A stretch of DNA of 64,000 nt from Ornithobacterium rhinotracheale (GTDB lineage: Bacteria; Bacteroidota; Bacteroidia; Flavobacteriales; Weeksellaceae), in the NCBI RefSeq assembly GCF_022832975.1, contig NZ_CP094846.1:124001-188000 (forward strand), given 5' to 3'. Of this stretch, positions 1 through 64,000 are shown in pieces. The notes beneath the pieces are model-generated. The model searched no databases and was not told the DNA's origin. It worked only from the letters and a program-made list of their open reading frames with translations. The translations under genes and the position numbers were made by a program. The number at the start of each line of letters is the position of its first letter. Position 1 is the stretch's first letter.

Positions 1-1
1 G

Positions 2-517
2 TTGCAAGCGCACTACCGCAGCGTGCTAGACCTTTCAAACGAAGCAATTATGGCAGCGGAAAAAGGATTCTTGCGTTTGGTGCAAGCCAATCAAGTGCTA
101 GACCAATTGCCTGTGAGCGAAACTTCTAGCTTAAACATCGCTGAATGGGTCGCCGAGTCTTATGCTAAAATGGATGACGATTTCAACACGCCTATGCTAA
201 TTGCGCAATTGTTCGAAGCCGTGAAATTCATTAATTTAGTAAAAGACGGAAAAGAAACTTTAACTCAAGCCGATAAGGATTTATTGATTGAAAAGTTCAG
301 AGCCTTTACGCAAGATGTTTTAGGCTTAAAACTAAACGAAGCGCAAAGCGAAGACGCTGGGCAGCTTGATACTGCGATGAAGCTTTTAATCGATATTAGA
401 AAAAAAGCCCGTGAAAACAAAGATTGGGCAACTTCAGACCAGATTCGTGATGAATTGGCAGAAGGGGGCATCCAATTGAAAGACGGCAAAGACGGAACGA
501 CTTACACAATTAATTAA
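2..517 (+). CDS. cysS: Cysteinyl-tRNA synthetase, C-terminal part (5' truncated by window edge)
   Basis: The frame is open from the first bases, so this is the 3' part of a longer gene. The visible 171 residues look like the helical DALR-type anticodon-binding end of class I CysRS: a segment with YAKMDDDFNTPMLIAQLFEAVK, typical of the start of that domain, and a terminal IRKKARENKDWATSDQIRDELAEGGI-type stretch, which is characteristic of CysRS C-termini. The enzyme charges tRNA-Cys in the cytoplasm. The catalytic HIGH/KMSKS core lies upstream of the window. A strong hairpin terminator follows 10 bases after the stop. Confidence 0.9.
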   Translation: MQAHYRSVLDLSNEAIMAAEKGFLRLVQANQVLDQLPVSETSSLNIAEWVAESYAKMDDDFNTPMLIAQLFEAVKFINLVKDGKETLTQADKDLLIEKFRAFTQDVLGLKLNEAQSEDAGQLDTAMKLLIDIRKKARENKDWATSDQIRDELAEGGIQLKDGKDGTTYTIN

Positions 518-526
518 TACCATTCT

Positions 527-558
527 AAACCCTACCTTGGCAACTCGGTGGGGTTTTT
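527..558 (+). terminator. Rho-independent terminator after cysS
   Basis: Arms 527-536 and 547-556 pair over 10 bp (one G-T pair) and are followed by a T run. The hairpin covers the GTG at 548 that would open the longest frame of the next gene, so that start is unlikely. Confidence 0.8.
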
Positions 559-568
559 ATTTTTAATC

Positions 569-1498
569 ATGATGAAAATTCCACCACTTAAAAAAGGCGC
601 AAAAATCGGCGTGATTGCTCCCGCTGGTCGCATCAAAAAAGGCGAATTGGATTTTGCCGAAAATTGGTGCAAAACACAAGGCTGGGAACTTGTAATCCCC
701 GAAAGTATTTATGCCGAATTTGATTTAGGCTACTGGTACGCAGGCAATACAGAACATCGCTTGCAGCTTACACAAGCTGTGCTAAACGACGGTTCGCTTG
801 ATGCTATTTGGTGCGCGCGTGGTGGCTACGGCTGCGTCAAAATCATTGATGCATTGGATTTTACTCAGTTTAAAAATCAGCCAAAATACCTTATCGGGTA
901 TTCGGATATTACGGTTTTTCATAATCATTTAAACAATTTAGGGATTCCTACTTTGCACGCCGTTACGGCAAAACCACTCAATACGGAATATTCCCACGAA
1001 ACCTACCAAACGCTCATTGACGCATTGCAAGGAAAACCTTTAAAATACGATTTACCCGCCAATCAGATAAACATTTTGGGCGAAGCCAAAGGCAAACTCG
1101 TGGGCGGAAATTTATCCATCATTTACAGTCAGCTGGGGAGCCAAACGGCAATAGAAGGCGATGATTTAATCTTATTTATTGAAGACTGGTACGAAAACTG
1201 GTACCATGTCGATCGCATGCTCGAAGGGCTTAAACGCTCGGGCTTGTTCCGTCGTGTGAAAGGCGTGATTTGCGGAAGTTTTACCAAAATGGATGTGGAA
1301 GAAGAAAATGAATTTTATACCGAAAACTTTGACCCAATTGCCAATCAAGTGATTTATGAGCAAGTGAAATCGCTCGGTGTTCCTGTAGCGTTTAATTTTC
1401 CTGCGGGGCACTTTGGCGACAATCGGGCTTTAATCATGGGCGCGGAAGTCTCGTTTAAAGTTTCAGAAAAAAATACAATTTTGAATTTTCTGGGATAA
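569..1498 (+). CDS. LD-carboxypeptidase (peptidase family S66)
   Basis: Cleaves the L,D bond of murein tetrapeptides during peptidoglycan recycling, normally in the cytoplasm. The S66 triad is visible: Ser112 in GYSDIT, Glu205 in FIEDWYE and His281 in PAGHFGDN (numbered from the ATG at 569), with the conserved GGNLS segment between. Length (309 residues) fits the family. I chose ATG 569 because the in-frame GTG at 548 lies inside the cysS terminator; ATG 572 is an alternative. No signal peptide. It appears to be a single-gene unit, followed by a 218-base AT-rich gap and an island of different composition. S66 also includes microcin-immunity MccF-like enzymes, so the exact substrate is inferred. 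Confidence 0.88.
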   Translation: MMKIPPLKKGAKIGVIAPAGRIKKGELDFAENWCKTQGWELVIPESIYAEFDLGYWYAGNTEHRLQLTQAVLNDGSLDAIWCARGGYGCVKIIDALDFTQFKNQPKYLIGYSDITVFHNHLNNLGIPTLHAVTAKPLNTEYSHETYQTLIDALQGKPLKYDLPANQINILGEAKGKLVGGNLSIIYSQLGSQTAIEGDDLILFIEDWYENWYHVDRMLEGLKRSGLFRRVKGVICGSFTKMDVEEENEFYTENFDPIANQVIYEQVKSLGVPVAFNFPAGHFGDNRALIMGAEVSFKVSEKNTILNFLG

Positions 1499-1701
1499 AA
1501 TTAAACGCATCATACTCTTAGAGAAAAGATTAAATAAACTGCATACCTTGCTAAAAAATAGACTTTTTTGTAGAATGGCACGATTTTGTAATTGAATTTC
1601 AGAGAACTCTTAATCAAGAACGATAAACAATTTTAATGTAACAAAAATCATAAACATTAAAAAATCACTATATATTTTATATTTTATTAGCCAAAAATAA
1701 G

Positions 1702-1709
1702 TACTTTTG
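1702..1709 (+). promoter_or_regulatory. -7 promoter element of the Panacea operon
   Basis: TACTTTTG matches the Bacteroidota -7 consensus TAnnTTTG. The ATG at 1717 begins about 7 bases later, so the mRNA may have little or no leader. No TTTG is seen at the -33 distance. Confidence 0.55.
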
Positions 1710-1716
1710 TATTGTC

Positions 1717-2259
1717 ATGGAAAACAAAATATCTGTCCCTGAAAAGATATCTGCTTTTGAATATGTATTATACCAATTGAATGAATGGTATAAGGAGTCT
1801 TTTCCTGGAAAGGAGAATGACATCAGTATATTAAAAGCTATGAAATTGCTTTTTTTTGTTTCTATAATTAAAAACAGAGATAAGGAAGATTTATTAGACC
1901 TTTTCGACAATTTCCAAGCATGGACATATGGACCTGTTGAGGCTGATATATATAGTTCATATAGAGATTTAAATAATATTAAAATCAATCGCTTTTGCTT
2001 AAACATAACGAATAAAAAAAGTATTGAAGATTGGTCTAAAACCAATCCTATCTGGACAAATAAAATAGATGAGAGTATAGATTCCTTAAAAATAGAAAAC
2101 AAAGAAATATTAGGTTATGATGCTTTTACTCTAGTTGAGATTAGTCATTATTACTCCTCTTGGGATTTTTACTATAATGTTCTTGAAGATTCTCACTCTT
2201 CAATGAATACTGAAATTATTAGAAATGAAAGAAAATATTTCAGAAAAAATTCTATCTAG
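1717..2259 (+). CDS. Panacea-domain (SocA/DUF4065-like) putative antitoxin
   Basis: 180 residues. The N-terminal half carries the features I associate with the Panacea domain: a helix with KLLFF (residues 43-47), followed by a core ending in FQAWTYGPVEADIY (about 66-79), where the Trp-x-Tyr-Gly-Pro-Val signature is most diagnostic. Panacea proteins act as antitoxins that neutralise many unrelated toxins encoded beside them; SocA is an adaptor relative that presents its toxin to a protease. The gene overlaps the next one by 35 bases, implying coupled translation. Both are much richer in A and T than ldcA and yraN on either side, which suggests horizontal transfer. The domain call rests on motif recognition only; the role as antitoxin to the downstream protein is inference from gene order. 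Confidence 0.7.
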   Translation: MENKISVPEKISAFEYVLYQLNEWYKESFPGKENDISILKAMKLLFFVSIIKNRDKEDLLDLFDNFQAWTYGPVEADIYSSYRDLNNIKINRFCLNITNKKSIEDWSKTNPIWTNKIDESIDSLKIENKEILGYDAFTLVEISHYYSSWDFYYNVLEDSHSSMNTEIIRNERKYFRKNSI

Positions 2260-4057
2260 AATAAGAGATTTGCCAAAGATAAGGGAGGAAGATAACTCGA
2301 ATTATGACGTTTTTCTTTTGATAAAAGAAGTTAAATCTATTATTCGTTTGTTTTTTTGTTCTGTAATTGCTGGAGAGTACATTGGTAACTCTAAAATTGA
2401 AGAAAATATATCAAAATGCGCGACTCTCATAGCTGAACCTATAGAAAATCTAAATACAATATCAGACAAAAATAAATCTTTATTAGAGCTAAAAGATATT
2501 GTAGAATCTGTAAAAGACATCATTGATATATATACACTATTTATACGGGAAGTTTCAATTATTCATCAAAATGATTACGAGGATTATTTTATTGTCAGAA
2601 ACCCTTCATTTTCAAGAAAGAATAGATTAGAAACAAACTTATTTATTTCATTTCTAAATGTATCTTATTTTGATATTCAGCTGTCTGATACGAAGCGCTA
2701 TTATTCAGATCTAGAAAAAATCAAAAGAAATATAGAGGGGATGTTTGAAGGGGGGAGGTTATCTTTTTTAGCCAATGAAGTAAAAAAAATAATACTGAAG
2801 ATAAATTTTCTCCTTTTCAAATGGGAAAAACGAGCAAAAAAAGATGAAAAAAAAATAGCAAAGTACATAGATGGAAACAGGGACAGAACGACGAGTAGAG
2901 AGAGAATAACAAAAAATAAAGAATTTACAGAATTAATTAATTACATTGACAATCATTATGATGACAACAAAGATCCATTTATCATAAAGCAATGTGAAGA
3001 TTTATTGGATGATAAAAATTTTGATTTATATAACACAACAGCTAAAAATTATCATGCATTAATCAAATATTACAAAGATATTACCGATGATATAGACTCA
3101 CTAGAAAATATCGTATCTGTTATTGATTATCGAAGACAAAAAAGTAATAATGATATTATATGGGAAACAATCTACTCATATGCTAAAAATAATAGATTTT
3201 CTCTTTATGTTGAATCTTGTAAGGATAAATATAAATTAATTGAGCAATACAATGATGTTAAAAGCGATGATAAAAACTATTTTTCACAGTTTAAGACATT
3301 AAATAAAGCTCTCTTATTACTTGAGGAAGAAACTAATGACCCATCCAAAGTTAAAGATGTTCAAATGTTCATAAAGGACTATCTATCCTCTATTTATGAT
3401 GCCTATAAAAACAATATGGAATGGTCTCTGGAGCATTCTCATAAAATGCTGTACAGACTTCCTTACGAAGAATGCATGGTAGATGATATTTATGTACATT
3501 CTGGTTTTATGTTGCCCCCTCCCAATAAAGAGGCTCATGATAATTACGAAAATATTAGAAGACGATACGAAACCTTGCAAATGACAATAGAAAGTCTTAG
3601 TAAAATAACACCTATTTCTAATAATGTTAAAGAGTTAAATGACAAGATACAAAAATCAGAAGTAAAATACGTCGAATTAATAGGTTTATTTACAGCTGTC
3701 GTAGCTTTTATTATGGGAGGCGTTCAAGGATTCACTTTTGTAAAAAGTATCTGGCATGCACTTGCTTTTTTGTTTGTTTTAGCTTTTTCATTAATTTCGT
3801 TTTTACTAGTTCTCTTGCTAATTACAAGACATGACGAATCTATTCTTAGGAAAAATTGGATCTCTATTGCAATAGTTTATATTTTATTGCTGATTTTAGG
3901 TTATTATTCTATGTGTAAAATAAAAAGTGAAAAGGATAATGAGAAAAAAATAGATGAAGATAAAACAAAAACTACTGAAATAATAAATTCGCATATTCCC
4001 CCTATAGAAACTTTAGAAAAGGTAATAAAAGAGGAGGACTCTATGCGAACGAAATAA
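2225..4057 (+). CDS. Large Lys/Asp/Asn-rich protein with C-terminal membrane helices; putative Panacea partner
   Basis: 610 residues, family not recognised. Residues 1 to about 480 are charged and predicted helical with no signal peptide, so this part should be cytoplasmic. Three hydrophobic segments follow at about 483-503, 510-533 and 545-563, then a charged tail of about 45 residues. The first segment (VELIGLFTAVVAF) resembles membrane anchors found at the C-termini of several defence and toxin proteins, but I see no catalytic motif. The start lies inside the Panacea gene in another frame. Panacea antitoxins often sit directly next to their toxin, and some of those toxins are membrane-active, so a toxin or abortive-infection effector is plausible. 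It could also be an unrelated cargo gene. Confidence 0.6.
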   Translation: MKENISEKILSRIRDLPKIREEDNSNYDVFLLIKEVKSIIRLFFCSVIAGEYIGNSKIEENISKCATLIAEPIENLNTISDKNKSLLELKDIVESVKDIIDIYTLFIREVSIIHQNDYEDYFIVRNPSFSRKNRLETNLFISFLNVSYFDIQLSDTKRYYSDLEKIKRNIEGMFEGGRLSFLANEVKKIILKINFLLFKWEKRAKKDEKKIAKYIDGNRDRTTSRERITKNKEFTELINYIDNHYDDNKDPFIIKQCEDLLDDKNFDLYNTTAKNYHALIKYYKDITDDIDSLENIVSVIDYRRQKSNNDIIWETIYSYAKNNRFSLYVESCKDKYKLIEQYNDVKSDDKNYFSQFKTLNKALLLLEEETNDPSKVKDVQMFIKDYLSSIYDAYKNNMEWSLEHSHKMLYRLPYEECMVDDIYVHSGFMLPPPNKEAHDNYENIRRRYETLQMTIESLSKITPISNNVKELNDKIQKSEVKYVELIGLFTAVVAFIMGGVQGFTFVKSIWHALAFLFVLAFSLISFLLVLLLITRHDESILRKNWISIAIVYILLLILGYYSMCKIKSEKDNEKKIDEDKTKTTEIINSHIPPIETLEKVIKEEDSMRTK

Positions 4058-4098
4058 ACCGTTAAATTACCATCATTTGTTATTATTTCATCTTTTTT

Positions 4099-4464
4099 AT
4101 GGCAGAACACAACGAATTTGGCAAATTGGCAGAAAACTACGCCGCAGAGAAATACCGAAAAAATGGTTACGAAATATTAGCCCAAAATTGGTATTTTCAT
4201 CCTGCCGAAATCGACATTATTGCCAAGCGAGACAATATTTTAGCCATCGTAGAAGTGAAAGCACGCCATAGCGAAATTTTTGAAAATCCCGAAGATTCGG
4301 TAACTCGTGCCAAGAAAAAAAGGCTCATCGCTGCCGCCGATGCCTACATTCAAGAAAATGACCTAGATGTAGAATGCAGATTTGATATTGCGGTGGTAAC
4401 CAAAAATGGGCAAAAATTACATTTTAAGGTATTTACAGATGCTTTTTATGCCCACGAAATTTAA
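4099..4464 (+). CDS. yraN: YraN family (UPF0102) predicted endonuclease-fold protein
   Basis: 121 residues, typical of UPF0102. The PD-(D/E)XK fold signature is present: an N-terminal GKLAENYAAEKYRKNGY helix, then AEIDIIAKRD with Glu37 and Asp39, and VEVKAR with Glu52 and Lys54. The family resembles Holliday-junction resolvases, but its cellular role is unsettled. The TAA stop at 4462-4464 overlaps the stop of the convergent histidine kinase gene within a TTAA palindrome. Base composition returns to the local norm after the AT-rich island. Confidence 0.88.
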   Translation: MAEHNEFGKLAENYAAEKYRKNGYEILAQNWYFHPAEIDIIAKRDNILAIVEVKARHSEIFENPEDSVTRAKKKRLIAAADAYIQENDLDVECRFDIAVVTKNGQKLHFKVFTDAFYAHEI

Positions 4465-5390
4465 GCTTTTTCCAAATAAAATGAGAAGGTAGTACCCTCA
4501 CCATAAGTGCTTTCTGCCAAAATTTTCTGATTATGCGCCTCTAGAATGTGTTTCACAATTGCCAACCCAAGTCCTGAACCTCCCTGCTGACGGCTGCGGG
4601 ATTTATCGGCACGGTAAAAACGCTCAAAAATTCGTTTCATCTCCTCTGGTTTTATGCCCATTCCTGTATCGGAGATATTGATTCTGACCAAATCTTTTAC
4701 TACTTGAAACGAAACTTTTACCTCACAAGCGCGTCGCGAGTGATTAATGGCGTTTACAATTAAATTCATTAATACTTGTTCTATCTTCTCAATATCTCCA
4801 TTTACTTTAATTGGCTCATCATAAGTTTTATCGAAAATCAATTTTACATCATTATTCTCGGCTTTTATTTCTAAAAGTTCAAAAACTTCTTGCACCAAAG
4901 CAACAATATTAAATGGATAAATATCTAATTTCAGATTTCCAGATTCCAGCTCCGTGATTAAGTCTAAATCTTTCACTATATAGGTAAGTCGCTCCACCGA
5001 TTTATTGATTCGATGGAGATATTTATCGCGAATGCTTTCATCGTCTACCCCGCCCTCTATGAGCGTGAGCAAATAGCCTTGAATGGAGAAAAGCGGGGTT
5101 TTTAATTCGTGTGCCACATTTCCCACAAATTCACGACGATAGTTTTCCCGCTCGTAGAAAGTATCTAATTCGTTTGTTTTTTCAGGCAAATCAGGCGATG
5201 TGTTCACTGCAATATTTAAATGATTAGAATTTGGTTTTTCGGCATAATTTAAAGAAAAGTATATCCCTATAAATACCAAAATTAAAACCAATGCAGACAA
5301 TATTAAAGGGCTGCCTGCCATACAGTAAGCAAGCCCAGACAGCACCATCGCAAAAAACGAACTAAATGCAATTTTTTGGGGTTTCTTCAT
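4461..5390 (-). CDS. Sensor histidine kinase (PhoR-like)
   Basis: 309-residue membrane kinase. Two hydrophobic segments at about residues 8-27 and 29-47 with only a short loop between, so almost no periplasmic sensor domain. HisKA follows with phospho-acceptor His94 in AHELKTPL, then the ATPase domain with N box NLIVNAINHS (209-218), G1 DTGMGI (241-246), F box FERFYRADKS and G2 GGSGLGLA (270-277). It phosphorylates the response regulator encoded 3 bases upstream in the same operon. The architecture is that of PhoR-type kinases, but the signal cannot be read from the sequence. Confidence 0.88.
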   Translation of the reverse strand: MKKPQKIAFSSFFAMVLSGLAYCMAGSPLILSALVLILVFIGIYFSLNYAEKPNSNHLNIAVNTSPDLPEKTNELDTFYERENYRREFVGNVAHELKTPLFSIQGYLLTLIEGGVDDESIRDKYLHRINKSVERLTYIVKDLDLITELESGNLKLDIYPFNIVALVQEVFELLEIKAENNDVKLIFDKTYDEPIKVNGDIEKIEQVLMNLIVNAINHSRRACEVKVSFQVVKDLVRINISDTGMGIKPEEMKRIFERFYRADKSRSRQQGGSGLGLAIVKHILEAHNQKILAESTYGEGTTFSFYLEKA

Positions 5391-5393
5391 GAA

Positions 5394-6068
5394 TTAATCG
5401 TTGATTTTGTAGCCCACACCTTTGATGGTAGTAAAACGCTCTTTACCGAATTTCTCTCTAAGTTTACGGATATGCACATCGATGGTGCGCCCGCCCACGA
5501 TAACCTCGTTGCCCCAAACTTTTTCCAAGATTTCTTCTCTCTTAAACACGCGTTGCGGATTAGATGCCAAAAGCGCCATCAGCTCAAATTCCTTGCGCGG
5601 GAGCGTATAATCCTCACCTTGGTAAGTTACCTTATAAGTTTCTCGGTTGATTTCAATATCTTTTAGGCTAATGATTTCTTCGGTGAGCTCTGGTTTCTTT
5701 AGTTTTAAAAGAGTTTTAATCTTGCTCATCAGCACTTTAGGCTTCACGGGCTTAGTGATATAGTCGTTGGCACCCACTTCATAGCCAGCCAATTGAGTAA
5801 ATTCCTCGGTGCGTGCCGAGAGGAAAACAATCAAGGTTTTGGAAAGCGATTCAATTTTTTTAATCTGATTGCAAGCCTCTATCCCATCCATTTCTGGCAT
5901 CATAATATCGAGCAAAATCAAATCGGGTTTCATGATTTTTGCCTTGCGCACGCCCTCCACACCGTTTACGGCAGTTTCTACCTCGTAGCCTTCTTTTCTT
6001 AGGTTATAACTTAAAAATTCCAAGATATCGGGCTCATCATCTACCAATAAAATTTTGTTTTTGCTCAT
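5394..6068 (-). CDS. OmpR/PhoB-family response regulator
   Basis: 224 residues. Receiver domain 1-120 with acidic pocket Asp10/Asp11, phospho-acceptor Asp54 in LLDIMMPEMDG, Ser84 and Lys106; then a winged-helix DNA-binding domain (about 130-224) ending in RTIDVHIRKLREKFG and IKGVGYKI, standard for the OmpR family. First gene of a two-gene operon with the kinase. It is divergent from the TonB receptor gene, sharing a 191-base intergenic region, so direct control of that receptor is possible. PhoB-like by architecture; phosphate regulation is not shown. Confidence 0.9.
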   Translation of the reverse strand: MSKNKILLVDDEPDILEFLSYNLRKEGYEVETAVNGVEGVRKAKIMKPDLILLDIMMPEMDGIEACNQIKKIESLSKTLIVFLSARTEEFTQLAGYEVGANDYITKPVKPKVLMSKIKTLLKLKKPELTEEIISLKDIEINRETYKVTYQGEDYTLPRKEFELMALLASNPQRVFKREEILEKVWGNEVIVGGRTIDVHIRKLREKFGKERFTTIKGVGYKIND

Positions 6069-6259
6069 AATAAATTGTTTTCAAGGGTAAAATTACGATT
6101 TCTATGGGATTTTTTGCAGTAAAATCATTGAGGAAAACATTTCTTAATGTTAATTTAAAGTACTTTACTTTCACATAACACATTGGTAAACGAAAGATAA
6201 TTTAGGCATAACCTTTTGTTGTTTTAAATGTAATTCCTTTGCGGTGTTGAAGAATTTAC
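6069..6259. promoter_or_regulatory. Divergent promoter region between response regulator and TonB receptor
   Basis: 191 bases serve both directions. A perfect 10-bp palindrome AAAGTACTTT lies at 6157-6166. Two TTTG motifs 19 bases apart (6215-6218 and 6238-6241) resemble a rightward Bacteroidota promoter, but the TA of the -7 element is out of register, so this is a weak match. Confidence 0.35.
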
Positions 6260-8995
6260 ATGAAAATGAAAAAAATCTTATTGATTCTAATAGTGTTATT
6301 CCCCATTTATCTAGCAAATGCGCAAGTGAGCATCATGGGAACCGTGAGAGATGCACAAGGGAACCCGATAGAAGGAGCCGAAGTTGTAGTAGAAAACACC
6401 GATGTGGTGTACTATACCGAGGCCGATGGCTCGTACAACATTCAAGTGCCTACTGAGGGCGATTATACTTTAAAAGTAGCGGGATTTAATTTTAGCAATA
6501 TTTCTAAAAAGATTAAGGCTAAAATGGGAAAAAACATCCACGAAATCTTTATCCCAAATGATTCCGAAGGCACCTCTGTTACCACGCTCGACGCGGTGGT
6601 GGTGGACGCTCAAGCCAATAAAGCCAACGAAGTTTCCTTATTAAATGTTCAAAAAAAGGCACTCACCATCAGCGAAAACATCGGTGCTGTGCAGCTGAGC
6701 AAGCAAGGTGTGGGCAATGTGGCAACGGCTGTAACCAAAGCGACCAGCACTGTGAAACAACAAGGAAGTAGCACTTTCTCGGTGCGAGGATTGCTCGACC
6801 GATACAACACCACAAGCCTGAACGGATTACCGATTCCGTCTAATGATCCAGAAAACAAAAACATCGATTTAAGCCTTTTGAAAACCGATATTGTTCAATA
6901 CATTGGGATAGAAAAAGTGTTTTCTCCGTACAATATTGGCGATTTTGGCGGGGCAAACATCAACATTGTGTCTAAAGAATTTAGCGGAAAACCTTATTTA
7001 ACGCTTTCGCTAGGCTCCTCTGCCAACCTCGAGGTAGTAAAACAAAAGAATTTCTATCTATCTGAAAATCAGGATTTTTTAGGTTTTAATCAAGTAAAAA
7101 CACCAAGCAATTCGCTTGAAAAATATAATTTCAATTCTTGGAATTTTGAAAAAATTAAACGCCCATTGCTTAACTTAAATATGTCGCTCGAAGGCGGTAG
7201 AAGTTTTAATGTTTTTGATCGAAAGTTAAATGCTTTTTTCTATGCAGGTTTTGATAACGACTACACCACTTCAAAAGGAATTGAAGGGAATTACAACGCA
7301 CAAGGCAACAAGCTTAGCCTTTACGATACAAACAAAAATAAATACACAACCAATGCGACAGGTTTAGTCAATTTATTTTACAAAATCGATGCAAATCATA
7401 AATTAAAATTCACTTCAAACTACATTCATTCTTCGGAGCAAGAAGTGAAAAATTATTATGGCTACCACTACGACTGGGCACAAGAAGGTAAAGGAGTTGT
7501 GCGTCGTGGCTTATTTAAAACAACGCAGCTTTTTGTGAATCAATTGGGCGGAAAGCATAACTTAAACGAAAAATTTGAATTAAACTGGATTGCGGGGTAC
7601 AATGCACTTCACAGCGAGCGACCAAACCGAATCAGCAATAAATTAATCTACGACGGGTTTGAAAGCTCGTATAAACTCAAAAGAGACGGTGGCTCATCAA
7701 ACAGATATTTTGATGATTTAAAAGACAACGAATTGGCTGCCAATGTGGATTTAAAATATTTCTTATCAGATGATTTAAATTTTGATTTTGGGTACCAAGG
7801 GCGTTTCAAAGACAGAAAATTCTGGTCTAAACAATACGATTTTGAATACACCGATGCGCACATTGGCGAAAGCTTGGTGCCAGATATCCACAACATCGAT
7901 CAAGTGATTAATGCAGAAAGATTTAGCCAAGGCTTTTTCAACATTCGTTCAAATTTCTTGTATAATACCAAAGAATTAACGCCCATGTCGTTCAACGGCT
8001 CTCAAAATGTGAATGCAGGTTATGTGAGTGCCAATTACAAATTTAGTCCAGCTTTAACGGCTCAATTGGGCATGCGATTGGAAAGCGTAAACCAAAACAT
8101 CGCTTGGAAAACCAACTTAGGTTCGCTCGACGGGAAAAGCGATTTTGACACACAATACACCAAATTCTTGCCGTCGCTTAACTTAAAATATAAATTAGAC
8201 GAATACCAAAACATTAAATTATCGCTTTCTAGAACCTATACCATGCCTCAGCTAAAAGAGCTGGCTTACTATATCTACGACGACATCAGTGAACAATCGC
8301 AAGGAAACCCATTCTTGAAACCATCTGACAATAACAACTTAGACATCAAATGGGAAGTCTTCCCTAAAAATGGCGAATTATTCTCGATTGGATTGTACAC
8401 CAAATATATCCAAAATCCAATTTCCAAAGCACTCGTGGGCGAAAGCCTATACTCCTACCTCAACATTGGCGACCAAGCCTATGTGTACGGAATCGAAGCC
8501 GAAATAAGAAAAGACCTTTGGGAGCGCGACCAATATAGAATTTACACTTTTGCCAATGCGTCTTACTTACAATCTAAAACCGACTTAAACAACGATAAAA
8601 TTAGAGCAAATTCGCCTTTCTCTGTGGATTTCAACAAAGATAGCGAGCAACTGGAAGGGGCTGCCAATTTCGTAGCCAATGCCAATGTAGGGATTGATTA
8701 CAACCTCAACGCCAATCGTGGCAGTAAACTTAATTTTGTGATTTCCTACTCATACATCGGCAAGCACCTCTACTCTATCGGAACCCAAGGTTTGGGCCGC
8801 GTGGTAGAACAACCTTTAAACTTGCTCGATGCGGTTTTAAAACTAAAATTAAACGACCGATTTTCATTTGGGCTAAAGGCTAAAAACCTTTTAAATCCTA
8901 AAATCGAGCGCATTCAAGAAAACCAAACGCCTTCGGTAATTTATCAATACAAAAACGGAACCGAGCTGGGATTAGGACTTTCGTATCAATTCTAA
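6260..8995 (+). CDS. TonB-dependent outer-membrane receptor
   Basis: 911 residues. Signal peptide 1-22 ends in ANAQ. Residues about 23-105 form a carboxypeptidase-D-regulatory-like beta domain (MGTVRDAQGNPIEGAEVVV), common on Bacteroidota receptors. A plug domain follows (about 125-240, with FSVRGLLDRYNTTSLNG and FGGANINIVSKE), then a 22-strand-type barrel ending in the aromatic GLGLSYQF. It imports a substrate across the outer membrane using TonB energy. No SusD gene follows, so it is not a classical glycan locus; a beta-helix lipoprotein gene lies 51 bases downstream, probably co-transcribed. Substrate unknown. ATG 6266 is an equally possible start. Confidence 0.9.
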   Translation: MKMKKILLILIVLFPIYLANAQVSIMGTVRDAQGNPIEGAEVVVENTDVVYYTEADGSYNIQVPTEGDYTLKVAGFNFSNISKKIKAKMGKNIHEIFIPNDSEGTSVTTLDAVVVDAQANKANEVSLLNVQKKALTISENIGAVQLSKQGVGNVATAVTKATSTVKQQGSSTFSVRGLLDRYNTTSLNGLPIPSNDPENKNIDLSLLKTDIVQYIGIEKVFSPYNIGDFGGANINIVSKEFSGKPYLTLSLGSSANLEVVKQKNFYLSENQDFLGFNQVKTPSNSLEKYNFNSWNFEKIKRPLLNLNMSLEGGRSFNVFDRKLNAFFYAGFDNDYTTSKGIEGNYNAQGNKLSLYDTNKNKYTTNATGLVNLFYKIDANHKLKFTSNYIHSSEQEVKNYYGYHYDWAQEGKGVVRRGLFKTTQLFVNQLGGKHNLNEKFELNWIAGYNALHSERPNRISNKLIYDGFESSYKLKRDGGSSNRYFDDLKDNELAANVDLKYFLSDDLNFDFGYQGRFKDRKFWSKQYDFEYTDAHIGESLVPDIHNIDQVINAERFSQGFFNIRSNFLYNTKELTPMSFNGSQNVNAGYVSANYKFSPALTAQLGMRLESVNQNIAWKTNLGSLDGKSDFDTQYTKFLPSLNLKYKLDEYQNIKLSLSRTYTMPQLKELAYYIYDDISEQSQGNPFLKPSDNNNLDIKWEVFPKNGELFSIGLYTKYIQNPISKALVGESLYSYLNIGDQAYVYGIEAEIRKDLWERDQYRIYTFANASYLQSKTDLNNDKIRANSPFSVDFNKDSEQLEGAANFVANANVGIDYNLNANRGSKLNFVISYSYIGKHLYSIGTQGLGRVVEQPLNLLDAVLKLKLNDRFSFGLKAKNLLNPKIERIQENQTPSVIYQYKNGTELGLGLSYQF

Positions 8996-9046
8996 AAAAT
9001 CAATAAAAAATAAAAGAAAACAATTAATTAAAATTTTGTAGAAAAC

Positions 9047-10204
9047 ATGAGAAAAAATTTTGTGAAAATCTTTTTAGTAGCTGGATTAAGCTTTGCAACA
9101 TTAGGAACATTTACTTCTTGTAGCAACGACGATGACAACAACAATGGTGGCGGAAAGGCACCCGTAGAAGTAGTAGATACCAACTTAGGCGGAACCAACG
9201 GAATTTCGCTTAAAAAAGGACAAAGCTTGCATTTAACAGCCGATAAATCATGGAAACTTAGCGGACCTCTTTTGGTAGGTGACGGAGCTACTTTAACTAT
9301 CGATGCTGGAACAAAAATCTTGGCTTCTGGTGGTACAAGCTCTTATCTTGCCGTAGCTCAAGGGGGTAAAATTTTTGTAAATGGTACTCCACAAAAACCT
9401 GTAATCTTCACAGCCAATGAGAAAAAAGGATGGGGTGGTATCGTAGTTTGTGGTAAAGCAAGCATCAACACAGGAGAATCTTCTACCTCAGAGGTAGGAA
9501 ACTTGCCATATGGCGGAACTAATGATGCCGACAACTCTGGGGTTATCAAATATGTACAAATCAAGCATGCAGGAGCTCGTTTTACTTCAGAAAAAGAATT
9601 TAACGGACTTTCTCTTTTCGGAGTGGGTAACGGAACTGTAATCGAGGGCGTTTCTGTAATCGACGGAGCAGACGACGGTATTGAGTTCTTCGGGGGTACT
9701 GTAAATGTGTCTAAAGTGGTTTCTATCAATAACGAAGACGATGCTATCGACTGGACAGACGGATGGCGCGGAACTTTGACTGATGCTTACGCTCGTAGAG
9801 ATGTAAACAACATCGGGAACAGAGGAATCGAAGCCGATAATAATAAAAATAACAACGATGCAGATCCTCGTTCAAACCCTACTTTGAGAAACATTACCCT
9901 TGTAGGGCATGCGGGCACACAAGATGAGAAAGAAGGAACTAACTTATTCCGTGTGGGAACTTATGCTACGCTAGACAATGTAGTGGTTTCTGGCTGGGCG
10001 GTAGGTTTCACTTTCAAAGACAAAGCGACTACAGATTACTTTAGCAATGGAAAACACATCACCAATGTAAAATTTGAAAATGTAGCCACCAAAGTAAAAG
10101 GAATCGAAGAAAGTGCAATCTCTGAAAACAATGCTGCTACAGGAGCTGGCGCAGGCGCTCAATTACCAGATTGGGCAAAAGGATGGAGCGGATACGACAA
10201 ATAA
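9047..10204 (+). CDS. Surface or periplasmic lipoprotein with parallel beta-helix-like repeats
   Basis: 385 residues. Lipoprotein signal with Cys25 in FTSCSN, followed by a flexible Asp/Asn/Gly stretch like the export tags that direct Bacteroidota lipoproteins to the cell surface. The rest consists of short Gly- and Val-rich beta repeats (TLTIDAGTKILA, GVIKYVQIKHAG, VIEGVSVIDGADDGIEFFG), fitting a right-handed parallel beta-helix. Homologues are often annotated only as hypothetical or, misleadingly, as multidrug transporters. It probably works with the TonB receptor upstream as a binding partner or hydrolase; no catalytic motif is evident. A clear terminator follows. Confidence 0.7.
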   Translation: MRKNFVKIFLVAGLSFATLGTFTSCSNDDDNNNGGGKAPVEVVDTNLGGTNGISLKKGQSLHLTADKSWKLSGPLLVGDGATLTIDAGTKILASGGTSSYLAVAQGGKIFVNGTPQKPVIFTANEKKGWGGIVVCGKASINTGESSTSEVGNLPYGGTNDADNSGVIKYVQIKHAGARFTSEKEFNGLSLFGVGNGTVIEGVSVIDGADDGIEFFGGTVNVSKVVSINNEDDAIDWTDGWRGTLTDAYARRDVNNIGNRGIEADNNKNNNDADPRSNPTLRNITLVGHAGTQDEKEGTNLFRVGTYATLDNVVVSGWAVGFTFKDKATTDYFSNGKHITNVKFENVATKVKGIEESAISENNAATGAGAGAQLPDWAKGWSGYDK

Positions 10205-10244
10205 ACATTATTCATTCTTTATATAAATTTAATTATTATCCCCC

Positions 10245-10279
10245 AATAAGCACCTTTCCTCATGGGTGCTTATTTTTTT
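10245..10279 (+). terminator. Terminator after the TonB receptor/lipoprotein operon
   Basis: Arms 10246-10254 and 10265-10273 pair perfectly over 9 bp, extended by A-T pairs, and run into seven Ts. Confidence 0.85.
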
Positions 10280-10319
10280 GGGTTTAAAATTCATGAGAAT
10301 AATGTTTTAAGCTTTTAAA

Positions 10320-10793
10320 TTAAAGCAAACTCGCTTGCTCGGTACGCTCAAAGCCCATGTCTATTTTAAGGTTTTCGCCATCAGCAGCCTCGGTCGCCAG
10401 TTGGTCGGCGCGTTCGTTCCATTTATGTCCTGCGTGTCCTTTAATCCACTCGAGTTTCACATTGTGCTTGCGATAATTGCGCAAAAATCGCATCCATAGA
10501 TCTGGATTTTTCTTCCCAGAGAAATTCTTTTTTTCCCAATTAAAAACCCATCTCTTATTCACCGCATCGCACACATACTTAGAGTCTGTAACAATAACGA
10601 TGTCTTGCTTTCCTTTTAGTTTCTCCAAAGCGGTAATGGCTGCGAGAAGTTCCATTCGGTTGTTGGTCGTATTGCGAAATCCCATTGAAAACTCTTTTTT
10701 GAGTTTAAGCTCGGGAGCAATCAGCACCACACCAAATCCTCCTCTCCCGGGATTACCTCGAGAAGATCCATCTGTAAAGGCGTAAATTTGCAT
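10320..10793 (-). CDS. rnhA: Ribonuclease HI
   Basis: 157 residues. Degrades RNA in RNA-DNA hybrids. All four carboxylates of the active site are visible: Asp8 in FTDGSSRGNPG, Glu48 in NRMELLAA, Asp70 in VTDSKYV and Asp130 in NERADQLA, with the HAGHKWNE loop carrying the conserved His. Length is standard for bacterial RNase HI. It is the last gene of a three-gene minus-strand operon, 3 bases after ribH. Confidence 0.95.
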   Translation of the reverse strand: MQIYAFTDGSSRGNPGRGGFGVVLIAPELKLKKEFSMGFRNTTNNRMELLAAITALEKLKGKQDIVIVTDSKYVCDAVNKRWVFNWEKKNFSGKKNPDLWMRFLRNYRKHNVKLEWIKGHAGHKWNERADQLATEAADGENLKIDMGFERTEQASLL

Positions 10794-10796
10794 TTT

Positions 10797-11285
10797 TTAC
10801 AACCCTCTTTGGTTTCGGATATCGGCCATTTGTAAAGCGGCTACGGCGGCTTCTATGCCTTTGTTTCCATGCTTCCCTCCTGCTCTATTGCGAGATTGCT
10901 CGATATTGTTATCCGTCAAAACACAGAAAATCACAGGGGTATTTTGCGTCACATTCAGTTGCATTATGCCTTGTGTCACGCCTTGGCACACAAAATCAAA
11001 ATGTGCCGTTTCACCACGAATTACACTTCCAATAACGATTATGGCATCGCAATATTTTGTCAAAAGCTTAGCACCGTAGGGCAATTCAAAACTTCCTGGC
11101 ACTTCTAGTGTTTTGATGTTCTTGTCTGATGCGCCTAAGTCTTTTAAAGTTTCAATCGCGCCGTCTCTAAGTGCATGCGTGATTTCGGAGTTCCAAGATG
11201 AAACAACAATGCCAAACTTATAAGGTTTGGCACTGGGTAAATCTTCTTTATTGTATTGAGATAAATTTTTGTTTTCTGTTGCCAT
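10797..11285 (-). CDS. ribH: 6,7-dimethyl-8-ribityllumazine synthase
   Basis: 162 residues. Condenses 5-amino-6-ribitylaminouracil with dihydroxybutanone phosphate in riboflavin synthesis. Substrate-binding Trp31-Asn32, the VPGSFELP segment (62-69), the GET phosphate loop (91-93) and catalytic His95 in AHFDFVCQG are present. Its ATG shares a base with the stop of the upstream TPR gene (TAATG), so translation is probably coupled. No other rib gene is nearby. Confidence 0.95.
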   Translation of the reverse strand: MATENKNLSQYNKEDLPSAKPYKFGIVVSSWNSEITHALRDGAIETLKDLGASDKNIKTLEVPGSFELPYGAKLLTKYCDAIIVIGSVIRGETAHFDFVCQGVTQGIMQLNVTQNTPVIFCVLTDNNIEQSRNRAGGKHGNKGIEAAVAALQMADIRNQRGL

Positions 11286-11983
11286 TATTGTTTAGCATTG
11301 GTTAAAAGGACATACAATTTATCCATATCAGAACCTAATCCCTCTGCGTATTCTTTGTTATAGGCATCGATTAATTTCACTGCCTCGTCGTATTTTTTGG
11401 TTTCATACGCTAAGATAGCAGCTTTTCTTGTATAGATTCTTTGGATTGTTTGCACATTGGTTTCTTTTGCGGCCTTTGCATAAGCATCAAATGCTTCGTC
11501 TTTTTTGCCTAATTGAGAAAGCGCATCGCCTATGGCTCCTTCTTTCACTGCTTTAGAAACTTCTTCTGATGTTTTGAAAGCTTTGAAATCCTCTAGTGCT
11601 TCTTGGTATTTTCCTAATTTATAGTTTGCGACACCTGCTTTAAATTTGGCTAGATTCGCCGCATTGGTTCCTCCGAAATCTTCAATGATTTGATCAAAAC
11701 CTAAGAAAGCTCCTTGGCTACCATTTAAGGCTAATTGCATAGAGTCTTGCTGATACATTCTATCTGCAGTTACGATTTCTTTATTTGCCTCCTCGTTTTT
11801 AGGATCTACAATAAATCTTAAATAAGCGAAATAACCTAAAACTACAACCACCAAGGCACCAAAAATGATTCCTAAAAGTTTGGCATTTTTTTCTAAAAAG
11901 TGCTCTGAACTTTGTGCAGTTTGTTCTAATTTCTCAAAAGCCTCTTGTGTGGCGTATTTTTTGTGATTCTCTTTTCTTGCCAT
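11285..11983 (-). CDS. Membrane-anchored tetratricopeptide-repeat protein (YfgM-like)
   Basis: 232 residues. One membrane helix at about 34-55 (LLGIIFGALVVVVLGYFAY) after a basic N-terminus, then helical repeats to the end with the A-x-F-x-A-G-x-A-x-Y-x-L pattern of TPRs. The topology, a cytoplasmic tail with periplasmic TPRs, matches the YfgM/TPR_21 group, which assist folding of exported proteins in E. coli. First gene of the operon with ribH and rnhA. Specific function is inferred from architecture only. Confidence 0.75.
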   Translation of the reverse strand: MARKENHKKYATQEAFEKLEQTAQSSEHFLEKNAKLLGIIFGALVVVVLGYFAYLRFIVDPKNEEANKEIVTADRMYQQDSMQLALNGSQGAFLGFDQIIEDFGGTNAANLAKFKAGVANYKLGKYQEALEDFKAFKTSEEVSKAVKEGAIGDALSQLGKKDEAFDAYAKAAKETNVQTIQRIYTRKAAILAYETKKYDEAVKLIDAYNKEYAEGLGSDMDKLYVLLTNAKQ

Positions 11984-12005
11984 TTTTCTATGGTTTACTA
12001 ATGTG

Positions 12006-12013
12006 CAAAAGTA
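12006..12013 (-). promoter_or_regulatory. -7 promoter element of the TPR-ribH-rnhA operon
   Basis: On the minus strand this reads TACTTTTG, a match to TAnnTTTG, about 23 bases before the ATG at 11983. No TTTG at the -33 distance. Confidence 0.5.
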
Positions 12014-12113
12014 AGCATTTATATGCTAAAAATAAAATGATTTTTTGAATTCAAAGATTTTTTAATTTTTTACGATTCCAAAAGGAGCGAAAATTATAAT
12101 TTTCAATGTTTTT

Positions 12114-12878
12114 TTAAAAAAACTTCAACTTGCCAAAAATTAGTCTTAATTTGAATTTTTGGAGCGTATCGGTGTCTTTTACATGAATTCTACATATTTC
12201 ATAGGGATTTTTAAATGGGAATGTATTTAATTTATTTCCTATTCTTAGGGCATAGTCAATTTTTTTGTTTTTTAGTAGTTTATAAAAGGCTTGCTTTTCT
12301 TTGGGTCTTGCGCCATATGGATATGCAAAAACTGGACTAAATACTACGCCCCAAAGATTGAGTAGATGGATGTTTTTTTCTAAATCTTGATTTATTTCGC
12401 TTATTGAATGAGATTTACAGCTTAAATGAGAATGGCTATGCAAACCGTATTCTATGAGTTTTGAGTCGTACATTTGTTTTAGCTCAACGGGGGTAAGTAT
12501 GTCTTTTTTCTGTTTTTCTATGGTTTCTGTATTTAGAAAGATAGTCGCTTTAATTCCATATTTCTTTAACAAAGGAAGTGCATATTCTAGGTTATTTTTG
12601 AATCCATCATCAAATGTCAAAATAATAGATTTTGTATGGATTTTTGGAGTTTCTTTTAAATCGCTAAAAAAATAGGTTTGAAAGCCTTTTTCTTTCAAAT
12701 ATTTTAATTGATTTTCAAACGCTTCAATCGTTACATCCAAATTATCTCTGGTGTGTGGCACTACATTATGATACATTAAAACTGGAAGCCTGCGCGATGG
12801 GAATAGATGAATCCATAGTTTAAAATGAAAGATTACAAAAACTACAAAAAGCAGGAAAATAAATTCAATATAAATCAT
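12114..12878 (-). CDS. Polysaccharide deacetylase family protein (NodB homology)
   Basis: 254 residues. An N-terminal membrane helix (residues about 3-20) is followed by the NodB fold: VLMYHNVVP, ILTFDDGFKNN with the metal-binding and catalytic Asp pair, GIKATIFLNT, and an HSHSHLS motif supplying the metal-binding His residues. It probably removes N-acetyl groups from a surface glycan at the membrane. Its start overlaps the stop of the upstream GT2 gene by 4 bases (ATGA), so it belongs to the glycosyltransferase operon. Substrate not predictable. Confidence 0.85.
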   Translation of the reverse strand: MIYIEFIFLLFVVFVIFHFKLWIHLFPSRRLPVLMYHNVVPHTRDNLDVTIEAFENQLKYLKEKGFQTYFFSDLKETPKIHTKSIILTFDDGFKNNLEYALPLLKKYGIKATIFLNTETIEKQKKDILTPVELKQMYDSKLIEYGLHSHSHLSCKSHSISEINQDLEKNIHLLNLWGVVFSPVFAYPYGARPKEKQAFYKLLKNKKIDYALRIGNKLNTFPFKNPYEICRIHVKDTDTLQKFKLRLIFGKLKFF

Positions 12879-13639
12879 TTATTCTGAAGGATATAAAGTT
12901 TAGAATATTTTAAAAATGTATACAGGGCGTGTGTTGCGGCGAGATAGAGTCCCATAAATCCGTCTAGAAAGCCTTTTTGTAAAACATATGCTTTAAAGAA
13001 GGAAAATGGTGGTTTTATAATGATTTTGAATATCGAAGATTTTTTGCCATTGGCGAGCATTTTTATACTCATGTCTTCGGTATATAAATTCATTTTTTCT
13101 ATGTGATGAAATATGGAGTGATAGGTGTGGTGTTTTATGGTCCCTTCTAAAATGTACTTCTTTTCATTTGTCACAATTTTTTCGTGAACTAAATCATCAG
13201 AATATTTTACTGAATCTTTAGCAAAAAATCTTTCTCTCCAAATACTTCCCCATCCGCCGTATTTTACATGTTTTCCAAAAATATAGTTTTCTAATTGAAT
13301 ATTGAAAACCTTTCTATCTAATAATGAGTTGTTTACGATTTCTAAAATTGATTTTCTTAATTCTTTCGATACTACCTCATCTGCATCAATAAATAAAATC
13401 CATTTTCCAGAACATAAACTTAAGGCATAATTTTTTTGATGTCCAAAACCGTCAAATTTCCTTTCAAACCATTTTATTTTCTCAAAAGAAAGACATATTT
13501 CTTTGGTTTTATCACTCGAAAATGAATCTACTACTATAATCTCATCGGCAATATTGTGTATTGCGTCTATCGTTCTGCCTATATTTTTTTCTTCGTTATA
13601 GGTTATAATGGCTACCGATAATCCTATGGGCTTATCCAT
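12875..13639 (-). CDS. Glycosyltransferase family 2 (LPS-core WaaE/KdtX-like)
   Basis: 254 residues with GT-A fold motifs: SVAIITYNEEKNIGRTIDAI at the N-terminus, DEIIVVDSFSSDKT, and the metal-binding ILFIDADEVV. The segment with VHEKIVTNEKKYILEGTIKHHTY is typical of the WaaE/KdtX group that adds glucose-like sugars to the lipopolysaccharide inner core. Cytoplasmic or membrane-associated. Overlaps the upstream GT4 gene by 8 bases and the downstream deacetylase by 4. The donor sugar is not determined. Confidence 0.85.
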   Translation of the reverse strand: MDKPIGLSVAIITYNEEKNIGRTIDAIHNIADEIIVVDSFSSDKTKEICLSFEKIKWFERKFDGFGHQKNYALSLCSGKWILFIDADEVVSKELRKSILEIVNNSLLDRKVFNIQLENYIFGKHVKYGGWGSIWRERFFAKDSVKYSDDLVHEKIVTNEKKYILEGTIKHHTYHSIFHHIEKMNLYTEDMSIKMLANGKKSSIFKIIIKPPFSFFKAYVLQKGFLDGFMGLYLAATHALYTFLKYSKLYILQNK

Positions 13640-14726
13640 TTTGAATGCTTTTTTGGTATAGATTAAGTGTTTTTTGAGCGCATATCTCGGAGCTGAATTC
13701 CTCCCTCACTTTTTGATATGATCTTTGTGCAAACTCTTGTGACAGCGTATTGCTATCTAAGAGTGTTTTGATGCTTTTTGCCAAATTTTGGTAATCTCCT
13801 ATTTCTGCCAAAAAACCATTTTTCCCGTTTTCTATGACTTCTGGGATTCCACCAGCCTTGGTACTCACAATGGGTGTTTGGCTCAGAAATGATTCGTAAA
13901 TTACGAGAGGCAACCCCTCTGACTCCGATGTCATTAAAAATAAATCAAATTGAGAAATATACCTTTTGGCCTGTTCGATACTGCCTAGAAAACTTATATT
14001 TTGTGCTAAATTCAATTTTTCTACCATTTTTTTCAATTCAGGCGTATGCTCTGTTTCTCGCCCAATCTGAACCAAATGCACATTTTTATGTTTTAAATGA
14101 TTGATTAAATAATCCATAGTGCGCACCATAGTAGGCAAATCCTTTGGCTCTGTATGATTGGCTATACTCCCAATCAAAAATTTTTCTTTGATATTGAATT
14201 TCTCTTTTAAATTAAATTCGGCAGAAGGTATCTCCATCGGAATGCCATCATAAATCACTTTGATTTTGTGCTGGTTCTGCGGTTTTATCACTTTTTTTAA
14301 ACTCTCGGCAATGGCTTGAGATACCGCAATTACATATTGTATGTTTTTGTAATTAAATTTAACCTTGCTTAAAGGTGTATTTCCCTTGCTTTTCGATTTT
14401 TTTGAATAAATGGATTTTACTTTTAAATTGTATAAAAAATCTGCAATCACAAATAGGGTTAAGAATTTGCTTGTATGGATGTGCAAAACCTCTATATTGT
14501 TTTCACTGATTAATTTTTTCAATGATTTCGCTAGATTTAAAATATTTGTTTTTTTCTGAGCATAAACTTTAAATCCATTTTCATTACAATACTGCTCAAT
14601 GGGGGTGTGCGAATAACAAAATACAGCACTCTCTACATCTAGTTTTTTAAGATTATGGAGCAAATCGGCTAGTTGTATTTCTCCTCCATACCATGTTTTG
14701 GCTTCTGTAAGATGCAGTACTTTCAT
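13632..14726 (-). CDS. Glycosyltransferase family 4
   Basis: 364 residues. GT-B fold: N-terminal MKVLHLTEAKTWYGGEIQLADLL with the acceptor-domain glycine loop, and the C-terminal donor-site motif SESEGLPLVIYESFLSQTPIVSTKAGGIPEVI containing the family E-x7-E. It transfers a sugar from an activated nucleotide donor, probably to a lipopolysaccharide or exopolysaccharide precursor. The middle gene of a tightly packed minus-strand run; 33 bases separate it from the next GT4 gene. Confidence 0.87.
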   Translation of the reverse strand: MKVLHLTEAKTWYGGEIQLADLLHNLKKLDVESAVFCYSHTPIEQYCNENGFKVYAQKKTNILNLAKSLKKLISENNIEVLHIHTSKFLTLFVIADFLYNLKVKSIYSKKSKSKGNTPLSKVKFNYKNIQYVIAVSQAIAESLKKVIKPQNQHKIKVIYDGIPMEIPSAEFNLKEKFNIKEKFLIGSIANHTEPKDLPTMVRTMDYLINHLKHKNVHLVQIGRETEHTPELKKMVEKLNLAQNISFLGSIEQAKRYISQFDLFLMTSESEGLPLVIYESFLSQTPIVSTKAGGIPEVIENGKNGFLAEIGDYQNLAKSIKTLLDSNTLSQEFAQRSYQKVREEFSSEICAQKTLNLYQKSIQNG

Positions 14727-14759
14727 TTATTGTGAATTAATTTAAACAAATATAATTTT

Positions 14760-15893
14760 TTAGTCATAATCCATGAAATTTTTATATACTTTTAGGATTT
14801 CAGCTCTCACAACCTCATCATTAAATTTTTGAGCGTATATAAAACCTTTTTCAGCCATTTCTGTTCGCAAATCGGGATTTTCAAGCAATTTTACAATGTG
14901 ATTTTTCAAATCCTCAACTTGTGAATTTGGATTAATATATAGGCTATTTTCTCCTCCTGCTTCGGGAAAGCAACTGCCTTGCGAAGTAATTACAGGTGTC
15001 TTTGAAAATAGTGCCTCTATAATAGGTATCCCAAACCCCTCAAAAACAGAAGGATAACAAAAAATCGTAGCCAATTGGTAAATAATGGCCAAATCCTGCA
15101 TATCTACATTTTTAAGAACCTTTACCTTGTGTGTAATATTATGCGCCTCCAAATATTCCTCGATCTGATTATAATACTTGGTTTTCCTTCCTACGATAAC
15201 AAGCGTGGTATCTATGTCTTTTATAGCTTTCACAATAGATAGCGCATTTTTACGAGGTTCTATGGTTCCCACATTTAACACAAACTCATCTGGCAATCCA
15301 TATTTTTCCTTCACAAATTGCTTTTCTCTTTCGCTGTATTCTTTCTTAAACGCCTCGTTGCAACCTTGGTAAACTACAGATATCTTCTCTGCTGGCACTT
15401 TTAAAAAGTGGACTATATCATCCTTTGTTTGTTGGCTAATCGCGATAATGTGCTTGGCATGTTGGGCTGCATATTTAAATTTTAAGAAATGTATTTTTCT
15501 ATCAAAAAATGTGTATAAATCTGGAAATCGTAAAAAAATCAAATCATGAATCGTTACAATGGTGGGAACTTTTTTATGAATTCCTATTGGTATTTCACCA
15601 GATAACCCATGATACAAATTCAGCTTCTCTTCCTTGGCCAAAGAGGTAATCCTAAAACTTCGCCACAAGCCGCTAAAAAATCTCCAAAATCTACTCCTAG
15701 GGTTAATCTCCTTGATGTTAGTAGCATCTAAAACAGCAAATTTATTCTTGGTCTTGGGATTAAAAAGTGCTAAATGCCACTCTTTACCTTGTTGAGCAAC
15801 CATTCTTATTAAATCTCTACTATAATTTCCCAAGCCACTAGCATTATGATATGCTCTTTTGGCATCATATCCCACACGATAAATTTTTCTCAT
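14760..15893 (-). CDS. Glycosyltransferase family 4 (mannosyltransferase-like)
   Basis: 377 residues. GT-B enzyme with VGYDAKRAYHNASGLGNYSRDL at the start, VTIHDLIFLRFPD in the middle, NVGTIEPRKN, and a donor motif PSVFEGFGIPIIEALFSKTPVITS with the E-x7-E pair. The GxGNYSRxL and EPRKN signatures are typical of the WbaZ/mannosyltransferase-type GT4 group. First gene of the cluster running down to the deacetylase, so these four genes probably build one surface glycan. manC at 48.5 kb could supply GDP-mannose, but that link is inference. Confidence 0.87.
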   Translation of the reverse strand: MRKIYRVGYDAKRAYHNASGLGNYSRDLIRMVAQQGKEWHLALFNPKTKNKFAVLDATNIKEINPRSRFWRFFSGLWRSFRITSLAKEEKLNLYHGLSGEIPIGIHKKVPTIVTIHDLIFLRFPDLYTFFDRKIHFLKFKYAAQHAKHIIAISQQTKDDIVHFLKVPAEKISVVYQGCNEAFKKEYSEREKQFVKEKYGLPDEFVLNVGTIEPRKNALSIVKAIKDIDTTLVIVGRKTKYYNQIEEYLEAHNITHKVKVLKNVDMQDLAIIYQLATIFCYPSVFEGFGIPIIEALFSKTPVITSQGSCFPEAGGENSLYINPNSQVEDLKNHIVKLLENPDLRTEMAEKGFIYAQKFNDEVVRAEILKVYKNFMDYD

Positions 15894-15948
15894 ACCTTTT
15901 GTTTTGTGATACGCCCGTTTTATTTACTGCAAAGGTGCTATTTTTTTC

Positions 15949-17121
15949 TTAAACTTTGATGTAAATCTTTTTCCTATCGAGCAGATAGGCAATGCTCCAC
16001 ATCGCTACCAAAAACACCACAGAATACACAAAAGAGCCCACATTTTCATTGGTAGACAAAGGCTTGCAAAATGTGGTATAAAAATATTTTAAAGGCGTGG
16101 TAAATCCGTCATGCGTAGGAATCCTTACCAAGGCTAAAAGACGCGGAATTAATCCACTTAAAACAAAAATAAACAATGGATTCTTTCCAAAAACATCAAA
16201 GAATTGCGTCAAAAAGTTTTTAGCTTTTAAAACCTCGATAAACCATATCATAATGCTAATTGTGATAATCGCTAAGCCCGTGGTGTGCAGCACATAAGTG
16301 CTAGACCAAATTTTCTTGATAATCGGGAAATCCAATTGCCAAACATACGCTACAACAAGCAGAATCCCAGCACTTACAAATAGCATACTCAGCACTTTGT
16401 AATGCAATTCGCTCGTTTTCGGTGCTTTCACAAATAGCCAATTTACCTCGCCTTGCGCCGTGATGATTTTCCCTGCCAAATAACCCAGTAAAACCTGTGC
16501 CGTAGACGAAATAGCACCGACAAATCCCTCAGGATCAAACGGAACGCCTTCGCCATGATACATATGCGATTCGCCCAAAATGGCTAAATCTACCTTCGTG
16601 CCCCAAAATCCTTGCATAGAATACGGATCGGCTCCGCCCAAAAATAAGGCTAAAAGCCAATAGACGATGAGCAGTAAAAAACTGATGATTAAAACCTTTT
16701 TTTCTTTGAAATAATAGGCAATGACCGCCGCAAAGAAATAGGCAAAAGCAATGCGCTGCAAAACCCCTAAAATTCGCACATTTTCCCAATTTTTAAACGC
16801 CAAACCCTCGTCTTGCCATTGCACAAACGGAAACCAATTGAGCAACAAACCGATGATAAAGATTAAAAAAGTTCGTTTTAAAACTTTTCGCCAAAAAACT
16901 TGACTTCCCGCTTTTTGCAATCGTGGAATTACGAAAGCCATGGCATTTCCCACCGCAAATAAAAAGAATGGAAACACCAAATCCGTGGGCGTGCACCCTG
17001 CCCATTCGGCATGGGTGAGTGGCTTGAACATCGCGCTCCAAGAGCCAGGATTATTAACTAAAATCATGAGTGCTACCGTGGCGCCACGGAACACATCTAG
17101 GGAATAATAGCGGGGTTTCAT
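15949..17121 (-). CDS. NagX/HGSNAT-like membrane acyltransferase (DUF5009-type)
   Basis: 390-residue integral membrane protein with about ten hydrophobic helices. It opens with RYYSLDVFRGATVALMILVNNPG and TPTDLVFPFFLFAVGNAMAF, the signature of heparan-alpha-glucosaminide N-acetyltransferase relatives. Bacterial members are thought to acetylate amino sugars across the membrane, but substrates are mostly unproven. It lies 55 bases upstream of the glycosyltransferase cluster on the same strand and may modify the same glycan or take part in murein amino-sugar recycling. Confidence 0.8.
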   Translation of the reverse strand: MKPRYYSLDVFRGATVALMILVNNPGSWSAMFKPLTHAEWAGCTPTDLVFPFFLFAVGNAMAFVIPRLQKAGSQVFWRKVLKRTFLIFIIGLLLNWFPFVQWQDEGLAFKNWENVRILGVLQRIAFAYFFAAVIAYYFKEKKVLIISFLLLIVYWLLALFLGGADPYSMQGFWGTKVDLAILGESHMYHGEGVPFDPEGFVGAISSTAQVLLGYLAGKIITAQGEVNWLFVKAPKTSELHYKVLSMLFVSAGILLVVAYVWQLDFPIIKKIWSSTYVLHTTGLAIITISIMIWFIEVLKAKNFLTQFFDVFGKNPLFIFVLSGLIPRLLALVRIPTHDGFTTPLKYFYTTFCKPLSTNENVGSFVYSVVFLVAMWSIAYLLDRKKIYIKV

Positions 17122-17220
17122 GTATTGTAGTTTTTTTGGTTTCTAAAGATAATTGATTTTTTAAATTTGAACAAAAAGATTTCTTCTGAATGGATTAAAA
17201 ATGTATCTAATTCCGTTTTT

Positions 17221-17314
17221 TTAGTGCATGTTACACTAAGCTTGTTTCAGGGTCTTAAAAATACAAAGAAAGATTCCGAATCAGGTTTGGAATGACAAAA
17301 TTAAATTCAGAGTG
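17221..17314. repeat. Intergenic palindromic (REP-like) element
   Basis: The 328-base gap between the NagX-like gene and leuS holds no gene. It contains TTAGTG/CACTAA arms (17221-17239), a TTGTTTCAGGGTCT segment, and ATTCC/GGAAT arms within GATTCCGAATCAGG...GGAATGACA, followed by TTCAGAGTGA. Similar pieces recur at 53835-53955. They look like decayed copies of a dispersed Bacteroidota intergenic repeat. Confidence 0.45.
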
Positions 17315-17383
17315 ATAATTAGAATTAAAAATATATTAAATTCCTTTTTTTGAGATTATGAATTAAGTTTAGAGAGGCTAAAA

Positions 17384-17420
17384 ACAAAAAAATCCCTGTG
17401 CAGACTTTGTCTGCACAGGG
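17384..17420 (-). terminator. leuS terminator
   Basis: Perfect 11-bp stem (17394-17404 with 17410-17420) around a 5-base loop. An A tract lies on its left, giving a T run when read leftward. Confidence 0.88.
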
Positions 17421-17449
17421 ACTAAGTTTATTCAAAAATTCTCACGAAT

Positions 17450-20284
17450 TTAGATTACAATATTCACGATTTTGCCTGGTACTACGATGACTTTTTTCGG
17501 GGTTCGGTCTTCGAGATATTTAGCTGTTTGAGGGTCTTCCATCACGGCTTTTTCCACTTCTTCTTTGCTTAAATCGAGTGGTAATGATAAGGTAAATCGC
17601 ATTTTTCCGTTGAATGAAATCGGATATTCTTTGTTGTCTTCTTTCAAGTATTTTTCTTCAAAAATAGGGTAGGGCTGGCGTGTTACGCTGTCCTCGTTGC
17701 CCAAAACATGCCACAATTCCTCGGCAATATGCGGTGCAAATGGCGAAAGCAAAATCACCAATGGCGAAAGGATTTCAGCCTTGTTGCATTGTAGTTTTTG
17801 CAAATCGTTTACGGCAATCATAAAGGCCGAAATGGAGGTATTGAAGGAGAAATTCTCTATATCCTCAGTTACTTTTTGGATTAAAGTGTGCAGCACTTTC
17901 AGCTCCTCCTTGCTTGCGGGCGCATCGGAGAGTTGGAGCTCATCTTTTTTAAAGAACAAACGCCACAGCTTTTTAAGGAAGCCATTCACACCGCTGAGCC
18001 CGTTGGTAATCCACGGCTTAGACTGCTCAATTGGGCCTAAAAACATTTCATACATACGCAAAGTATCGGCACCATACTGCTCGCAAATATCATCTGGATT
18101 GACGACATTAAATTTCGATTTCGACATTTTTTCCACCTCGCGCGAAACATAAAATTTCCCATCATCCGAGAGAATAAATTCAGCATCTTTTAAATCATCT
18201 CGCCAATTTTTAAAGGCTTGCGTATCGAGCACATTGTTGCCACTCACAAAGCTCACATCAGCGTGAACAGGGCTTGTCTCATAGTCGCCCGCTTTATCCG
18301 CAGAGACATATTGATTTGTATTATTCACACGATGAACAAAAGCACTTTCGCCCAAAATCATTCCTTGGTTGATGAGTTTTTTAAACGGCTCTTCTGAATT
18401 TACAAAACCTCTGTCTTTTAAGAATTTAGTCCAGAAACGGCTATATAGCAAGTGCCCCGTTGCGTGCTCACTTCCGCCCAAATATAAATCCACATTTTGC
18501 CAATATTTTAATGCTTCGTCTGATGCCAAAGCGTCTTCGTTTTGCGGATCCATATAACGGAACTGATACCACGAACTACCTGCCCAGCCTGGCATGGTGT
18601 TTAGCTCTAATGGAAACACCGTTTTTTCATCAATTAATGAATTTTCTACCACTTGGTTTTTCTCGGTATCCCAAGCCCATTGTGTTGCACGACCTAGTGG
18701 CGGCTCGCCCGTTTCGGTAGGGAGATATTCGCTTACTTCTGGCAATACGAGTGGCAAATGTTCCTCGCCAATCGACTGCGGAATGCCTTGGTTAAAATAA
18801 ATCGGCACGGGCTCTCCCCAATAACGCTGACGGCTGAATACGGCATCTCTTAATCTATAATTGATTTTGGCTTTTCCTACGCCTAAACTTTCAATTTTTT
18901 CGATTGCCTTGTTCATGGCTTCTTTCACGGTGAGCCCATTCAAGAAATCGGAATTTTGCAAAGGCACCTTGGCTGTTTTATCGGTAAAGGCTTGCTCGCT
19001 GATGTCTACTCCCTCGAAAATATTTTCGATGGATAAATCAAAAGTTTTTGCAAAGGCATAATCACGCTCATCGCCCGCAGGCACCGCCATCACAGCCCCC
19101 GTTCCGTAGCCTGCCAACACATAATCGGCAATCCAGATTGGCACTTCTTTGCCACTGATTGGATTGATTGCATAGGCTCCTGTGAACACACCCGTTACGC
19201 GTTTCACCTCTGCCATACGCTCACGCTCGCTGCGTTTGGCTGTTTCCTCGATGTAGGCATCGATGGCTTCTTCTTGTGCTGGTGTGGTAAGCTGCTGCAC
19301 CAAATCGTGCTCTGGTGCCAACACCATAAACGAAACGCCAAAAATGGTATCAGGACGGGTAGTAAAAACCTCGATTTCGGTATTTTCTTGTCCTTTGACT
19401 TTAAATTTTACCGATGCACCTTTGGATTTCCCAATCCAGTATTTTTGAGATTCTTTAAGTGCATCTGTCCACTCGAGTGCTTGCTCGTTGTATTCTATTC
19501 CGTTGAGCAATCTTTCGGCATAGGCAATGATACGCATCATCCATTGGCGCATTTTTTTGCGCACTACGGGATGTCCTCCACGCTCAGATAAGCCGTTGAT
19601 TACCTCATCATTGGCAAGCACAGTACCCAGTGCAGGGCACCAGTTCACCTCTGCCTCGGCAAGATAAGTGAGCCTATATTTTAGTAATATTTCTGATTTT
19701 TCTTTGTCTGAAAAAGCTTGCCAATCTTCGGCGGTAAAGCTTGGCGTATCTTCGTCACAAGCAACATTTAAATTAGCATTTCCGTTTTTTTCAAAATGTG
19801 CAATCAATTCGCTGATTGGCTTGGCTTTCTGGTCTTGATTGCAGAAAAACGAATCAAACAATTGCAAGAAAATCCACTGTGTCCAGCGATAATAATCGGG
19901 ATTGGATGTGCGGATTTCTCTGTCCCAATCAAACGAAAAACCGATTTTATCTAACTGCTCTCGGTAGCGAGCAATGTTTTCTTTGGTCGTGATGGCTGGG
20001 TGCTGCCCTGTCTGAATAGCGTATTGCTCTGCAGGCAAACCAAAGCTGTCGTAGCCCATAGGGTGCAAAACATTGAAGCCTTTGTGGCGTTTGTATCGCG
20101 CATAAATGTCTGATGCTATGTAGCCGAGCGGGTGCCCTACATGCAGACCTGCGCCTGACGGATAGGGGAACATATCGAGTACATAAAATTTTGGCTTATC
20201 TAAATGATTTTCTGCCTTGTAAATTTTATTTTCTGCCCAAAACTTTTGCCATTTGGGTTCTATTTGATTGGGTTGATATTGCAT
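17450..20284 (-). CDS. leuS: Leucyl-tRNA synthetase
   Basis: 944 residues. Class I synthetase charging tRNA-Leu. HVGH at 48-51 is the HIGH motif, in [18 protein letters not shown], and [15 protein letters not shown] is the KMSKS loop. Between them lie the CP1 editing domain (with [12 protein letters not shown]) and a catalytic stretch containing [12 protein letters not shown]. An anticodon-binding helical domain and a short C-terminal domain ending in [10 protein letters not shown] complete it. Length is normal for Bacteroidota LeuRS, which carry extra inserts. Monocistronic, with its own terminator. Confidence 0.97.
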
Positions 20285-20440
20285 AATTATTTGAAATAAA
20301 TTAAGTAATCTTCTATAAGTTGCGAAGGTAGTGATTTTTTTGAAGAATTAAAGATTGGATTTTTAGCTTGTTTAAACTTAATTTTTTAACATTTTAAATG
20401 ATTTAAAAATTGTATTTTAGTTGTGTTTAAAAGATTTTTA

Positions 20441-20920
20441 ATGAAAAACCTATTTTTAATCCTTATCGGCTTATTTTTTCTGCCTAACTCCTTTTCTCAA
20501 ACAAAGGAAAACTCACATCTTTCTGGTTTAAAATCAGATGAAGACACATTGTATATTTTATTAAATGAGAAAAGGAGTCAAAAATGTTTAATGGATCGAT
20601 TGCTCGTTGTGGGATTCGATTCTTTGACTATACTTAATAAATACCAACCAGAAATCACAACTATTAAAGATGTAGGAACTCGTGTATTTTTTAAATTTTG
20701 TAACTATAATAAAGACAAATCTATCATCTATTCAGAAAAAAAAGATATGATTGGAATTGTAGATATAAAATCGTTTAAAACAATTGATAGCACCGACCGA
20801 AATCTTAAAGATGCCGTTAAAAAACATAATCATTTCTATATTTTGAGAGAGATTGAACTCGGAAAAGCTGTTTTATACAAAGCTCATTTTAAGCATATTA
20901 TATATTCTTTCCCTAATTAA
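20441..20920 (+). CDS. MKNLFL-array protein 1, exported, unknown family
   Basis: 159 residues from the ATG at 20441; the longer frame from 20423 adds six residues before the signal peptide and breaks the pattern of the array. Signal peptide ends near SFSQ. The mature part (LSGLKSDEDTLYILLNEKRS..., with a C-terminal FYILREIELGKAVLYKAHF) is alternating polar and hydrophobic, suggesting a small beta-rich periplasmic or surface protein. Family not recognised. The first 20 bases of the gene are identical to those of array gene 3. Confidence 0.6.
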   Translation: MKNLFLILIGLFFLPNSFSQTKENSHLSGLKSDEDTLYILLNEKRSQKCLMDRLLVVGFDSLTILNKYQPEITTIKDVGTRVFFKFCNYNKDKSIIYSEKKDMIGIVDIKSFKTIDSTDRNLKDAVKKHNHFYILREIELGKAVLYKAHFKHIIYSFPN

Positions 20921-20932
20921 ATATGAAAAAAA

Positions 20933-21376
20933 ATGAAAAATCTATTTTTAATCCTTATCAGCTTGTTTTGTTTGGGCGTGAATGCGCAGCATAAAAACTA
21001 TTTTCAAGTAAGAAAAAATGGTTTGAACCATCAAAAAAAAGAAGTGTATTTGATTTTTAATTTGGCAAAACATGAAAAAAAATGGAGTAATCAGAATTTA
21101 ATATTTTGGATTGATGGAAATCAATTTATCTATAATTCTAAAGATCTTAAAGCAAAAAAAATCCATAAAAAACCATCGAAAAATAGCATTGTAAACGATA
21201 AAGATTTAGATGAATTGGAATTTTCTGTTTATAAAGAAGCTTTTAAAAAAGAAGGATTAAAACTCACACCGCCTGGATTTGTACATAATTTTTTAGATAT
21301 TCATATTTTAGAGAAAGTTTCTAAAAATAAATGGATTGATTATTACCCCATAACATGGATTTATTCTAGAAAATAA
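20933..21376 (+). CDS. MKNLFL-array protein 2, exported, unknown family
   Basis: 147 residues, signal peptide ending GVNAQ. Mature part basic, with KKEVYLIFNLAKHEKKW near the start and DIHILEKVSKNKWIDYYPITW near the end. The same layout recurs in array protein 4, so the two are diverged paralogues. It follows gene 1 by 12 bases. A second ATG ten bases upstream (20923), followed by an A run, is out of frame and looks like a slipped copy of the start region. Function unknown. Confidence 0.6.
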   Translation: MKNLFLILISLFCLGVNAQHKNYFQVRKNGLNHQKKEVYLIFNLAKHEKKWSNQNLIFWIDGNQFIYNSKDLKAKKIHKKPSKNSIVNDKDLDELEFSVYKEAFKKEGLKLTPPGFVHNFLDIHILEKVSKNKWIDYYPITWIYSRK

Positions 21377-21390
21377 GAAAATTTGTTTAA

Positions 21391-21912
21391 ATGAAAAACC
21401 TATTTTTAATGGCTTTAGTGCCAACGGTTATGCTGTTATTAGTTGCTTGCGCGACAAAGAAAAACGCAACGGCTACAAAAGACTCAATAAGTATTAAGGA
21501 CACTTTGAGTGCTTCCTATTGCAGAAATATTTATGATAATCAAAAAGTCCCGAACAAACTGAAAATTATAGAAAAAACTTGTTTGGAACTATATCCGCCT
21601 AAATATAATTTGGTGATAGAAGAAACCCAAAAATTGAATAATGGCTGGCGAGTAGTCTACGCTAAGGATTTGAACTCAGAAAAAAAGTATAAAATCATTT
21701 CATACAACGAAAAAAAGCAGGAAAATTCAGTCGGGGATACAATAAGAAATGTGATATTAGAACTTTTTCCTAAAAAATTTAAAATAGGAACTACTGAAAT
21801 TGATCATGCTCATAATTTAAGCATAAATTGTTTCAAAGGATACATGAACGAAGATATTTGCAGAGAACCGCGTAACGGATATTTATACATTTATTCATCA
21901 CCTGATTTATAA
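21391..21912 (+). CDS. MKNLFL-array protein 3, lipoprotein, unknown family
   Basis: 173 residues. It shares the 5' end of the array (its first 20 bases equal those of gene 1), but here the leader is a lipoprotein signal with Cys20 in LLLVACATKK. The mature region has several Cys residues (SYCRNIYD, EKTCLELYPPKY, INCFKGYMNEDICREPRNGY) that could form disulphides. Family not recognised. The same start sequence leading into a different type of leader suggests shuffling of 5' ends as well as simple duplication. Confidence 0.58.
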   Translation: MKNLFLMALVPTVMLLLVACATKKNATATKDSISIKDTLSASYCRNIYDNQKVPNKLKIIEKTCLELYPPKYNLVIEETQKLNNGWRVVYAKDLNSEKKYKIISYNEKKQENSVGDTIRNVILELFPKKFKIGTTEIDHAHNLSINCFKGYMNEDICREPRNGYLYIYSSPDL

Positions 21913-21927
21913 TATAAATTAAAAACC

Positions 21928-22314
21928 ATGAAAAATCTATTTTTAATCCTCATCAGCTTGTTTTATTTGGGCGTGAATGTACAAGAAAAAAAAGAACACA
22001 AAACTATTTATGTGAAATTTGATTTTACGAGAAATGATAAAAATGAAACTGCTCCTGTAAGAAAGCCACACCCCGATATGGTTGTTTTTACTCGTTCACC
22101 AAGGCTTTATACTAATTATTTTATTTGGCATAAAAACAAGCCCAAAATCAAGGTGTCTCAAAAATTATTGAATAATATCCAATTTACTGAAACCGCTTTC
22201 TTTGAAAAAGAAAAATCTAAAAATTACACCATAAACTTAGTTGAAATAAAAGAAGATGGTAGCATATTTTATTATCCAAATGTTGAGTGGAATCAGTGGA
22301 TAGATTTAGAATAA
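21928..22314 (+). CDS. MKNLFL-array protein 4, exported, paralogue of protein 2
   Basis: 128 residues. Leader ends GVNVQ. HKTIYVKFDFTRNDKNE aligns with KKEVYLIFNLAKHEKKW of protein 2, and NLVEIKEDGSIFYYPNVEWNQW with its C-terminal DIHILEKVSKNKWIDYYPITW, so I read them as old tandem duplicates. Their 5' ends are also the closest pair (the ATGAAAAATCTA variant). No known domain identified. Confidence 0.58.
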   Translation: MKNLFLILISLFYLGVNVQEKKEHKTIYVKFDFTRNDKNETAPVRKPHPDMVVFTRSPRLYTNYFIWHKNKPKIKVSQKLLNNIQFTETAFFEKEKSKNYTINLVEIKEDGSIFYYPNVEWNQWIDLE

Positions 22315-22330
22315 TTGAATTTAAAAAACC

Positions 22331-23008
22331 ATGAAAAACCTATTTTTACTCGTTTTTGCTTTAAGTTTTTCGGCTATTTTTGGTCAGCAAAAACTGGAAG
22401 GAACCTATACTGGTTCCACTCTTATAGGGAGTGAAAAATTCACATTCTTCAAAAATGGAATTTTTATAGATAGAAACCCTGTATGTGGAAAAGGACATTA
22501 TTCTATTAAGAATGATACGCTTATTTTAAATTATAATTTAACTGAATTTGGACCTGTTCCTTATCACTTTACACATAGATTAGAAACTTACACAGATTCT
22601 CCCATTCTAAAAATCAAAGTTTTTGATAAAGATAAAAAGCCATGCTATAGATGTTTTGTAGATGTTTACAAAGATTCTAACACATTGAGTCCAATAGAAA
22701 AAAACATTAAGTTTACAGACAAAAATGGAGAAGTCTTTTTTAAAATTCCTAGCCCTGGTTTTAGTAGTGGAAGAATAAGAATCCTACAAGAAGAAGATGA
22801 AGGAGCCATGGCAGGAGAAACCTATGAATTCCCTTTGAATATAACGAATTCAAATGAGATTGAAGTCTTTCTCACAGGAATACAATACTATCAGCGATGC
22901 ATTCCAATAAAATACTCTATTGTTAAAAGGAAAATCAAAAAAATAGATAAAGATGAATTAGTATTAGATTTTGGAGTAATAGATTTAAAGTTAGAAAAAA
23001 CGAAATAA
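22331..23008 (+). CDS. MKNLFL-array protein 5, exported, lipocalin-like plus Cna-B/regulatory-like
   Basis: 225 residues, signal peptide ending IFGQ. Residues about 20-75 (KLEGTYTGSTLIGSEKFTFFKNGIF... GKGHYSIKNDTLILNY) look like a small lipocalin-type beta-barrel fragment. The middle (LKIKVFDKDKKPCYRC... FTDKNGEVFFKIP) has the pattern of a carboxypeptidase-regulatory-like or Cna-B-like beta-sandwich. The C-terminus KRKIKKIDKDELVLDFG resembles that of protein 6. Role unknown; probably periplasmic or at the cell surface. Confidence 0.6.
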   Translation: MKNLFLLVFALSFSAIFGQQKLEGTYTGSTLIGSEKFTFFKNGIFIDRNPVCGKGHYSIKNDTLILNYNLTEFGPVPYHFTHRLETYTDSPILKIKVFDKDKKPCYRCFVDVYKDSNTLSPIEKNIKFTDKNGEVFFKIPSPGFSSGRIRILQEEDEGAMAGETYEFPLNITNSNEIEVFLTGIQYYQRCIPIKYSIVKRKIKKIDKDELVLDFGVIDLKLEKTK

Positions 23009-23021
23009 AACTTAAAAAAAC

Positions 23022-23720
23022 ATGAAAAACCTATTTTTACTCGTTTTAGCATTCAGTTTTTCGGCTATTTTTGGTCAGCAAAAACTGGAAGGAACTTATG
23101 GACAAAGCGGTGATTTCTATCAAGGGTACACTTTCTCCAAAGACGGCACTTTTGAATATTATGCAGGGGCAGATACTGGACCAGAAGAATTTGGAAAAGG
23201 GCATTACTCTATTAAGGGAGATTCCATTACTTTTAATTATGATTTAACAGTGCTTCCGCCAAGACCCTATCACATTTCACAAAGGATTAAAACTTACACA
23301 GATTCTCTCATTTTAAAAATCAAAGTTTTTGATAAAGATAAAAAACCTTGCAATAAATTTTGCGTAGTTACAGCTGAAGGAGAAAACGCAAATACTATTT
23401 ATGGTTCTAGCTTAACCGATAAAAATGGAGAAGTAATCTTTAAAATTCCTAAAACCCGTAAAAATTATAGATATGGAACCATCAGAGTTTTTCACGATTT
23501 GAGCGAAGGAGCATTAGCTGGAGAGTCCTACGAATTTACTTTTGAGCCACATTTTTCAAACGAGACTGAAGTATTTCTCACGGGAATAGAAGACGATGAA
23601 AGATACATTCCTATCAAATATCGAATTACAACTAGAAAAATCAAAAAATTAGATAAAGATGAATTGGTCTTAGAAGGGGGAAAATTCGATTTAATACTTA
23701 GAAAAGAAAAAAAGAAATAA
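23022..23720 (+). CDS. MKNLFL-array protein 6, close paralogue of protein 5
   Basis: 232 residues. It aligns with protein 5 along its whole length: QQKLEGTYGQSG, GKGHYSIKGDSITFNYDL, LKIKVFDKDKKPCNKFC, TDKNGEVIFKIPKT, FLTGIEDDERYIPIKYRITTRKIKK. The leaders are almost identical at the DNA level, indicating a recent tandem duplication or gene conversion. It is followed by a fragment carrying only the array start signal. Confidence 0.62.
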   Translation: MKNLFLLVLAFSFSAIFGQQKLEGTYGQSGDFYQGYTFSKDGTFEYYAGADTGPEEFGKGHYSIKGDSITFNYDLTVLPPRPYHISQRIKTYTDSLILKIKVFDKDKKPCNKFCVVTAEGENANTIYGSSLTDKNGEVIFKIPKTRKNYRYGTIRVFHDLSEGALAGESYEFTFEPHFSNETEVFLTGIEDDERYIPIKYRITTRKIKKLDKDELVLEGGKFDLILRKEKKK

Positions 23721-23745
23721 AACTTAAAAAACCATGAAAAAATAG
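23721..23745 (+). pseudogene. Remnant of a seventh MKNLFL array start
   Basis: After the stop of gene 6 the usual junction reappears (AACTTAAAAAACCATGAAAA), with ATG at 23734, but the frame closes at once (ATG AAA AAA TAG). Spacing from the previous stop (13 bases) equals that of the intact genes. It looks like the stub of a deleted or never-completed copy. Confidence 0.5.
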
Positions 23746-23771
23746 GAGACAAGCAATCCCGTGTGCGCAAG

Positions 23772-23804
23772 TTTGCAAATTTTTGTACAAGGCATTTATT
23801 TTTG
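23772..23804 (+). promoter_or_regulatory. Candidate promoter far upstream of the 24.0-kb membrane-protein gene
   Basis: TTTG (23772-23775), a 21-base spacer and TATTTTTG (23797-23804) match the Bacteroidota promoter. The next credible gene starts 200 bases later. The 291-base gap 23721-24011 holds no supported gene; a long leader or small RNA is possible. Confidence 0.4.
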
Positions 23805-24011
23805 GGTATAATATTACGGTGTAATTTAAATTTTAATCATCGTAAAAAACGAAAATCTATGCTAAGTATTTTGTACCAAAACATTCCGATTTTTGCTATT
23901 TCAGACACGGATTTGGGCACTCGTTTTATGAATGTGAGTTTTATCAGCCATTGAAAATGATATTTTGGCACAATTGTTTGTAATTCAATCATATTTTAAA
24001 ATTTAAAACTT

Positions 24012-24842
24012 ATGATGCTTTCGATTTTGCCCAGCAATGTGATTTGGCCAGCACTTTACATCGCCGAAAATTTGCTAAAATTCTGGTTTTTAATTATTAT
24101 GACTATCGTCGTGGAAATGTTTGTGCTCAAATACGCGCTTGGCTATAGTTATTTAAAATCCTTTGTCGCTTCGTTGATTGGGAATCTCGTTTCGGGGCTC
24201 GTCGGTACATTTTTGATGGCTTTTGGAATGCTGGGCTGGCATTTTATTTTTGATACTATTTTGTTTGATTCCACCTTCAATCTCGTGAATTGGGTGGCAA
24301 GCTATGTTTTGATGTGCCTGGGCAGCGTGGTCATTGAAACTTTAGTCATAAAACTAATTTACAAAGAAAAATTTAAAACACTCTTTAAGCCTTTATTAAT
24401 CGGGAATATGCTCACCTACATCATCATTGCAGCGATTAATATTTTTGATGCAAAACCAGCAACGTCCGACCCAAAAGTCAGCGTTTTGGAACAAACTACT
24501 TATATTCCGCTCAAGCAAGAATTTCAGCTACTTGATAGCACGCAAATTCATTTGGCAGACGAAGCCGAATTTAAAATTATAGAATATCGATTAAACGATT
24601 CGCTCTACAACAAAAAAATATTATTTATCCCATTTCAAGGCGAAAAAGAGAATTATGCAAGATTTCATTTTGAGCCATTGGGCAAAAATGATAAAGCATT
24701 TGGATTTCCTAAAGAGAACATAGAAATTACGCTAAACGATACACCAAGCGACAGCATTGTGCTACAACTTAGACAAAAAATGCCAAATTCTTACAAATGG
24801 ACCCAACAGCCAACGGATACTTTGGTGTTGATTAAAAAATAA
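24012..24842 (+). CDS. Four-helix membrane protein, unknown family
   Basis: 276 residues. N-terminal half with four or five hydrophobic helices (ALYIAENLLKFWFLIIMTIVVEMFVLKY, FVASLIGNLVSGLVGTFLMAFGM, VNWVASYVLMCLGSVVIETLVIKLIY, PLLIGNMLTYIIIAAINIF), then a soluble domain of about 115 residues with beta-strand periodicity (TYIPLKQEFQLLDSTQIHLADEAEFKIIEY). I do not recognise a family. Orientation matches the array upstream and the DUF4488-like gene downstream, but it probably has its own promoter. Base composition is less AT-biased than the array. Confidence 0.6.
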   Translation: MMLSILPSNVIWPALYIAENLLKFWFLIIMTIVVEMFVLKYALGYSYLKSFVASLIGNLVSGLVGTFLMAFGMLGWHFIFDTILFDSTFNLVNWVASYVLMCLGSVVIETLVIKLIYKEKFKTLFKPLLIGNMLTYIIIAAINIFDAKPATSDPKVSVLEQTTYIPLKQEFQLLDSTQIHLADEAEFKIIEYRLNDSLYNKKILFIPFQGEKENYARFHFEPLGKNDKAFGFPKENIEITLNDTPSDSIVLQLRQKMPNSYKWTQQPTDTLVLIKK

Positions 24843-24870
24843 TTTTCAATGATTTATGATTTAAAATTTA

Positions 24871-24878
24871 TATTTTTG
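24871..24878 (+). promoter_or_regulatory. -7 element for the DUF4488-like gene at 24.9 kb
   Basis: TATTTTTG fits TAnnTTTG, with about 22 bases to the ATG at 24901. No -33 TTTG. Confidence 0.5.
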
Positions 24879-24900
24879 TGAAAAATTTAAATTTTAACAT

Positions 24901-25431
24901 ATGATGAGGAAATTCAATTTAAGCAAAAAAATAGCTTTAATTCTATTTTTATGCGTAACGACATTAAGTTTTGCTCAACAAAAGAAACACATTGCAGAAC
25001 AAGAAGGCTTGGCGGGATTTTGGGTACAAATGATTCCTTATGATTATCAAGGAGACGCAAGAATTATGCGCAGCGGACAAAACAAAATTATGAATCCAGA
25101 CGGCACTTTTTATTGTTTTCTCACAGACAATAAAGGGGTTCAAGGGATATCTTTCTACGGAAACTATAATGTTACTTCGGACAGCACCTATGTTGAGCAT
25201 ATCGTTAATAGTGTAAATCCCAAATCTGTAAACACCACTTCTGATTTAAAATATAAATTTTCAACTAAAGATGTTTTATTGATTTCATTTAAAAACAATA
25301 GTTTTAAAAACGGCAAAGAAATCAGCGAAATTTGGTTCAGAGCTAAACAATTAAATACTCCATTTTTATTGCCTAAACAAGAAGAAGTGAAAGCTGAGTT
25401 AAGAAAAATTCTTTCTCAAACAGCTAAATAA
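24901..25431 (+). CDS. Small exported lipocalin-like protein (DUF4488-like), copy 1
   Basis: 176 residues. Signal peptide to about residue 25 (LSFAQ), then HIAEQEGLAGFWVQMIPYDYQGD... QNKIMNPDGTFYCFLTDN... GISFYGNYNVTSDSTYVEHI... SEIWFRAK. The order G-[FI]-W, NPDGTF, G-x-Y-x-[IV]-x-x-[DS], E-[IV]-W is shared with two proteins at 45.3-46.2 kb and fits the lipocalin-like DUF4488 family of Bacteroidota; the family name is from memory. Role unknown. Followed by a hairpin terminator. Confidence 0.65.
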   Translation: MMRKFNLSKKIALILFLCVTTLSFAQQKKHIAEQEGLAGFWVQMIPYDYQGDARIMRSGQNKIMNPDGTFYCFLTDNKGVQGISFYGNYNVTSDSTYVEHIVNSVNPKSVNTTSDLKYKFSTKDVLLISFKNNSFKNGKEISEIWFRAKQLNTPFLLPKQEEVKAELRKILSQTAK

Positions 25432-25455
25432 AGATTTTAAAAACAACCAAATACA

Positions 25456-25484
25456 AAAAGATGACTGACAAGTCATCTTTTTTA
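25456..25484 (+). terminator. Terminator after DUF4488-like copy 1
   Basis: Arms 25456-25466 and 25471-25481 form a perfect 11-bp stem with a 4-base loop and T run. It covers the upstream start of the maf frame at 25461. Confidence 0.88.
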
Positions 25485-25496
25485 TGCACACTTTTT

Positions 25497-25504
25497 TACA
25501 TTTG
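25497..25504 (+). promoter_or_regulatory. -7 promoter element of maf
   Basis: TACATTTG matches TAnnTTTG. The chosen ATG (25509) begins only 4 bases after it, so transcription would start at or inside the start codon: either a leaderless mRNA or use of a later start. Confidence 0.5.
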
Positions 25505-25508
25505 CAAT

Positions 25509-26090
25509 ATGCTACTACAAGATAAATTAAAAGGTTTTGAGCTGATTTTAGGTTCCCAATCGCCACGCAGGGAAGAATTATTGCGCGGGCTGTGTTTAGG
25601 CTTTAAAACGCAGCCATTACACGCCGATGAGTCTTATTCTGCCGAACTCAAGGCTGAAAACATCACCGAATTTCTATGCCGTGTAAAAGCCGAAGCTTTC
25701 CAGTTTAGCCACGAAAAACAAATTTTAATCACCGCCGATACCATTGTTTGGCTCAAAAATCGTGCACTAGAAAAACCTAAAAATAGGGGAAAGGCGATTG
25801 CCATGCTCAAGGCACTCAGTGGCAAAACACACGAAGTCATCAGCTCGGTGGGGATTACTTCGACCGAGAAACAAATCGTGTTTTCAGACAAGACCAAAGT
25901 GCAATTTTCTGCTTTAAATGATGAAGAAATCGAATTTTATGTCGATACCTTTCAGCCATTTGACAAAGCGGGTGCCTATGGCGTGCAAGAGTGGATAGGC
26001 TATGTGGGCGTGGAAAAGCTAGAAGGTAGCTACTTCACCGTCATGGGCTTGCCCGTGCACCGATTGTACCAAGCTTTGAAAGATTTTTAA
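25509..26090 (+). CDS. maf: Maf-family nucleotide pyrophosphatase
   Basis: 193 residues from the ATG at 25509. House-cleaning enzyme that hydrolyses non-canonical nucleoside triphosphates. Maf signatures: ILGSQSPRREELLRGL near the start, ITADTIVW with the catalytic Asp, ALSGKTHEVISSVG, and EWIGYVGVEKLEGSYFTVMGLPV at the end. The longer frame starting at 25461 runs through a terminator hairpin, so the shorter start is preferred. Convergent with the aminolipid synthase gene. Confidence 0.92.
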   Translation: MLLQDKLKGFELILGSQSPRREELLRGLCLGFKTQPLHADESYSAELKAENITEFLCRVKAEAFQFSHEKQILITADTIVWLKNRALEKPKNRGKAIAMLKALSGKTHEVISSVGITSTEKQIVFSDKTKVQFSALNDEEIEFYVDTFQPFDKAGAYGVQEWIGYVGVEKLEGSYFTVMGLPVHRLYQALKDF

Positions 26091-26096
26091 AGCATC

Positions 26097-26126
26097 AAAA
26101 AAGGGATTTATAAAAATCCCTTTTTT
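26097..26126. terminator. Bidirectional terminator between maf and the aminolipid synthase
   Basis: AAAAAAGGGATTT pairs with AAATCCCTTTTTT. It has A and T tracts on either side and lies between convergent genes. Confidence 0.85.
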
Positions 26127-26136
26127 GCTATATTTT

Positions 26137-27948
26137 TTAAGTCGTTTTTTGTTTTTCTTTTTCTTCTATCTCGGCTTGCAGCTCTTCCAATACAGGCTTA
26201 ATCGTGCTTTCTGGCAATTCAGAAATTCGGATGTACATCAAGCCGTCTATCGCATCGTTGAATTTAGGATCCACATTAAAGGCAATGACTTTGGCATTTT
26301 GCTTAATGTATTTTTTAATCAAAACAGGCAAGCGTAGTGCATTTGGCTCAAGCTCTTCGATGAGCTTGTCGAATTTGTTTAAATCTGCCTTGGCTTCATC
26401 AAAGATAAAATCCTTGTCTTGGTCTTTGATTTTGGGCTTAAACGCTCTTCTTGGTCGCACATATTGCGCCACATATGGGTCGTAGAAATGCGATTGCATA
26501 AATTCAATCATCAGCGCTTTTGAAAACTGCGAAAATTGATTGCTTATGCTCACGCCCCCCAAAATAAATTTATGTTCAGGATTGCGCAGCGCTACATGAA
26601 TGATTCCGCGCCAAAGCAAGAACAGCGGCATAGGTTTTTGCTGGTATTCTGGCACCACAAAGGCACGCCCCATTTCTATTGCCTTTCTAAAAAATGGCTG
26701 AATCTCGGGCTCAAAATGGAACAATTCGCTGATGTAAAAACCTTTGATTCCGTAATTTTTATAAATCTCGTTTCCTAATCCCATACGATAAGCACCCGCA
26801 ATTTTATTTTCTTGCGTATCCCACAGAATCAAATGATTGTAATGCCTATCAAATCGATCTATATCGGTTTCTTTATTGGTACCTTCTCCCACTTGTCTAA
26901 AGGTAATTTCACGCAAACGCCCAATCTCTCTCATGAGTTTTGGAATACTTTTGAAATCACAAAAATAGCATTCATAGCGACTATTGCTAAAAAGTAGCGC
27001 TTCAGTAGTTCTCAGTTTTTCTACTTCTTCTATTAAATCTTCGCTAGGAGTTTCTTTAATAATATTTTTTACACTTTTTGGCCTTGTAGGGATTGAATCC
27101 TTTATTGTTTGTGTAATATTTTTCTTTGGCTCGTAGGAGGAGGCGAGGACATAGGTTTTCTTGGTCAAGAAATGGGTAAATTTCTCTATGGTTTCGAATT
27201 CCTCTTGCTGTTTTAGGCTAATGGGTTTCCCTATTCTCAGCTGAATTGGCTTTAATCTTGTTTTAAGCAATTCGTGGGGGAGGAGTGCTGTTTGCAAATC
27301 CGGATGTAATTTTTTTAAGCTATAAAAACGCTTACTATTTTTAGCCTTAAAATACATTGGAATAATAGGCACACCCGCTTTTTTTATGAGTTTCATAATG
27401 GGCTTTTGCCATGGTTTATCCACGATTTCGCCTTGGTCATTTTTATACGAAACTTCTCCCGCAGGAAACACGCCAAGCGGATGCCCTTCCTTCAAATGCT
27501 CGAGTGCCGCTTTCATGCCCAAAAGACTATTTTTGACATCTTTGCGGGTTTCAAACGGGTTTACAGGAAAAATTTTCGGGGCTAAAGGTTCAATTTTTTG
27601 TAATAAAAAATTAGCAATGATTTTAAAATCTGGACGAATTTCCGAAAGGATTTTAAGCATAATTATCCCGTCCAATCCCCCAAGCGGATGATTGGATACC
27701 ACGACAAAAGGACCCTCCTTAGGAATCCTTGCAAGCTCCTCATCTTTCACCTCGTAGGTGATGGCTAAATCTTTAAGCAAATGCGACTCAAATTCTGGGC
27801 TATCCAAACTTTTATTGGCTTCGTAAATACTATTTAATTTATTTAAATTAAGTATTCTATGCACCAAAAAAGCAAAAGGCTTTCCTGCAAAACCAAATTT
27901 TTGTAGTCCAGAAACTTGTGCTATATCTTTTACAGAAACTAAACTCAT
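26137..27948 (-). CDS. olsF: Bifunctional O-/N-acyltransferase, OlsF-like aminolipid synthase
   Basis: 603 residues. Residues about 60-290 are a PlsC-type acyltransferase with VVVSNHPLGGLDG (His and Asp five residues apart, a variant of HX4D) and FPAGEVS. Residues about 330-560 are an OlsB/PlsB-like GNAT domain with ITFRQVGEGTNKETDIDRFD, GAYRMGLG, YISELFHFEP and EMGRAFV. OlsF proteins of Serratia and Flavobacterium make ornithine lipid: the C-terminal domain N-acylates the amino acid and the N-terminal domain adds the second acyl chain. In this phylum the head group may instead be glycine or serine-glycine. Overlaps lysC by 4 bases (ATGA). Confidence 0.85.
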   Translation of the reverse strand: MSLVSVKDIAQVSGLQKFGFAGKPFAFLVHRILNLNKLNSIYEANKSLDSPEFESHLLKDLAITYEVKDEELARIPKEGPFVVVSNHPLGGLDGIIMLKILSEIRPDFKIIANFLLQKIEPLAPKIFPVNPFETRKDVKNSLLGMKAALEHLKEGHPLGVFPAGEVSYKNDQGEIVDKPWQKPIMKLIKKAGVPIIPMYFKAKNSKRFYSLKKLHPDLQTALLPHELLKTRLKPIQLRIGKPISLKQQEEFETIEKFTHFLTKKTYVLASSYEPKKNITQTIKDSIPTRPKSVKNIIKETPSEDLIEEVEKLRTTEALLFSNSRYECYFCDFKSIPKLMREIGRLREITFRQVGEGTNKETDIDRFDRHYNHLILWDTQENKIAGAYRMGLGNEIYKNYGIKGFYISELFHFEPEIQPFFRKAIEMGRAFVVPEYQQKPMPLFLLWRGIIHVALRNPEHKFILGGVSISNQFSQFSKALMIEFMQSHFYDPYVAQYVRPRRAFKPKIKDQDKDFIFDEAKADLNKFDKLIEELEPNALRLPVLIKKYIKQNAKVIAFNVDPKFNDAIDGLMYIRISELPESTIKPVLEELQAEIEEKEKQKTT

Positions 27949-29195
27949 TTTTCTTCTTTTACCACTAATTGCAAAGTATTGATTGCAGATTGTCTCACGA
28001 TGGCTTTATCGTGGTTTGGAATTATGTTTTCGCTGTCTTTTTGTGCGTGTCTTATGGTATAAAGTGTGCAATCTGTAACCATAGAAACTTTATATTTTTG
28101 ATCTAAATCCTCGATTAATTGTTCCAAATTATGGAATTTATCCTCTATACAAAGTAGTAAAGTAATTGCTGAAATTTGAATTAAATTGACTTTGATTTTG
28201 TTGTCTGAAAGTTTTTCGTACACATCTTTGATGATTTCCTCGTCGATGAAAGAGAAACTTTTGCTCGAAATACTTAATGTAATCTGATTTTTCTTCACGA
28301 TATAGCACGGCACAAGTGGATCAAGACGCTTTCCTTGCTTAATCACCGAACCTGGTAAACTCGGATCTTCAAAACATTTTACATACAACGGAATGTTTTT
28401 ACTTTGCAATGGTTGCAATGTCTTTGGGTGAATAACAGAAGCTCCATAATACGCAAGCTCAATTGCCTCTTCATAAGAGATTTCTTTCAAAATTTGTGTG
28501 TTGCTGAAAACACGCGGATCGGCATTTAATACCCCTTTTACATCTTTCCAAATGCTTAAACTATCGGCATTTAAGCAATAGGCAATGATAGCTCCTGTGT
28601 AATCGGAACCTTCACGCCCTAGGGTAGTGGTGAAGTTGTTCTCGTCTGAGCCTATGAAACCTTGCGTAATGTATAATTTATCTTCGTCTAATCCTTTGAA
28701 GTTTTTCTCCGTTTTTTTCCAATCTACTTTTCCCTCTCGGTAGAAATTATTGGTTTTAATGTATTCTCGGGCATCGATCCATTGGTTTTCTATGCCTTTA
28801 AAATTTAAATAAGCACTGATGATTTTGGTTGAAAGTAATTCCCCAAGACTGATGACTTGATCGTACACAAAATCATATTTTGGTGATTTATTTAAACTCA
28901 AAAAAGTTTTCACCTCGGCAATAAGCTTTATAATTTGCTCAAAAACGGGATGAATCTCAGGAATCAATTCCTTGGCAATATTGATGTGAAAACGCTCAAT
29001 TTCGTTTAATAATGAAAGATAATCTTCCTTATTTCTATATGCACTCACGACATCCTCCAGGGCATTGGTTGTTTTTCCCATTGCCGAAACGACCAAAAAA
29101 CAATTCTGGTAGCCTGTGGCTTTTAAAACTTTTTCTACATTTTGTACATTGGTTGCATCTTTTACAGAAGCCCCACCAAATTTATAAATTTTCAT
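27945..29195 (-). CDS. lysC: Aspartate kinase (monofunctional)
   Basis: 416 residues. Phosphorylates aspartate, the first step to lysine, threonine, methionine and diaminopimelate. Starts with the kinase signature MKIYKFGGASVKDATN, followed by FTTTLGREGSDYTGAIIAYCLNADSLSIWKDVKGVLNADPR and the ELAYYGASVIHPKTLQPL motif; C-terminal ACT-like regulatory region from about residue 300. No fused homoserine dehydrogenase. It heads a two-gene operon with the OlsF-like gene. Confidence 0.93.
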   Translation of the reverse strand: MKIYKFGGASVKDATNVQNVEKVLKATGYQNCFLVVSAMGKTTNALEDVVSAYRNKEDYLSLLNEIERFHINIAKELIPEIHPVFEQIIKLIAEVKTFLSLNKSPKYDFVYDQVISLGELLSTKIISAYLNFKGIENQWIDAREYIKTNNFYREGKVDWKKTEKNFKGLDEDKLYITQGFIGSDENNFTTTLGREGSDYTGAIIAYCLNADSLSIWKDVKGVLNADPRVFSNTQILKEISYEEAIELAYYGASVIHPKTLQPLQSKNIPLYVKCFEDPSLPGSVIKQGKRLDPLVPCYIVKKNQITLSISSKSFSFIDEEIIKDVYEKLSDNKIKVNLIQISAITLLLCIEDKFHNLEQLIEDLDQKYKVSMVTDCTLYTIRHAQKDSENIIPNHDKAIVRQSAINTLQLVVKEEK

Positions 29196-29214
29196 TTTAC
29201 TTAATATTAATTCG

Positions 29215-29222
29215 CAAATATA
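29215..29222 (-). promoter_or_regulatory. -7 promoter element of the lysC operon
   Basis: Minus-strand TATATTTG fits TAnnTTTG, 20 bases before the ATG at 29195. The remaining gap to 29360 shows no other element. Confidence 0.5.
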
Positions 29223-29360
29223 TAAAAGATAAATTTAGAGCCTATATGATTTTTAGCCATATTTTGTAAGAAACTCTGTTTTTATGCACTTAAGGTTTCT
29301 TTACTTTTTATCAAAACTCGCGTTCTACATTATTTTTAAAATTAATTTTGAATTTAATAA

Positions 29361-29873
29361 CTATTTATACCACGAGCTATATTTCACATAATTATTGGCA
29401 ATACGCTCAATTTCATTAGTTTTTAAATCCTCTGAAACTTCTTTGATTTTACGCGCAGGCACGCCTGCCCACAATTCGCCCGCCTTAACATGCGTATGTG
29501 GCGTGAGCACGGCACCTGCCGCGATAATTGCGTGAGATTCAATCAAGCAATCATCCATCACAATGGCACCCATGCCTATCAAAACATTGTCCTGAATGGT
29601 GCACCCATGCACAATAGCACTGTGCCCTACCGAAACATTATTACCAATCGTGGTGGGATACTTCTGGTAGGTACAATGCACCACAGCATTGTCTTGAATA
29701 TTTACTTTGTTGCCAAGTTTTATAAAATTGACATCGCCACGCAACACGGCATTAAACCAAATACTGCAATCATCGCCCATTTGTACATCGCCGATTAGCG
29801 TAGCTGTTTCGGCTAAAAATACATTTTTACCCATTTTGGGCTGAATGCCATTTAATTCTTTTATTAAAGTCAT
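29361..29873 (-). CDS. Gamma-carbonic anhydrase-like hexapeptide-repeat protein
   Basis: 170 residues from the ATG at 29873; the TTG two codons earlier is less likely. Left-handed beta-helix built from hexapeptide repeats (IGDVQMGDDCSIWFNAVLRGDVNFIKLGNKVNIQDNAVVHC and so on). His residues in AVVHCTY, VGHSAIVHG are placed as the zinc ligands of gamma-class carbonic anhydrases (YrdA/PaaY group). Enzymatic activity in this group is variable. Single gene between lysC and the divergent nfu. Confidence 0.88.
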   Translation of the reverse strand: MTLIKELNGIQPKMGKNVFLAETATLIGDVQMGDDCSIWFNAVLRGDVNFIKLGNKVNIQDNAVVHCTYQKYPTTIGNNVSVGHSAIVHGCTIQDNVLIGMGAIVMDDCLIESHAIIAAGAVLTPHTHVKAGELWAGVPARKIKEVSEDLKTNEIERIANNYVKYSSWYK

Positions 29874-29909
29874 AAGCAAATTTTGGGTTTAAGTTAAGTA
29901 TTTTAAATG

Positions 29910-29917
29910 TAACTTTG
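29910..29917 (+). promoter_or_regulatory. -7 promoter element of the nfu gene
   Basis: TAACTTTG fits TAnnTTTG, 24 bases before the ATG at 29941. TTTG at 29882-29885 is 24 bases upstream, slightly beyond the usual spacing. Confidence 0.45.
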
Positions 29918-29940
29918 CACACGATTTTTAATAAAAAAGC

Positions 29941-30819
29941 ATGAGAGTATATATAGAACAAACCCCACAAAAAAATATCATGAAGTTTGTTTGCGACAAA
30001 ATTCTGACTTCTGGTAGCTACGAATACACAGCAGAAGACACTATTTTGAACTCGCCTATGGCAAAACAACTTTTTCTTTTTCCTTTTGTGAGAAGGGTGT
30101 TTATCACCGCTAATTTTGTGGCGATTCAAAAAATGGAAGATATCGATTGGGAAGATATCGCACAGGAATTAAAAGAATTAATCAACGAGCATCTTGAAAA
30201 TTCTACCATCATTATAGAAAAAGCTAAAAAAGTTCCCTACACGCTTTATGCCGAAATGACGCCAAACCCTAATGTAATGAAGTTTGTAGCTAATCAAGAA
30301 ATTACACCGCAAATCGTGGAGGTGAAGAGTAGGGAAGAGGCTACTCAAGTGCCTGTTGCAGTGGAATTGTATGAAAATTTTGATTTTGTGAAAGAAGTCT
30401 TTTTACAAGAGAATTTTCTTTCGGTTACGGCAGATCATAAAGTAGATTGGCAAATTAAGGCTTTAGAAATCCGTGAATTTTTGTTGAATTATCTACAAAG
30501 TGGCAAAACCATCGTAAAAAGCGATTATACAGCACCTAAAAACGAATGGGAAGAACATTTGGAACAAAAGGTATATTCTGGTACAGAAAAAGAAATTCAG
30601 CGCGTTTTAGACCAATATATTCAGCCCGCAGTGGCAAATGATGGAGGAAATATCGCGCTTATATCGTTTGATGAGTCTACCAAAACTGCCAAAATGCTTT
30701 TGCAAGGGGCTTGTAGCGGCTGCCCAAGTTCTACAATTACGCTCAAAAACGGAATTGAGGCGATGCTTAAAGAAATGCTACCAAATGTAGTGGAACATGT
30801 AGAGGCGATTAATGGATAA
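29941..30819 (+). CDS. nfu: NifU/Nfu iron-sulfur carrier with two N-terminal Nfu domains
   Basis: 292 residues. Two Nfu_N-type scaffold domains in tandem (about 1-90 with YIEQTPQKNIMKFV, and 98-185 with YAEMTPNPNVMKFVA), then a C-terminal NifU domain (about 205-290) with the cluster-binding CxxC in GACSGCPSSTITLKNGIEAML. Transfers assembled Fe-S clusters to target proteins in the cytoplasm. The duplicated N-terminal domain differs from the single copy of E. coli NfuA. Monocistronic. Confidence 0.9.
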   Translation: MRVYIEQTPQKNIMKFVCDKILTSGSYEYTAEDTILNSPMAKQLFLFPFVRRVFITANFVAIQKMEDIDWEDIAQELKELINEHLENSTIIIEKAKKVPYTLYAEMTPNPNVMKFVANQEITPQIVEVKSREEATQVPVAVELYENFDFVKEVFLQENFLSVTADHKVDWQIKALEIREFLLNYLQSGKTIVKSDYTAPKNEWEEHLEQKVYSGTEKEIQRVLDQYIQPAVANDGGNIALISFDESTKTAKMLLQGACSGCPSSTITLKNGIEAMLKEMLPNVVEHVEAING

Positions 30820-30858
30820 GAAAAATTGCTTAGATTCAATATTTTTTTGGTTAAAAAC

Positions 30859-30892
30859 AAAAATGTGCATCTCAATGAGATGCACATTTTTT
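30859..30892. terminator. Bidirectional terminator between nfu and the OmpA gene
   Basis: Perfect 15-bp stem (30859-30873 with 30877-30891) around a 3-base loop between convergent genes. Confidence 0.9.
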
Positions 30893-30916
30893 ATAAAACT
30901 AATGACTAATTTTTAA

Positions 30917-31600
30917 TTATTCTCCTGCTTCTTTTTTGGCTTCCTCTTTCATTTTTTCGTTGGCTGTAATTGTAAATTCAACACGGCGGTTTCCGGCTCT
31001 ACCTTGTGGTGTATCGTTTGAGTATCTTGGATCTTCTTTACCCATACCTACTACAGTCAAACGGCTTTTTGCAATTCCGTTCATCGTTAAGAAATCAGCT
31101 ACAGACTGAGCTCTTTTTTGAGATAATGGCTGATTGTATGATTGAGAACCCACATTATCTGTGTACCCGATAACCATGATATTTGTATCTGGATATTCTT
31201 TGAAAACTTTGATTACTTTAGCTAAGTTTTGTTTAGCTTCTGGAGTCAAAGATGCTTTGTTGTAAGCAAATCTTACTTCTGAGTTTTCGTCTAAGATTAC
31301 TTGGATACCTTCTTCAGATCTTTTTACTTCTGCACCTGGCAAAGCTTGCCCAATTTCTTGCGCTTGCTTATCCATTTTTTTACCAATGATAGCTCCAGCA
31401 GAACCACCTACAACACCACCGATGATAGCACCTAGGGCTCTATTTTTTTTACCAATAAGCGCACCCAAACCTGCTCCAGCTGCAGCACCTATGGCCGCAC
31501 CTCTTTGAGATTTGTTTGTGTTTTGTACAGCTTCACAGCTACTTAGCATTAATCCTACTATTACCAAAAGTGGTAATATGCGTAAATGTAATTTTTTCAT
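30917..31600 (-). CDS. OmpA-family lipoprotein with glycine-zipper segment
   Basis: 227 residues. Lipoprotein signal with Cys22 in LMLSSCEA. Residues about 33-75 are a glycine zipper (GAAIGAAAGAGLGALIGKK... GAIIGGVVGGSAGAIIGKK) likely to insert into or lie along the outer membrane. Residues about 105-215 are an OmpA domain (FAYNKASLTPEAKQNL, IMVIGYTDNVGSQSYNQPLSQKRAQSV, NRRVEF) that binds peptidoglycan. Probably anchors the outer membrane to the wall. Twelve bases after the lipocalin gene, so co-transcribed. Confidence 0.92.
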   Translation of the reverse strand: MKKLHLRILPLLVIVGLMLSSCEAVQNTNKSQRGAAIGAAAGAGLGALIGKKNRALGAIIGGVVGGSAGAIIGKKMDKQAQEIGQALPGAEVKRSEEGIQVILDENSEVRFAYNKASLTPEAKQNLAKVIKVFKEYPDTNIMVIGYTDNVGSQSYNQPLSQKRAQSVADFLTMNGIAKSRLTVVGMGKEDPRYSNDTPQGRAGNRRVEFTITANEKMKEEAKKEAGE

Positions 31601-31612
31601 ATTCTATAAAAT

Positions 31613-32089
31613 TTATTTTCCTACTTTAGTGAAATAATAATCAATTATTGTTTTCTGACCATCTACTGGCACTTCTTGAGATAGGTGTGCTTGATAATCA
31701 GAAATATCTTCTACTTTTAGTTTATACCCAGAAAGTACATTTTTAGCTTTCTCACCAGCAGCAATTCTTTTAAACCAGAAATAAGTCACACCATCTTCGT
31801 TAGACATGTGCCAATTGATTTTACTTGGTTCGCTTGGACAAGAAACACTATTGAAAACATAATTTCCAGAATTATTGTTTGCCACTAAATGCCAAGAACT
31901 TCCTACAAAACAGTTTTGTGGTGCTTGGTCAAATAAATTAGTGATTTCGATACCAGCGTCGCGTGGAGTAACAGATGTAAGGGTCCAATCTCCTCTAAAA
32001 TCTTTTGCTGATTGTTTTGCTGCGTTCTGTGTAGTAGTACAAGAAGCAAAAAATGCTACAGACAGCATTAAAAGTAATACTTTTTTCAT
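31613..32089 (-). CDS. Lipocalin-family lipoprotein
   Basis: 158 residues. Lipoprotein signal with Cys17 in FFASCTTT, then FRGDWTLTSVTPR with the G-x-W of lipocalins, and beta strands to the end. Outer-membrane lipocalins carry or store lipids; the ligand here is unknown. Co-transcribed with the OmpA lipoprotein gene. Bacteroidota genomes often pair these two families, so a shared envelope role is likely. Confidence 0.78.
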   Translation of the reverse strand: MKKVLLLMLSVAFFASCTTTQNAAKQSAKDFRGDWTLTSVTPRDAGIEITNLFDQAPQNCFVGSSWHLVANNNSGNYVFNSVSCPSEPSKINWHMSNEDGVTYFWFKRIAAGEKAKNVLSGYKLKVEDISDYQAHLSQEVPVDGQKTIIDYYFTKVGK

Positions 32090-32110
32090 TTTTTCTATTT
32101 TTTAATTAAG

Positions 32111-32959
32111 TTATTTTTTCTTCATAACATAAATTAGTGAAGAGTACTGCTTGGTAAACATAGCCAAAAAATTTGAAAACATAGCTACCAATGGCGCTCT
32201 TAAAAATCCAAATGCATTTTGCTTGTATTTCTCTGAAAGTAAGCTCACATAGAAGGCGTCAAAATACATCGGTTTTACTTGCTCTATAATCGTGCCAAAT
32301 TTTTTTGCCAAAAATTTAATTGAAGCAGGGGAGAAGTGCCAAAGATGTCGTGGTGCATCGTAGGCCGCCCAATAATTCTTATAAAATTTAGCATCATACG
32401 ACTTATGATTGGGCAAAGCTAAAATAATTCTCCCACCAGGATTTAAACATTTTAATAATTCTGAAAAGATTAAATCATAATTGGGAATATGTTCCAAAAC
32501 ATGCCATAGGGTAATGACATCGTATTTTTTGGTAAAAACTTCGGACTCGCTTAATAAATTATCCCCAATTTTAGGTTTTGCGAGCTTCAAGGCATTGCTA
32601 TTAGGCTCATAACCAAAGGCTTGCACTTCTTCTTTTAATAATAAATCTACAAAATCGCCTGTTCCACATCCATAATCAAGTGCTGTTTTGGGTTTTTCGC
32701 TTGAAAAAACGATATTTTTCTTGTAGGCAAGATTATATTTTTTGACACGCTGATAGAGAATTTCAAAAAAAGAATTTTCGCCATCGGTATGTGAAATGTA
32801 TTCTTTGCTATCATAATATTTATCTAGCTCGGTAGAGAAGGGGCGGGGCATGGTGCGCAACATTCCAGGCACTTCGTCATCTATCACGAGCGAAAATTTT
32901 TCTCCCGTTACCAAAAAATCCTTTACTTGATTATTTTTTAATTGTTCCACGTGAAACAT
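32111..32959 (-). CDS. Class I SAM-dependent methyltransferase
   Basis: 282 residues. SAM-binding motif I TALDYGCGTGDFVDLLL, acidic motif FGYEPNSNALKLAK, post-motifs KKYDVITLWHVLEHIPNYDLIFSELLKCLNPGGRIILALPN. The N-terminal VKDFLVTGEKFSLVIDDEVPGMLRTMPRP recurs in Bacteroidota relatives that often sit near envelope or glycan genes. Acceptor unknown. Its first codons (MFHVEQ) are built from a parS-like palindrome at 32943-32958, so the exact start may have been shaped by that site. Last but one in a minus-strand run, 8 bases after mnmG. Confidence 0.85.
   Translation of the reverse strand: MFHVEQLKNNQVKDFLVTGEKFSLVIDDEVPGMLRTMPRPFSTELDKYYDSKEYISHTDGENSFFEILYQRVKKYNLAYKKNIVFSSEKPKTALDYGCGTGDFVDLLLKEEVQAFGYEPNSNALKLAKPKIGDNLLSESEVFTKKYDVITLWHVLEHIPNYDLIFSELLKCLNPGGRIILALPNHKSYDAKFYKNYWAAYDAPRHLWHFSPASIKFLAKKFGTIIEQVKPMYFDAFYVSLLSEKYKQNAFGFLRAPLVAMFSNFLAMFTKQYSSLIYVMKKK
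32943..32958. other. parS-like centromere site over the methyltransferase start codon
   Basis: TGTTCCACGTGAAACA matches the bacterial parS consensus TGTTNCACGTGNAACA exactly at the defined positions. It lies across the start region of the methyltransferase gene. Confidence 0.65.
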
Positions 32960-32967
32960 TTTATTTT

Positions 32968-34842
32968 TTATCGACCTAAATGAATTAATAAAATACTAAT
33001 GTCCGAAGGAGATACTCCACTGATTCTCGAGGCTTGTGCAATGGTTGCTGGTTTTATTTTTTGCAATTTTTGGCGACCTTCCATCGAGATGCTTTGAATT
33101 TGCATAAAATCGAAATCTTCAGGAATTTTCACATACTCGAGACGATTTAATTTCATGACATTTTCTTCTTCTTTTTTGATATAGCCTTCGTACTTGATTT
33201 GAATTTCGGTTTGTTGCCAAGCTTCTTGATCAAATTCATTTTCTTCAAAATATTGTTGAAATGCTTTTAAATCTCTTAAATCATCTAAACTGATTTCTGG
33301 GCGTTTCACAATTCCGTCCATTTTCATACTTTGAGAAATTGGATTTCCGCCTTTTTTTTCTAAAATTGGATTTATCTCTTCTGGTAACACCGATGTGCTT
33401 TGGATAAATTTAATCAATTGTGCAGTACGCTCATATTTTTGGTGCATGCGATCGAGGCGTGCTTGAGAGGCTAAACCTAAATCATAACCAAGTGGCGTTA
33501 ATCTTTCATCAGCATTATCTTGTCTAAGCAAAATTCTAAATTCGGCACGAGAGGTAAACATGCGGTATGGCTCCTCGGTTCCTTTGGTAATTAAATCATC
33601 TATTAAAACTCCTATATAGGCTTCGTTTCTTTTCAAAACAAAAGGCTCTCTTCCTTGTACTTTGAGTGCCGCATTGATCCCAGCCATTAAACCCTGACAA
33701 GCTGCTTCTTCATACCCTGTGGTTCCGTTGATTTGTCCTGCAAAATATAAATTCTCGATTAATTTAGTTTCGAGAGTATGTTTTAATTGAGTAGGAGGGA
33801 AGTAGTCGTACTCTATTGCATAACCTGGTCTAAAGATTTTTGCGTTTTCAAATCCTGGAATTTTACGCAACGCTTCGGCTTGCACTTCTTCTGGCAAGGA
33901 GGTTGAAAATCCATTGACATAAACTTCGATGGTTTCCCAGCCTTCGGGCTCTACAAAAATTTGATGTCTATCGCGATGAGAAAAACGATTGATTTTATCT
34001 TCAATCGAAGGGCAATATCTAGGACCTACACTTTCTATCGTTCCATTGAACATAGGCGAACGATCGAATCCTGAACGCAAAATTTCATGCACCTCGGGAT
34101 TGGTATAAGTCATATAGCAGGAACGCTGTTTTTCTAATTTCGGGGTTTCGGTAAAAGAGAATTTTTGCGGATTTTCATCACCAGGTTGCTCAATCATTTT
34201 AGAATAATCTAAACTTCTTGCATCGACACGCGGGGGTGTTCCTGTTTTCATTCTTCCTGTTTCAAAACCTAATTCGGCTAATTGTTCTGTGATGCCGCGT
34301 GCAGCACCTTCGCCCATTCTTCCTCCACCGAATTGTTTTGTCCCAACATGGATTAAACCATTCAAAAAAGTACCATTGGTTAAGATTACAGATTTAGCTT
34401 TTATCTCAACACCAATATTGGTAACTACGCCACAGATTTTTTGATTTTCGTCAAACAAAAGTCCTTTCACCATTTCTTGATAAAAGTCTAGATTTTCTGT
34501 TTGCTCAAGCATCAATCTCCATTTTTCTGCAAAACGCATGCGATCGGATTGAGCTCTTGGCGACCACATGGCAGGGCCTTTGGACATATTGAGCATCTTG
34601 TGCTGAATCATGGTACAATCGGTAACGATTCCTGAATACCCACCGAGCGCATCTATCTCTCGAACGATTTGTCCTTTGGCAATTCCACCCATGGCAGGAT
34701 TACAAGACATTTGTCCTATATTCTGTAAATTCATTGTTACAAGTAGTGTTTTACAACCCATATTGGCTGCTGCCGCTGCCGCTTCGCAACCTGCGTGCCC
34801 ACCACCCACAACAATTACATCGTATGCTTGAGTAAAAATCAT
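32968..34842 (-). CDS. mnmG: tRNA uridine-5-carboxymethylaminomethyl(34) synthesis enzyme
   Basis: 624 residues. FAD-dependent partner of MnmE in modifying the wobble uridine of several tRNAs. The FAD-binding VVGGGHAGCEAAAAAA is at residues 11-26; QMSCNPAMGGIAKG, MWSPRAQSDR and the GTEEPYRMFTSRAEFRILLRQDNADERLTPLG block are all diagnostic. C-terminal helical MnmE-binding region ends near ISGVSPSDISILLIHLGR. mnmG (gidA) lies close to the origin in many bacteria, consistent with the parS sites here. Confidence 0.97.
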   Translation of the reverse strand: MIFTQAYDVIVVGGGHAGCEAAAAAANMGCKTLLVTMNLQNIGQMSCNPAMGGIAKGQIVREIDALGGYSGIVTDCTMIQHKMLNMSKGPAMWSPRAQSDRMRFAEKWRLMLEQTENLDFYQEMVKGLLFDENQKICGVVTNIGVEIKAKSVILTNGTFLNGLIHVGTKQFGGGRMGEGAARGITEQLAELGFETGRMKTGTPPRVDARSLDYSKMIEQPGDENPQKFSFTETPKLEKQRSCYMTYTNPEVHEILRSGFDRSPMFNGTIESVGPRYCPSIEDKINRFSHRDRHQIFVEPEGWETIEVYVNGFSTSLPEEVQAEALRKIPGFENAKIFRPGYAIEYDYFPPTQLKHTLETKLIENLYFAGQINGTTGYEEAACQGLMAGINAALKVQGREPFVLKRNEAYIGVLIDDLITKGTEEPYRMFTSRAEFRILLRQDNADERLTPLGYDLGLASQARLDRMHQKYERTAQLIKFIQSTSVLPEEINPILEKKGGNPISQSMKMDGIVKRPEISLDDLRDLKAFQQYFEENEFDQEAWQQTEIQIKYEGYIKKEEENVMKLNRLEYVKIPEDFDFMQIQSISMEGRQKLQKIKPATIAQASRISGVSPSDISILLIHLGR

Positions 34843-34865
34843 AATTCAATAGTATTTTAAAAAAA

Positions 34866-34881
34866 TGTTCCACGTGGAACA
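34866..34881. other. parS-like centromere site upstream of mnmG
   Basis: TGTTCCACGTGGAACA is a perfect 16-bp palindrome and a match to the ParB-binding parS consensus. A decayed relative (ATTGCCGCGTGGAATA, 34889-34904 region) follows about 8 bases to the right. Intergenic between the mnmG and patatin genes. Confidence 0.75.
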
Positions 34882-34909
34882 TTGATATATTGCCGCGTGG
34901 AATATTTTG

Positions 34910-34917
34910 CAAAGATA
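34910..34917 (-). promoter_or_regulatory. -7 promoter element of mnmG
   Basis: Minus-strand TATCTTTG fits TAnnTTTG. Transcription would start near 34903 and the parS site would lie within the leader. Confidence 0.5.
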
Positions 34918-34964
34918 GGTATAAAATGAATATTTTATTTCTAAAATTAAAGCCTTTTTTAAGT

Positions 34965-37145
34965 TTAAAACCAATAGCCTAATGATACATAAGGAATCAC
35001 CTTACCATATTGTGGAGAATAGCTTAAACTTCCCGAAAGTGGACCAAAGGGACTATCATAACTATAAGTGATACCATAGCCTTGATAGGCGTAATCTATA
35101 AAACTCAAATGATTTAATTTATCGGCAATAGAGAGAATATTTGCATTGGCCGTTAAATAATGTTTTTTGAGAAATTTATATTGTACACCTCCACTTAATT
35201 CAAACATATTATTGGCAACTAACGAGCCAAAATTTAAACCATAAAATGGAGATGAGTTTAAAATTACTTGCTGCTGTAATCCTCCAACATTAAAGTTTAA
35301 ACCATTAGGTATATCTGTAACTCCAAAGAAAGTGTTGAACCTTCCTCCTGAAAGAATAGAAAAATGATCGCCTAGCGGAAAATTCATTTTTAAATTTGAT
35401 TTTAAATAAAAAATCGGATCAAAATTTTCTTGTGATGATGCAACAATGTATCTGATTTCACTGTCGAGCATCAGACCTTTAGTGGCATAATAATTATGAT
35501 CTCTATTGTCTATTTTCACAAAAGCATAAGGGGTATAAAAATGATTATTAGCTAATTTTTGATTTGTATCGTCTTTGGATAAATTTTCTGTTTCAATTTT
35601 AATATATTGATGTTCCAAGCCTAATCCAATGGCGTAACGCTCCTTTAATGTGGATTGAACATACGCTTGATTTTTAAATGTTTTTATATCATAATTTAAA
35701 TTAGGAATACCCACTTGATCTAAACGATTGAGTACAGAAAATTGTTGAAAAGCACTATTAATTCCAAAACTTGGTTTCACACCATTGTCTACAAAATAAT
35801 TGGCATAATAACGAGGCTTATCTCCCAAAACTAAATCAAGCGATAAGGTGGTATTGATACTGATAATGTTTTTTGCCGTGAAGTTTAACAATAAGGAAGA
35901 TTTAAATAATTCGTCGTAATGTAAACCTGCTTTTACAAAAAGATTATCCTTGCTTTCCACTATATCAAGATACAATATATAGCTACCGTCTTTTGCTTTT
36001 TCTAAACGATTGTTTATTTCTTTGAAGTTTCCAGTCGCATACAAGGCATCGATACCTTTTATGATCATATCGTAATTAACTGCTCTGGGTAGTTTCATGC
36101 CTAATTTACCCAAAACATAGTTTTTGGTATAACTCTTAAGACCTGAAATATCAACATCACTGATGAGGTATATGTCGTCAATCAATGAAACATCAGATTT
36201 TCTTTTATGTTTTCCCACAATTTTAGAAAGACTATCTATTTGAGGTTTTATATCTAAAACCGCTTTTTTTCCGATGGCAATCAAAGTATCTTTTGCTTCA
36301 AAATCCATAACAGAAAAACCTAGAATATTCGGTTTTATATTAATATCTACCTTTTTTCGCTGTTCGTTTGTTTTAGATTCTATACCATATGAAATGATTT
36401 GTTCCAAAATATTAGCCACATTTTTAATGTCTTTTTCCTTCATTAAACCTTCACCCAAATCGACACCAATGATTATATCTGCACCCATATCTTTTACTTC
36501 CTGCACGGGATAATTATTGACTACACCACCATCTATGTAATAAGATGAATCTATACGAACTGGTGAAAATAGAGTAGGGTATGCACCAGATGCAAATACA
36601 TCTTGTGGTAAAAATCCTTTTTTAAATATTTTTTGTTTACCAGTTTCTAAATTTGTAGCTATGCATAAAAAGGGTATATTTAATTTAGAAAAATCTTCTG
36701 TGTCATGGGTATGTTGCAGGTATTTTATGAGTGTATTCAATGTGCCATGCCCATTAGATATAGATTTAGGTAATGAAAGTTTAAAATGATTGAAGGTGAG
36801 TGATATTAAATATTTTTCTTCGTACTGTTTTTGAAAAAAAGGGGCATCTTCTCTATTGTTATCATCGTAAATAATTTTTTCAAAATCTATTTCTTTTAAT
36901 ATTTTCTCTAAATCCTTTGCTGAGTAGCCAGATGCATATAAACCACCAACGATAGCCCCCATACTCGTACCACCTATGTAATCTATGGGAATTTGTGCTT
37001 TTTCCAACTCCTCCAAAACTCCCACATGAGCATAGCCCTTGGCGCCCCCTCCACTTAAAACCAAACCCACTTTTGGCCTATTTTCTTGCGCATTGACTAG
37101 GCTTAACAAGGCACAAAATAGTGCTAAAAAATAATTTCTTTTCAT
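34965..37145 (-). CDS. Patatin-like phospholipase fused to Omp85-type barrel (PlpD-like)
   Basis: 726 residues. Signal peptide 1-20 (NAQ). Patatin domain about 25-300: oxyanion GGGAKGYAHVGVL, catalytic Ser61 in GGTSMGAIVGG and Asp205 in DGGVVNNYP form the dyad. A POTRA-like segment follows (about 335-410, ISDVDISGLKSYTKNYVLGKLGMKLP), then a 16-strand-type BamA-family barrel ending in YVSLGYWF with the terminal aromatic. The layout is that of type Vd autotransporters such as PlpD. Whether the lipase is released or stays attached is unknown. Confidence 0.88.
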   Translation of the reverse strand: MKRNYFLALFCALLSLVNAQENRPKVGLVLSGGGAKGYAHVGVLEELEKAQIPIDYIGGTSMGAIVGGLYASGYSAKDLEKILKEIDFEKIIYDDNNREDAPFFQKQYEEKYLISLTFNHFKLSLPKSISNGHGTLNTLIKYLQHTHDTEDFSKLNIPFLCIATNLETGKQKIFKKGFLPQDVFASGAYPTLFSPVRIDSSYYIDGGVVNNYPVQEVKDMGADIIIGVDLGEGLMKEKDIKNVANILEQIISYGIESKTNEQRKKVDINIKPNILGFSVMDFEAKDTLIAIGKKAVLDIKPQIDSLSKIVGKHKRKSDVSLIDDIYLISDVDISGLKSYTKNYVLGKLGMKLPRAVNYDMIIKGIDALYATGNFKEINNRLEKAKDGSYILYLDIVESKDNLFVKAGLHYDELFKSSLLLNFTAKNIISINTTLSLDLVLGDKPRYYANYFVDNGVKPSFGINSAFQQFSVLNRLDQVGIPNLNYDIKTFKNQAYVQSTLKERYAIGLGLEHQYIKIETENLSKDDTNQKLANNHFYTPYAFVKIDNRDHNYYATKGLMLDSEIRYIVASSQENFDPIFYLKSNLKMNFPLGDHFSILSGGRFNTFFGVTDIPNGLNFNVGGLQQQVILNSSPFYGLNFGSLVANNMFELSGGVQYKFLKKHYLTANANILSIADKLNHLSFIDYAYQGYGITYSYDSPFGPLSGSLSYSPQYGKVIPYVSLGYWF

Positions 37146-37154
37146 GCTATATAT

Positions 37155-37589
37155 TTACTCTTCTTCGTCCGTATCACTAAAAATTAGTTGTAGGCATTCA
37201 TCTTCTTTATCGCGCATCTGTTGTTGTTCCTCCTCGGTTTTATCCTTAAAACCCATCATATGCAAAAGTCCATGTACCATAACACGACCAAGCTCAGCCT
37301 CAAAATCAGATGCGTATTCAAAAGCATTGTCTGAAACTCTATCGATACTTATAAAAATATCACCAGAAAGTAAATTTCCATCGCAGTAATCAAATGTAAT
37401 GATATCTGTATAATAATCGTGATTTAAATGCTTTTGATTAATCGCTAAAAGATATTCATCATCACAAAAAATATAATTAATATCCTCTACTTCATAGTTA
37501 TGTTTTTCGGCACAGGCTTCTAACCAATCGGCAAAAACTTGTGGATTTTCTAGGGTAAAATCTTCTGTTTCGGAGAAAAATTGAATCAT
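37155..37589 (-). CDS. ybeY: Endoribonuclease YbeY
   Basis: 144 residues. Metal-dependent RNase acting in 16S rRNA 3'-end maturation and ribosome quality control. TDIITFDY (61-68) and the zinc motif HGLLHMMGFKD are clear: His106 and His110 are ligands, while the usual third His is Asp116, a substitution I believe is common in Bacteroidota. Nine bases upstream of the patatin gene, so probably co-transcribed. Confidence 0.9.
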   Translation of the reverse strand: MIQFFSETEDFTLENPQVFADWLEACAEKHNYEVEDINYIFCDDEYLLAINQKHLNHDYYTDIITFDYCDGNLLSGDIFISIDRVSDNAFEYASDFEAELGRVMVHGLLHMMGFKDKTEEEQQQMRDKEDECLQLIFSDTDEEE

Positions 37590-37674
37590 GGCATTAATTT
37601 TTATGTAAATATAATGGAATAAATCATTTAATTACAAAGATTTATCTTATTTTTTATTTGTAAAACAGAACAAA

Positions 37675-37707
37675 AAAAATCCACTTTATTGTAAAAAGTG
37701 GATTTTT
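37675..37707 (-). terminator. Terminator of the minus-strand TrkH-type gene
   Basis: 13-bp perfect stem (37675-37687 with 37695-37707). An A tract on the left gives the T run when read leftward. Confidence 0.85.
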
Positions 37708-37726
37708 AATATTTTTATGCAAAGTA

Positions 37727-39118
37727 CTATACCGCTAAATCTTCCATTTCATTATAAATAGTCAATTGTTTTTTGCGCGCTAGTATAGAAATTCCAAAGG
37801 TAATTACCCCAAGACGACCAATAAACATAGTACATATTATGGCTATCTTACCTATGGTAGATAAATCTCCTGTGATTCCCGTGCTTAGACCTACAGTACC
37901 CAGTGCAGAAGCTGTCTCAAATAAGATAGCAGAAAGTGAAAAATCCTCTGTAAATGAAAGTATAAAGGTTACTAGAAATATCACGCCTGTGTAGAATATA
38001 AATGCTGTGGTAGCAGCATATAATCTATCAATAGGAATTACTTTTCCCATAAACGAAACTCGCTTATCTCCCCTTAATCTACTCCACATAATAGCGGTAA
38101 TAGCGGTGAACGTGGTTGTCTTCAATCCACCTGCAGTACCTGATGGGGAAGCTCCTATATACATTAAAAATACGGTAAATAACAATAATGGTAATGATAA
38201 ATTGGAAATAGGAATAGTATTGAAACCAGCCGTGGTTAAAGCAGACATGGATTGGAAAAATGAGGTAATAAATCTGTTTTCATTATTAAATCTCGTGGCA
38301 GGTTCTTTAAAATAATACATCAATGTACCTGCAATCAAAAGAATACTTAGTATTAATACTATTACCTTGGTTGTAAAACTAATTTTTTTGGTTTTTCCGC
38401 TGAGTCTACTCCATAAATCTGTAACAACTATAAAACCTAGTGATCCCAATAGAGATAAAGTAGAAATTACTATGTTCAGAGGAATATTACTAGCAAAATC
38501 CTCCAAACTATTATTATAAAGCCCTACACCCGCAGTACAAAAAGCCGATATTGAGTGAAATATACTACTCCAAATGGCAAAACTTGGAGGTACATTCGCA
38601 TCTACAAAAATGAAATATAATGCAATGGCTCCGAGAATTTCAGCAGACAATGTAAACACAATTATAGATTTTATGACGTCTTTAATTTCTAATCCCTCAG
38701 GTAGAGAAAATTCTGTTGTCAAAATCCTAACATGGTGGCTACTCATCTTGTTTTTTCTAGACATTACTAAAAATGAGCCCATTGTCATATATCCAATCCC
38801 TCCTATTTGCACCAATATGGCTATAATAACTAGCCCTATTGCATTATAGGTATCGGACAAGCTCACAGTAACTAGCCCAGTAGTAGAAATGGCAGATGTT
38901 GTTGTAAATAAATTATCTAGCATACTAGTAGGCTGCTTATGTAGATAGGGTATAGAAAGCAACATCCATCCAATGAAGGTATAAAGTGCAAACCCAAATA
39001 TTAAATGCCTCTGAGGGCTTAAGGTTAAAATAAATTTACGGTATTTGTAATACAATGTACTAAAGAAATTAGTATTACTTTCTAAGCCTTCTTTGAAATC
39101 TTCTTTCATTATTCGCAA
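37727..39118 (-). CDS. TrkH/KtrB-family potassium transporter subunit (copy 1)
   Basis: 463 residues with the four-repeat M1-P-M2 layout of the superfamily. Selectivity-loop segments can be seen: TTTSAISTTGLVTV, HSISAFCTAGVGLY, SMSALTTAGFNTIP and ETASALGTVGLSTG, each with the filter glycine. The GASPSGTAGGLKTTT stretch between is characteristic. It forms the K+ path and needs a TrkA/KtrA regulator such as the one at 41.1 kb. Divergent from the second copy, separated by about 200 bases. Confidence 0.9.
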   Translation of the reverse strand: MRIMKEDFKEGLESNTNFFSTLYYKYRKFILTLSPQRHLIFGFALYTFIGWMLLSIPYLHKQPTSMLDNLFTTTSAISTTGLVTVSLSDTYNAIGLVIIAILVQIGGIGYMTMGSFLVMSRKNKMSSHHVRILTTEFSLPEGLEIKDVIKSIIVFTLSAEILGAIALYFIFVDANVPPSFAIWSSIFHSISAFCTAGVGLYNNSLEDFASNIPLNIVISTLSLLGSLGFIVVTDLWSRLSGKTKKISFTTKVIVLILSILLIAGTLMYYFKEPATRFNNENRFITSFFQSMSALTTAGFNTIPISNLSLPLLLFTVFLMYIGASPSGTAGGLKTTTFTAITAIMWSRLRGDKRVSFMGKVIPIDRLYAATTAFIFYTGVIFLVTFILSFTEDFSLSAILFETASALGTVGLSTGITGDLSTIGKIAIICTMFIGRLGVITFGISILARKKQLTIYNEMEDLAV

Positions 39119-39143
39119 AAAATTTAGTGATTGAACTTCGTTG

Positions 39144-39151
39144 CAAAAGTA
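39144..39151 (-). promoter_or_regulatory. -7 promoter element, TrkH-type copy 1
   Basis: Minus-strand TACTTTTG fits TAnnTTTG, 26 bases before the ATG at 39118. A TTTG lies 25 bases further on, slightly beyond the usual spacing. Confidence 0.5.
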
Positions 39152-39281
39152 ATGTTTTTACTTTTTTAAAAAGCACCAAAATTTTAAAAAATTTAATGCA
39201 TATCACACCAAATTTTGTTTTACTACTTATTTTATAGAAAACTAAACCAATAATTATAGTCCTCTATAATAGATAAAATTG

Positions 39282-39289
39282 TAATTTTG
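39282..39289 (+). promoter_or_regulatory. -7 promoter element, TrkH-type copy 2
   Basis: TAATTTTG fits TAnnTTTG. The GTG at 39292 that opens the longest frame lies before the expected transcription start, so ATG 39319 is preferred. Confidence 0.55.
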
Positions 39290-39318
39290 CCGTGATTAAT
39301 TTTTGGTTAGAACACAGA

Positions 39319-41064
39319 ATGAAATTCTTAAAAATCATTAACGAGTTTTTTAATTATAGTAAAAAATATATCTATAAGCTCACTTTTTACATGAGTGTGC
39401 TTTCGGTAATTATTTTTATTTACGACCTAGGTTTTAAACACAATGATGATTACTACCACTGGGCAGATTATATATACAAACTTTCTATATTCTTAGGTGC
39501 TTTTTCCATTATTTTAAAGCATATTTATACAGGAAAAAAATATTTTCTCACTGTCAAAATATTTGATTTAGCTAGCGTAATATTCTTTTTCTATGTATTG
39601 TATCGCTCACTAGTTATACACAAATCTATGTGGGCATTTGCCATTTTCTTTGTTTTTGTTCGGGAAGTTTCGGCAATGCACATCAATTATGGTAAAAATG
39701 TAATCAACCCTGCAAGATTATTTCTATTCAGTTTTTTAGTAATTATTTTATTTGGTTCTTTTTTACTTATGCTTCCACAGGCAAGTAATGTTGAACTTAG
39801 CTATCTCGATGCACTTTTTATGTCTACCAGTGCAGTATGTGTTACAGGATTAAGCATTATGGATGTGAGTAGTGGTCTCACGCACTTTGGGCAAGGTGTA
39901 ATATTAGTTTTGATACAAATCGGAGGTTTAGGAATCATGACATTTGCAAGTTATTTTTCCTACTTTTTTAGAGGTTCTAGCTCATATAGCAATCACCTTA
40001 CACTCAGTGAATTTACCAATAGCGACAATCTGAGCGATGTATTTTCTACCTTAAGACGAATCGTTCTCATTACTTTAATCATTGAATTTATAGGTGCAAC
40101 CCTTATTTATTTTGCTACAAGTTTTAATGATTTGGACGAAAATGCAATTTTCTTTTCCATGTTCCATTCCATTTCGGCATTCTGTAATGCAGGATTTTCT
40201 ACCCTGCCAGATGGGCTTTATTCAGCGAGTGTGCAACATGATTATGATTTACATTTAATTATAGCATTGCTCATCACATTTGGAGGTTTAGGCTTCCCAA
40301 TTGTGTACAATGTTTATAAATATTTTGTCTACAAAATCTCAAATTTATACCGCAAAATTTTACGAAGAGATAGAATTCAGTATAAACCTTGGCTCATCAG
40401 CATCAATGCCAGAATTACGCTTACTACCACATTTGCATTATTCTTTTTAGGTTTTATATCATTCTTTATCTTTGAGTACGATTACACTTTAAGCAATTAT
40501 GATTTAAAAGGAAAAATCGTTGAATCCATCTTTGGATCCGTAACACCGCGTACTGCGGGATTCAACACGGTAGATATGGCAAATTTATCTTTCCCTACCT
40601 TAATGGTTTATTTCTTGCTCATGTGGGTAGGAGCTTCGCCAGGATCCACAGGAGGTGGTATCAAAACCAGCACTTTTGCCGTTTCAATCCTTAATTTTAT
40701 GAGTCTGGCTAAAGGTAAAGATAGAGTAGAAGCTTTCCGTAGAGAAATCTCTCAAACCTCAATCAAAAGGGCATTTGCAACCATTGTGCTATCTCTATTC
40801 GTAATTGGCGTAGCCATTGCCATTATAGAAAGTGTAGAGCACGACAAGGGCTTACTATCCATCGCATTTGAATGTTTCTCGGCTTACAGCACCGTGGGAT
40901 TAAGCTTAGGAATCACAGATTCACTTTCAAGCGTTTCAAAAGTAGTGATAATTTGCGTAATGTTCATCGGGCGTGTGAGCATGCTTTCCATCTTGATTGC
41001 ATTACTTAAAAAAGAAAAATACAAAGGTTATAAATACCCAACCGAGGATATTTTAATCAACTAA
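39319..41064 (+). CDS. TrkH/KtrB-family potassium transporter subunit (copy 2)
   Basis: 581 residues from the ATG at 39319. It carries about 110 extra N-terminal residues with several helices before the conserved core, unlike copy 1. Filter segments: FMSTSAVCVTGLSIM, FHSISAFCNAGFSTLP, FGSVTPRTAGFNTVD and CFSAYSTVGLSLG; the GASPGSTGGGIKTST stretch is present. Followed after 36 bases by its regulatory subunit gene, making a complete uptake system. Role: K+ accumulation and osmotic balance at the inner membrane. The function of the extra N-terminal region is unknown. Confidence 0.9.
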   Translation: MKFLKIINEFFNYSKKYIYKLTFYMSVLSVIIFIYDLGFKHNDDYYHWADYIYKLSIFLGAFSIILKHIYTGKKYFLTVKIFDLASVIFFFYVLYRSLVIHKSMWAFAIFFVFVREVSAMHINYGKNVINPARLFLFSFLVIILFGSFLLMLPQASNVELSYLDALFMSTSAVCVTGLSIMDVSSGLTHFGQGVILVLIQIGGLGIMTFASYFSYFFRGSSSYSNHLTLSEFTNSDNLSDVFSTLRRIVLITLIIEFIGATLIYFATSFNDLDENAIFFSMFHSISAFCNAGFSTLPDGLYSASVQHDYDLHLIIALLITFGGLGFPIVYNVYKYFVYKISNLYRKILRRDRIQYKPWLISINARITLTTTFALFFLGFISFFIFEYDYTLSNYDLKGKIVESIFGSVTPRTAGFNTVDMANLSFPTLMVYFLLMWVGASPGSTGGGIKTSTFAVSILNFMSLAKGKDRVEAFRREISQTSIKRAFATIVLSLFVIGVAIAIIESVEHDKGLLSIAFECFSAYSTVGLSLGITDSLSSVSKVVIICVMFIGRVSMLSILIALLKKEKYKGYKYPTEDILIN

Positions 41065-41100
41065 TATTTAATTTATTTAATACTAAAAAAACATCTTTAT

Positions 41101-41784
41101 ATGAAATACATAGTGATCGGACTCGGAGGATTTGGTGCATCGCTCGCGCAATATCTCACCAATATGGGGCACGAGGTAATCGCCATCGACAATCGCATGG
41201 AAAAAGTAGATTTTTATAAAGATAAAATCACTCACACCATTTGTATGGATGCTACCGATTTGCACACACTGGGCGGACTTCCTATCAAGGATACCGACAT
41301 GATTGTAGTAGCCATCGGGGAGGAGCACGGTGCCAGTATCATGTGTGCTGCCAACCTTAAAACATTGGGTGCCAAAAAAATCATAGGGCGTGCCATCTCC
41401 AGCGTGCACGAAACCGTATTACACGCCATTGGGGTAGAAACCATCATTCGCCCAGAAAAAGAATCTGCGCGTAAATGGTCTAAAAAATTAAGCAACAAAC
41501 ACCTCGAAGAAACTTTTGAACTAAACAAAGAATACAGCATTACCGAGGTGCGCGTACCTAAAAAATACGACGGAAAAACCATTGCCGAAGTCGATTTTAG
41601 AAACAACTACAACCTAGTGGCACTCACAACGGCCAAAGAACGCGAAATCCATTGTCCGCTCGGGGGCCATAGAATGAACAAAGAAGTATATGGCGTAGCA
41701 CAAAACAATACCATACTCAATATGGGAGATATCATCGTAGTGTACGGAAAAAACCGAGATATTGAGAAATTCTTACATTCTTAA
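41101..41784 (+). CDS. KtrA/TrkA-family potassium uptake regulator
   Basis: 227 residues. RCK_N domain 1-120 with the nucleotide-binding VIGLGGFGASLAQYLTNMGHEVIAIDNR (Gly-rich loop and terminal Asp), then RCK_C (about 140-225, ITEVRVPKKYDGKTIAEVDF). It forms the cytoplasmic ring that gates the membrane subunit in response to nucleotides. Only one regulator is visible for two TrkH-type subunits, so it may serve both. A strong terminator follows. Confidence 0.92.
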   Translation: MKYIVIGLGGFGASLAQYLTNMGHEVIAIDNRMEKVDFYKDKITHTICMDATDLHTLGGLPIKDTDMIVVAIGEEHGASIMCAANLKTLGAKKIIGRAISSVHETVLHAIGVETIIRPEKESARKWSKKLSNKHLEETFELNKEYSITEVRVPKKYDGKTIAEVDFRNNYNLVALTTAKEREIHCPLGGHRMNKEVYGVAQNNTILNMGDIIVVYGKNRDIEKFLHS

Positions 41785-41941
41785 TATTTTTAATATTTAA
41801 TTTTAAAAGTATTAAATTTTTAACGCTCATAATTTAAGTTTAAAGCCATTAAATCATTTTTTAATAGCTAAACCTATCGAGAATTAAAATAATTGAAGAA
41901 AATCGATTTTTAAGCATTTTTTCTTTTAATCATTAAAAAAT

Positions 41942-41973
41942 AAGCCGTTTCACGATTGCGAAACGGCTTTTTA
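41942..41973 (+). terminator. Terminator after the KtrA-type gene
   Basis: Arms 41942-41951 and 41960-41969 form a perfect 10-bp stem with a following T run. The preceding A run means it may also work leftward. The rest of the 279-base gap shows nothing else. Confidence 0.85.
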
Positions 41974-42063
41974 CATTAAATAGCATTTAGCCAAAGCTAA
42001 AAATCATAATTTAAGGGATTTTTTCTGATTAAAGATTTCAACATTTTAAAAAATCTACCGAAA

Positions 42064-42768
42064 TCACATTTTCAAATAAAAATCCTTGACGATGGCAATA
42101 TAATCTTCGTTGTAAACATGTCGAGCTTTTTCGATGAAAATTTCTTTTTGGGTTAAATTTTCAGGATGAAAAGTCAATGCCAAACACGAACGCTTGATTT
42201 TGGATTGTGCATTGCCACGCACACGCAAAATCTCTTGCGGAAAAATTCCATTTTTAGCCGATTCTTCTAAAAACTGCGTTTCATACTCATACGGAATAAT
42301 CACAGCAAAAATACCCTTGGGAGATAGGAGAGAAGCTACTTTTTCAATCAATTGTGGAAAAGGCAAAAACGACTCGCTGCGTGCTCGCGCTCTGCCATGA
42401 TCATCTATCGGGAAAGAATCTTGATAAAATGGCGGATTGCTCACCACCAAATCATATTTTTTATCCCACGAAAAATCTAAAAAATCACCATTATAAACAT
42501 TTAATCGCTCTGCCCAAGGCGATTGTTCAAAATTGTATTTTGCCGTTTTATACGCCTCGGAATCCAGCTCTATGGCGTCTACCGCTTGGGCTCCACGCTG
42601 TGCAAGCATCAAGGCAATGACGCCCGTGCCCGTTCCGATATCCAAACAATGTTGAAAACTTGGCAACACAGGACACGATGCACCTAGCAACACCGCATCG
42701 GTACCGATTTTGGCTGCAGCACCTTCCTGTTCCACCGTAAATTGTTTAAAACGAAATATTTTAGACAT
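42064..42768 (-). CDS. trmN6: tRNA1(Val) (adenine-37-N6)-methyltransferase
   Basis: 234 residues from the ATG at 42768. Starts MSKIFRFKQFTVEQEGAAAKIGTDAVLLGA, the hallmark of the YfiC/TrmN6 group, followed by SAM motif DIGTGTGVIALMLAQRG and the N6-adenine catalytic motif VVSNPPFY. It methylates A37 of tRNA-Val. The longer frame from 42822 runs through the rpiB terminator, so the inner start is preferred. Confidence 0.9.
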   Translation of the reverse strand: MSKIFRFKQFTVEQEGAAAKIGTDAVLLGASCPVLPSFQHCLDIGTGTGVIALMLAQRGAQAVDAIELDSEAYKTAKYNFEQSPWAERLNVYNGDFLDFSWDKKYDLVVSNPPFYQDSFPIDDHGRARARSESFLPFPQLIEKVASLLSPKGIFAVIIPYEYETQFLEESAKNGIFPQEILRVRGNAQSKIKRSCLALTFHPENLTQKEIFIEKARHVYNEDYIAIVKDFYLKM

Positions 42769-42791
42769 AAAATATTGATTTTTAGCTATAA

Positions 42792-42825
42792 AAAATGATT
42801 CCAAAACGCATTTCGGAATCATTTT
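42792..42825 (-). terminator. rpiB terminator
   Basis: Arms 42792-42802 and 42815-42825 form a perfect 11-bp stem. It lies just beyond the rpiB stop on the minus strand. Confidence 0.85.
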
Positions 42826-42846
42826 ATACTTTAATTAATAGAGTTA

Positions 42847-43281
42847 TCAACAGCTGCAAGCAATTTTTTCTACGCGTCGCTCGTGGCGTCCACCTTCAAA
42901 ACTGGCATTTAAATAGGCATCAACGATTTCTAAGCCCAAATCTTCTGAAATAAATCGTGCTGGCAATACCAAAATATTGGCATTATTGTGTTGGCGTGCC
43001 AATTCTGCCAATTCTGTATTCCAGCAAATGGCTGCACGGATTCCTTGGTGCTTATTCGCCGTCATCGCAATACCGTTTCCACTGCCACAAAGTAGAATAC
43101 CTAAATCGGCATCGTGGTTTTCAACAGCCGTAGCTGTGGGATGCGCAAAGTCTGGATAGTCTACAGACTCTGTTGAAAAAGCTCCAAAATCTTGAATATC
43201 AATTCCTTTTGAAACTAAATGTTCTTTAATTTTCTCTTTTAATGGGTAACCTGCGTGGTCTGATCCGATGGCAATTTTCAT
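42847..43281 (-). CDS. rpiB: Ribose-5-phosphate isomerase B
   Basis: 144 residues from the ATG at 43281; the longer version adds seven residues that disrupt the normal MKIAIGSDHAGYPLKE start. Interconverts ribose 5-phosphate and ribulose 5-phosphate. Signatures: GSDHAGYPLKEKI, DYPDFAHPTA, GILLCGSGNGIAMTANKHQGIRAA with the catalytic Cys, and HNNANILVLPAR. The protein ends with a Cys-rich KIACSC tail. It borders the candidate origin region. Confidence 0.93.
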   Translation of the reverse strand: MKIAIGSDHAGYPLKEKIKEHLVSKGIDIQDFGAFSTESVDYPDFAHPTATAVENHDADLGILLCGSGNGIAMTANKHQGIRAAICWNTELAELARQHNNANILVLPARFISEDLGLEIVDAYLNASFEGGRHERRVEKIACSC

Positions 43282-43639
43282 AATTTTTATAGTTTTCAAC
43301 ATTAGTAAATCGTAAATTTAATGTAAATTATTCATGCTCAATAGCTTTAATTCATATTAAAATTGTTGATTATTTTTTAATTATGGTGAACAAAAAATCA
43401 AAACTTTTTCTTGCATTTTCTAGAATAAATTACAATAGCAAAGCTAAGAAATAATTTCCAAATTTATTTTTCATTTTCTATTGTAAAATTATCAACCCTA
43501 TTTCAATACTTCGGCACACTAATTTTAATTTTTTAAACCAAAAAATCACTTTATTTGTTAGCTTGTTGAAAAGTGATTAAACGATTTAAAAAACAAACTT
43601 TTAGTAATTGTAAAAATTGTCTAAAACTAATTTTAGCCA

Positions 43640-43880
43640 AAGTTTTCCAACAAAGTTATCCACATTTCCACAGGCACATTATATACAACATATATTTTTT
43701 AAAAAATTTTTAAAGAGAAAATATATTATATAGTATTGAATGAAAATTGTGAAAAACTATTTTTCTCTCCCTAATTACTGTTTCGTCCTTGTTCTAAAAT
43801 CTTCGGAATGAATTATGCGGTAAAATTCCGTAAAAATGTGCAATTTTACATCGTTTAATTAATAACACTTTCCACAATGA
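43640..43880. other. Candidate chromosomal replication origin (oriC)
   Basis: The 595-base gap between rpiB and rarA is very AT-rich and holds no gene. TTATCCACA (43656-43664) is a perfect DnaA box. Others fit TTWTNCACA on either strand: TGTGAAAAA (43748-43756, reverse). Near matches are ATTTCCACA (43664-43672) and CTTTCCACA (43868-43876). Between them 43681-43740 is nearly all A and T, a possible unwinding element. Gene orientation switches here from mostly leftward to all rightward, and parS-like sites lie 9-11 kb away. Confidence 0.5.
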
Positions 43881-45157
43881 ATACGCCCCTTGCCGAACGC
43901 ATGCGCCCCAAAACACTTGAGCAATATGTGAACCAAAAGCATTTGGTAGGCGATAATGCGCCCATCAAAGTAATGCTGGACAATGGTTTGCTGGCTTCTA
44001 TGATTTTGTGGGGGCCTCCTGGCACGGGGAAGACTACGCTAGCGCAGCTCTTAGCGGAATTATCTGGCAGGGAATTTTACACCCTGAGCGCCATTAATGC
44101 AGGAGTTAAGGAGGTGCGTGAGGTGATAGAGCAGGCTAAAAAACGAACGCTTTTCTCGGGAGAGAAGAATCCCATTCTGTTTATAGATGAGGTGCATAGA
44201 TTTAATAAATCACAGCAGGATTCGCTTTTAGGAGCGGTGGAAAAGGGCTATATCACGCTCATTGGTGCCACAACCGAGAATCCAAGCTTTGAAGTGGTGC
44301 CTGCCTTGCTCTCCCGTTGCCAAGTGTATACCTTAACCTCGCTCTCGCGGCAGGATTTGGAGGAATTGATGCACAATGCCATTACCCAAGATGAATGGCT
44401 GAAAACTAAAAACATTCGCTTAGAAGAGACAGATGCCCTCTTGCGCTACTCAGGGGGCGATGCGCGCAAGGTGCTCAATGGGCTGGAATTGGTAATTCAT
44501 AGTGTGGGCGATGAAACTGAAATAGTAATTACCAATGATTTGGTGCAAAAGTGCATTCAGCAAAACATTTCAAGATACGATAAAACGGGCGAGCAACATT
44601 ATGATATCATCTCTGCCTTTATCAAATCCATTCGTGGCTCAGACCCCAATGCCGCCGTTTATTGGCTTGCTCGCATGATTGCTGGGGGCGAAGATTTAAA
44701 ATTCATCGCCCGCCGATTGCTTATTTTAGCCTCCGAGGACATAGGCAATGCTAATCCTAATGCACTGATGCTGGCCAATAGCGCCTTTCAGGCCGTCAGC
44801 ACCATTGGCTACCCCGAGGCACGCATCATCTTATCGCAGTGTGCGGTGTATTTAGCCAATTCGCCCAAGAGCAATTCCACCTATAATGCCATTAATCAAG
44901 CATTAGATTTAGTGCAGAAAACAGGCGATTTGCCCGTGCCTCTGCATTTAAGAAACGCTCCTACTAAGCTGATGAAGGATTTAGATTATGGAAAGGAGTA
45001 TAAATATGCCCACGATTACCAAGGGCATTTTGTGCAACAAGAATACTTGCCCGAGGATTTAAGCGGCACCACACTATACGCTCCTGCCGATAATAAGCGC
45101 GAAAATATAGACCGCCAAAATTTAAAAAATCGCTGGGGCGATAAATATGAGTATTAA
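43877..45157 (+). CDS. rarA: Replication-associated recombination protein A (MgsA/RarA AAA+ ATPase)
   Basis: 426 residues. AAA+ clamp-loader-like ATPase acting at stalled replication forks. Starts NTPLAERMRPKTLEQYVNQKHLVG; Walker A GPPGTGKTT (46-54), Walker B LFIDEVHRF (101-109), sensor GATTENPSFEVVPALLSR with the arginine finger, and the tetramerisation region with KSIRGSDPNAAVYWLARMI. Length is standard. First gene of the rightward run beside the candidate origin. Confidence 0.96.
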   Translation: MNTPLAERMRPKTLEQYVNQKHLVGDNAPIKVMLDNGLLASMILWGPPGTGKTTLAQLLAELSGREFYTLSAINAGVKEVREVIEQAKKRTLFSGEKNPILFIDEVHRFNKSQQDSLLGAVEKGYITLIGATTENPSFEVVPALLSRCQVYTLTSLSRQDLEELMHNAITQDEWLKTKNIRLEETDALLRYSGGDARKVLNGLELVIHSVGDETEIVITNDLVQKCIQQNISRYDKTGEQHYDIISAFIKSIRGSDPNAAVYWLARMIAGGEDLKFIARRLLILASEDIGNANPNALMLANSAFQAVSTIGYPEARIILSQCAVYLANSPKSNSTYNAINQALDLVQKTGDLPVPLHLRNAPTKLMKDLDYGKEYKYAHDYQGHFVQQEYLPEDLSGTTLYAPADNKRENIDRQNLKNRWGDKYEY

Positions 45158-45274
45158 AAAAATTGCTATTCAAAGTTTTTTTGATTGGTTAAAGGGTAAG
45201 ATTTAGTTTTAAGAATAGATTAAATCTTAATTTAATATGAATAAAATCATAATAATACTATAAAATAAAAATTT

Positions 45275-45282
45275 TAAATTTG
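45275..45282 (+). promoter_or_regulatory. -7 promoter element of the DUF4488-like pair
   Basis: TAAATTTG fits TAnnTTTG, with about 22 bases to the ATG at 45304, the same distance as at the related gene at 24.9 kb. Confidence 0.5.
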
Positions 45283-45303
45283 ATAAAATTTTTATTTAGA
45301 CAT

Positions 45304-45753
45304 ATGAATCAGTGGTTTAAAAAAATAGGAATTTGTGCATTTTTAAGTTTAGCAAGTTTATCTTTTGCACAACAGCACATAGCAGAAAGCAAAAATTTGG
45401 TGGGAATATGGCAACATGTTTACCCTATATCAAATGGAAATTATATAAAAACAGGAAATTATAAAATCATAACGCCTGATGGTACATTTTCCTTGGTTTT
45501 TATTGGGAAAAATAAAACAACCTTAACAGGTTATGGAACTTATAAAATTACGAGTGATAGTACTTTTACCGAGAAAATGATTTCCCATATTTCGCCTAAA
45601 TTTGATAAATCTGGTAGTATTTTAAGATATAAAATGCAAGATGAAAATACTTTGTTACAATCATTTAAGGCAGAAAATAATGATAGATGGGTACCAGAGA
45701 TTTGGCGTAGAATTACGATGCCTAAAAAAGATAGCTTTATGAAAGAATTTTAA
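45304..45753 (+). CDS. Small exported lipocalin-like protein (DUF4488-like), copy 2
   Basis: 149 residues from the ATG at 45304; the TTG at 45280 is within the promoter element. Signal peptide ends LSFAQ. Mature part HIAESKNLVGIWQHVYPI... KIITPDGTFSLVFIG... GYGTYKITSDSTFTEKMI... PEIWRRITMP shares every block with copies 1 and 3. Probably a single-domain periplasmic beta-barrel protein; ligand and role unknown. Eight bases before copy 3. Confidence 0.68.
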   Translation: MNQWFKKIGICAFLSLASLSFAQQHIAESKNLVGIWQHVYPISNGNYIKTGNYKIITPDGTFSLVFIGKNKTTLTGYGTYKITSDSTFTEKMISHISPKFDKSGSILRYKMQDENTLLQSFKAENNDRWVPEIWRRITMPKKDSFMKEF

Positions 45754-45761
45754 ATAATTTA

Positions 45762-46247
45762 ATGATGAAAAAAATATTTTTTGTTTTTGTAGCAGTGTTT
45801 GGAATAATGTTAAATGCTCAAGAAGCACCTAAACATATTCCTGAAAGCACAGATTTAGTGGGATTTTGGCAACAGTGTTTTTTGTTAAAAAATTCAGAAG
45901 GTAATAAAATATTGAGACCCTCTGGCAATTACAAGGTGATTAACCCCGATGGTACTTTCTATACCTTTATGATTGTTCCTCAGAATAATGGGGCGGTTCA
46001 GATTCCTGTTATTTTGCAATATGGCACTTATAAAATTCAAGATGATGGCCAGTTTACAGAGCATATCATTAAGCACGCTATGAATCCTAGTTTCTCTAAT
46101 ACAAATTCTGAGTTGCGCTATAAAAAAATAGAAGGAGACGATACAATCGTTCAGGAGTATCGAAATGAGAATAAAGTTTGGATACCAGAGATTTGGCGCA
46201 GGGTAAGCTTCAAGGATATGTCAAAGAAAACGAATTTAATATTTTAA
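45762..46247 (+). CDS. Small exported lipocalin-like protein (DUF4488-like), copy 3
   Basis: 161 residues; ATG 45765 is an equally good start. Signal peptide ends MLNAQ. Blocks HIPESTDLVGFWQQCF, YKVINPDGTFYTFMI, QYGTYKIQDDGQFTEHII and PEIWRRVSF align with copy 2, its tandem duplicate. Followed by a strong terminator. Confidence 0.68.
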   Translation: MMKKIFFVFVAVFGIMLNAQEAPKHIPESTDLVGFWQQCFLLKNSEGNKILRPSGNYKVINPDGTFYTFMIVPQNNGAVQIPVILQYGTYKIQDDGQFTEHIIKHAMNPSFSNTNSELRYKKIEGDDTIVQEYRNENKVWIPEIWRRVSFKDMSKKTNLIF

Positions 46248-46253
46248 AAAATC

Positions 46254-46286
46254 AAAGAGCAAGGCCGAGAGTCTTGCTCTTTTTTT
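46254..46286 (+). terminator. Terminator after the DUF4488-like pair
   Basis: Stem from 46254-46263 and 46273-46282 (AAAGAGCAAG with its complement), then a run of Ts. Confidence 0.88.
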
Positions 46287-46288
46287 AT

Positions 46289-46319
46289 TTTGTAAACTCA
46301 GCCAAATGCAATAATTTTG
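46289..46319 (+). promoter_or_regulatory. Full Bacteroidota promoter of mlaE-mlaF
   Basis: TTTG (46289-46292), 19-base spacer, TAATTTTG (46312-46319). This is the best complete match to the -33/-7 consensus in the window, and it excludes the upstream start codon at 46317. Confidence 0.7.
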
Positions 46320-46328
46320 CCCCATATT

Positions 46329-47087
46329 ATGTTTAGCGTATTAGAAACATACCTCACCAATATTGGTAAATACTTTGAGCTTTTGTTTGAGGTGATTAAA
46401 AAACCGAAAAAAACAAAGGTGTATCGTAAATTAATCATAAGAGAGCTATACGATTTAGGGGTGAACTCCGTGGGCTTGGTAGCCATACTCTCCATTTTTA
46501 TGGGCGCGGTATTAGCCATTCAGCTGTACCAAAACTTTAAGAGCGCCGAAATGCCCATACCAGACAGCTATGTGGGCTATGCCACTAAGGTAGTAGTAGT
46601 TTTAGAATTCTCTTCCACCATCATTTGCATCATCTTGGCCGGAAAAGTAGGCTCCTACATAGCCTCCAGCATAGGCACTATGCGTGCCACAGAGCAGATA
46701 GATGCCCTTGAAGTAATGGGGGTAAATTCCGCCTCGTTTCTAATTCTGCCCAAAATCATCGCCTCGCTTTTATTCTACCCCATTTTATTGATGATATCCA
46801 TCAGTATGTGCCTCTTTGGCGGGTATCTGATTGGAGATTTATCAGGTATGTGGTCCACAGTGGATTTCGTAGCAGGCTTGCAGAAGAATTTTGATAATTG
46901 GTTCTTTGCTTATAGCTTTATCAAGATGGAAGTTTTTGCCTTTATCATCGCCACCGTACCAGCCTTTTATGGGTACAATGTAAAAGGCGGATCGCTAGAA
47001 GTGGGGCGCTCAAGCACCAAGGCAGTAGTGTGGACTTGCATCATATTAATCATTACTAACCTAATCCTTACCAATATTTTATTATGA
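46329..47087 (+). CDS. mlaE: MlaE-family lipid ABC transporter permease
   Basis: 252 residues from the ATG at 46329. Five or six membrane helices and the MlaE signature: MGAVLAIQLYQNF, VVVVLEFSSTIICIILAGKVGSYIASSIGTMRATEQIDALEVMGV. Part of the inner-membrane complex that moves phospholipids between the membranes to keep outer-leaflet asymmetry. Overlaps mlaF by 4 bases (ATGA). No MCE-domain (MlaD) gene follows, so that subunit must be encoded elsewhere. Confidence 0.92.
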   Translation: MFSVLETYLTNIGKYFELLFEVIKKPKKTKVYRKLIIRELYDLGVNSVGLVAILSIFMGAVLAIQLYQNFKSAEMPIPDSYVGYATKVVVVLEFSSTIICIILAGKVGSYIASSIGTMRATEQIDALEVMGVNSASFLILPKIIASLLFYPILLMISISMCLFGGYLIGDLSGMWSTVDFVAGLQKNFDNWFFAYSFIKMEVFAFIIATVPAFYGYNVKGGSLEVGRSSTKAVVWTCIILIITNLILTNILL

Positions 47088-47854
47088 TTGAAGTTAAAAA
47101 TCTTAAAAAAAGCTTTGGAGATAAGGAAGTATTAAAAGGCATTTCCACCACCTTTGAAAAAGGAAAAACAAGCCTAATCATAGGCGCCAGTGGCGCAGGG
47201 AAGACTGTATTCTTCAAATGCATTTTAGGCCTTTTTGAGCCCACCAGCGGAGAAATCATTTACGAAGATATTTCCACCAAAAACATAACCTCTAAACAAC
47301 GGCACGAGCGCCGAAAACACATAGGCACCGTATTCCAGTACAGCGCCCTTTTCGATTTTATGACAGTGGAGGAAAATGTGCGATTCCCCCTAGAAATGTA
47401 TACCGACCTCTCCTTAAAAGAGATGAACGAGCGCGTGCATATGATACTGGAAAAAGTTAATATAGAGGAAGATGCCTTCAAAAAAATGCCCTCTGAAATA
47501 TCTGGCGGTATGCAAAAACGCGTCGCCATCGCCCGCGCCGTAGTCAATAAGCCAAAATACCTCTTTTGCGATGAGCCAAACTCAGGGCTAGACCCGCAGA
47601 CGGCCATCGTTATCGACCAATTGATACAGAAACTCACCCGAGAATTTGGTATCACCACCGTGATAAACTCCCACGATATGAATTCCGTGATGGAAATTGG
47701 CGAAAAAATCCTCTTTCTAAAAGATGGGCTTAAAGCTTGGGAAGGCACAAATAAGGAAATCCTTTTTACAGATAATAAGAGCGTTTCCGATTTTGTATAT
47801 AGCTCCGATTTAATGAAGCGCGTGCGCGAAGTTTTGCAAAGGCAAAAGGATTAA
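47084..47854 (+). CDS. mlaF: MlaF-family lipid ABC transporter ATPase
   Basis: 256 residues. Walker A GASGAGKT (34-41), Q-loop in GTVFQYSALFDFMTVEENVRFPL, signature ISGGMQKRVAIARA, Walker B YLFCDEPNSGLDPQT, and switch His in INSHDMNSVMEIG. The FDFMTVEEN and GGMxKR features place it in the Mla group rather than among general importers. Powers the MlaE permease. Confidence 0.93.
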   Translation: MIEVKNLKKSFGDKEVLKGISTTFEKGKTSLIIGASGAGKTVFFKCILGLFEPTSGEIIYEDISTKNITSKQRHERRKHIGTVFQYSALFDFMTVEENVRFPLEMYTDLSLKEMNERVHMILEKVNIEEDAFKKMPSEISGGMQKRVAIARAVVNKPKYLFCDEPNSGLDPQTAIVIDQLIQKLTREFGITTVINSHDMNSVMEIGEKILFLKDGLKAWEGTNKEILFTDNKSVSDFVYSSDLMKRVREVLQRQKD

Positions 47855-47866
47855 AAAATATAGCTA

Positions 47867-47907
47867 AAACCGAATTTAAAAAAAAATTGAATTCGGTTTA
47901 TTTTTTC
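47867..47907 (+). terminator. Terminator after mlaEF
   Basis: Arms 47867-47876 and 47890-47899 form a 10-bp perfect stem followed by a T-rich run. Confidence 0.8.
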
Positions 47908-47928
47908 TTTTATTAATTTAATTAAAAA

Positions 47929-48522
47929 ATGCCCGTACAAGGTTTAAAAAAATTTATACCCGAAGCATCATTACCCCATATAGCGCAATGGATTAGTGGC
48001 TACCCGCTGCTCCTAAAAGTGAAAAATAATCGAAAATCCAAGCTAGGCGATTATAGAAAAATCCCGAGAGGGCATCAAATTACCATCAATAGAGATTTGA
48101 GCCCATATTTATTTTTGATAACGCTTACCCATGAGATTGCACACATGCATACTTTCGATAAATTTGGGTTTAGAATCAGTCCGCATGGTAAGGAATGGAA
48201 AAGCACTTTTGCCACTCTGTTGCAAGAAACTTTACACCTATACCCCGAGGATTTACAGCCTATAATGAGGGAGTATATCAAAAATCCGAAGGCAAATTTC
48301 TATGCCTTTTCGCCATTTGTAGCGTATTTTAGCCAAGAAGAAAAGCAGGAGGATACTATATTTTTAAAAGATTTGCCAAAAGGTACTATTTTTGCTCTAA
48401 ATAATCGAGTTTTTAAAAAAGGTGAAATCAAGAGAATTAGGTATATTTGCACAGAATTATCATCTGGAAAAAACTATTTAATTCATGAATTGGCACCTGT
48501 AAAAGAGTATAGAAAAATTTAG
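47929..48522 (+). CDS. SprT-like zinc metalloprotease-fold protein
   Basis: 197 residues. The SprT motif is clear: ITLTHEIAHMHTF with the HExxH zinc site, followed by SPHGKEWKSTF carrying the third His, both typical of the family. Eukaryotic relatives (Spartan) cut DNA-protein crosslinks; bacterial members are uncharacterised. One base separates its stop from the manC start, so the two are coupled. Confidence 0.82.
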   Translation: MPVQGLKKFIPEASLPHIAQWISGYPLLLKVKNNRKSKLGDYRKIPRGHQITINRDLSPYLFLITLTHEIAHMHTFDKFGFRISPHGKEWKSTFATLLQETLHLYPEDLQPIMREYIKNPKANFYAFSPFVAYFSQEEKQEDTIFLKDLPKGTIFALNNRVFKKGEIKRIRYICTELSSGKNYLIHELAPVKEYRKI

Positions 48523-48523
48523 T

Positions 48524-49615
48524 ATGGAAACATTAGATAAGAAAAATATCTATTGCGTAATTATGGCTGGTGGAGTAGGAACGAGATTTTGGCCAATGAG
48601 TACTACGAGCAACCCTAAACAATTTCATGATATTTTAGGAACGGGAACAACTCTAATTCAGCAAACTTTTGATCGATTACTAAACTTATGTTTACCCGAA
48701 AATATTTATGTCATTACAGACCAAAAGTATACCTCTCTCGTGCAAGAGCAATTGCCCAAGATTTCGCCAGAGAATATCGTGGCAGAGCCTGTGGGTATGA
48801 ATACTGCCCCTTGCGCCATTTATACCGCTTATAAGATTTATAAGCGCAATCCTGAGGCAGAGATTCTTGTTTGCCCATCAGACCACTTAATTCTCAACGA
48901 GCCAAAATTTACTGAAATTGCACTCACTGCACTTGAAAATTCAGCAAAAAATCATGGATTATACACTTTAGGCATTCAGCCTACACGCCCTGATACAGGT
49001 TATGGCTACATTCAGTTTGATGCAGCAGATGAGGGAGAAGTGAAAAAAGTAAAAACTTTTACTGAAAAACCAAATTTAGAATTGGCACAGCAATTTTTAC
49101 AATCAGGTGATTTCTTGTGGAATAGCGGAATTTTCATTTGGAGTGCAAAAGATATTTTAAATTCGTTTGAAAATCATATGCCAGAAATGTTCCAAGCGTT
49201 CCAAGCGGTTGAAAATGTTTTAAATACCGATAAGGAAGTGGAAGAAATTAAGCGAGTGTATCCTACTTTGCAACAGGTATCTGTGGATGTTGCCATCATG
49301 GAAAAAGAGCAAAATGTATATGTGATTCCTTCTGAATTTGGCTGGAGTGATTTAGGAACTTGGCTTTCGCTTTATGAAAATACGGAAAAAGACGAAGATG
49401 GCAATGCCTTTTCAAGCAAAAATGTCTTTACATATCACGCCAAAAACAACATTATTTTTGCCCCCCAAGAGAAATTGGTAGTGGTAGATGGCTTAGAAGA
49501 TTATATTGTCGTAGACACGCCACAAGCACTTTTGATTTCGCCAATTGAAAATAGCCAAGAGATTAAATCTTATGTGCGAGATTTAAAACTCAATAAAAAA
49601 GAAAAATTCGTTTAA
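48524..49615 (+). CDS. manC: Mannose-1-phosphate guanylyltransferase
   Basis: 363 residues. Makes GDP-mannose from mannose 1-phosphate and GTP. Nucleotidyl-transferase signature VIMAGGVGTRFWPMSTTSNPKQF (residues 12-34), VCPSDHLI, GYGYIQF, TFTEKP and WNSGIFIW. Short form lacking the fused phosphomannose isomerase domain. Supplies sugar donors for surface glycans such as those of the 12-16 kb cluster. Confidence 0.93.
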   Translation: METLDKKNIYCVIMAGGVGTRFWPMSTTSNPKQFHDILGTGTTLIQQTFDRLLNLCLPENIYVITDQKYTSLVQEQLPKISPENIVAEPVGMNTAPCAIYTAYKIYKRNPEAEILVCPSDHLILNEPKFTEIALTALENSAKNHGLYTLGIQPTRPDTGYGYIQFDAADEGEVKKVKTFTEKPNLELAQQFLQSGDFLWNSGIFIWSAKDILNSFENHMPEMFQAFQAVENVLNTDKEVEEIKRVYPTLQQVSVDVAIMEKEQNVYVIPSEFGWSDLGTWLSLYENTEKDEDGNAFSSKNVFTYHAKNNIIFAPQEKLVVVDGLEDYIVVDTPQALLISPIENSQEIKSYVRDLKLNKKEKFV

Positions 49616-49654
49616 AATAGGATTTTGTTGCTTAAAGGTTTTAAAATATTAATT

Positions 49655-49918
49655 ATGAATGAGGAAACGCACTTAAACCCTAAAAGACAAACACCAATAT
49701 CAAATTTAAATTCTACTTGTAAAAAGCAGCATATAGAAGAGAAAAAAGAAAAAACAAATAATTTTTTTGATAATTACGATGCTGAAAAATATAATGAAAG
49801 GCAAAGAATTTTAAAAAATATTGAAAAAAGAAATTTGCAAAAAATAGCTAATAAAAAAGCTAAAAAGAAAGCCAAAAGAATGGCAAAAAAAGAATATTAC
49901 AAAAGTTTGAAAAAATAA
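49655..49918 (+). CDS. Small lysine-rich hypothetical protein
   Basis: 87 residues from the ATG at 49655. Extremely basic: the C-terminal third is a run of Lys with Ala, Arg and Met (KKAKKKAKRMAKKEYYKSLKK), predicted as one amphipathic or charged helix. No signal peptide. Could be a nucleic-acid-binding or ribosome-associated protein. AT-rich, and low complexity raises the chance that it is not a real gene, though the frame is long for chance and a terminator follows. Confidence 0.4.
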   Translation: MNEETHLNPKRQTPISNLNSTCKKQHIEEKKEKTNNFFDNYDAEKYNERQRILKNIEKRNLQKIANKKAKKKAKRMAKKEYYKSLKK

Positions 49919-49990
49919 GTTTAATATCTAAAACAAAAAGAAAAAAGCTAAAAAAACAGCAAGAAAGAAATAATAATAAATTAAATTAAT

Positions 49991-50025
49991 AAAAACCCCC
50001 ATAATTCAAATTATGGGGGTTTTTG
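49991..50025. terminator. Bidirectional terminator before rnr
   Basis: 14-bp perfect stem (49991-50004 with 50011-50024), A tract left and T tract right, between convergent genes. Confidence 0.92.
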
Positions 50026-50049
50026 TTATCAATAATTTTAATCAAATTC

Positions 50050-52200
50050 CTACAACAATTCCAAATCCAATTGTTTTTTATCTAAATCGGCACGAGTAAG
50101 CTTCACATTTACCTCGTCGCCCAATTGGTAGGTATTTCCTGTGGCTTGTCCTACGATGGCATAATTCTTTTGGTCAAACACATAGTGATCATCGTGAATG
50201 TCTCGTAGTCTTACCAAGCCCTCGGCACGGCATTCAGGTAGTTCCACATAAATTCCCCATTCGGTAACTCCTGTAATGATTCCGCTGAACTCTTCGCCCA
50301 CATGTTTGTCCATGAATTTAACTTGCATGTATTTAATGCTATCTCGCTCGGCATCGGCTGCCAATCTTTCGCGCTGACTGCAGTGTTCGCATTTTTCCTC
50401 GTACACCTCTTTTTCGGCCGATTTGCCACCGTCTAAGTAGCGTTGGAGTAATCTATGTGCCATAACATCGGGATAACGGCGTATAGGCGATGTAAAATGC
50501 GAATAATATTCAAATGCCAATCCGTAGTGTCCAATGTTATCGGTTGAGTAAATCGCCTTAGACATAGATCGCATTGCAAGCGTTTCAATCATATTTTCTT
50601 CGCCTTTTCCTTTCACATCGTGCAAAAGTTGGTTGATAGATGCGGTGGTTTTTTTACGGTCTCCTAACTCCAATTTATACCCAAATTGATGAATAAATTG
50701 TTTTAAACTTGCTAATTTCTCCGGATCTGGATCATCGTGGATACGATAAACAAAGGTTCTATCCGTAGGTTTACCTCTTTTTAAGCTCACAAATTCAGAT
50801 ACTTTTCGATTGGCTAAAAGCATAAATTCCTCGATGAGCTTATTGGCATCTTTACTTTCTTTGAAATAAACACCAAGTGGATTTCCGTCTTCGTCTAAAT
50901 TAAATTTAACCTCCAATCGGTCAAAACTAATCGCTCCGTTTTTAAGCCTTTCTTTTCTTAAAATCTTGGCTAATTTATCTAGAATTAAAATTTCTTCCTT
51001 CAATTCGCCCTCTCCGCCTTCTATGATAGCTTGTGCATCTTCATACGCATAACGCTTGTCTGAATGCGTAACGGTGCGCCCAAACCAGCTTTTGATGATA
51101 TTGGCGTTTTTATCCATTTCAAAAACAGCCGAAAATGTATATTTGTCTTCGTTGGGTCTTAGCGAACAAGCGAAATTACTCAACACCTCTGGTAACATAG
51201 GCACCACTCGGTCTACCAAATACACAGAAGTTCCTCGTTTATAAGCCTCTTCATCGAGCAAAGTGCCAGGTTTCACATAATACGAAACATCGGCAATGTG
51301 CACGCCCACTTCGTAATTTCCGTTTTCAAGGGTTCTGAACGAAAGTGCATCGTCAAAATCTTTGGCATCTTTTGGATCGATGGTAAAGGTAGGCACATCA
51401 CGCATGTCGCGTCTTTTGGCGATTTCTTCTGGTTTAATTTCGGTATCAAGGTTTTGTGCTTCGTCTTCCACTTCTTTAGGGAATGCAGCCGGCAAGCCAT
51501 ATTCTGCCAAAATGGAATGAATCTCCACATCGTGCACGCCTGGTTTTCCAAGCACACGCGTGATTTCGCCAAATGGCGAATCGGCATCTTCTGGCCAGCT
51601 CACCACATTACACACAACTTTGTCGCCGTTTTGTGCATGGTTTAAGTTTTCCTTTGGCACATAAATATCTACTGGCATCGATTTGCCTTCTACGATGACA
51701 AAACCATATTTTCTATCACCTATGATTTCTAGCACGCCCACATATTGCATGCGATGTCGCTGAATCACTTTGGCAATGCTACCCTCTGGCTTTTTACCAC
51801 GAGAAGTTTTGTGCAAAATAAGCTGAACCAAATCGCCTTGTAGAGCGTTTTTGGTTTGTCCTTTTGGGATATAGATATCGTCTTCCAGCCCTTCTACAAT
51901 CACATAAGCAGCTCCAGATGAGGTAAAATCAATGGTACCCACAAGTATATTTTTCTCCATATTCAATTTGAATTTTCCTGGAGAAACTTCAAGTAAGCTA
52001 TCATCTGCCACGAGGCGAGAAAGTGCCTTGATCAAATGTTGCTTTTCTTGCGCATTGGTGTACTGTAATGCAGAACCTAATTGCTTGTGATTGAGTGTCT
52101 TGTTTGGATATTTTAAATAGTATTGTAATACTTTTTTAGCCGTTTTTCTAAAACTATTATCTTGAGAATGATGATGTTTAGAGCGTTTATTTTTAGACAT
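50050..52200 (-). CDS. rnr: Ribonuclease R
   Basis: 716 residues. Processive 3'-5' exoribonuclease able to degrade structured RNA. Domain order: N-terminal helix-turn-helix-like segment (about 10-65), cold-shock domains (about 70-225), RNB catalytic domain with TIDPKDAKDFDDALSF carrying the metal-binding Asp cluster, and a C-terminal S1 domain (from about residue 630, EFSGIITGVTEWGIYVELPE). Length is typical. Monocistronic. Confidence 0.95.
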   Translation of the reverse strand: MSKNKRSKHHHSQDNSFRKTAKKVLQYYLKYPNKTLNHKQLGSALQYTNAQEKQHLIKALSRLVADDSLLEVSPGKFKLNMEKNILVGTIDFTSSGAAYVIVEGLEDDIYIPKGQTKNALQGDLVQLILHKTSRGKKPEGSIAKVIQRHRMQYVGVLEIIGDRKYGFVIVEGKSMPVDIYVPKENLNHAQNGDKVVCNVVSWPEDADSPFGEITRVLGKPGVHDVEIHSILAEYGLPAAFPKEVEDEAQNLDTEIKPEEIAKRRDMRDVPTFTIDPKDAKDFDDALSFRTLENGNYEVGVHIADVSYYVKPGTLLDEEAYKRGTSVYLVDRVVPMLPEVLSNFACSLRPNEDKYTFSAVFEMDKNANIIKSWFGRTVTHSDKRYAYEDAQAIIEGGEGELKEEILILDKLAKILRKERLKNGAISFDRLEVKFNLDEDGNPLGVYFKESKDANKLIEEFMLLANRKVSEFVSLKRGKPTDRTFVYRIHDDPDPEKLASLKQFIHQFGYKLELGDRKKTTASINQLLHDVKGKGEENMIETLAMRSMSKAIYSTDNIGHYGLAFEYYSHFTSPIRRYPDVMAHRLLQRYLDGGKSAEKEVYEEKCEHCSQRERLAADAERDSIKYMQVKFMDKHVGEEFSGIITGVTEWGIYVELPECRAEGLVRLRDIHDDHYVFDQKNYAIVGQATGNTYQLGDEVNVKLTRADLDKKQLDLELL

Positions 52201-52309
52201 TTTGTATATTTTTTTAAAATGATATACTTTGTGTCTATCAATTATTGTGCTACATTGTTAATAAACTAAAAAAATATCAATGATTTAAAATTCAGTTTTG
52301 GATTAAGTT

Positions 52310-53737
52310 TTATCGGTGCAAGAATTGAATAGTATCTAAATTCAATCGAGATTTAAGATATTTATTAATTCTAATTTCATCGGCTTCATGAGGTACATTG
52401 TCTTTCCATAGAATAACGAATGTAGGCATAATGGTACGATTTTTAAAATTGGTATAATTAAAAGTAGCATAACCAAAATAATCTAGTTCAGGATACAAAG
52501 ATTTTAATTCTTTAGAAATACTTTGGAATGGAATGGTATCGCTATTCAATCGATTGATTTGCATTTTTTGGTAATCTATGATACTATCTTTTTGGCTCAC
52601 TTCTTTTTGGAGCGAGCTATAAATAGAGCTATATAGTTTTTCGCCCGTGTTATCTTGTTGTGTAAATCCTCCTTGGTGTACAAGGATTTGAGTATGCGAT
52701 AGATGGTATTTGTTCTTTAAAATAGTATTCCAATTTTTAATTACTTCTTCGGGAATATTGGCCGAAATGGTAGAGATTGTAATGTAATTAATACTATCTT
52801 TTTTGCTTAAAATAGGATTATTAATATTGAAGAAAGTATTTTCGTAGGCTACGGCTACTTCGTTGTTTAAGAATTTCTGTACCTGAGATTTATATACCTC
52901 TTCTTTTACGATTCCGTAGAAAATAAATCCACTAGGCAACACTGTTAAAATAGCGATACTCACAATAATTAAATTCGTTTTTCTAGCTTTTTGTGCATTT
53001 TGGTATTGCACCAAAGGAAACTTGTTGAATTTAATGTAAACAAAAGTGGAAATTCCAATAAAAATTGAATTTATGACAAAAAGATAAAAAGCGTTTAGCG
53101 CAGCCATAAAACCTGTATAGTCTTTATAGCCAATGAGTTCATTTCCCATGGCTAAACCATAGCCCACGGTACACAAAGGTGGCATCAAAGCCGTAGCGAT
53201 GGCAACGCCCGCAATCACATTGGAATTTTTGATTTTACTACTAAAGGCAGCAATTCCTGCCAAACCACCAAAAATACCAATCAACACATCTAGCGATGTG
53301 GGCTCAATACGCCCAGAAAGTTGCGGGTTGATTGTTGTGAGAGGAGCAATAGAAAAATAGAGAAATGATGTAAGAATTGAAATCACAACCATTACCCCAA
53401 AATTGGCAAATGATTTATTCAAAGTTTTAATATCATTTACAGCTACAGAATACCCAAGCCCAATAATTGGACCCATTAAAGGCGAAATAAGCATTGCCCC
53501 TATGACTACCGCTACCGAGTTGCTATTGAGCCCAATAGAGGCAATCATTACCGAGGCAACCAATACATAAGCTGCTAGGCCCTTAAAACTAATATTGCTT
53601 AAAACCTCTTCTCTCGTACGCTCTTTATCCACCTCGTTGCTCAGGTCGTAAATTTCACGTAAAAAATTAAATAATTTATCGCCGATGGATTCTACCTGAT
53701 TCTCCTCTATACTTTTCTTTTTTTCTTCTTCTGCCAT
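52310..53737 (-). CDS. DUF389 family membrane protein
   Basis: 475 residues. Central hydrophobic core with about six helices carrying the DUF389 signatures: ASVMIASIGLNSNSVAVVIGAMLISPLMGPIIGLGYSVA and IAGVAIATALMPPLCTVGYGLA. The C-terminal 200 residues form a soluble, probably periplasmic, domain, with predicted coil around KEVSQKDSIIDYQKMQINRLNSD. The family is widespread with no firmly established function. Confidence 0.85.
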   Translation of the reverse strand: MAEEEKKKSIEENQVESIGDKLFNFLREIYDLSNEVDKERTREEVLSNISFKGLAAYVLVASVMIASIGLNSNSVAVVIGAMLISPLMGPIIGLGYSVAVNDIKTLNKSFANFGVMVVISILTSFLYFSIAPLTTINPQLSGRIEPTSLDVLIGIFGGLAGIAAFSSKIKNSNVIAGVAIATALMPPLCTVGYGLAMGNELIGYKDYTGFMAALNAFYLFVINSIFIGISTFVYIKFNKFPLVQYQNAQKARKTNLIIVSIAILTVLPSGFIFYGIVKEEVYKSQVQKFLNNEVAVAYENTFFNINNPILSKKDSINYITISTISANIPEEVIKNWNTILKNKYHLSHTQILVHQGGFTQQDNTGEKLYSSIYSSLQKEVSQKDSIIDYQKMQINRLNSDTIPFQSISKELKSLYPELDYFGYATFNYTNFKNRTIMPTFVILWKDNVPHEADEIRINKYLKSRLNLDTIQFLHR

Positions 53738-53763
53738 GTTTAAAACACTATAGTATCAAAGCG

Positions 53764-53771
53764 CAAAAATA
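53764..53771 (-). promoter_or_regulatory. -7 promoter element of the DUF389 gene
   Basis: Minus-strand TATTTTTG fits TAnnTTTG, 27 bases before the ATG at 53737. Confidence 0.45.
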
Positions 53772-53834
53772 AGTAATTGTGTTTAAATTTGATACTAAAA
53801 AAACTGAATTTGATGTATTTTTAATCCAATGCTC

Positions 53835-53955
53835 ATTCCGAACTTTATTCGGAATCTCTACGCGTAATTTAAACCCTGAAACCAGTTCAGAGTGACAGGA
53901 TGTATAAAATTGGAATTTGGTATATTTTTTAAGTCTGGATGGTCATTCTGAAGGA
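53835..53955. repeat. Intergenic palindromic (REP-like) element
   Basis: ATTCCGAA/TTCGGAAT arms (53835-53842, 53848-53855) form an 8-bp hairpin. CTGAA/TTCAG arms follow in a TTCAGAGTGACAGG segment, then a GTCATTCTGAAGGATT piece. It shares segments with 17221-17314. Confidence 0.5.
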
Positions 53956-54312
53956 TTATTCATACTTGTCTAATCTTTTCTTTAAAAAATCTATTTGTTC
54001 TTCTAAATTTTTTATCAACTTTTCATAAACTTCTTTATTTTCAATATGTAAATTTTGAATATATCCATTTCCAAAAGCACCTTCATGGTTTTCTTGGTGA
54101 TTAATAGTTAATTTTTCAGTACCTAATAATGATGAAATATCTGTTTCTAAAATAGTTGAAATCTCAAAAAGTCTATCGATACTTAGTTTAGTTTCTTGGT
54201 TTTCAATTCTTGCATAAGAGGCTTGGCTTATTTCTAATTCTTGAGCCATATATTCTTGAGAATATCCTTTTTGCTCTCTAATTCTACGGATGTTTGCACT
54301 TACTTTATTCAT
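53956..54312 (-). CDS. XRE-family transcriptional regulator
   Basis: 118 residues from the ATG at 54312 (54333 and 54354 also possible, but they only add a short tail). Helix-turn-helix 1-65: VSANIRRIREQKGYSQEYMAQELEISQASYARIENQETKLSIDRLFEI, a clear Cro/CI-type domain. The C-terminal half ends in a short coiled coil (KLIKNLEEQIDFLKKRLDKY), probably for dimerisation. Targets unknown; the divergent lipoprotein gene is the obvious candidate. Confidence 0.85.
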   Translation of the reverse strand: MNKVSANIRRIREQKGYSQEYMAQELEISQASYARIENQETKLSIDRLFEISTILETDISSLLGTEKLTINHQENHEGAFGNGYIQNLHIENKEVYEKLIKNLEEQIDFLKKRLDKYE

Positions 54313-54421
54313 AAAATGTATGTTTTTATTCATAATACGAATATAAATATACAAATATTTTTTAAATATGATTTTTAGTTTTTAGAATTTTGAAAAAAAG
54401 TTTAACACAAAATAAATTAAA

Positions 54422-54796
54422 ATGAAAAGAACAAAACTTTATGCTTGTGGATTATTAGTAATTTTATCCTTATCGTCTTGTGCCACTATTTTCACAGGAA
54501 CGAGTGATCGTATAACTTTTAATTCTACCCCAGAAGGAGCAACAGTTTATGAGAGAGGAATAGAAAAGTGTAAAACACCATGTACACTTAAAGTAACTAG
54601 AACTTTATCTGAAAAAGATATAGAATTTAAAAAAGATGAATATCAAAATAGAACCATTGAATTAGATGCTAAATTTAATCCAGTATCTATTATCAATTTA
54701 ACAAATGGTATAGGTTGGATTATAGATGCTTTTTCTGGTTCTATCAAAAAATATGATACTAAAGTATACAATATAGAATTAGAACCTAAAAAATAG
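54422..54796 (+). CDS. PEGA-like lipoprotein
   Basis: 124 residues. Lipoprotein signal with Cys20 in SLSSCATIF, then FTGTSDRITFNSTPEGATVYERGIEKCKTPCTLKVTRT, a PEGA-type beta motif, and a hydrophobic NLTNGIGWIIDAFSG segment also seen in similar proteins. Two Cys (50 and 55 region) could form a disulphide. Exact role unknown. Its promoter region is shared with the XRE regulator gene. Confidence 0.7.
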   Translation: MKRTKLYACGLLVILSLSSCATIFTGTSDRITFNSTPEGATVYERGIEKCKTPCTLKVTRTLSEKDIEFKKDEYQNRTIELDAKFNPVSIINLTNGIGWIIDAFSGSIKKYDTKVYNIELEPKK

Positions 54797-54801
54797 AATA
54801 T

Positions 54802-54834
54802 AAAAAAAAGGCTACTTTAAAGTAGCCTTTTTTT
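54802..54834. terminator. Bidirectional terminator, PEGA lipoprotein / esterase
   Basis: A long perfect palindrome around AAGGCTACTTTAAAGTAGCC with A and T tracts at either end, between convergent genes. Confidence 0.9.
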
Positions 54835-55609
54835 ACATCAACAAAAAGTTTAAACAAATCTCTAAAAACTCATCTGGTTTTTCGGCGTGGAGCCAGTGTC
54901 CCGCACCTGCAATATGCGTAATCTCCGCATGCGGAAAATATTTTTTAATCTGCATGGTATCTGGCTCGGTAATGTAGCTTGAATTTCCACCACCCAAGAA
55001 CAAAACATCTCCATTAAAAGTCTTGTCGGGCAGATGATTTGTAATTAAATCATTGTAGTTTTCGGTAAGGCTTTTTAGATTAAATTTAAAAGCATATTTT
55101 CCTTCGTCGCAACGCTGTACACTTTTCATCAAAAACATTCGCACGGCGGGATCTTTGATGTAATCTTTTAGAAAATCTTCGGCATCGCCACGGCTTTCAA
55201 CTTGCGAAAAATCTACGCTATTTAGTGCCTTCAAAATTGCTTGATGATGCGGTGTATAATCCTTTGGCGACATATCTGCCACGATTAATTTATCCACCAT
55301 TTCGGGATATTTCATCGCAAATTCCATCACGGCTTTTCCGCCCAAAGAATGCCCTATAAAAGATGCTTTTTCCACCTTGTGGGCTTGCATATAGTGGTAC
55401 AAATCATCGGCCATGGCTTTGTGGCTCATTTCATCGGTGTGAAAACTGCGTCCGTGGTTACGCGCATCTACCAAATGCGTTGTAAAATATTCGCCAAATT
55501 TTTTACCCAAAGTAGCCCAATTGTCGAGCATTCCAAAAAGCCCGTGAAGAATGATGAGGTGCTTGGGTTTATCGCCTATAATTTTGCTAAATAAAATTTG
55601 ATTTTCCAT
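54833..55609 (-). CDS. Alpha/beta hydrolase (YbfF-like esterase)
   Basis: 258 residues. HGLFGMLDNWATLGKKFGEYFTTHLVDARNHGRSFH near the start, nucleophile elbow GHSLGGKAVMEFA with the catalytic Ser, and catalytic His in AGHWLHAEKPDEF. Closely resembles the YbfF acyl-ester hydrolase group. Physiological substrate unknown. Its ATG shares a base with the pdxJ stop (TAATG), so the two genes are coupled. Confidence 0.87.
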   Translation of the reverse strand: MENQILFSKIIGDKPKHLIILHGLFGMLDNWATLGKKFGEYFTTHLVDARNHGRSFHTDEMSHKAMADDLYHYMQAHKVEKASFIGHSLGGKAVMEFAMKYPEMVDKLIVADMSPKDYTPHHQAILKALNSVDFSQVESRGDAEDFLKDYIKDPAVRMFLMKSVQRCDEGKYAFKFNLKSLTENYNDLITNHLPDKTFNGDVLFLGGGNSSYITEPDTMQIKKYFPHAEITHIAGAGHWLHAEKPDEFLEICLNFLLM

Positions 55610-56349
55610 TATTTTTCGGCATTTAAATAAGCGGTTTCTATTTTTCTAAGATAGAGCTGAATGGTGTTTTCTAAGCCCAAATAAAGTGCCTCTGAAATCA
55701 GCGCATGTCCGATTGAAACTTCGGCAATGCTTGGAATTTCTCGGATAAAAAATTCAATATTATCTAAACTTAAATCATGTCCTGCATTTACTTTTAAGCC
55801 TGCTTCTTCGGCAAAAATGGCGGTTGCTTTGTACATTTCTGCTGCTCCTTCATCTTTATTGGCATAGTCTGTGGAATAAGCTTCGGTGTATAGCTCAATG
55901 CGATCGGTTCCTGTTTCTGCTGCCGAAGCGATGAGCTCTGGACGCGGATCCAAGAAAATAGAGGTTCTAATGCCTGCTGCTTTGAACTCTGCAATGGTTT
56001 TTTGCAAAAAGTCAAAGTGCTTTTCGGTATCCCAGCCCGCGTTTGAGGTGATGGCATCTTCGGCATCGGGCACCAATGTTACTTGGTCAGGTTTCACTTT
56101 CAGCACCAATTCTTTAAATTCAGGAATTGGGTTTCCTTCTATATTAAATTCAGTTTTTACTACTTTTTTTAAATCAAATACATCTTGGTAGGTAATGTGT
56201 CGCTGGTCGGGTCTTGGGTGAACAGTAATTCCCTGTGCACCAAATCTTTCACAATTTATGGCTGCTTCTACCACATTGGGAGTATTACCACCGCGTGCAT
56301 TGCGCAGCGTAGCAATTTTATTGATATTTACACTTAGTTTTGTTTTCAT
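55609..56349 (-). CDS. pdxJ: Pyridoxine 5'-phosphate synthase
   Basis: 246 residues. Last step of the DXP-dependent vitamin B6 route, joining deoxyxylulose phosphate with aminoacetone phosphate. Signatures: LSVNINKIATLRNARGGNTPNVVEAA, GITVHPRPDQRHI, TLVPDAEDAITSNAGWD, SIFLDPRPE, and NAGHDLSLDN near the end. First gene of an operon with the esterase. Confidence 0.95.
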   Translation of the reverse strand: MKTKLSVNINKIATLRNARGGNTPNVVEAAINCERFGAQGITVHPRPDQRHITYQDVFDLKKVVKTEFNIEGNPIPEFKELVLKVKPDQVTLVPDAEDAITSNAGWDTEKHFDFLQKTIAEFKAAGIRTSIFLDPRPELIASAAETGTDRIELYTEAYSTDYANKDEGAAEMYKATAIFAEEAGLKVNAGHDLSLDNIEFFIREIPSIAEVSIGHALISEALYLGLENTIQLYLRKIETAYLNAEK

Positions 56350-56392
56350 GTGGATATTATTTATTTAACGTTTAAAAATTGAATAATTACTG

Positions 56393-56400
56393 CAAAAGTA
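56393..56400 (-). promoter_or_regulatory. -7 promoter element of pdxJ
   Basis: Minus-strand TACTTTTG fits TAnnTTTG, with a leader of about 37 bases before the ATG at 56349. Confidence 0.45.
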
Positions 56401-56443
56401 AAATAAATTTTGTGCATATTTGTAGAGAATAAAACTTTAAGTT

Positions 56444-56932
56444 ATGGACATTTGGCTCACACTTTCACTCTTGCTCATGTTTTTGGGCGTTTTAGGAACA
56501 CTTTTGCCAGTGTTGCCTGGTATATCACTTTCGATGGTTGGGTTATTAATTTTAAAAATTACCAATTATTCTCAAGAAATAAGTTGGACAACCATTGCGA
56601 TTTTTGCATTTGTATATTTAGTTTTAGCACTGCTAGAGTACTTTTTACCGATGTATACTACAAAAAAATACGGTGGAACGCGTTATGGAATCATAGGGCT
56701 TATCGTTGGAGCAATTATTGGAATTGCCTTTTCACCATTTGGTTTAGCCTCTTTGTTCATCATGCCGTTTTTAGGTGCCTTTGGTGGAGAGTACCTTTAT
56801 AATCAAAACAAAGAAAATGCCATGCGTGCGGCGTGGGGTGCCTTTGTAGGGTTTGCACTAAATATCGGAGTTCATTTTGTATATAGTTTAGTATTAATTA
56901 CTTATTCAATTTATGTAATATATTTTAATTAA
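56444..56932 (+). CDS. DUF456 family membrane protein
   Basis: 162 residues, almost wholly hydrophobic. The family start WLTLSLLLMFLGVLGTLLPVLPGISLSMVGLL and the glycine-rich GLIVGAIIGIAFSPFGLASLFIMPFLGAFGGEYL helices are typical of DUF456. Function unknown in all members I know of. Followed by a terminator. Confidence 0.85.
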   Translation: MDIWLTLSLLLMFLGVLGTLLPVLPGISLSMVGLLILKITNYSQEISWTTIAIFAFVYLVLALLEYFLPMYTTKKYGGTRYGIIGLIVGAIIGIAFSPFGLASLFIMPFLGAFGGEYLYNQNKENAMRAAWGAFVGFALNIGVHFVYSLVLITYSIYVIYFN

Positions 56933-56955
56933 AGAACTTTTTGTTGTAAACATAG

Positions 56956-56988
56956 AAAAAGTGGTTTTCTCTGTGAAAACCACTTTTT
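56956..56988. terminator. Bidirectional terminator, DUF456 / PfkB kinase
   Basis: 14-bp perfect stem (56956-56969 with 56975-56988) between convergent genes. Confidence 0.9.
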
Positions 56989-57027
56989 TATTATTTTTTA
57001 AATTTTAGATTTAAAGATATTTTGCTT

Positions 57028-57942
57028 TTAATCCAAATCGAAATAAGATAATTTTTTAAATTTATCGATACGATTTTGAATATCTAATTCATTGATTTCT
57101 AATAATCTTTGCACCCCGAATTTCTCTACCGTAAACGAAGCCAAAGCACTTCCATAAATCACGGCGCGTTTCATATTCTCGAAAGAGAAATCTAGAGTAT
57201 CAGCTAAATGTCCAGAAAATCCGCCTGCAAAAGTATCGCCTGCACCTGTGGGGTCAAAGACTTCTTCCAGCGGCAAAGCTGGTGCAAAAAACACCTCATC
57301 TCCACCAAAAAGTAGTGCACCATGCTCTCCTTTTTTGATTATCAGAAACTTAGGTCCCATGGTCAAAATCTTATTGGCTGCTTTTTTTAAGCTATATTCT
57401 TCGCTCATTTGTCGAGCCTCTTCATCGTTGATGCTTAGTACATCTACGCGTTTCATCACAGCCATCAATTCGTCCCAAGTGCGATCCATCCAGTAGTTCA
57501 TCGTGTCCATGATGATGAAAGGTCTGTTGTCTAGTTGCTCAATGATTTCCATCTGCACTTTGGGATGCAGGTTTCCAAGCATCACGACTTCAGGATTTTT
57601 ATAATTATCGGGTAATTCTGGCTTAAAGTTTTCTAGCACATTGAGATCCGTGCGCAGCGTATCTCTAAAATTCATATCCATGTGGTATTTCCCTGCCCAA
57701 AAGAAAGTTTTGCCTTCTGGAATTCTTTTAATCCCGTCTGTGTTGCAGTGATTTTCTTTTAAAATATTCAAATATTCATCGGGGAAATCGTCGCCTATGA
57801 CCGATACAATATTGGTTTGAGCTACAAGTTTTGAAGCCGCAAGCGAAATATAAGGAGCCGCTCCGCCCAAGATTTTTCCAGATTTTCCAAAAGGGGTTTC
57901 TATCTCATCAAAAGCTACGGTACCTACAGATAATAAACTCAT
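57028..57942 (-). CDS. PfkB-family carbohydrate or nucleoside kinase
   Basis: 304 residues. Ribokinase fold: N-terminal GKSGKILGGAAPYISLAASKL with the substrate-binding GG, and the C-terminal family signature DPTGAGDTFAGGFSGHLA, in which the second Asp is the catalytic base. Phosphorylates a sugar or nucleoside using ATP; the substrate cannot be read from sequence. Single gene with its own promoter. Confidence 0.88.
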   Translation of the reverse strand: MSLLSVGTVAFDEIETPFGKSGKILGGAAPYISLAASKLVAQTNIVSVIGDDFPDEYLNILKENHCNTDGIKRIPEGKTFFWAGKYHMDMNFRDTLRTDLNVLENFKPELPDNYKNPEVVMLGNLHPKVQMEIIEQLDNRPFIIMDTMNYWMDRTWDELMAVMKRVDVLSINDEEARQMSEEYSLKKAANKILTMGPKFLIIKKGEHGALLFGGDEVFFAPALPLEEVFDPTGAGDTFAGGFSGHLADTLDFSFENMKRAVIYGSALASFTVEKFGVQRLLEINELDIQNRIDKFKKLSYFDLD

Positions 57943-57971
57943 TAAACTAAATTAAGCAATAAATTAGGTCG

Positions 57972-58006
57972 CAAATATAGTTTTTTTAATACTTTTAGCC
58001 ATCAAA
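57972..58006 (-). promoter_or_regulatory. Promoter of the PfkB kinase gene
   Basis: On the minus strand: TTTG (58003-58006), 23-base spacer, TATATTTG (57972-57979). The spacing is at the upper end of the accepted range. Confidence 0.5.
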
Positions 58007-58034
58007 AAGCAGAGATTATTCACATGGGATTTAG

Positions 58035-58042
58035 TAATTTTG
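58035..58042 (+). promoter_or_regulatory. -7 promoter element of hemW
   Basis: TAATTTTG fits TAnnTTTG. About 24 bases lie before the GTG start at 58067. Confidence 0.5.
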
Positions 58043-58066
58043 CCTTTCAATCTTAAAAATTAAAAA

Positions 58067-59191
58067 GTGTCGGCGTTGTACATTCACATTCCTTTTTGCA
58101 AGCAAAAATGCAATTATTGCAATTTTCATTTTTCTACTCTTTTAAAACAGAAAGAGCAAATGTTACAAGCCATAGCCCACGAAATGTTTTTGCGCCAAGC
58201 CGAAATCCAGTCGCCGCTGGAAAGCGTTTATTTTGGGGGCGGAACGCCTTCGATTTTAAATTTAGATGAAATCTATTTTTTATTTAATAAAATTAAAGCA
58301 TTTTTTGAGATAAAACCCGATGCCGAAATCACGCTTGAGGCTAATCCCGATGATTTAACACTTGAAAAAATACAAGCGCTTGTACAAACGCCAATGAATC
58401 GTTTAAGCATTGGCATTCAATCATTTTTTGATGCTGATTTACAATTTATGAATCGTGCACACAATGCCCACCAAGCCGAATCCTGCATTAAAAATGCCCA
58501 AAAATATGGTTTTGATAATTTAAGCATAGATTTGATTTATGGCACCCCCACCACAAGCGATGCAATGTGGCAGGAAAATGTAAATAAAGCCATTTCGCTC
58601 GGTGTTCCGCATATTTCTGCGTATGCACTCACGGTGGAACCCAACACGGCACTGAATCATAAAATTCAAAAAGGGACTTTGCCCAATGTCGATGAACAAA
58701 AACAGCAGGCGCAATACCTCACAATGATTGAGCTTTTAGGCCAAAATGCTTATGAGCAATATGAAATTTCTAACTTTGCTAAAAATCAACAATATGCAAA
58801 GCATAATTCCAGCTACTGGCTCGGGAAAAAATACCTTGGCATAGGCCCCTCGGCGCATTCCTTTGATGGGAAATCACGCGCGTGGAATGTGGCTAATAAT
58901 TCTAAATACATTGCGCAAATTGGTGAAAATAAGCTACCTCAGGAGAGGGAGGTTTTAAGCCCAAAAGATAGGCTTAATGAGCTCACGATGATAGGGCTAC
59001 GCACGATTTTTGGCATTGATTTAGGCAAAATACAATCTGAATTTTCCGCCGATTTGTGGCAAAAATGGTGGGCTCAGGCTGAAATCTTTGTCCAAGAAGG
59101 AAAATTAATTCTGCGGGGAAATAAAATTTTTCTTGCCCCAGCGTATAGATTTTTTGCTGATGGTATCGCTTCTGAGCTGTTTATTCTGTAA
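58067..59191 (+). CDS. hemW: HemW-like radical SAM protein
   Basis: 374 residues. Radical-SAM [4Fe-4S] motif Cys11-x3-Cys15-x2-Cys18 in YIHIPFCKQKCNYCNF, with the fourth HemW residue pattern continuing as F rather than C. GGGTPSIL, ITLEANPDD and RLSIGIQSFFD are standard. HemW is a heme chaperone related to coproporphyrinogen dehydrogenase HemN. Starts with GTG: no ATG precedes the conserved N-terminus. Ten bases before murI. Confidence 0.9.
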   Translation: MSALYIHIPFCKQKCNYCNFHFSTLLKQKEQMLQAIAHEMFLRQAEIQSPLESVYFGGGTPSILNLDEIYFLFNKIKAFFEIKPDAEITLEANPDDLTLEKIQALVQTPMNRLSIGIQSFFDADLQFMNRAHNAHQAESCIKNAQKYGFDNLSIDLIYGTPTTSDAMWQENVNKAISLGVPHISAYALTVEPNTALNHKIQKGTLPNVDEQKQQAQYLTMIELLGQNAYEQYEISNFAKNQQYAKHNSSYWLGKKYLGIGPSAHSFDGKSRAWNVANNSKYIAQIGENKLPQEREVLSPKDRLNELTMIGLRTIFGIDLGKIQSEFSADLWQKWWAQAEIFVQEGKLILRGNKIFLAPAYRFFADGIASELFIL

Positions 59192-59200
59192 ATTTGCACT

Positions 59201-60007
59201 ATGAGCGATAATAGACCCATAGGCATTTTTGACTCGGGCGTGGGCGGGCTTACCACGGCAAGGGAAATAAAGAATTTATTTCCTCACGAGAGCATTATTT
59301 ATTTTGGAGATTCTAAGCATTTGCCCTACGGAAATAAATCGAAGGAGGTAATCATTCAGTATAGCAAGGATATTACCCAGTTTTTGATTGATCAAAACTG
59401 CAAGGTAATCATCGTGGCGTGTAATACAGCTTCGTCCAATGCTTTGAAGGAAATTCAAGAAGTGGCGAGCCAAAACAATGTGCCTGTGCTAGATGTGATT
59501 ACGCCCGTGGCAGAAAAAGCAGCATACGGATTTTATCAAAAAATGGGTGTAATCGCGACTAAAGCCACAGTGAATTCTGGCGTGTACAAAAAGCGCATCA
59601 GAAAATTTAATAAGCATATCCAAGTGCAGGAACTGGCAACGCCGCTTTTGGTACCTGTGATAGAGGAAGATGTAATGCGTTCGGATATTTCTAAAGCTGT
59701 TTTGGCGCATTATCTTTCAAATAAAAAATTAAAAGATATAGATTCCATCATCTTAGGTTGCACGCATTATCCGCTGATTGAGCGCGAGATAGAAAACTAT
59801 TTCCAAGGAACGGTGAAAGTGATCGATTCTCCGCTGATTGTGGCACATACGCTCAAAGAGATTTTAACCAAAAAAGGCATAGAAAACGAAATCAATGCCC
59901 AAGGTGAATATAGATTTTATGTATCTGATATCACTAAAAACTTTCAAAAATTAGCCAAAAAATTCTTTGGAAACAACATCAGCCTTGAATTGAAATTGTT
60001 GCATTAA
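59201..60007 (+). CDS. murI: Glutamate racemase
   Basis: 268 residues. Provides D-glutamate for peptidoglycan. GIFDSGVGGLTTAREI (Asp11), FGDSKHLPYG, and the two catalytic Cys: Cys74 in VACNTASSNAL and Cys187 in LGCTHYPLI. Co-transcribed with hemW. Confidence 0.95.
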   Translation: MSDNRPIGIFDSGVGGLTTAREIKNLFPHESIIYFGDSKHLPYGNKSKEVIIQYSKDITQFLIDQNCKVIIVACNTASSNALKEIQEVASQNNVPVLDVITPVAEKAAYGFYQKMGVIATKATVNSGVYKKRIRKFNKHIQVQELATPLLVPVIEEDVMRSDISKAVLAHYLSNKKLKDIDSIILGCTHYPLIEREIENYFQGTVKVIDSPLIVAHTLKEILTKKGIENEINAQGEYRFYVSDITKNFQKLAKKFFGNNISLELKLLH

Positions 60008-60040
60008 AAGGTTTATTAAATTTTAATATTTAGAAAATAT

Positions 60041-60067
60041 AAAATCCCCGAATTACGGGGATTTTTT
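60041..60067. terminator. Bidirectional terminator, murI / porX
   Basis: AAAATCCCC and GGGGATTTT arms around a short loop, T run on the right and A-rich left flank, between convergent genes. Confidence 0.88.
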
Positions 60068-60095
60068 ATGAGAAAAATGTATGAAAATCATTATT

Positions 60096-61643
60096 TTATC
60101 TATTTTCTAAAACTACAAAAGGTATAATCATCTCCTCCATAGAAATGCCCCCGTGCTGGTAGGTGTTTTTATAATAATTTACAAAATAGTTGTAGTTTTT
60201 GGGGAACACAAGGAATTTATTATTGGTGGCAAAGATGTATTTTGAGGTTACATTTACCTTGGGCAAGTAGTATTCCTCGGGTTTTTCAACGGCAAAGACA
60301 TCATTTTCATCATATTTCAATTGCTTGCCCAGCTTGTAGCGCAGGTTCACACTAGTTTCCTTGTCGCCCACTATTTGGGAGGGCTCTTCGACAAAGATGG
60401 TGCCGTGGTCTGTGGTGAGCATTAGCCTAATGTCTTCTTGTGCTGCTAGTTTTATAATTTCCATCAGGTAGCTGTGTTTAAACCAGCTTTTGGTAATTTC
60501 GCGGTAGGTTTTATCATCGCGAATCATTTCGCTGATGACGCTATTGTCTGTTTTGGCGTGGGAGAGGATATCTATAAAGTTGTAAACGATTACGGTTAAA
60601 TCGTGATTTTTTATTTTATTAAAATCATCTAAGACCTTTTTCTCAAAAGAGGAGTTTAGAATTTTGTAATACTTAGTGCGCAGGTTTTTCATTCCTAATC
60701 GGGCTAAGTTATCGGTTAAAAACTTAGGTTCAAAGTCATTTTTATTGCCCTCTTCTGGGTCGTTTTTCCATTCCTTGGGGAATCTTTTTTCTATTTCAAG
60801 GGGTAGGAGGCCAGCAAAGAGTGCATTTCGGGCATACTGGGTGGAGGAGGGCAAGATGCTGTAATACATTTTCTCGTCCAAATAGCTATAATACTGCTGA
60901 AAGAGTGGCTGAATCATTTTCCATTGGTCGTGCCGCAGGTTATCAATCACCAGCAGAATGCTCTTTTTGCCATCTTGCAAGTGCGGGCGCACATATTCCT
61001 TGATTAGGGTGTGGGAGAGGGTGGGGCGCTGCTCGCCGTGTAGCCAGCCGTAATAATTTTGCTCAATATATTTGCAGAATTGCCGATTGGCGTCCTCCTT
61101 TTGCTGATTGAGGATTTCGAGCATTTGGGCATCTTCAATATTTTCTAGCATAATTTCCCAGTGCACGAGTTTTTTATAGACGCTCTCCCAGTCCTCAAAG
61201 TGGCGCGCGTTCATAATATCCATTGTAATTTCCCTGAAAGCCATTTGGTAATCAATCACGGCCTTTTCTGTGATGAGCTTGGAGCCTTCTAGGATTTTTT
61301 TTAGGCTTAAAAGAATTTGATTAGGATTTATGGGTTTTATTAGATAATCTGCAATGTGCGAGCCTATGGCCTCTTCCATAATATGCTCTTCCTCGTTTTT
61401 GGTAACCATAATGATGGGCAGATTAGGCATTATCTCCTTGATTTTCTGAATCGCCTCCAGCCCAGAAATTCCAGGCATATTCTCATCAAGCAATAGGGCG
61501 CTGAAGTTTTCCTCTTTGAGCAATTCTATGGCATCAGTTGCATTGTTAATTTTGGTAGTTTGGTAGCCTTTTTTCTCTAAAAACAGCGTGTGAGATTTTA
61601 ATAATTCTATTTCATCATCTACCCAGAGTATTTTTATAGCCAT
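60096..61643 (-). CDS. porX: T9SS response regulator with PglZ domain (PorX)
   Basis: 515 residues from the ATG at 61643; the longer frame adds a hydrophobic tail that breaks the usual start MAIKILWVDDE. Receiver domain with Asp9/Asp10, phospho-acceptor Asp53 in LLDENMPG and Lys103; then a helical linker and a PglZ alkaline-phosphatase-fold domain (from about residue 200) with SILLVIDNLRHDQW, STQYARNALFAGLLP and TTDHGTIFVEEPS supplying metal ligands. PorX regulates the type IX secretion system together with PorY and SigP, and its PglZ domain cleaves cyclic oligonucleotides. No porY or secretion genes are in this window. Confidence 0.93.
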   Translation of the reverse strand: MAIKILWVDDEIELLKSHTLFLEKKGYQTTKINNATDAIELLKEENFSALLLDENMPGISGLEAIQKIKEIMPNLPIIMVTKNEEEHIMEEAIGSHIADYLIKPINPNQILLSLKKILEGSKLITEKAVIDYQMAFREITMDIMNARHFEDWESVYKKLVHWEIMLENIEDAQMLEILNQQKEDANRQFCKYIEQNYYGWLHGEQRPTLSHTLIKEYVRPHLQDGKKSILLVIDNLRHDQWKMIQPLFQQYYSYLDEKMYYSILPSSTQYARNALFAGLLPLEIEKRFPKEWKNDPEEGNKNDFEPKFLTDNLARLGMKNLRTKYYKILNSSFEKKVLDDFNKIKNHDLTVIVYNFIDILSHAKTDNSVISEMIRDDKTYREITKSWFKHSYLMEIIKLAAQEDIRLMLTTDHGTIFVEEPSQIVGDKETSVNLRYKLGKQLKYDENDVFAVEKPEEYYLPKVNVTSKYIFATNNKFLVFPKNYNYFVNYYKNTYQHGGISMEEMIIPFVVLENR

Positions 61644-61650
61644 TTTGTTA

Positions 61651-61658
61651 TATATTTG
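61651..61658 (+). promoter_or_regulatory. -7 promoter element of the HD-domain gene
   Basis: TATATTTG fits TAnnTTTG, about 28 bases before the TTG start at 61687, in the 43-base region shared with porX. Confidence 0.5.
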
Positions 61659-61686
61659 TATTTTAAAATAATAAAAATCATTTTTT

Positions 61687-62925
61687 TTGAAAAAAAGTAA
61701 TAAACTTAAAATTTTCAACGACCCAATTTATGGATTTATCTCCATTCCGTATGAAATTATTTTCGACCTCATAGAGCATAAATGCTTTCAGCGCCTGCGC
61801 CGTATCAAGCAAACGGGGCTTAGCTACTTTGTGTACCCCGGCTGCAATCACACCCGTTTTCTGCACGCTATGGGCTGCCTGCAACTTATGCAGCGCGCCA
61901 TTGAAACTTTAAGGATTAAAAATGTAAAGATAAGCCAAGAAGAGGAAAAAGCAGTATACATTGCCATACTTTTGCACGATGTGGGGCACGGGCCATTCTC
62001 GCACGCACTGGAATCCACCATTGTAGACGGGGTGCACCACGAGGACATCTCACTGATTCTGATGCAGAAACTTAACCAAGAATTTGCAGGCGAATTGGAT
62101 TTAGCCATACAGATATTTAAAAAAGAATATCCACGGAAATTTTTGTCTCAGCTCATCGCCAGTCAGCTCGATATCGACCGATTGGATTATTTAAAGCGAG
62201 ACAGCTTCTTCTCGGGCGTGGAGGAGGGGAACATTAATTCAAACCGAATCATCTCTATGATGAATGTTTACAACGATGAATTGGTAATTGATACCAAAGG
62301 AATTTATTCGGTAGAGAAATTCTTGATTTCCAGAATGTTTATGTACTGGCAAGTGTATCTGCACAAAACATCTTTGGCGGCAGAAACATACTTAATTCAA
62401 GCATTGCGCCGAGCCAAAGAATTGACTCACCAAGGCGAAAAATTGCCGTGTAGCGCGGGTGTCAATTACTTTTTAAACAGAAAAAAATCATCTGTCTTTA
62501 CGGAGGAAGATTTAGCCCAATTCACTAAACTCGATGATACCGACATTATGGCATCGCTCAAATTGTGGCAGCAGCATCCCGATTTGATTTTAAAAACGCT
62601 TTCAACTTCAATCGTAGAACGCCGCTTGCCCAAAGCCGTCATCCGAAACGAAAAAATATCGGACGATGAAATTGCGCGTCGCCGTGAGAAATGCAACGAG
62701 CTGATGGGAATAGATTGTGCCGATTATTTTGTGCATGCCACCCAAATGAAAGTGACGCCCTATGATGCCGAAAAACACCCTATTTTGTTGTACAATAAAA
62801 ATGGGAGCTGTGTGGATATTGCAAGGTCTGAAAAGCAAATTTTGACCAAGCCACTTTACGACAAAACAGAGAAATACCACCTCTGCTACTGGAATGTGGA
62901 TAAGTTTAAAAAATTGATGAGGTAA
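61687..62925 (+). CDS. HD-domain phosphohydrolase (dGTPase-like)
   Basis: 412 residues. Starts at TTG 61687 (no ATG precedes the conserved KIFNDPIYGFISIPYEIIFDLIEH). HD motif: HTRFLHAMG (His55, His60) and LLHDVGHGPFSHALE (His97, Asp98), with LIASQLDIDRLDYLKRDSFFSGV further on. The family hydrolyses dNTPs or related nucleotides in the cytoplasm and some members influence phage resistance. Divergent from porX. Confidence 0.88.
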   Translation: MKKSNKLKIFNDPIYGFISIPYEIIFDLIEHKCFQRLRRIKQTGLSYFVYPGCNHTRFLHAMGCLQLMQRAIETLRIKNVKISQEEEKAVYIAILLHDVGHGPFSHALESTIVDGVHHEDISLILMQKLNQEFAGELDLAIQIFKKEYPRKFLSQLIASQLDIDRLDYLKRDSFFSGVEEGNINSNRIISMMNVYNDELVIDTKGIYSVEKFLISRMFMYWQVYLHKTSLAAETYLIQALRRAKELTHQGEKLPCSAGVNYFLNRKKSSVFTEEDLAQFTKLDDTDIMASLKLWQQHPDLILKTLSTSIVERRLPKAVIRNEKISDDEIARRREKCNELMGIDCADYFVHATQMKVTPYDAEKHPILLYNKNGSCVDIARSEKQILTKPLYDKTEKYHLCYWNVDKFKKLMR

Positions 62926-62936
62926 AATATTTAAAA

Positions 62937-63878
62937 TTAAAGATTTAAGTATTTTTCTAAAACCTTTAAATTACAATAATCTTCGGTTTTTTTATTCCAA
63001 AATTGTTCGCAATGGGCGTGGGCATTTTCGATGATTTTTTGGCACACTTCGGGATGATTGATGTAATAATTTAATTGCTCTTCGAGATCGGAATAGTCTT
63101 TTTTGATTTCGATGTAGTGCTCGCCCCCTTTCAGCGTTCCTTCCATAAACCAAGTCTCGTAAGTAGGCTCGGGCATCACGGCAATGGAATTAGAAGACAT
63201 CACCCACTTTAAGTTGGAAGCAACATCATTGCCCTCCAGACATAAAATAAATTTATTAATCAAATGTTTTCCTATAGAGATTTTAGGCTTTATCCATTCT
63301 TGTTCTCCATATTCGTATTTATTCACTTGACCTAAATCACACAGAGGATTTCCATAATGTTTCTCAAAAAAATCATATCTATGTTTTTGAAAAACCCCAC
63401 AACGAGAAATCAATATATTTCTTTTATTGGCAAAAGGAATATCTTTTTTTACCCATCGGAAATGTCTCTGTTTATCCAAATTTATCAATACACTATTGGC
63501 GTTATCTCCATGAATCGGGCGGCTTTTGACAATGGAAGGAACATCTGGAACATCAATCACATCTCCAAAAACATAATTTAAATCTAAATTTTGATCAAAA
63601 AAGCGGGCGTATTCATATAAATCAAAATAATAAGCTTTTGGATTTTTTACTTTTTTTAAATCTTTGATTTTATTTGAATTAGCTGTATTTTGAGAAATAG
63701 AAGTTTGGCAATAATAGTCTATCCTTTCACGGCATTTTGCAATTTGCTCATGGGTGAGTGATTTTTCAATAGTAGTAACAATGTTTTTATACTTTTTGAA
63801 AGTAGGCAAAAAAACATTTTTATATCCTTTTAGGTATAAATTAATTTTTAGTTTTTTCTGAATTTTGATTTCTCCCAT
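62937..63878 (-). CDS. Glycosyltransferase family 90 (CAP10-like)
   Basis: 313 residues from the ATG at 63878. The C-terminal block KFILCLEGNDVASNLKWVMSSNSIAVMPEPTYETWFMEGTLKGGEHYIEI is characteristic of GT90, which includes LPS-core glycosyltransferases in bacteria and CAP10/POGLUT enzymes in eukaryotes. The middle SRPIHGDNANSVLINLDKQRHFRW supports it. Probably adds a sugar to the LPS core. ATG 63917 lies within the promoter elements, so the shorter start is preferred. Confidence 0.82.
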   Translation of the reverse strand: MGEIKIQKKLKINLYLKGYKNVFLPTFKKYKNIVTTIEKSLTHEQIAKCRERIDYYCQTSISQNTANSNKIKDLKKVKNPKAYYFDLYEYARFFDQNLDLNYVFGDVIDVPDVPSIVKSRPIHGDNANSVLINLDKQRHFRWVKKDIPFANKRNILISRCGVFQKHRYDFFEKHYGNPLCDLGQVNKYEYGEQEWIKPKISIGKHLINKFILCLEGNDVASNLKWVMSSNSIAVMPEPTYETWFMEGTLKGGEHYIEIKKDYSDLEEQLNYYINHPEVCQKIIENAHAHCEQFWNKKTEDYCNLKVLEKYLNL

Positions 63879-63897
63879 ACAGCTTTTAGAATATTTA

Positions 63898-63913
63898 CAA
63901 AAATACAAAAATA
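63898..63913 (-). promoter_or_regulatory. Tandem -7 promoter elements of the GT90 gene
   Basis: Two adjacent minus-strand TATTTTTG motifs (63898-63905 and 63906-63913). The nearer is about 20 bases before the ATG at 63878. They overlap the start of the longest frame. Confidence 0.5.
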
Positions 63914-64000
63914 TCAATAAGTCTAAGGGGCGAAAAAATGGTTAAAAAATGATTTTTTCCCAAAAATAAACGAATTGCAACTAAATTTTGAGATAAGTAT

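What the first reader, a model, noticed from the sequence alone, without database searches (positions are those of the whole stretch)
1702..4057. AT-rich two-gene island: Panacea-domain antitoxin overlapping a large unknown membrane-tethered protein
The first protein has the KLLFF and W-x-YGPV motifs of the Panacea domain, known as an antitoxin that pairs with many unrelated toxins. The second (610 residues) starts inside the first gene, has a long charged cytoplasmic part without a recognisable catalytic motif and three C-terminal membrane helices. Most known Panacea toxins are small, so a partner this large would be unusual. The island interrupts ordinary housekeeping genes and differs from them in base composition. 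It could be an undescribed toxin-antitoxin or abortive-infection system.
Basis: partly seen in the sequence, partly recalled or inferred. Interest (0 to 1): 0.75.

Follow-up and report, generated by a model that had tools for sequence, protein, structure and literature searches.

The report
Panacea antitoxin with large membrane partner
Two adjacent genes in a Bacteroidota chromosome look like a travelling toxin-antitoxin pair, in which a small known antitoxin domain is tied to an unnamed large membrane protein; the same pair recurs near lysis genes in phage sequences, so it may guard cells or prophages against other phages.

Summary
ORF 1717-2259 (180 aa) is a Panacea protein (PF13274, E 3.3e-6, above cut-off). 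ORF 2225-4057 (610 aa) overlaps it by 35 nt and has no convincing match in the libraries scanned. The island (27-28% G+C) fills a gap of 38 or 19 bp in two congeners; a third has other cargo there.

The two genes belong together. In 13 of 13 evaluable chromosomal loci found with the large protein (window included; the others 19-52% identical) a Panacea gene lies directly upstream on the same strand. Four viral contigs hold the pair too. All 19 aligned partners have three hydrophobic C-terminal segments. The two protein trees agree strongly (Mantel r 0.85, 0 of 9999 permutations).

Best reading: a PanAT-type toxin-antitoxin module whose toxin is a large, mainly helical membrane protein, probably damaging the membrane when Panacea control fails, with phage defence or prophage maintenance as the role. 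Pairing, patchy spread and conservation are shown; toxicity, neutralisation, membrane damage and phage response are inferred. New variant of a known kind; the published list of 88 PanT clusters could not be consulted.

The parts
1717..2259 (+). PanA-type Panacea (SocA_Panacea, DUF4065) protein, 180 aa; predicted antitoxin
   Evidence: PF13274 E 3.3e-6 over cut-off; AlphaFold2 model pLDDT 90.5, pTM 0.89; best re-aligned PDB chain 7yk3_D, from a DarTG toxin-antitoxin entry, Z 10.2, rmsd 3.6, 143 aligned
2225..4057 (+). PanT-type partner, 610 aa; predicted membrane toxin or effector
   Evidence: Directly downstream of Panacea in 13 of 13 evaluable chromosomal loci, window included, and in 4 of 10 viral loci found through Panacea; AlphaFold2 model pLDDT 73.6, pTM 0.67, almost all helix
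2225..2259 (+). 35-nt overlap of the two genes (possible translational coupling)
   Evidence: ORF coordinates; the other 12 chromosomal loci range from 23 nt overlap to 21 nt gap, the 4 viral ones have gaps of 4-14 nt
3668..3916 (+). Three C-terminal transmembrane segments (residues 482-500, 515-533, 546-564)
   Evidence: Hydropathy, three C-terminal segments in 15 of 15 partners and in 4 of 4 viral ones; the model has helices there but with block pLDDT of 46-79
1702..1709 (+). Candidate -7 promoter box TACTTTTG, 15 nt upstream of the panA ATG
   Evidence: Match to the Bacteroidota consensus TAnnTTTG (recalled), present within 70 nt of the start in 7 of 17 loci; no shuffled control was run
1499..4098 (.). 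Inserted island between the LD-carboxypeptidase and YraN (UPF0102) genes; only the two genes inside, and no flanking direct repeat of 18 nt or more found
   Evidence: Gap of 38 bp in G298 and 19 bp in G299; repeat search of window 1000-4700

Best explanation
It is a two-gene PanAT-type toxin-antitoxin module. The small Panacea protein (PanA) binds and silences the large partner (PanT). PanT has a roughly 480-residue, mainly helical cytoplasmic part ending in a long helix, then three membrane helices. When PanA is titrated, degraded or displaced, for example by an incoming phage, PanT would be freed, assemble in the inner membrane and depolarise or permeabilise it, stopping growth or aborting infection. 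It travels on prophages and other mobile islands and serves defence or maintenance. Shown here: Panacea family membership, pairing in every evaluable locus, matching trees of the two proteins, purifying selection on both, three hydrophobic C-terminal segments, mobile or phage contexts for several copies. Inferred: toxicity, neutralisation by binding, membrane damage, phage trigger.
For: PF13274 matched at E <= 1 in 13 of 13 upstream proteins, best 8.4e-8; not all pass the cut-off (G154 scores 23.7 bits against 25.7). In none of 13 evaluable chromosomal loci found with the partner as query is the partner without Panacea; three more were not evaluable (G250 and G797 cut by contig ends, G153 a C-terminal remnant). 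Same strand, Panacea first, -35 to +21 nt apart. Trees of 17 pairs: Mantel r 0.852, 0 of 9999 permutations as high, 9 of 14 splits shared. dN 0.09-0.16 against dS 1.05-1.44 for both genes in three comparisons. Phage contexts: downstream of an amidase gene in L087 and L084 (Pfam) and L086/L094 (by eye), with an integrase further on in L086 and L084; ahead of packaging and terminase genes in L091; after holin and amidase in Riemerella columbipharyngis L001. Islands with an integrase and type III restriction-modification genes (L021) or with AbiH and a serine recombinase inside a split Mg-chelatase (comM-type) gene (L020). Published: three validated PanT toxins with predicted transmembrane segments towards the C terminus depolarise membranes (PMC8832971).
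Against: No toxicity or binding data. The partner's fold has no specific match: Foldseek against PDB found nothing at E <= 0.001, and the re-alignment gave only generic helical-repeat matches, best Z 11.2, so membrane damage rests on hydropathy and analogy. Five of 13 Panaceas have GHV for the GPV motif that PMC8832971 calls critical. Of 10 viral loci with a related Panacea, four lack this partner (L085, L088, L092, L093; L093 lies near its contig end) and one has it broken (L090). In five genomes of one genus the pair sits just after hemF and beside or near hemB, which looks long resident rather than freshly mobile. The window copy itself has no mobile gene beside it. Eight of the PanTs tested in PMC8832971 were not toxic in E. 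coli. NetFlax reports toxin-first order in 78% of Panacea loci, the reverse of this one.
Confidence: 0.58

Rival explanations
1. Superinfection exclusion rather than toxin-antitoxin: the membrane protein blocks entry or DNA injection of other phages without harming the host, and the Panacea protein regulates or chaperones it.
For: Position between lysis genes and the integrase in L086 and L084, as prophage cargo; three hydrophobic C-terminal segments in 19 of 19 partners.
Against: A roughly 480-residue conserved cytoplasmic part is more than exclusion proteins usually need (recalled); constant pairing with an antitoxin domain fits toxicity better.
Confidence: 0.15
2. A toxin-antitoxin module whose toxin acts inside the cell, for example on cell division or an enzyme, with the membrane helices only as an anchor.
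For: The residues invariant in the 19-row alignment lie mostly in the soluble part (F195, D285, N322, S326, N351, K357, W400; only F526 is in the membrane part). The Panacea toxin toxFtsL of Gelidibacter mesophilus is predicted to sit in the membrane but blocks division (PMC10440598).
Against: No enzyme family was matched convincingly; no solved structure matches by sequence profile (best E 0.43).
Confidence: 0.2
3. Co-inherited cargo with no toxin-antitoxin function: a two-gene regulatory or membrane module kept for another reason.
For: In five genomes of one genus it follows hemF directly, as if in a haem operon.
Against: Patchy presence: 8 of 320 family genomes, own and one remnant included, 8 strong hits in 299 genomes of one genus; links of some copies to phage, integrase, restriction-modification and AbiH genes.
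Confidence: 0.07

Closest known systems
PanAT toxin-antitoxin systems (Kurata et al. 2022, PMC8832971: outline, section 5 part 1 of 2, sections 6 and 12 read, other passages seen; NetFlax 2023, PMC10440598: section 11 part 1 of 2 read, other passages seen)
   Same: Stand-alone Panacea protein, two-gene locus under 100 nt apart, phage and mobile links, membrane-anchored partner
   Different: Partner of 596-667 aa in full-length members against a 281-aa toxin called relatively large; the pair stays together over the 17 loci compared, with no other toxin partner identified in this lineage, though some related viral Panaceas lack the partner
PanT of Helicobacter sp. 13S00482-2 (PMC8832971, passages)
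   Same: C-terminal transmembrane helices after an N-terminal coiled-coil-like region; depolarises the membrane
toxFtsL of Gelidibacter mesophilus (PMC10440598)
   Same: Panacea-neutralised, membrane-located toxin; Gelidibacter is a Flavobacteriaceae genus (recalled)
   Different: 281 aa with a GAF domain; GAF is not among the Pfam rows of these partners
DarTG, chain 7yk3_D
   Same: Fold match of the Panacea model, Z 10.2
   Different: No DarT family was matched by the partner; which part of DarG this chain is was not checked

Membership tests
PanAT (Panacea) toxin-antitoxin | Panacea domain in the antitoxin | tested here: met
   PF13274 over cut-off in the window; matched at E <= 1 in 13 of 13, not all over the cut-off
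[quoted passage not shown]
   13 of 13 evaluable loci, -35 to +21 nt; criteria from PMC8832971
PanAT (Panacea) toxin-antitoxin | No conserved operon longer than three genes | tested here: met
   By eye, neighbours differ between loci; only the copies of one genus share hem neighbours
PanAT (Panacea) toxin-antitoxin | GPV signature motif | tested here: met
   YGPV in the window; GPV in 8 of 13, GHV in 5 of 13
PanAT (Panacea) toxin-antitoxin | Toxin stops growth, antitoxin rescues, proteins form a complex | not testable with these tools
   Needs expression and pull-down
SocAB (type VI) | SocA equivalog | tested here: not met
   NF047745 32.3 bits against a cut-off of 190
SocAB (type VI) | SocB toxin and ClpXP-dependent degradation | not tested
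   No SocB comparison was run; degradation needs an experiment
CBASS-type 2TM membrane effector | Match to a PADLOC 2TM effector model | tested here: inconclusive
   Weak hit in L044 (E 0.0034), none in L091 or L013, none in the window at E <= 10; the other homologues were not scanned with PADLOC

The most novel reading that the evidence does not exclude
The large cytoplasmic part is itself a phage sensor: PanA and the helical domain together form a tripwire, and a phage protein that binds either opens a membrane pore built from the three C-terminal helices. This would be a Panacea-gated, self-sensing abortive-infection channel spread by prophages and other islands.
Probability: 0.2. Interest if true: 0.75.

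Novelty: new variant of a known kind. Interest (0 to 1): 0.55.

Why it matters
Panacea is known for pairing with many unrelated toxins and is suspected of being a sensor. Here is a Panacea lineage that has stayed with one large membrane partner over distant Bacteroidota loci and phage contigs. It is a natural place to ask what Panacea senses, how it holds a membrane toxin, and what a 480-residue cytoplasmic domain adds. The partner family has no name in the libraries scanned.

Tried and rejected
Tried without result: the partner in plasmids and phages by tblastn with the window, L007 and L086 partners and the L045 partner in phages only: no match at the limits set (E 0.001 to 0.1). Partner alignments against viral contigs: no relative confirmed; the viral copies came first through the Panacea alignment, so their pairing is a biased sample and is not in the 13 of 13. 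A later scan with the L086 partner gave only three contigs already held. PDB sequence searches with the partner and Panacea alignments and with a typical Panacea: nothing useful. Fold search of the partner against PDB: nothing at E <= 0.001. One viral model, A0A8S5VY37 (634 aa, E 7.7e-6), could not be named; a paper search for it found none. Panacea on its own in 316 family genomes: 43 with a match, 48 places; among the 30 loci returned, with 1.5 kb flanks, none holds this partner.

Rows dropped: four weak hits in the other genus (G648, G651, G758, G905; E 1.6e-4 to 9e-4), each covering at most 146 model positions around the membrane part, with no Panacea-profile hit in the fetched flanks; G153, a C-terminal remnant without Panacea; the broken viral copy L090/L096. 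L001 and L003 are the same Riemerella contig and are counted once.

Considered and rejected: orphan-ORF artefact (both genes conserved over 13 loci); MFS transporter (one sub-threshold hit on the membrane part); SocA equivalog (far below cut-off).

Limits: the A5 model was built from the 13 linked Panaceas, so their high scores against it are by construction. An independent sign that they are divergent is that the five partner-linked Panaceas listed are the five weakest of 48 PF13274 rows. The tree comparison did not correct for host phylogeny. The transmembrane count is a hydropathy scan with thresholds of 1.4 and 1.6, not a trained predictor.

Novelty searches: 'Panacea domain' (3 papers), DUF4065 plus membrane (7), Panacea plus toxin terms (6), SocA/Panacea/phage/defence (31 with three terms, 20 listed), Bacteroides plus prophage plus toxin-antitoxin plus DUF4065 (0). 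Supplementary tables and most subscription papers could not be read, so the pair may sit unnamed in a published cluster list.

Full report
What is there. The window holds two overlapping plus-strand genes at 1717-2259 (180 aa) and 2225-4057 (610 aa). The first is a Panacea (SocA_Panacea) protein by Pfam (E 3.3e-6, 28.4 bits, cut-off 25.7). Its AlphaFold2 model is confident (pLDDT 90.5, pTM 0.89). The best re-aligned solved structure is 7yk3_D, from a DarTG toxin-antitoxin entry (Z 10.2, rmsd 3.6, 143 aligned; the next entry scores 3.7). The second protein has no convincing family in Pfam, PADLOC, NCBIfam or PHROGs.

The site. In congener G298 (flanks 95% and 88% identical) the LD-carboxypeptidase and YraN genes are 38 bp apart, and in G299 19 bp apart. 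G300 carries other cargo in the same gap: an aspartyl-protease ORF and, read by eye, a Fic-like remnant. The simplest reading is a gain in this lineage at a variable spot. No direct repeat of 18 nt or more bounds the island. The two ORFs have G+C of 0.274 and 0.279, against a mean of 0.363 for 62 window ORFs.

Relatives. The partner was found in 8 of 320 genomes of the family (own included), 4 of 395 of the order (own included), 12 of 299 of one other genus (unnamed, probably Flavobacterium; 8 strong, 4 weak and dropped), and 2 of 395 and 2 of 262 in two phylum-wide samples, both times only the window's genome and G432. These samples overlap. One named relative is Riemerella columbipharyngis (53% identical). 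Of the 16 distinct chromosomal copies, window included, 13 show the sequence upstream and all 13 have a Panacea gene there on the same strand, with PF13274 matched at E <= 1 in 13 of 13 though not always over its cut-off (G154). Two are cut by contig ends (G250, G797) and one is a C-terminal remnant without Panacea (G153).

Phage copies. Searching viral contigs with the Panacea alignment gave 10 loci. Four have a full-length partner next door (612-646 aa; partner-profile E 3e-45 to 7e-49), one has a broken partner (L090), one ends at the Panacea gene (L089), and four show no partner (L085, L088, L092, L093). In L087 and L086/L094 the pair lies one to three ORFs after an amidase gene (Pfam in L087, by eye in L086), and in L086/L094 an integrase follows; in L084 amidase, pair and integrase occur in that order with other genes between; in L091 DNA-packaging and terminase genes follow. 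The Riemerella copy likewise follows a holin and an amidase. This is a usual place for prophage cargo (recalled). The hosts of these contigs were not identified.

Other contexts. G177 (L020): a roughly 10 kb island with a serine recombinase and AbiH that splits a Mg-chelatase (comM-type) gene. G057 (L021): an integrase and a type III restriction-modification pair. G013 (L004, L018): the pair sits at the 3' end of lepA with a 97-bp direct repeat, so that the partner's frame runs into a second copy of the lepA end. In five genomes of the other genus (G432, G745, G910, G743, G760) the Panacea gene starts 32-36 nt after hemF and the partner lies beside hemB (three) or a few genes from it (two); G797 shows the hemB side only (by Pfam hemF and hemB in L013, hemF in L047 and hemB in L049; the others by eye).

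Anatomy of the partner. AlphaFold2 on a 15-sequence alignment gives pLDDT 73.6 and pTM 0.67. The cytoplasmic part is almost entirely helical, a long helix spans 434-476, and the membrane end is poorly modelled. Three C-terminal hydrophobic segments appear in 15 of 15 homologues and 4 of 4 viral ones. Residues invariant in the 19-row alignment are F195, D285, N322, S326, N351, K357, W400 and F526. Fold searches give only generic helical-repeat matches and one unnamed viral protein of 634 aa (E 7.7e-6).

Evolution. For 17 pairs the two protein trees correlate (Mantel r 0.852, 0 of 9999 permutations as high; 0.823 for the 13 chromosomal pairs) and share 9 of 14 splits. Host phylogeny was not corrected for. 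Both genes are under purifying selection (dN 0.09-0.16, dS 1.05-1.44, the latter near saturation). Published Panaceas swap partners often (PMC8832971, section read), so this lineage is notable for staying with one partner. But some viral contigs carry a related Panacea without it (L085, L088 and perhaps L092, L093), so the faithfulness is not absolute.

Mechanism. Validated PanTs include three membrane depolarisers with predicted transmembrane segments towards the C terminus, one of them after a coiled-coil-like region. By analogy, PanA holds PanT inactive and PanT damages the inner membrane when released. NetFlax authors propose that Panacea is a sensor. A phage trigger is plausible from the contexts but not shown.

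Known or new. It meets the sequence-level definition of a PanAT locus; growth, rescue and binding tests are open. It is not the SocA equivalog. The partner family is unnamed in the libraries searched, but Dataset S1 of the Panacea paper lists 88 toxin clusters that could not be read here. I therefore call it a new variant of a known kind.

Noticed in passing
L004:745-841 and 3212-3308 (G013): 97-bp direct repeat (98%) of the lepA 3' end flanks the two-gene unit, with no integrase inside; the partner frame reads into the second copy, giving a LepA_C hit. It suggests insertion at a gene end, mechanism unknown.
   Followed up: partly
L026:6460-10400 (G300): Same chromosomal spot in a congener: aspartyl-protease ORF and a Fic-like remnant (by eye) between LD-carboxypeptidase and YraN, and a PDDEXK_4 nuclease (PADLOC PDC-S26) on the other side of the LD-carboxypeptidase gene.
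   Followed up: partly
L020:5400-17490 (G177): Mg-chelatase (comM-type) gene split by an island of about 10 kb with serine recombinase, resolvase, AbiH and the Panacea pair.
   Followed up: partly
L013, L043, L046, L047, L048, L049: Six of eight strong copies in one genus lie beside or a few genes from hemB, five of them with hemF visible just upstream of the Panacea gene; recurrent site or old resident not resolved.
   Followed up: partly
L085:7998-8558 and L088:7890-8525: Viral contigs (146 kb and 43 kb) with a Panacea of the same broad lineage but no large membrane partner.
   Followed up: no
window:20423-23720: Run of six tandem genes all containing nearly the same signal-peptide start (MKNLFL...), several of low G+C; look like exported paralogues.
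   Followed up: no
window:53956-54354: Low-G+C (0.248) ORF that reads like a helix-turn-helix regulator (by eye), the lowest in G+C of the 62 ORFs compared.
   Followed up: no
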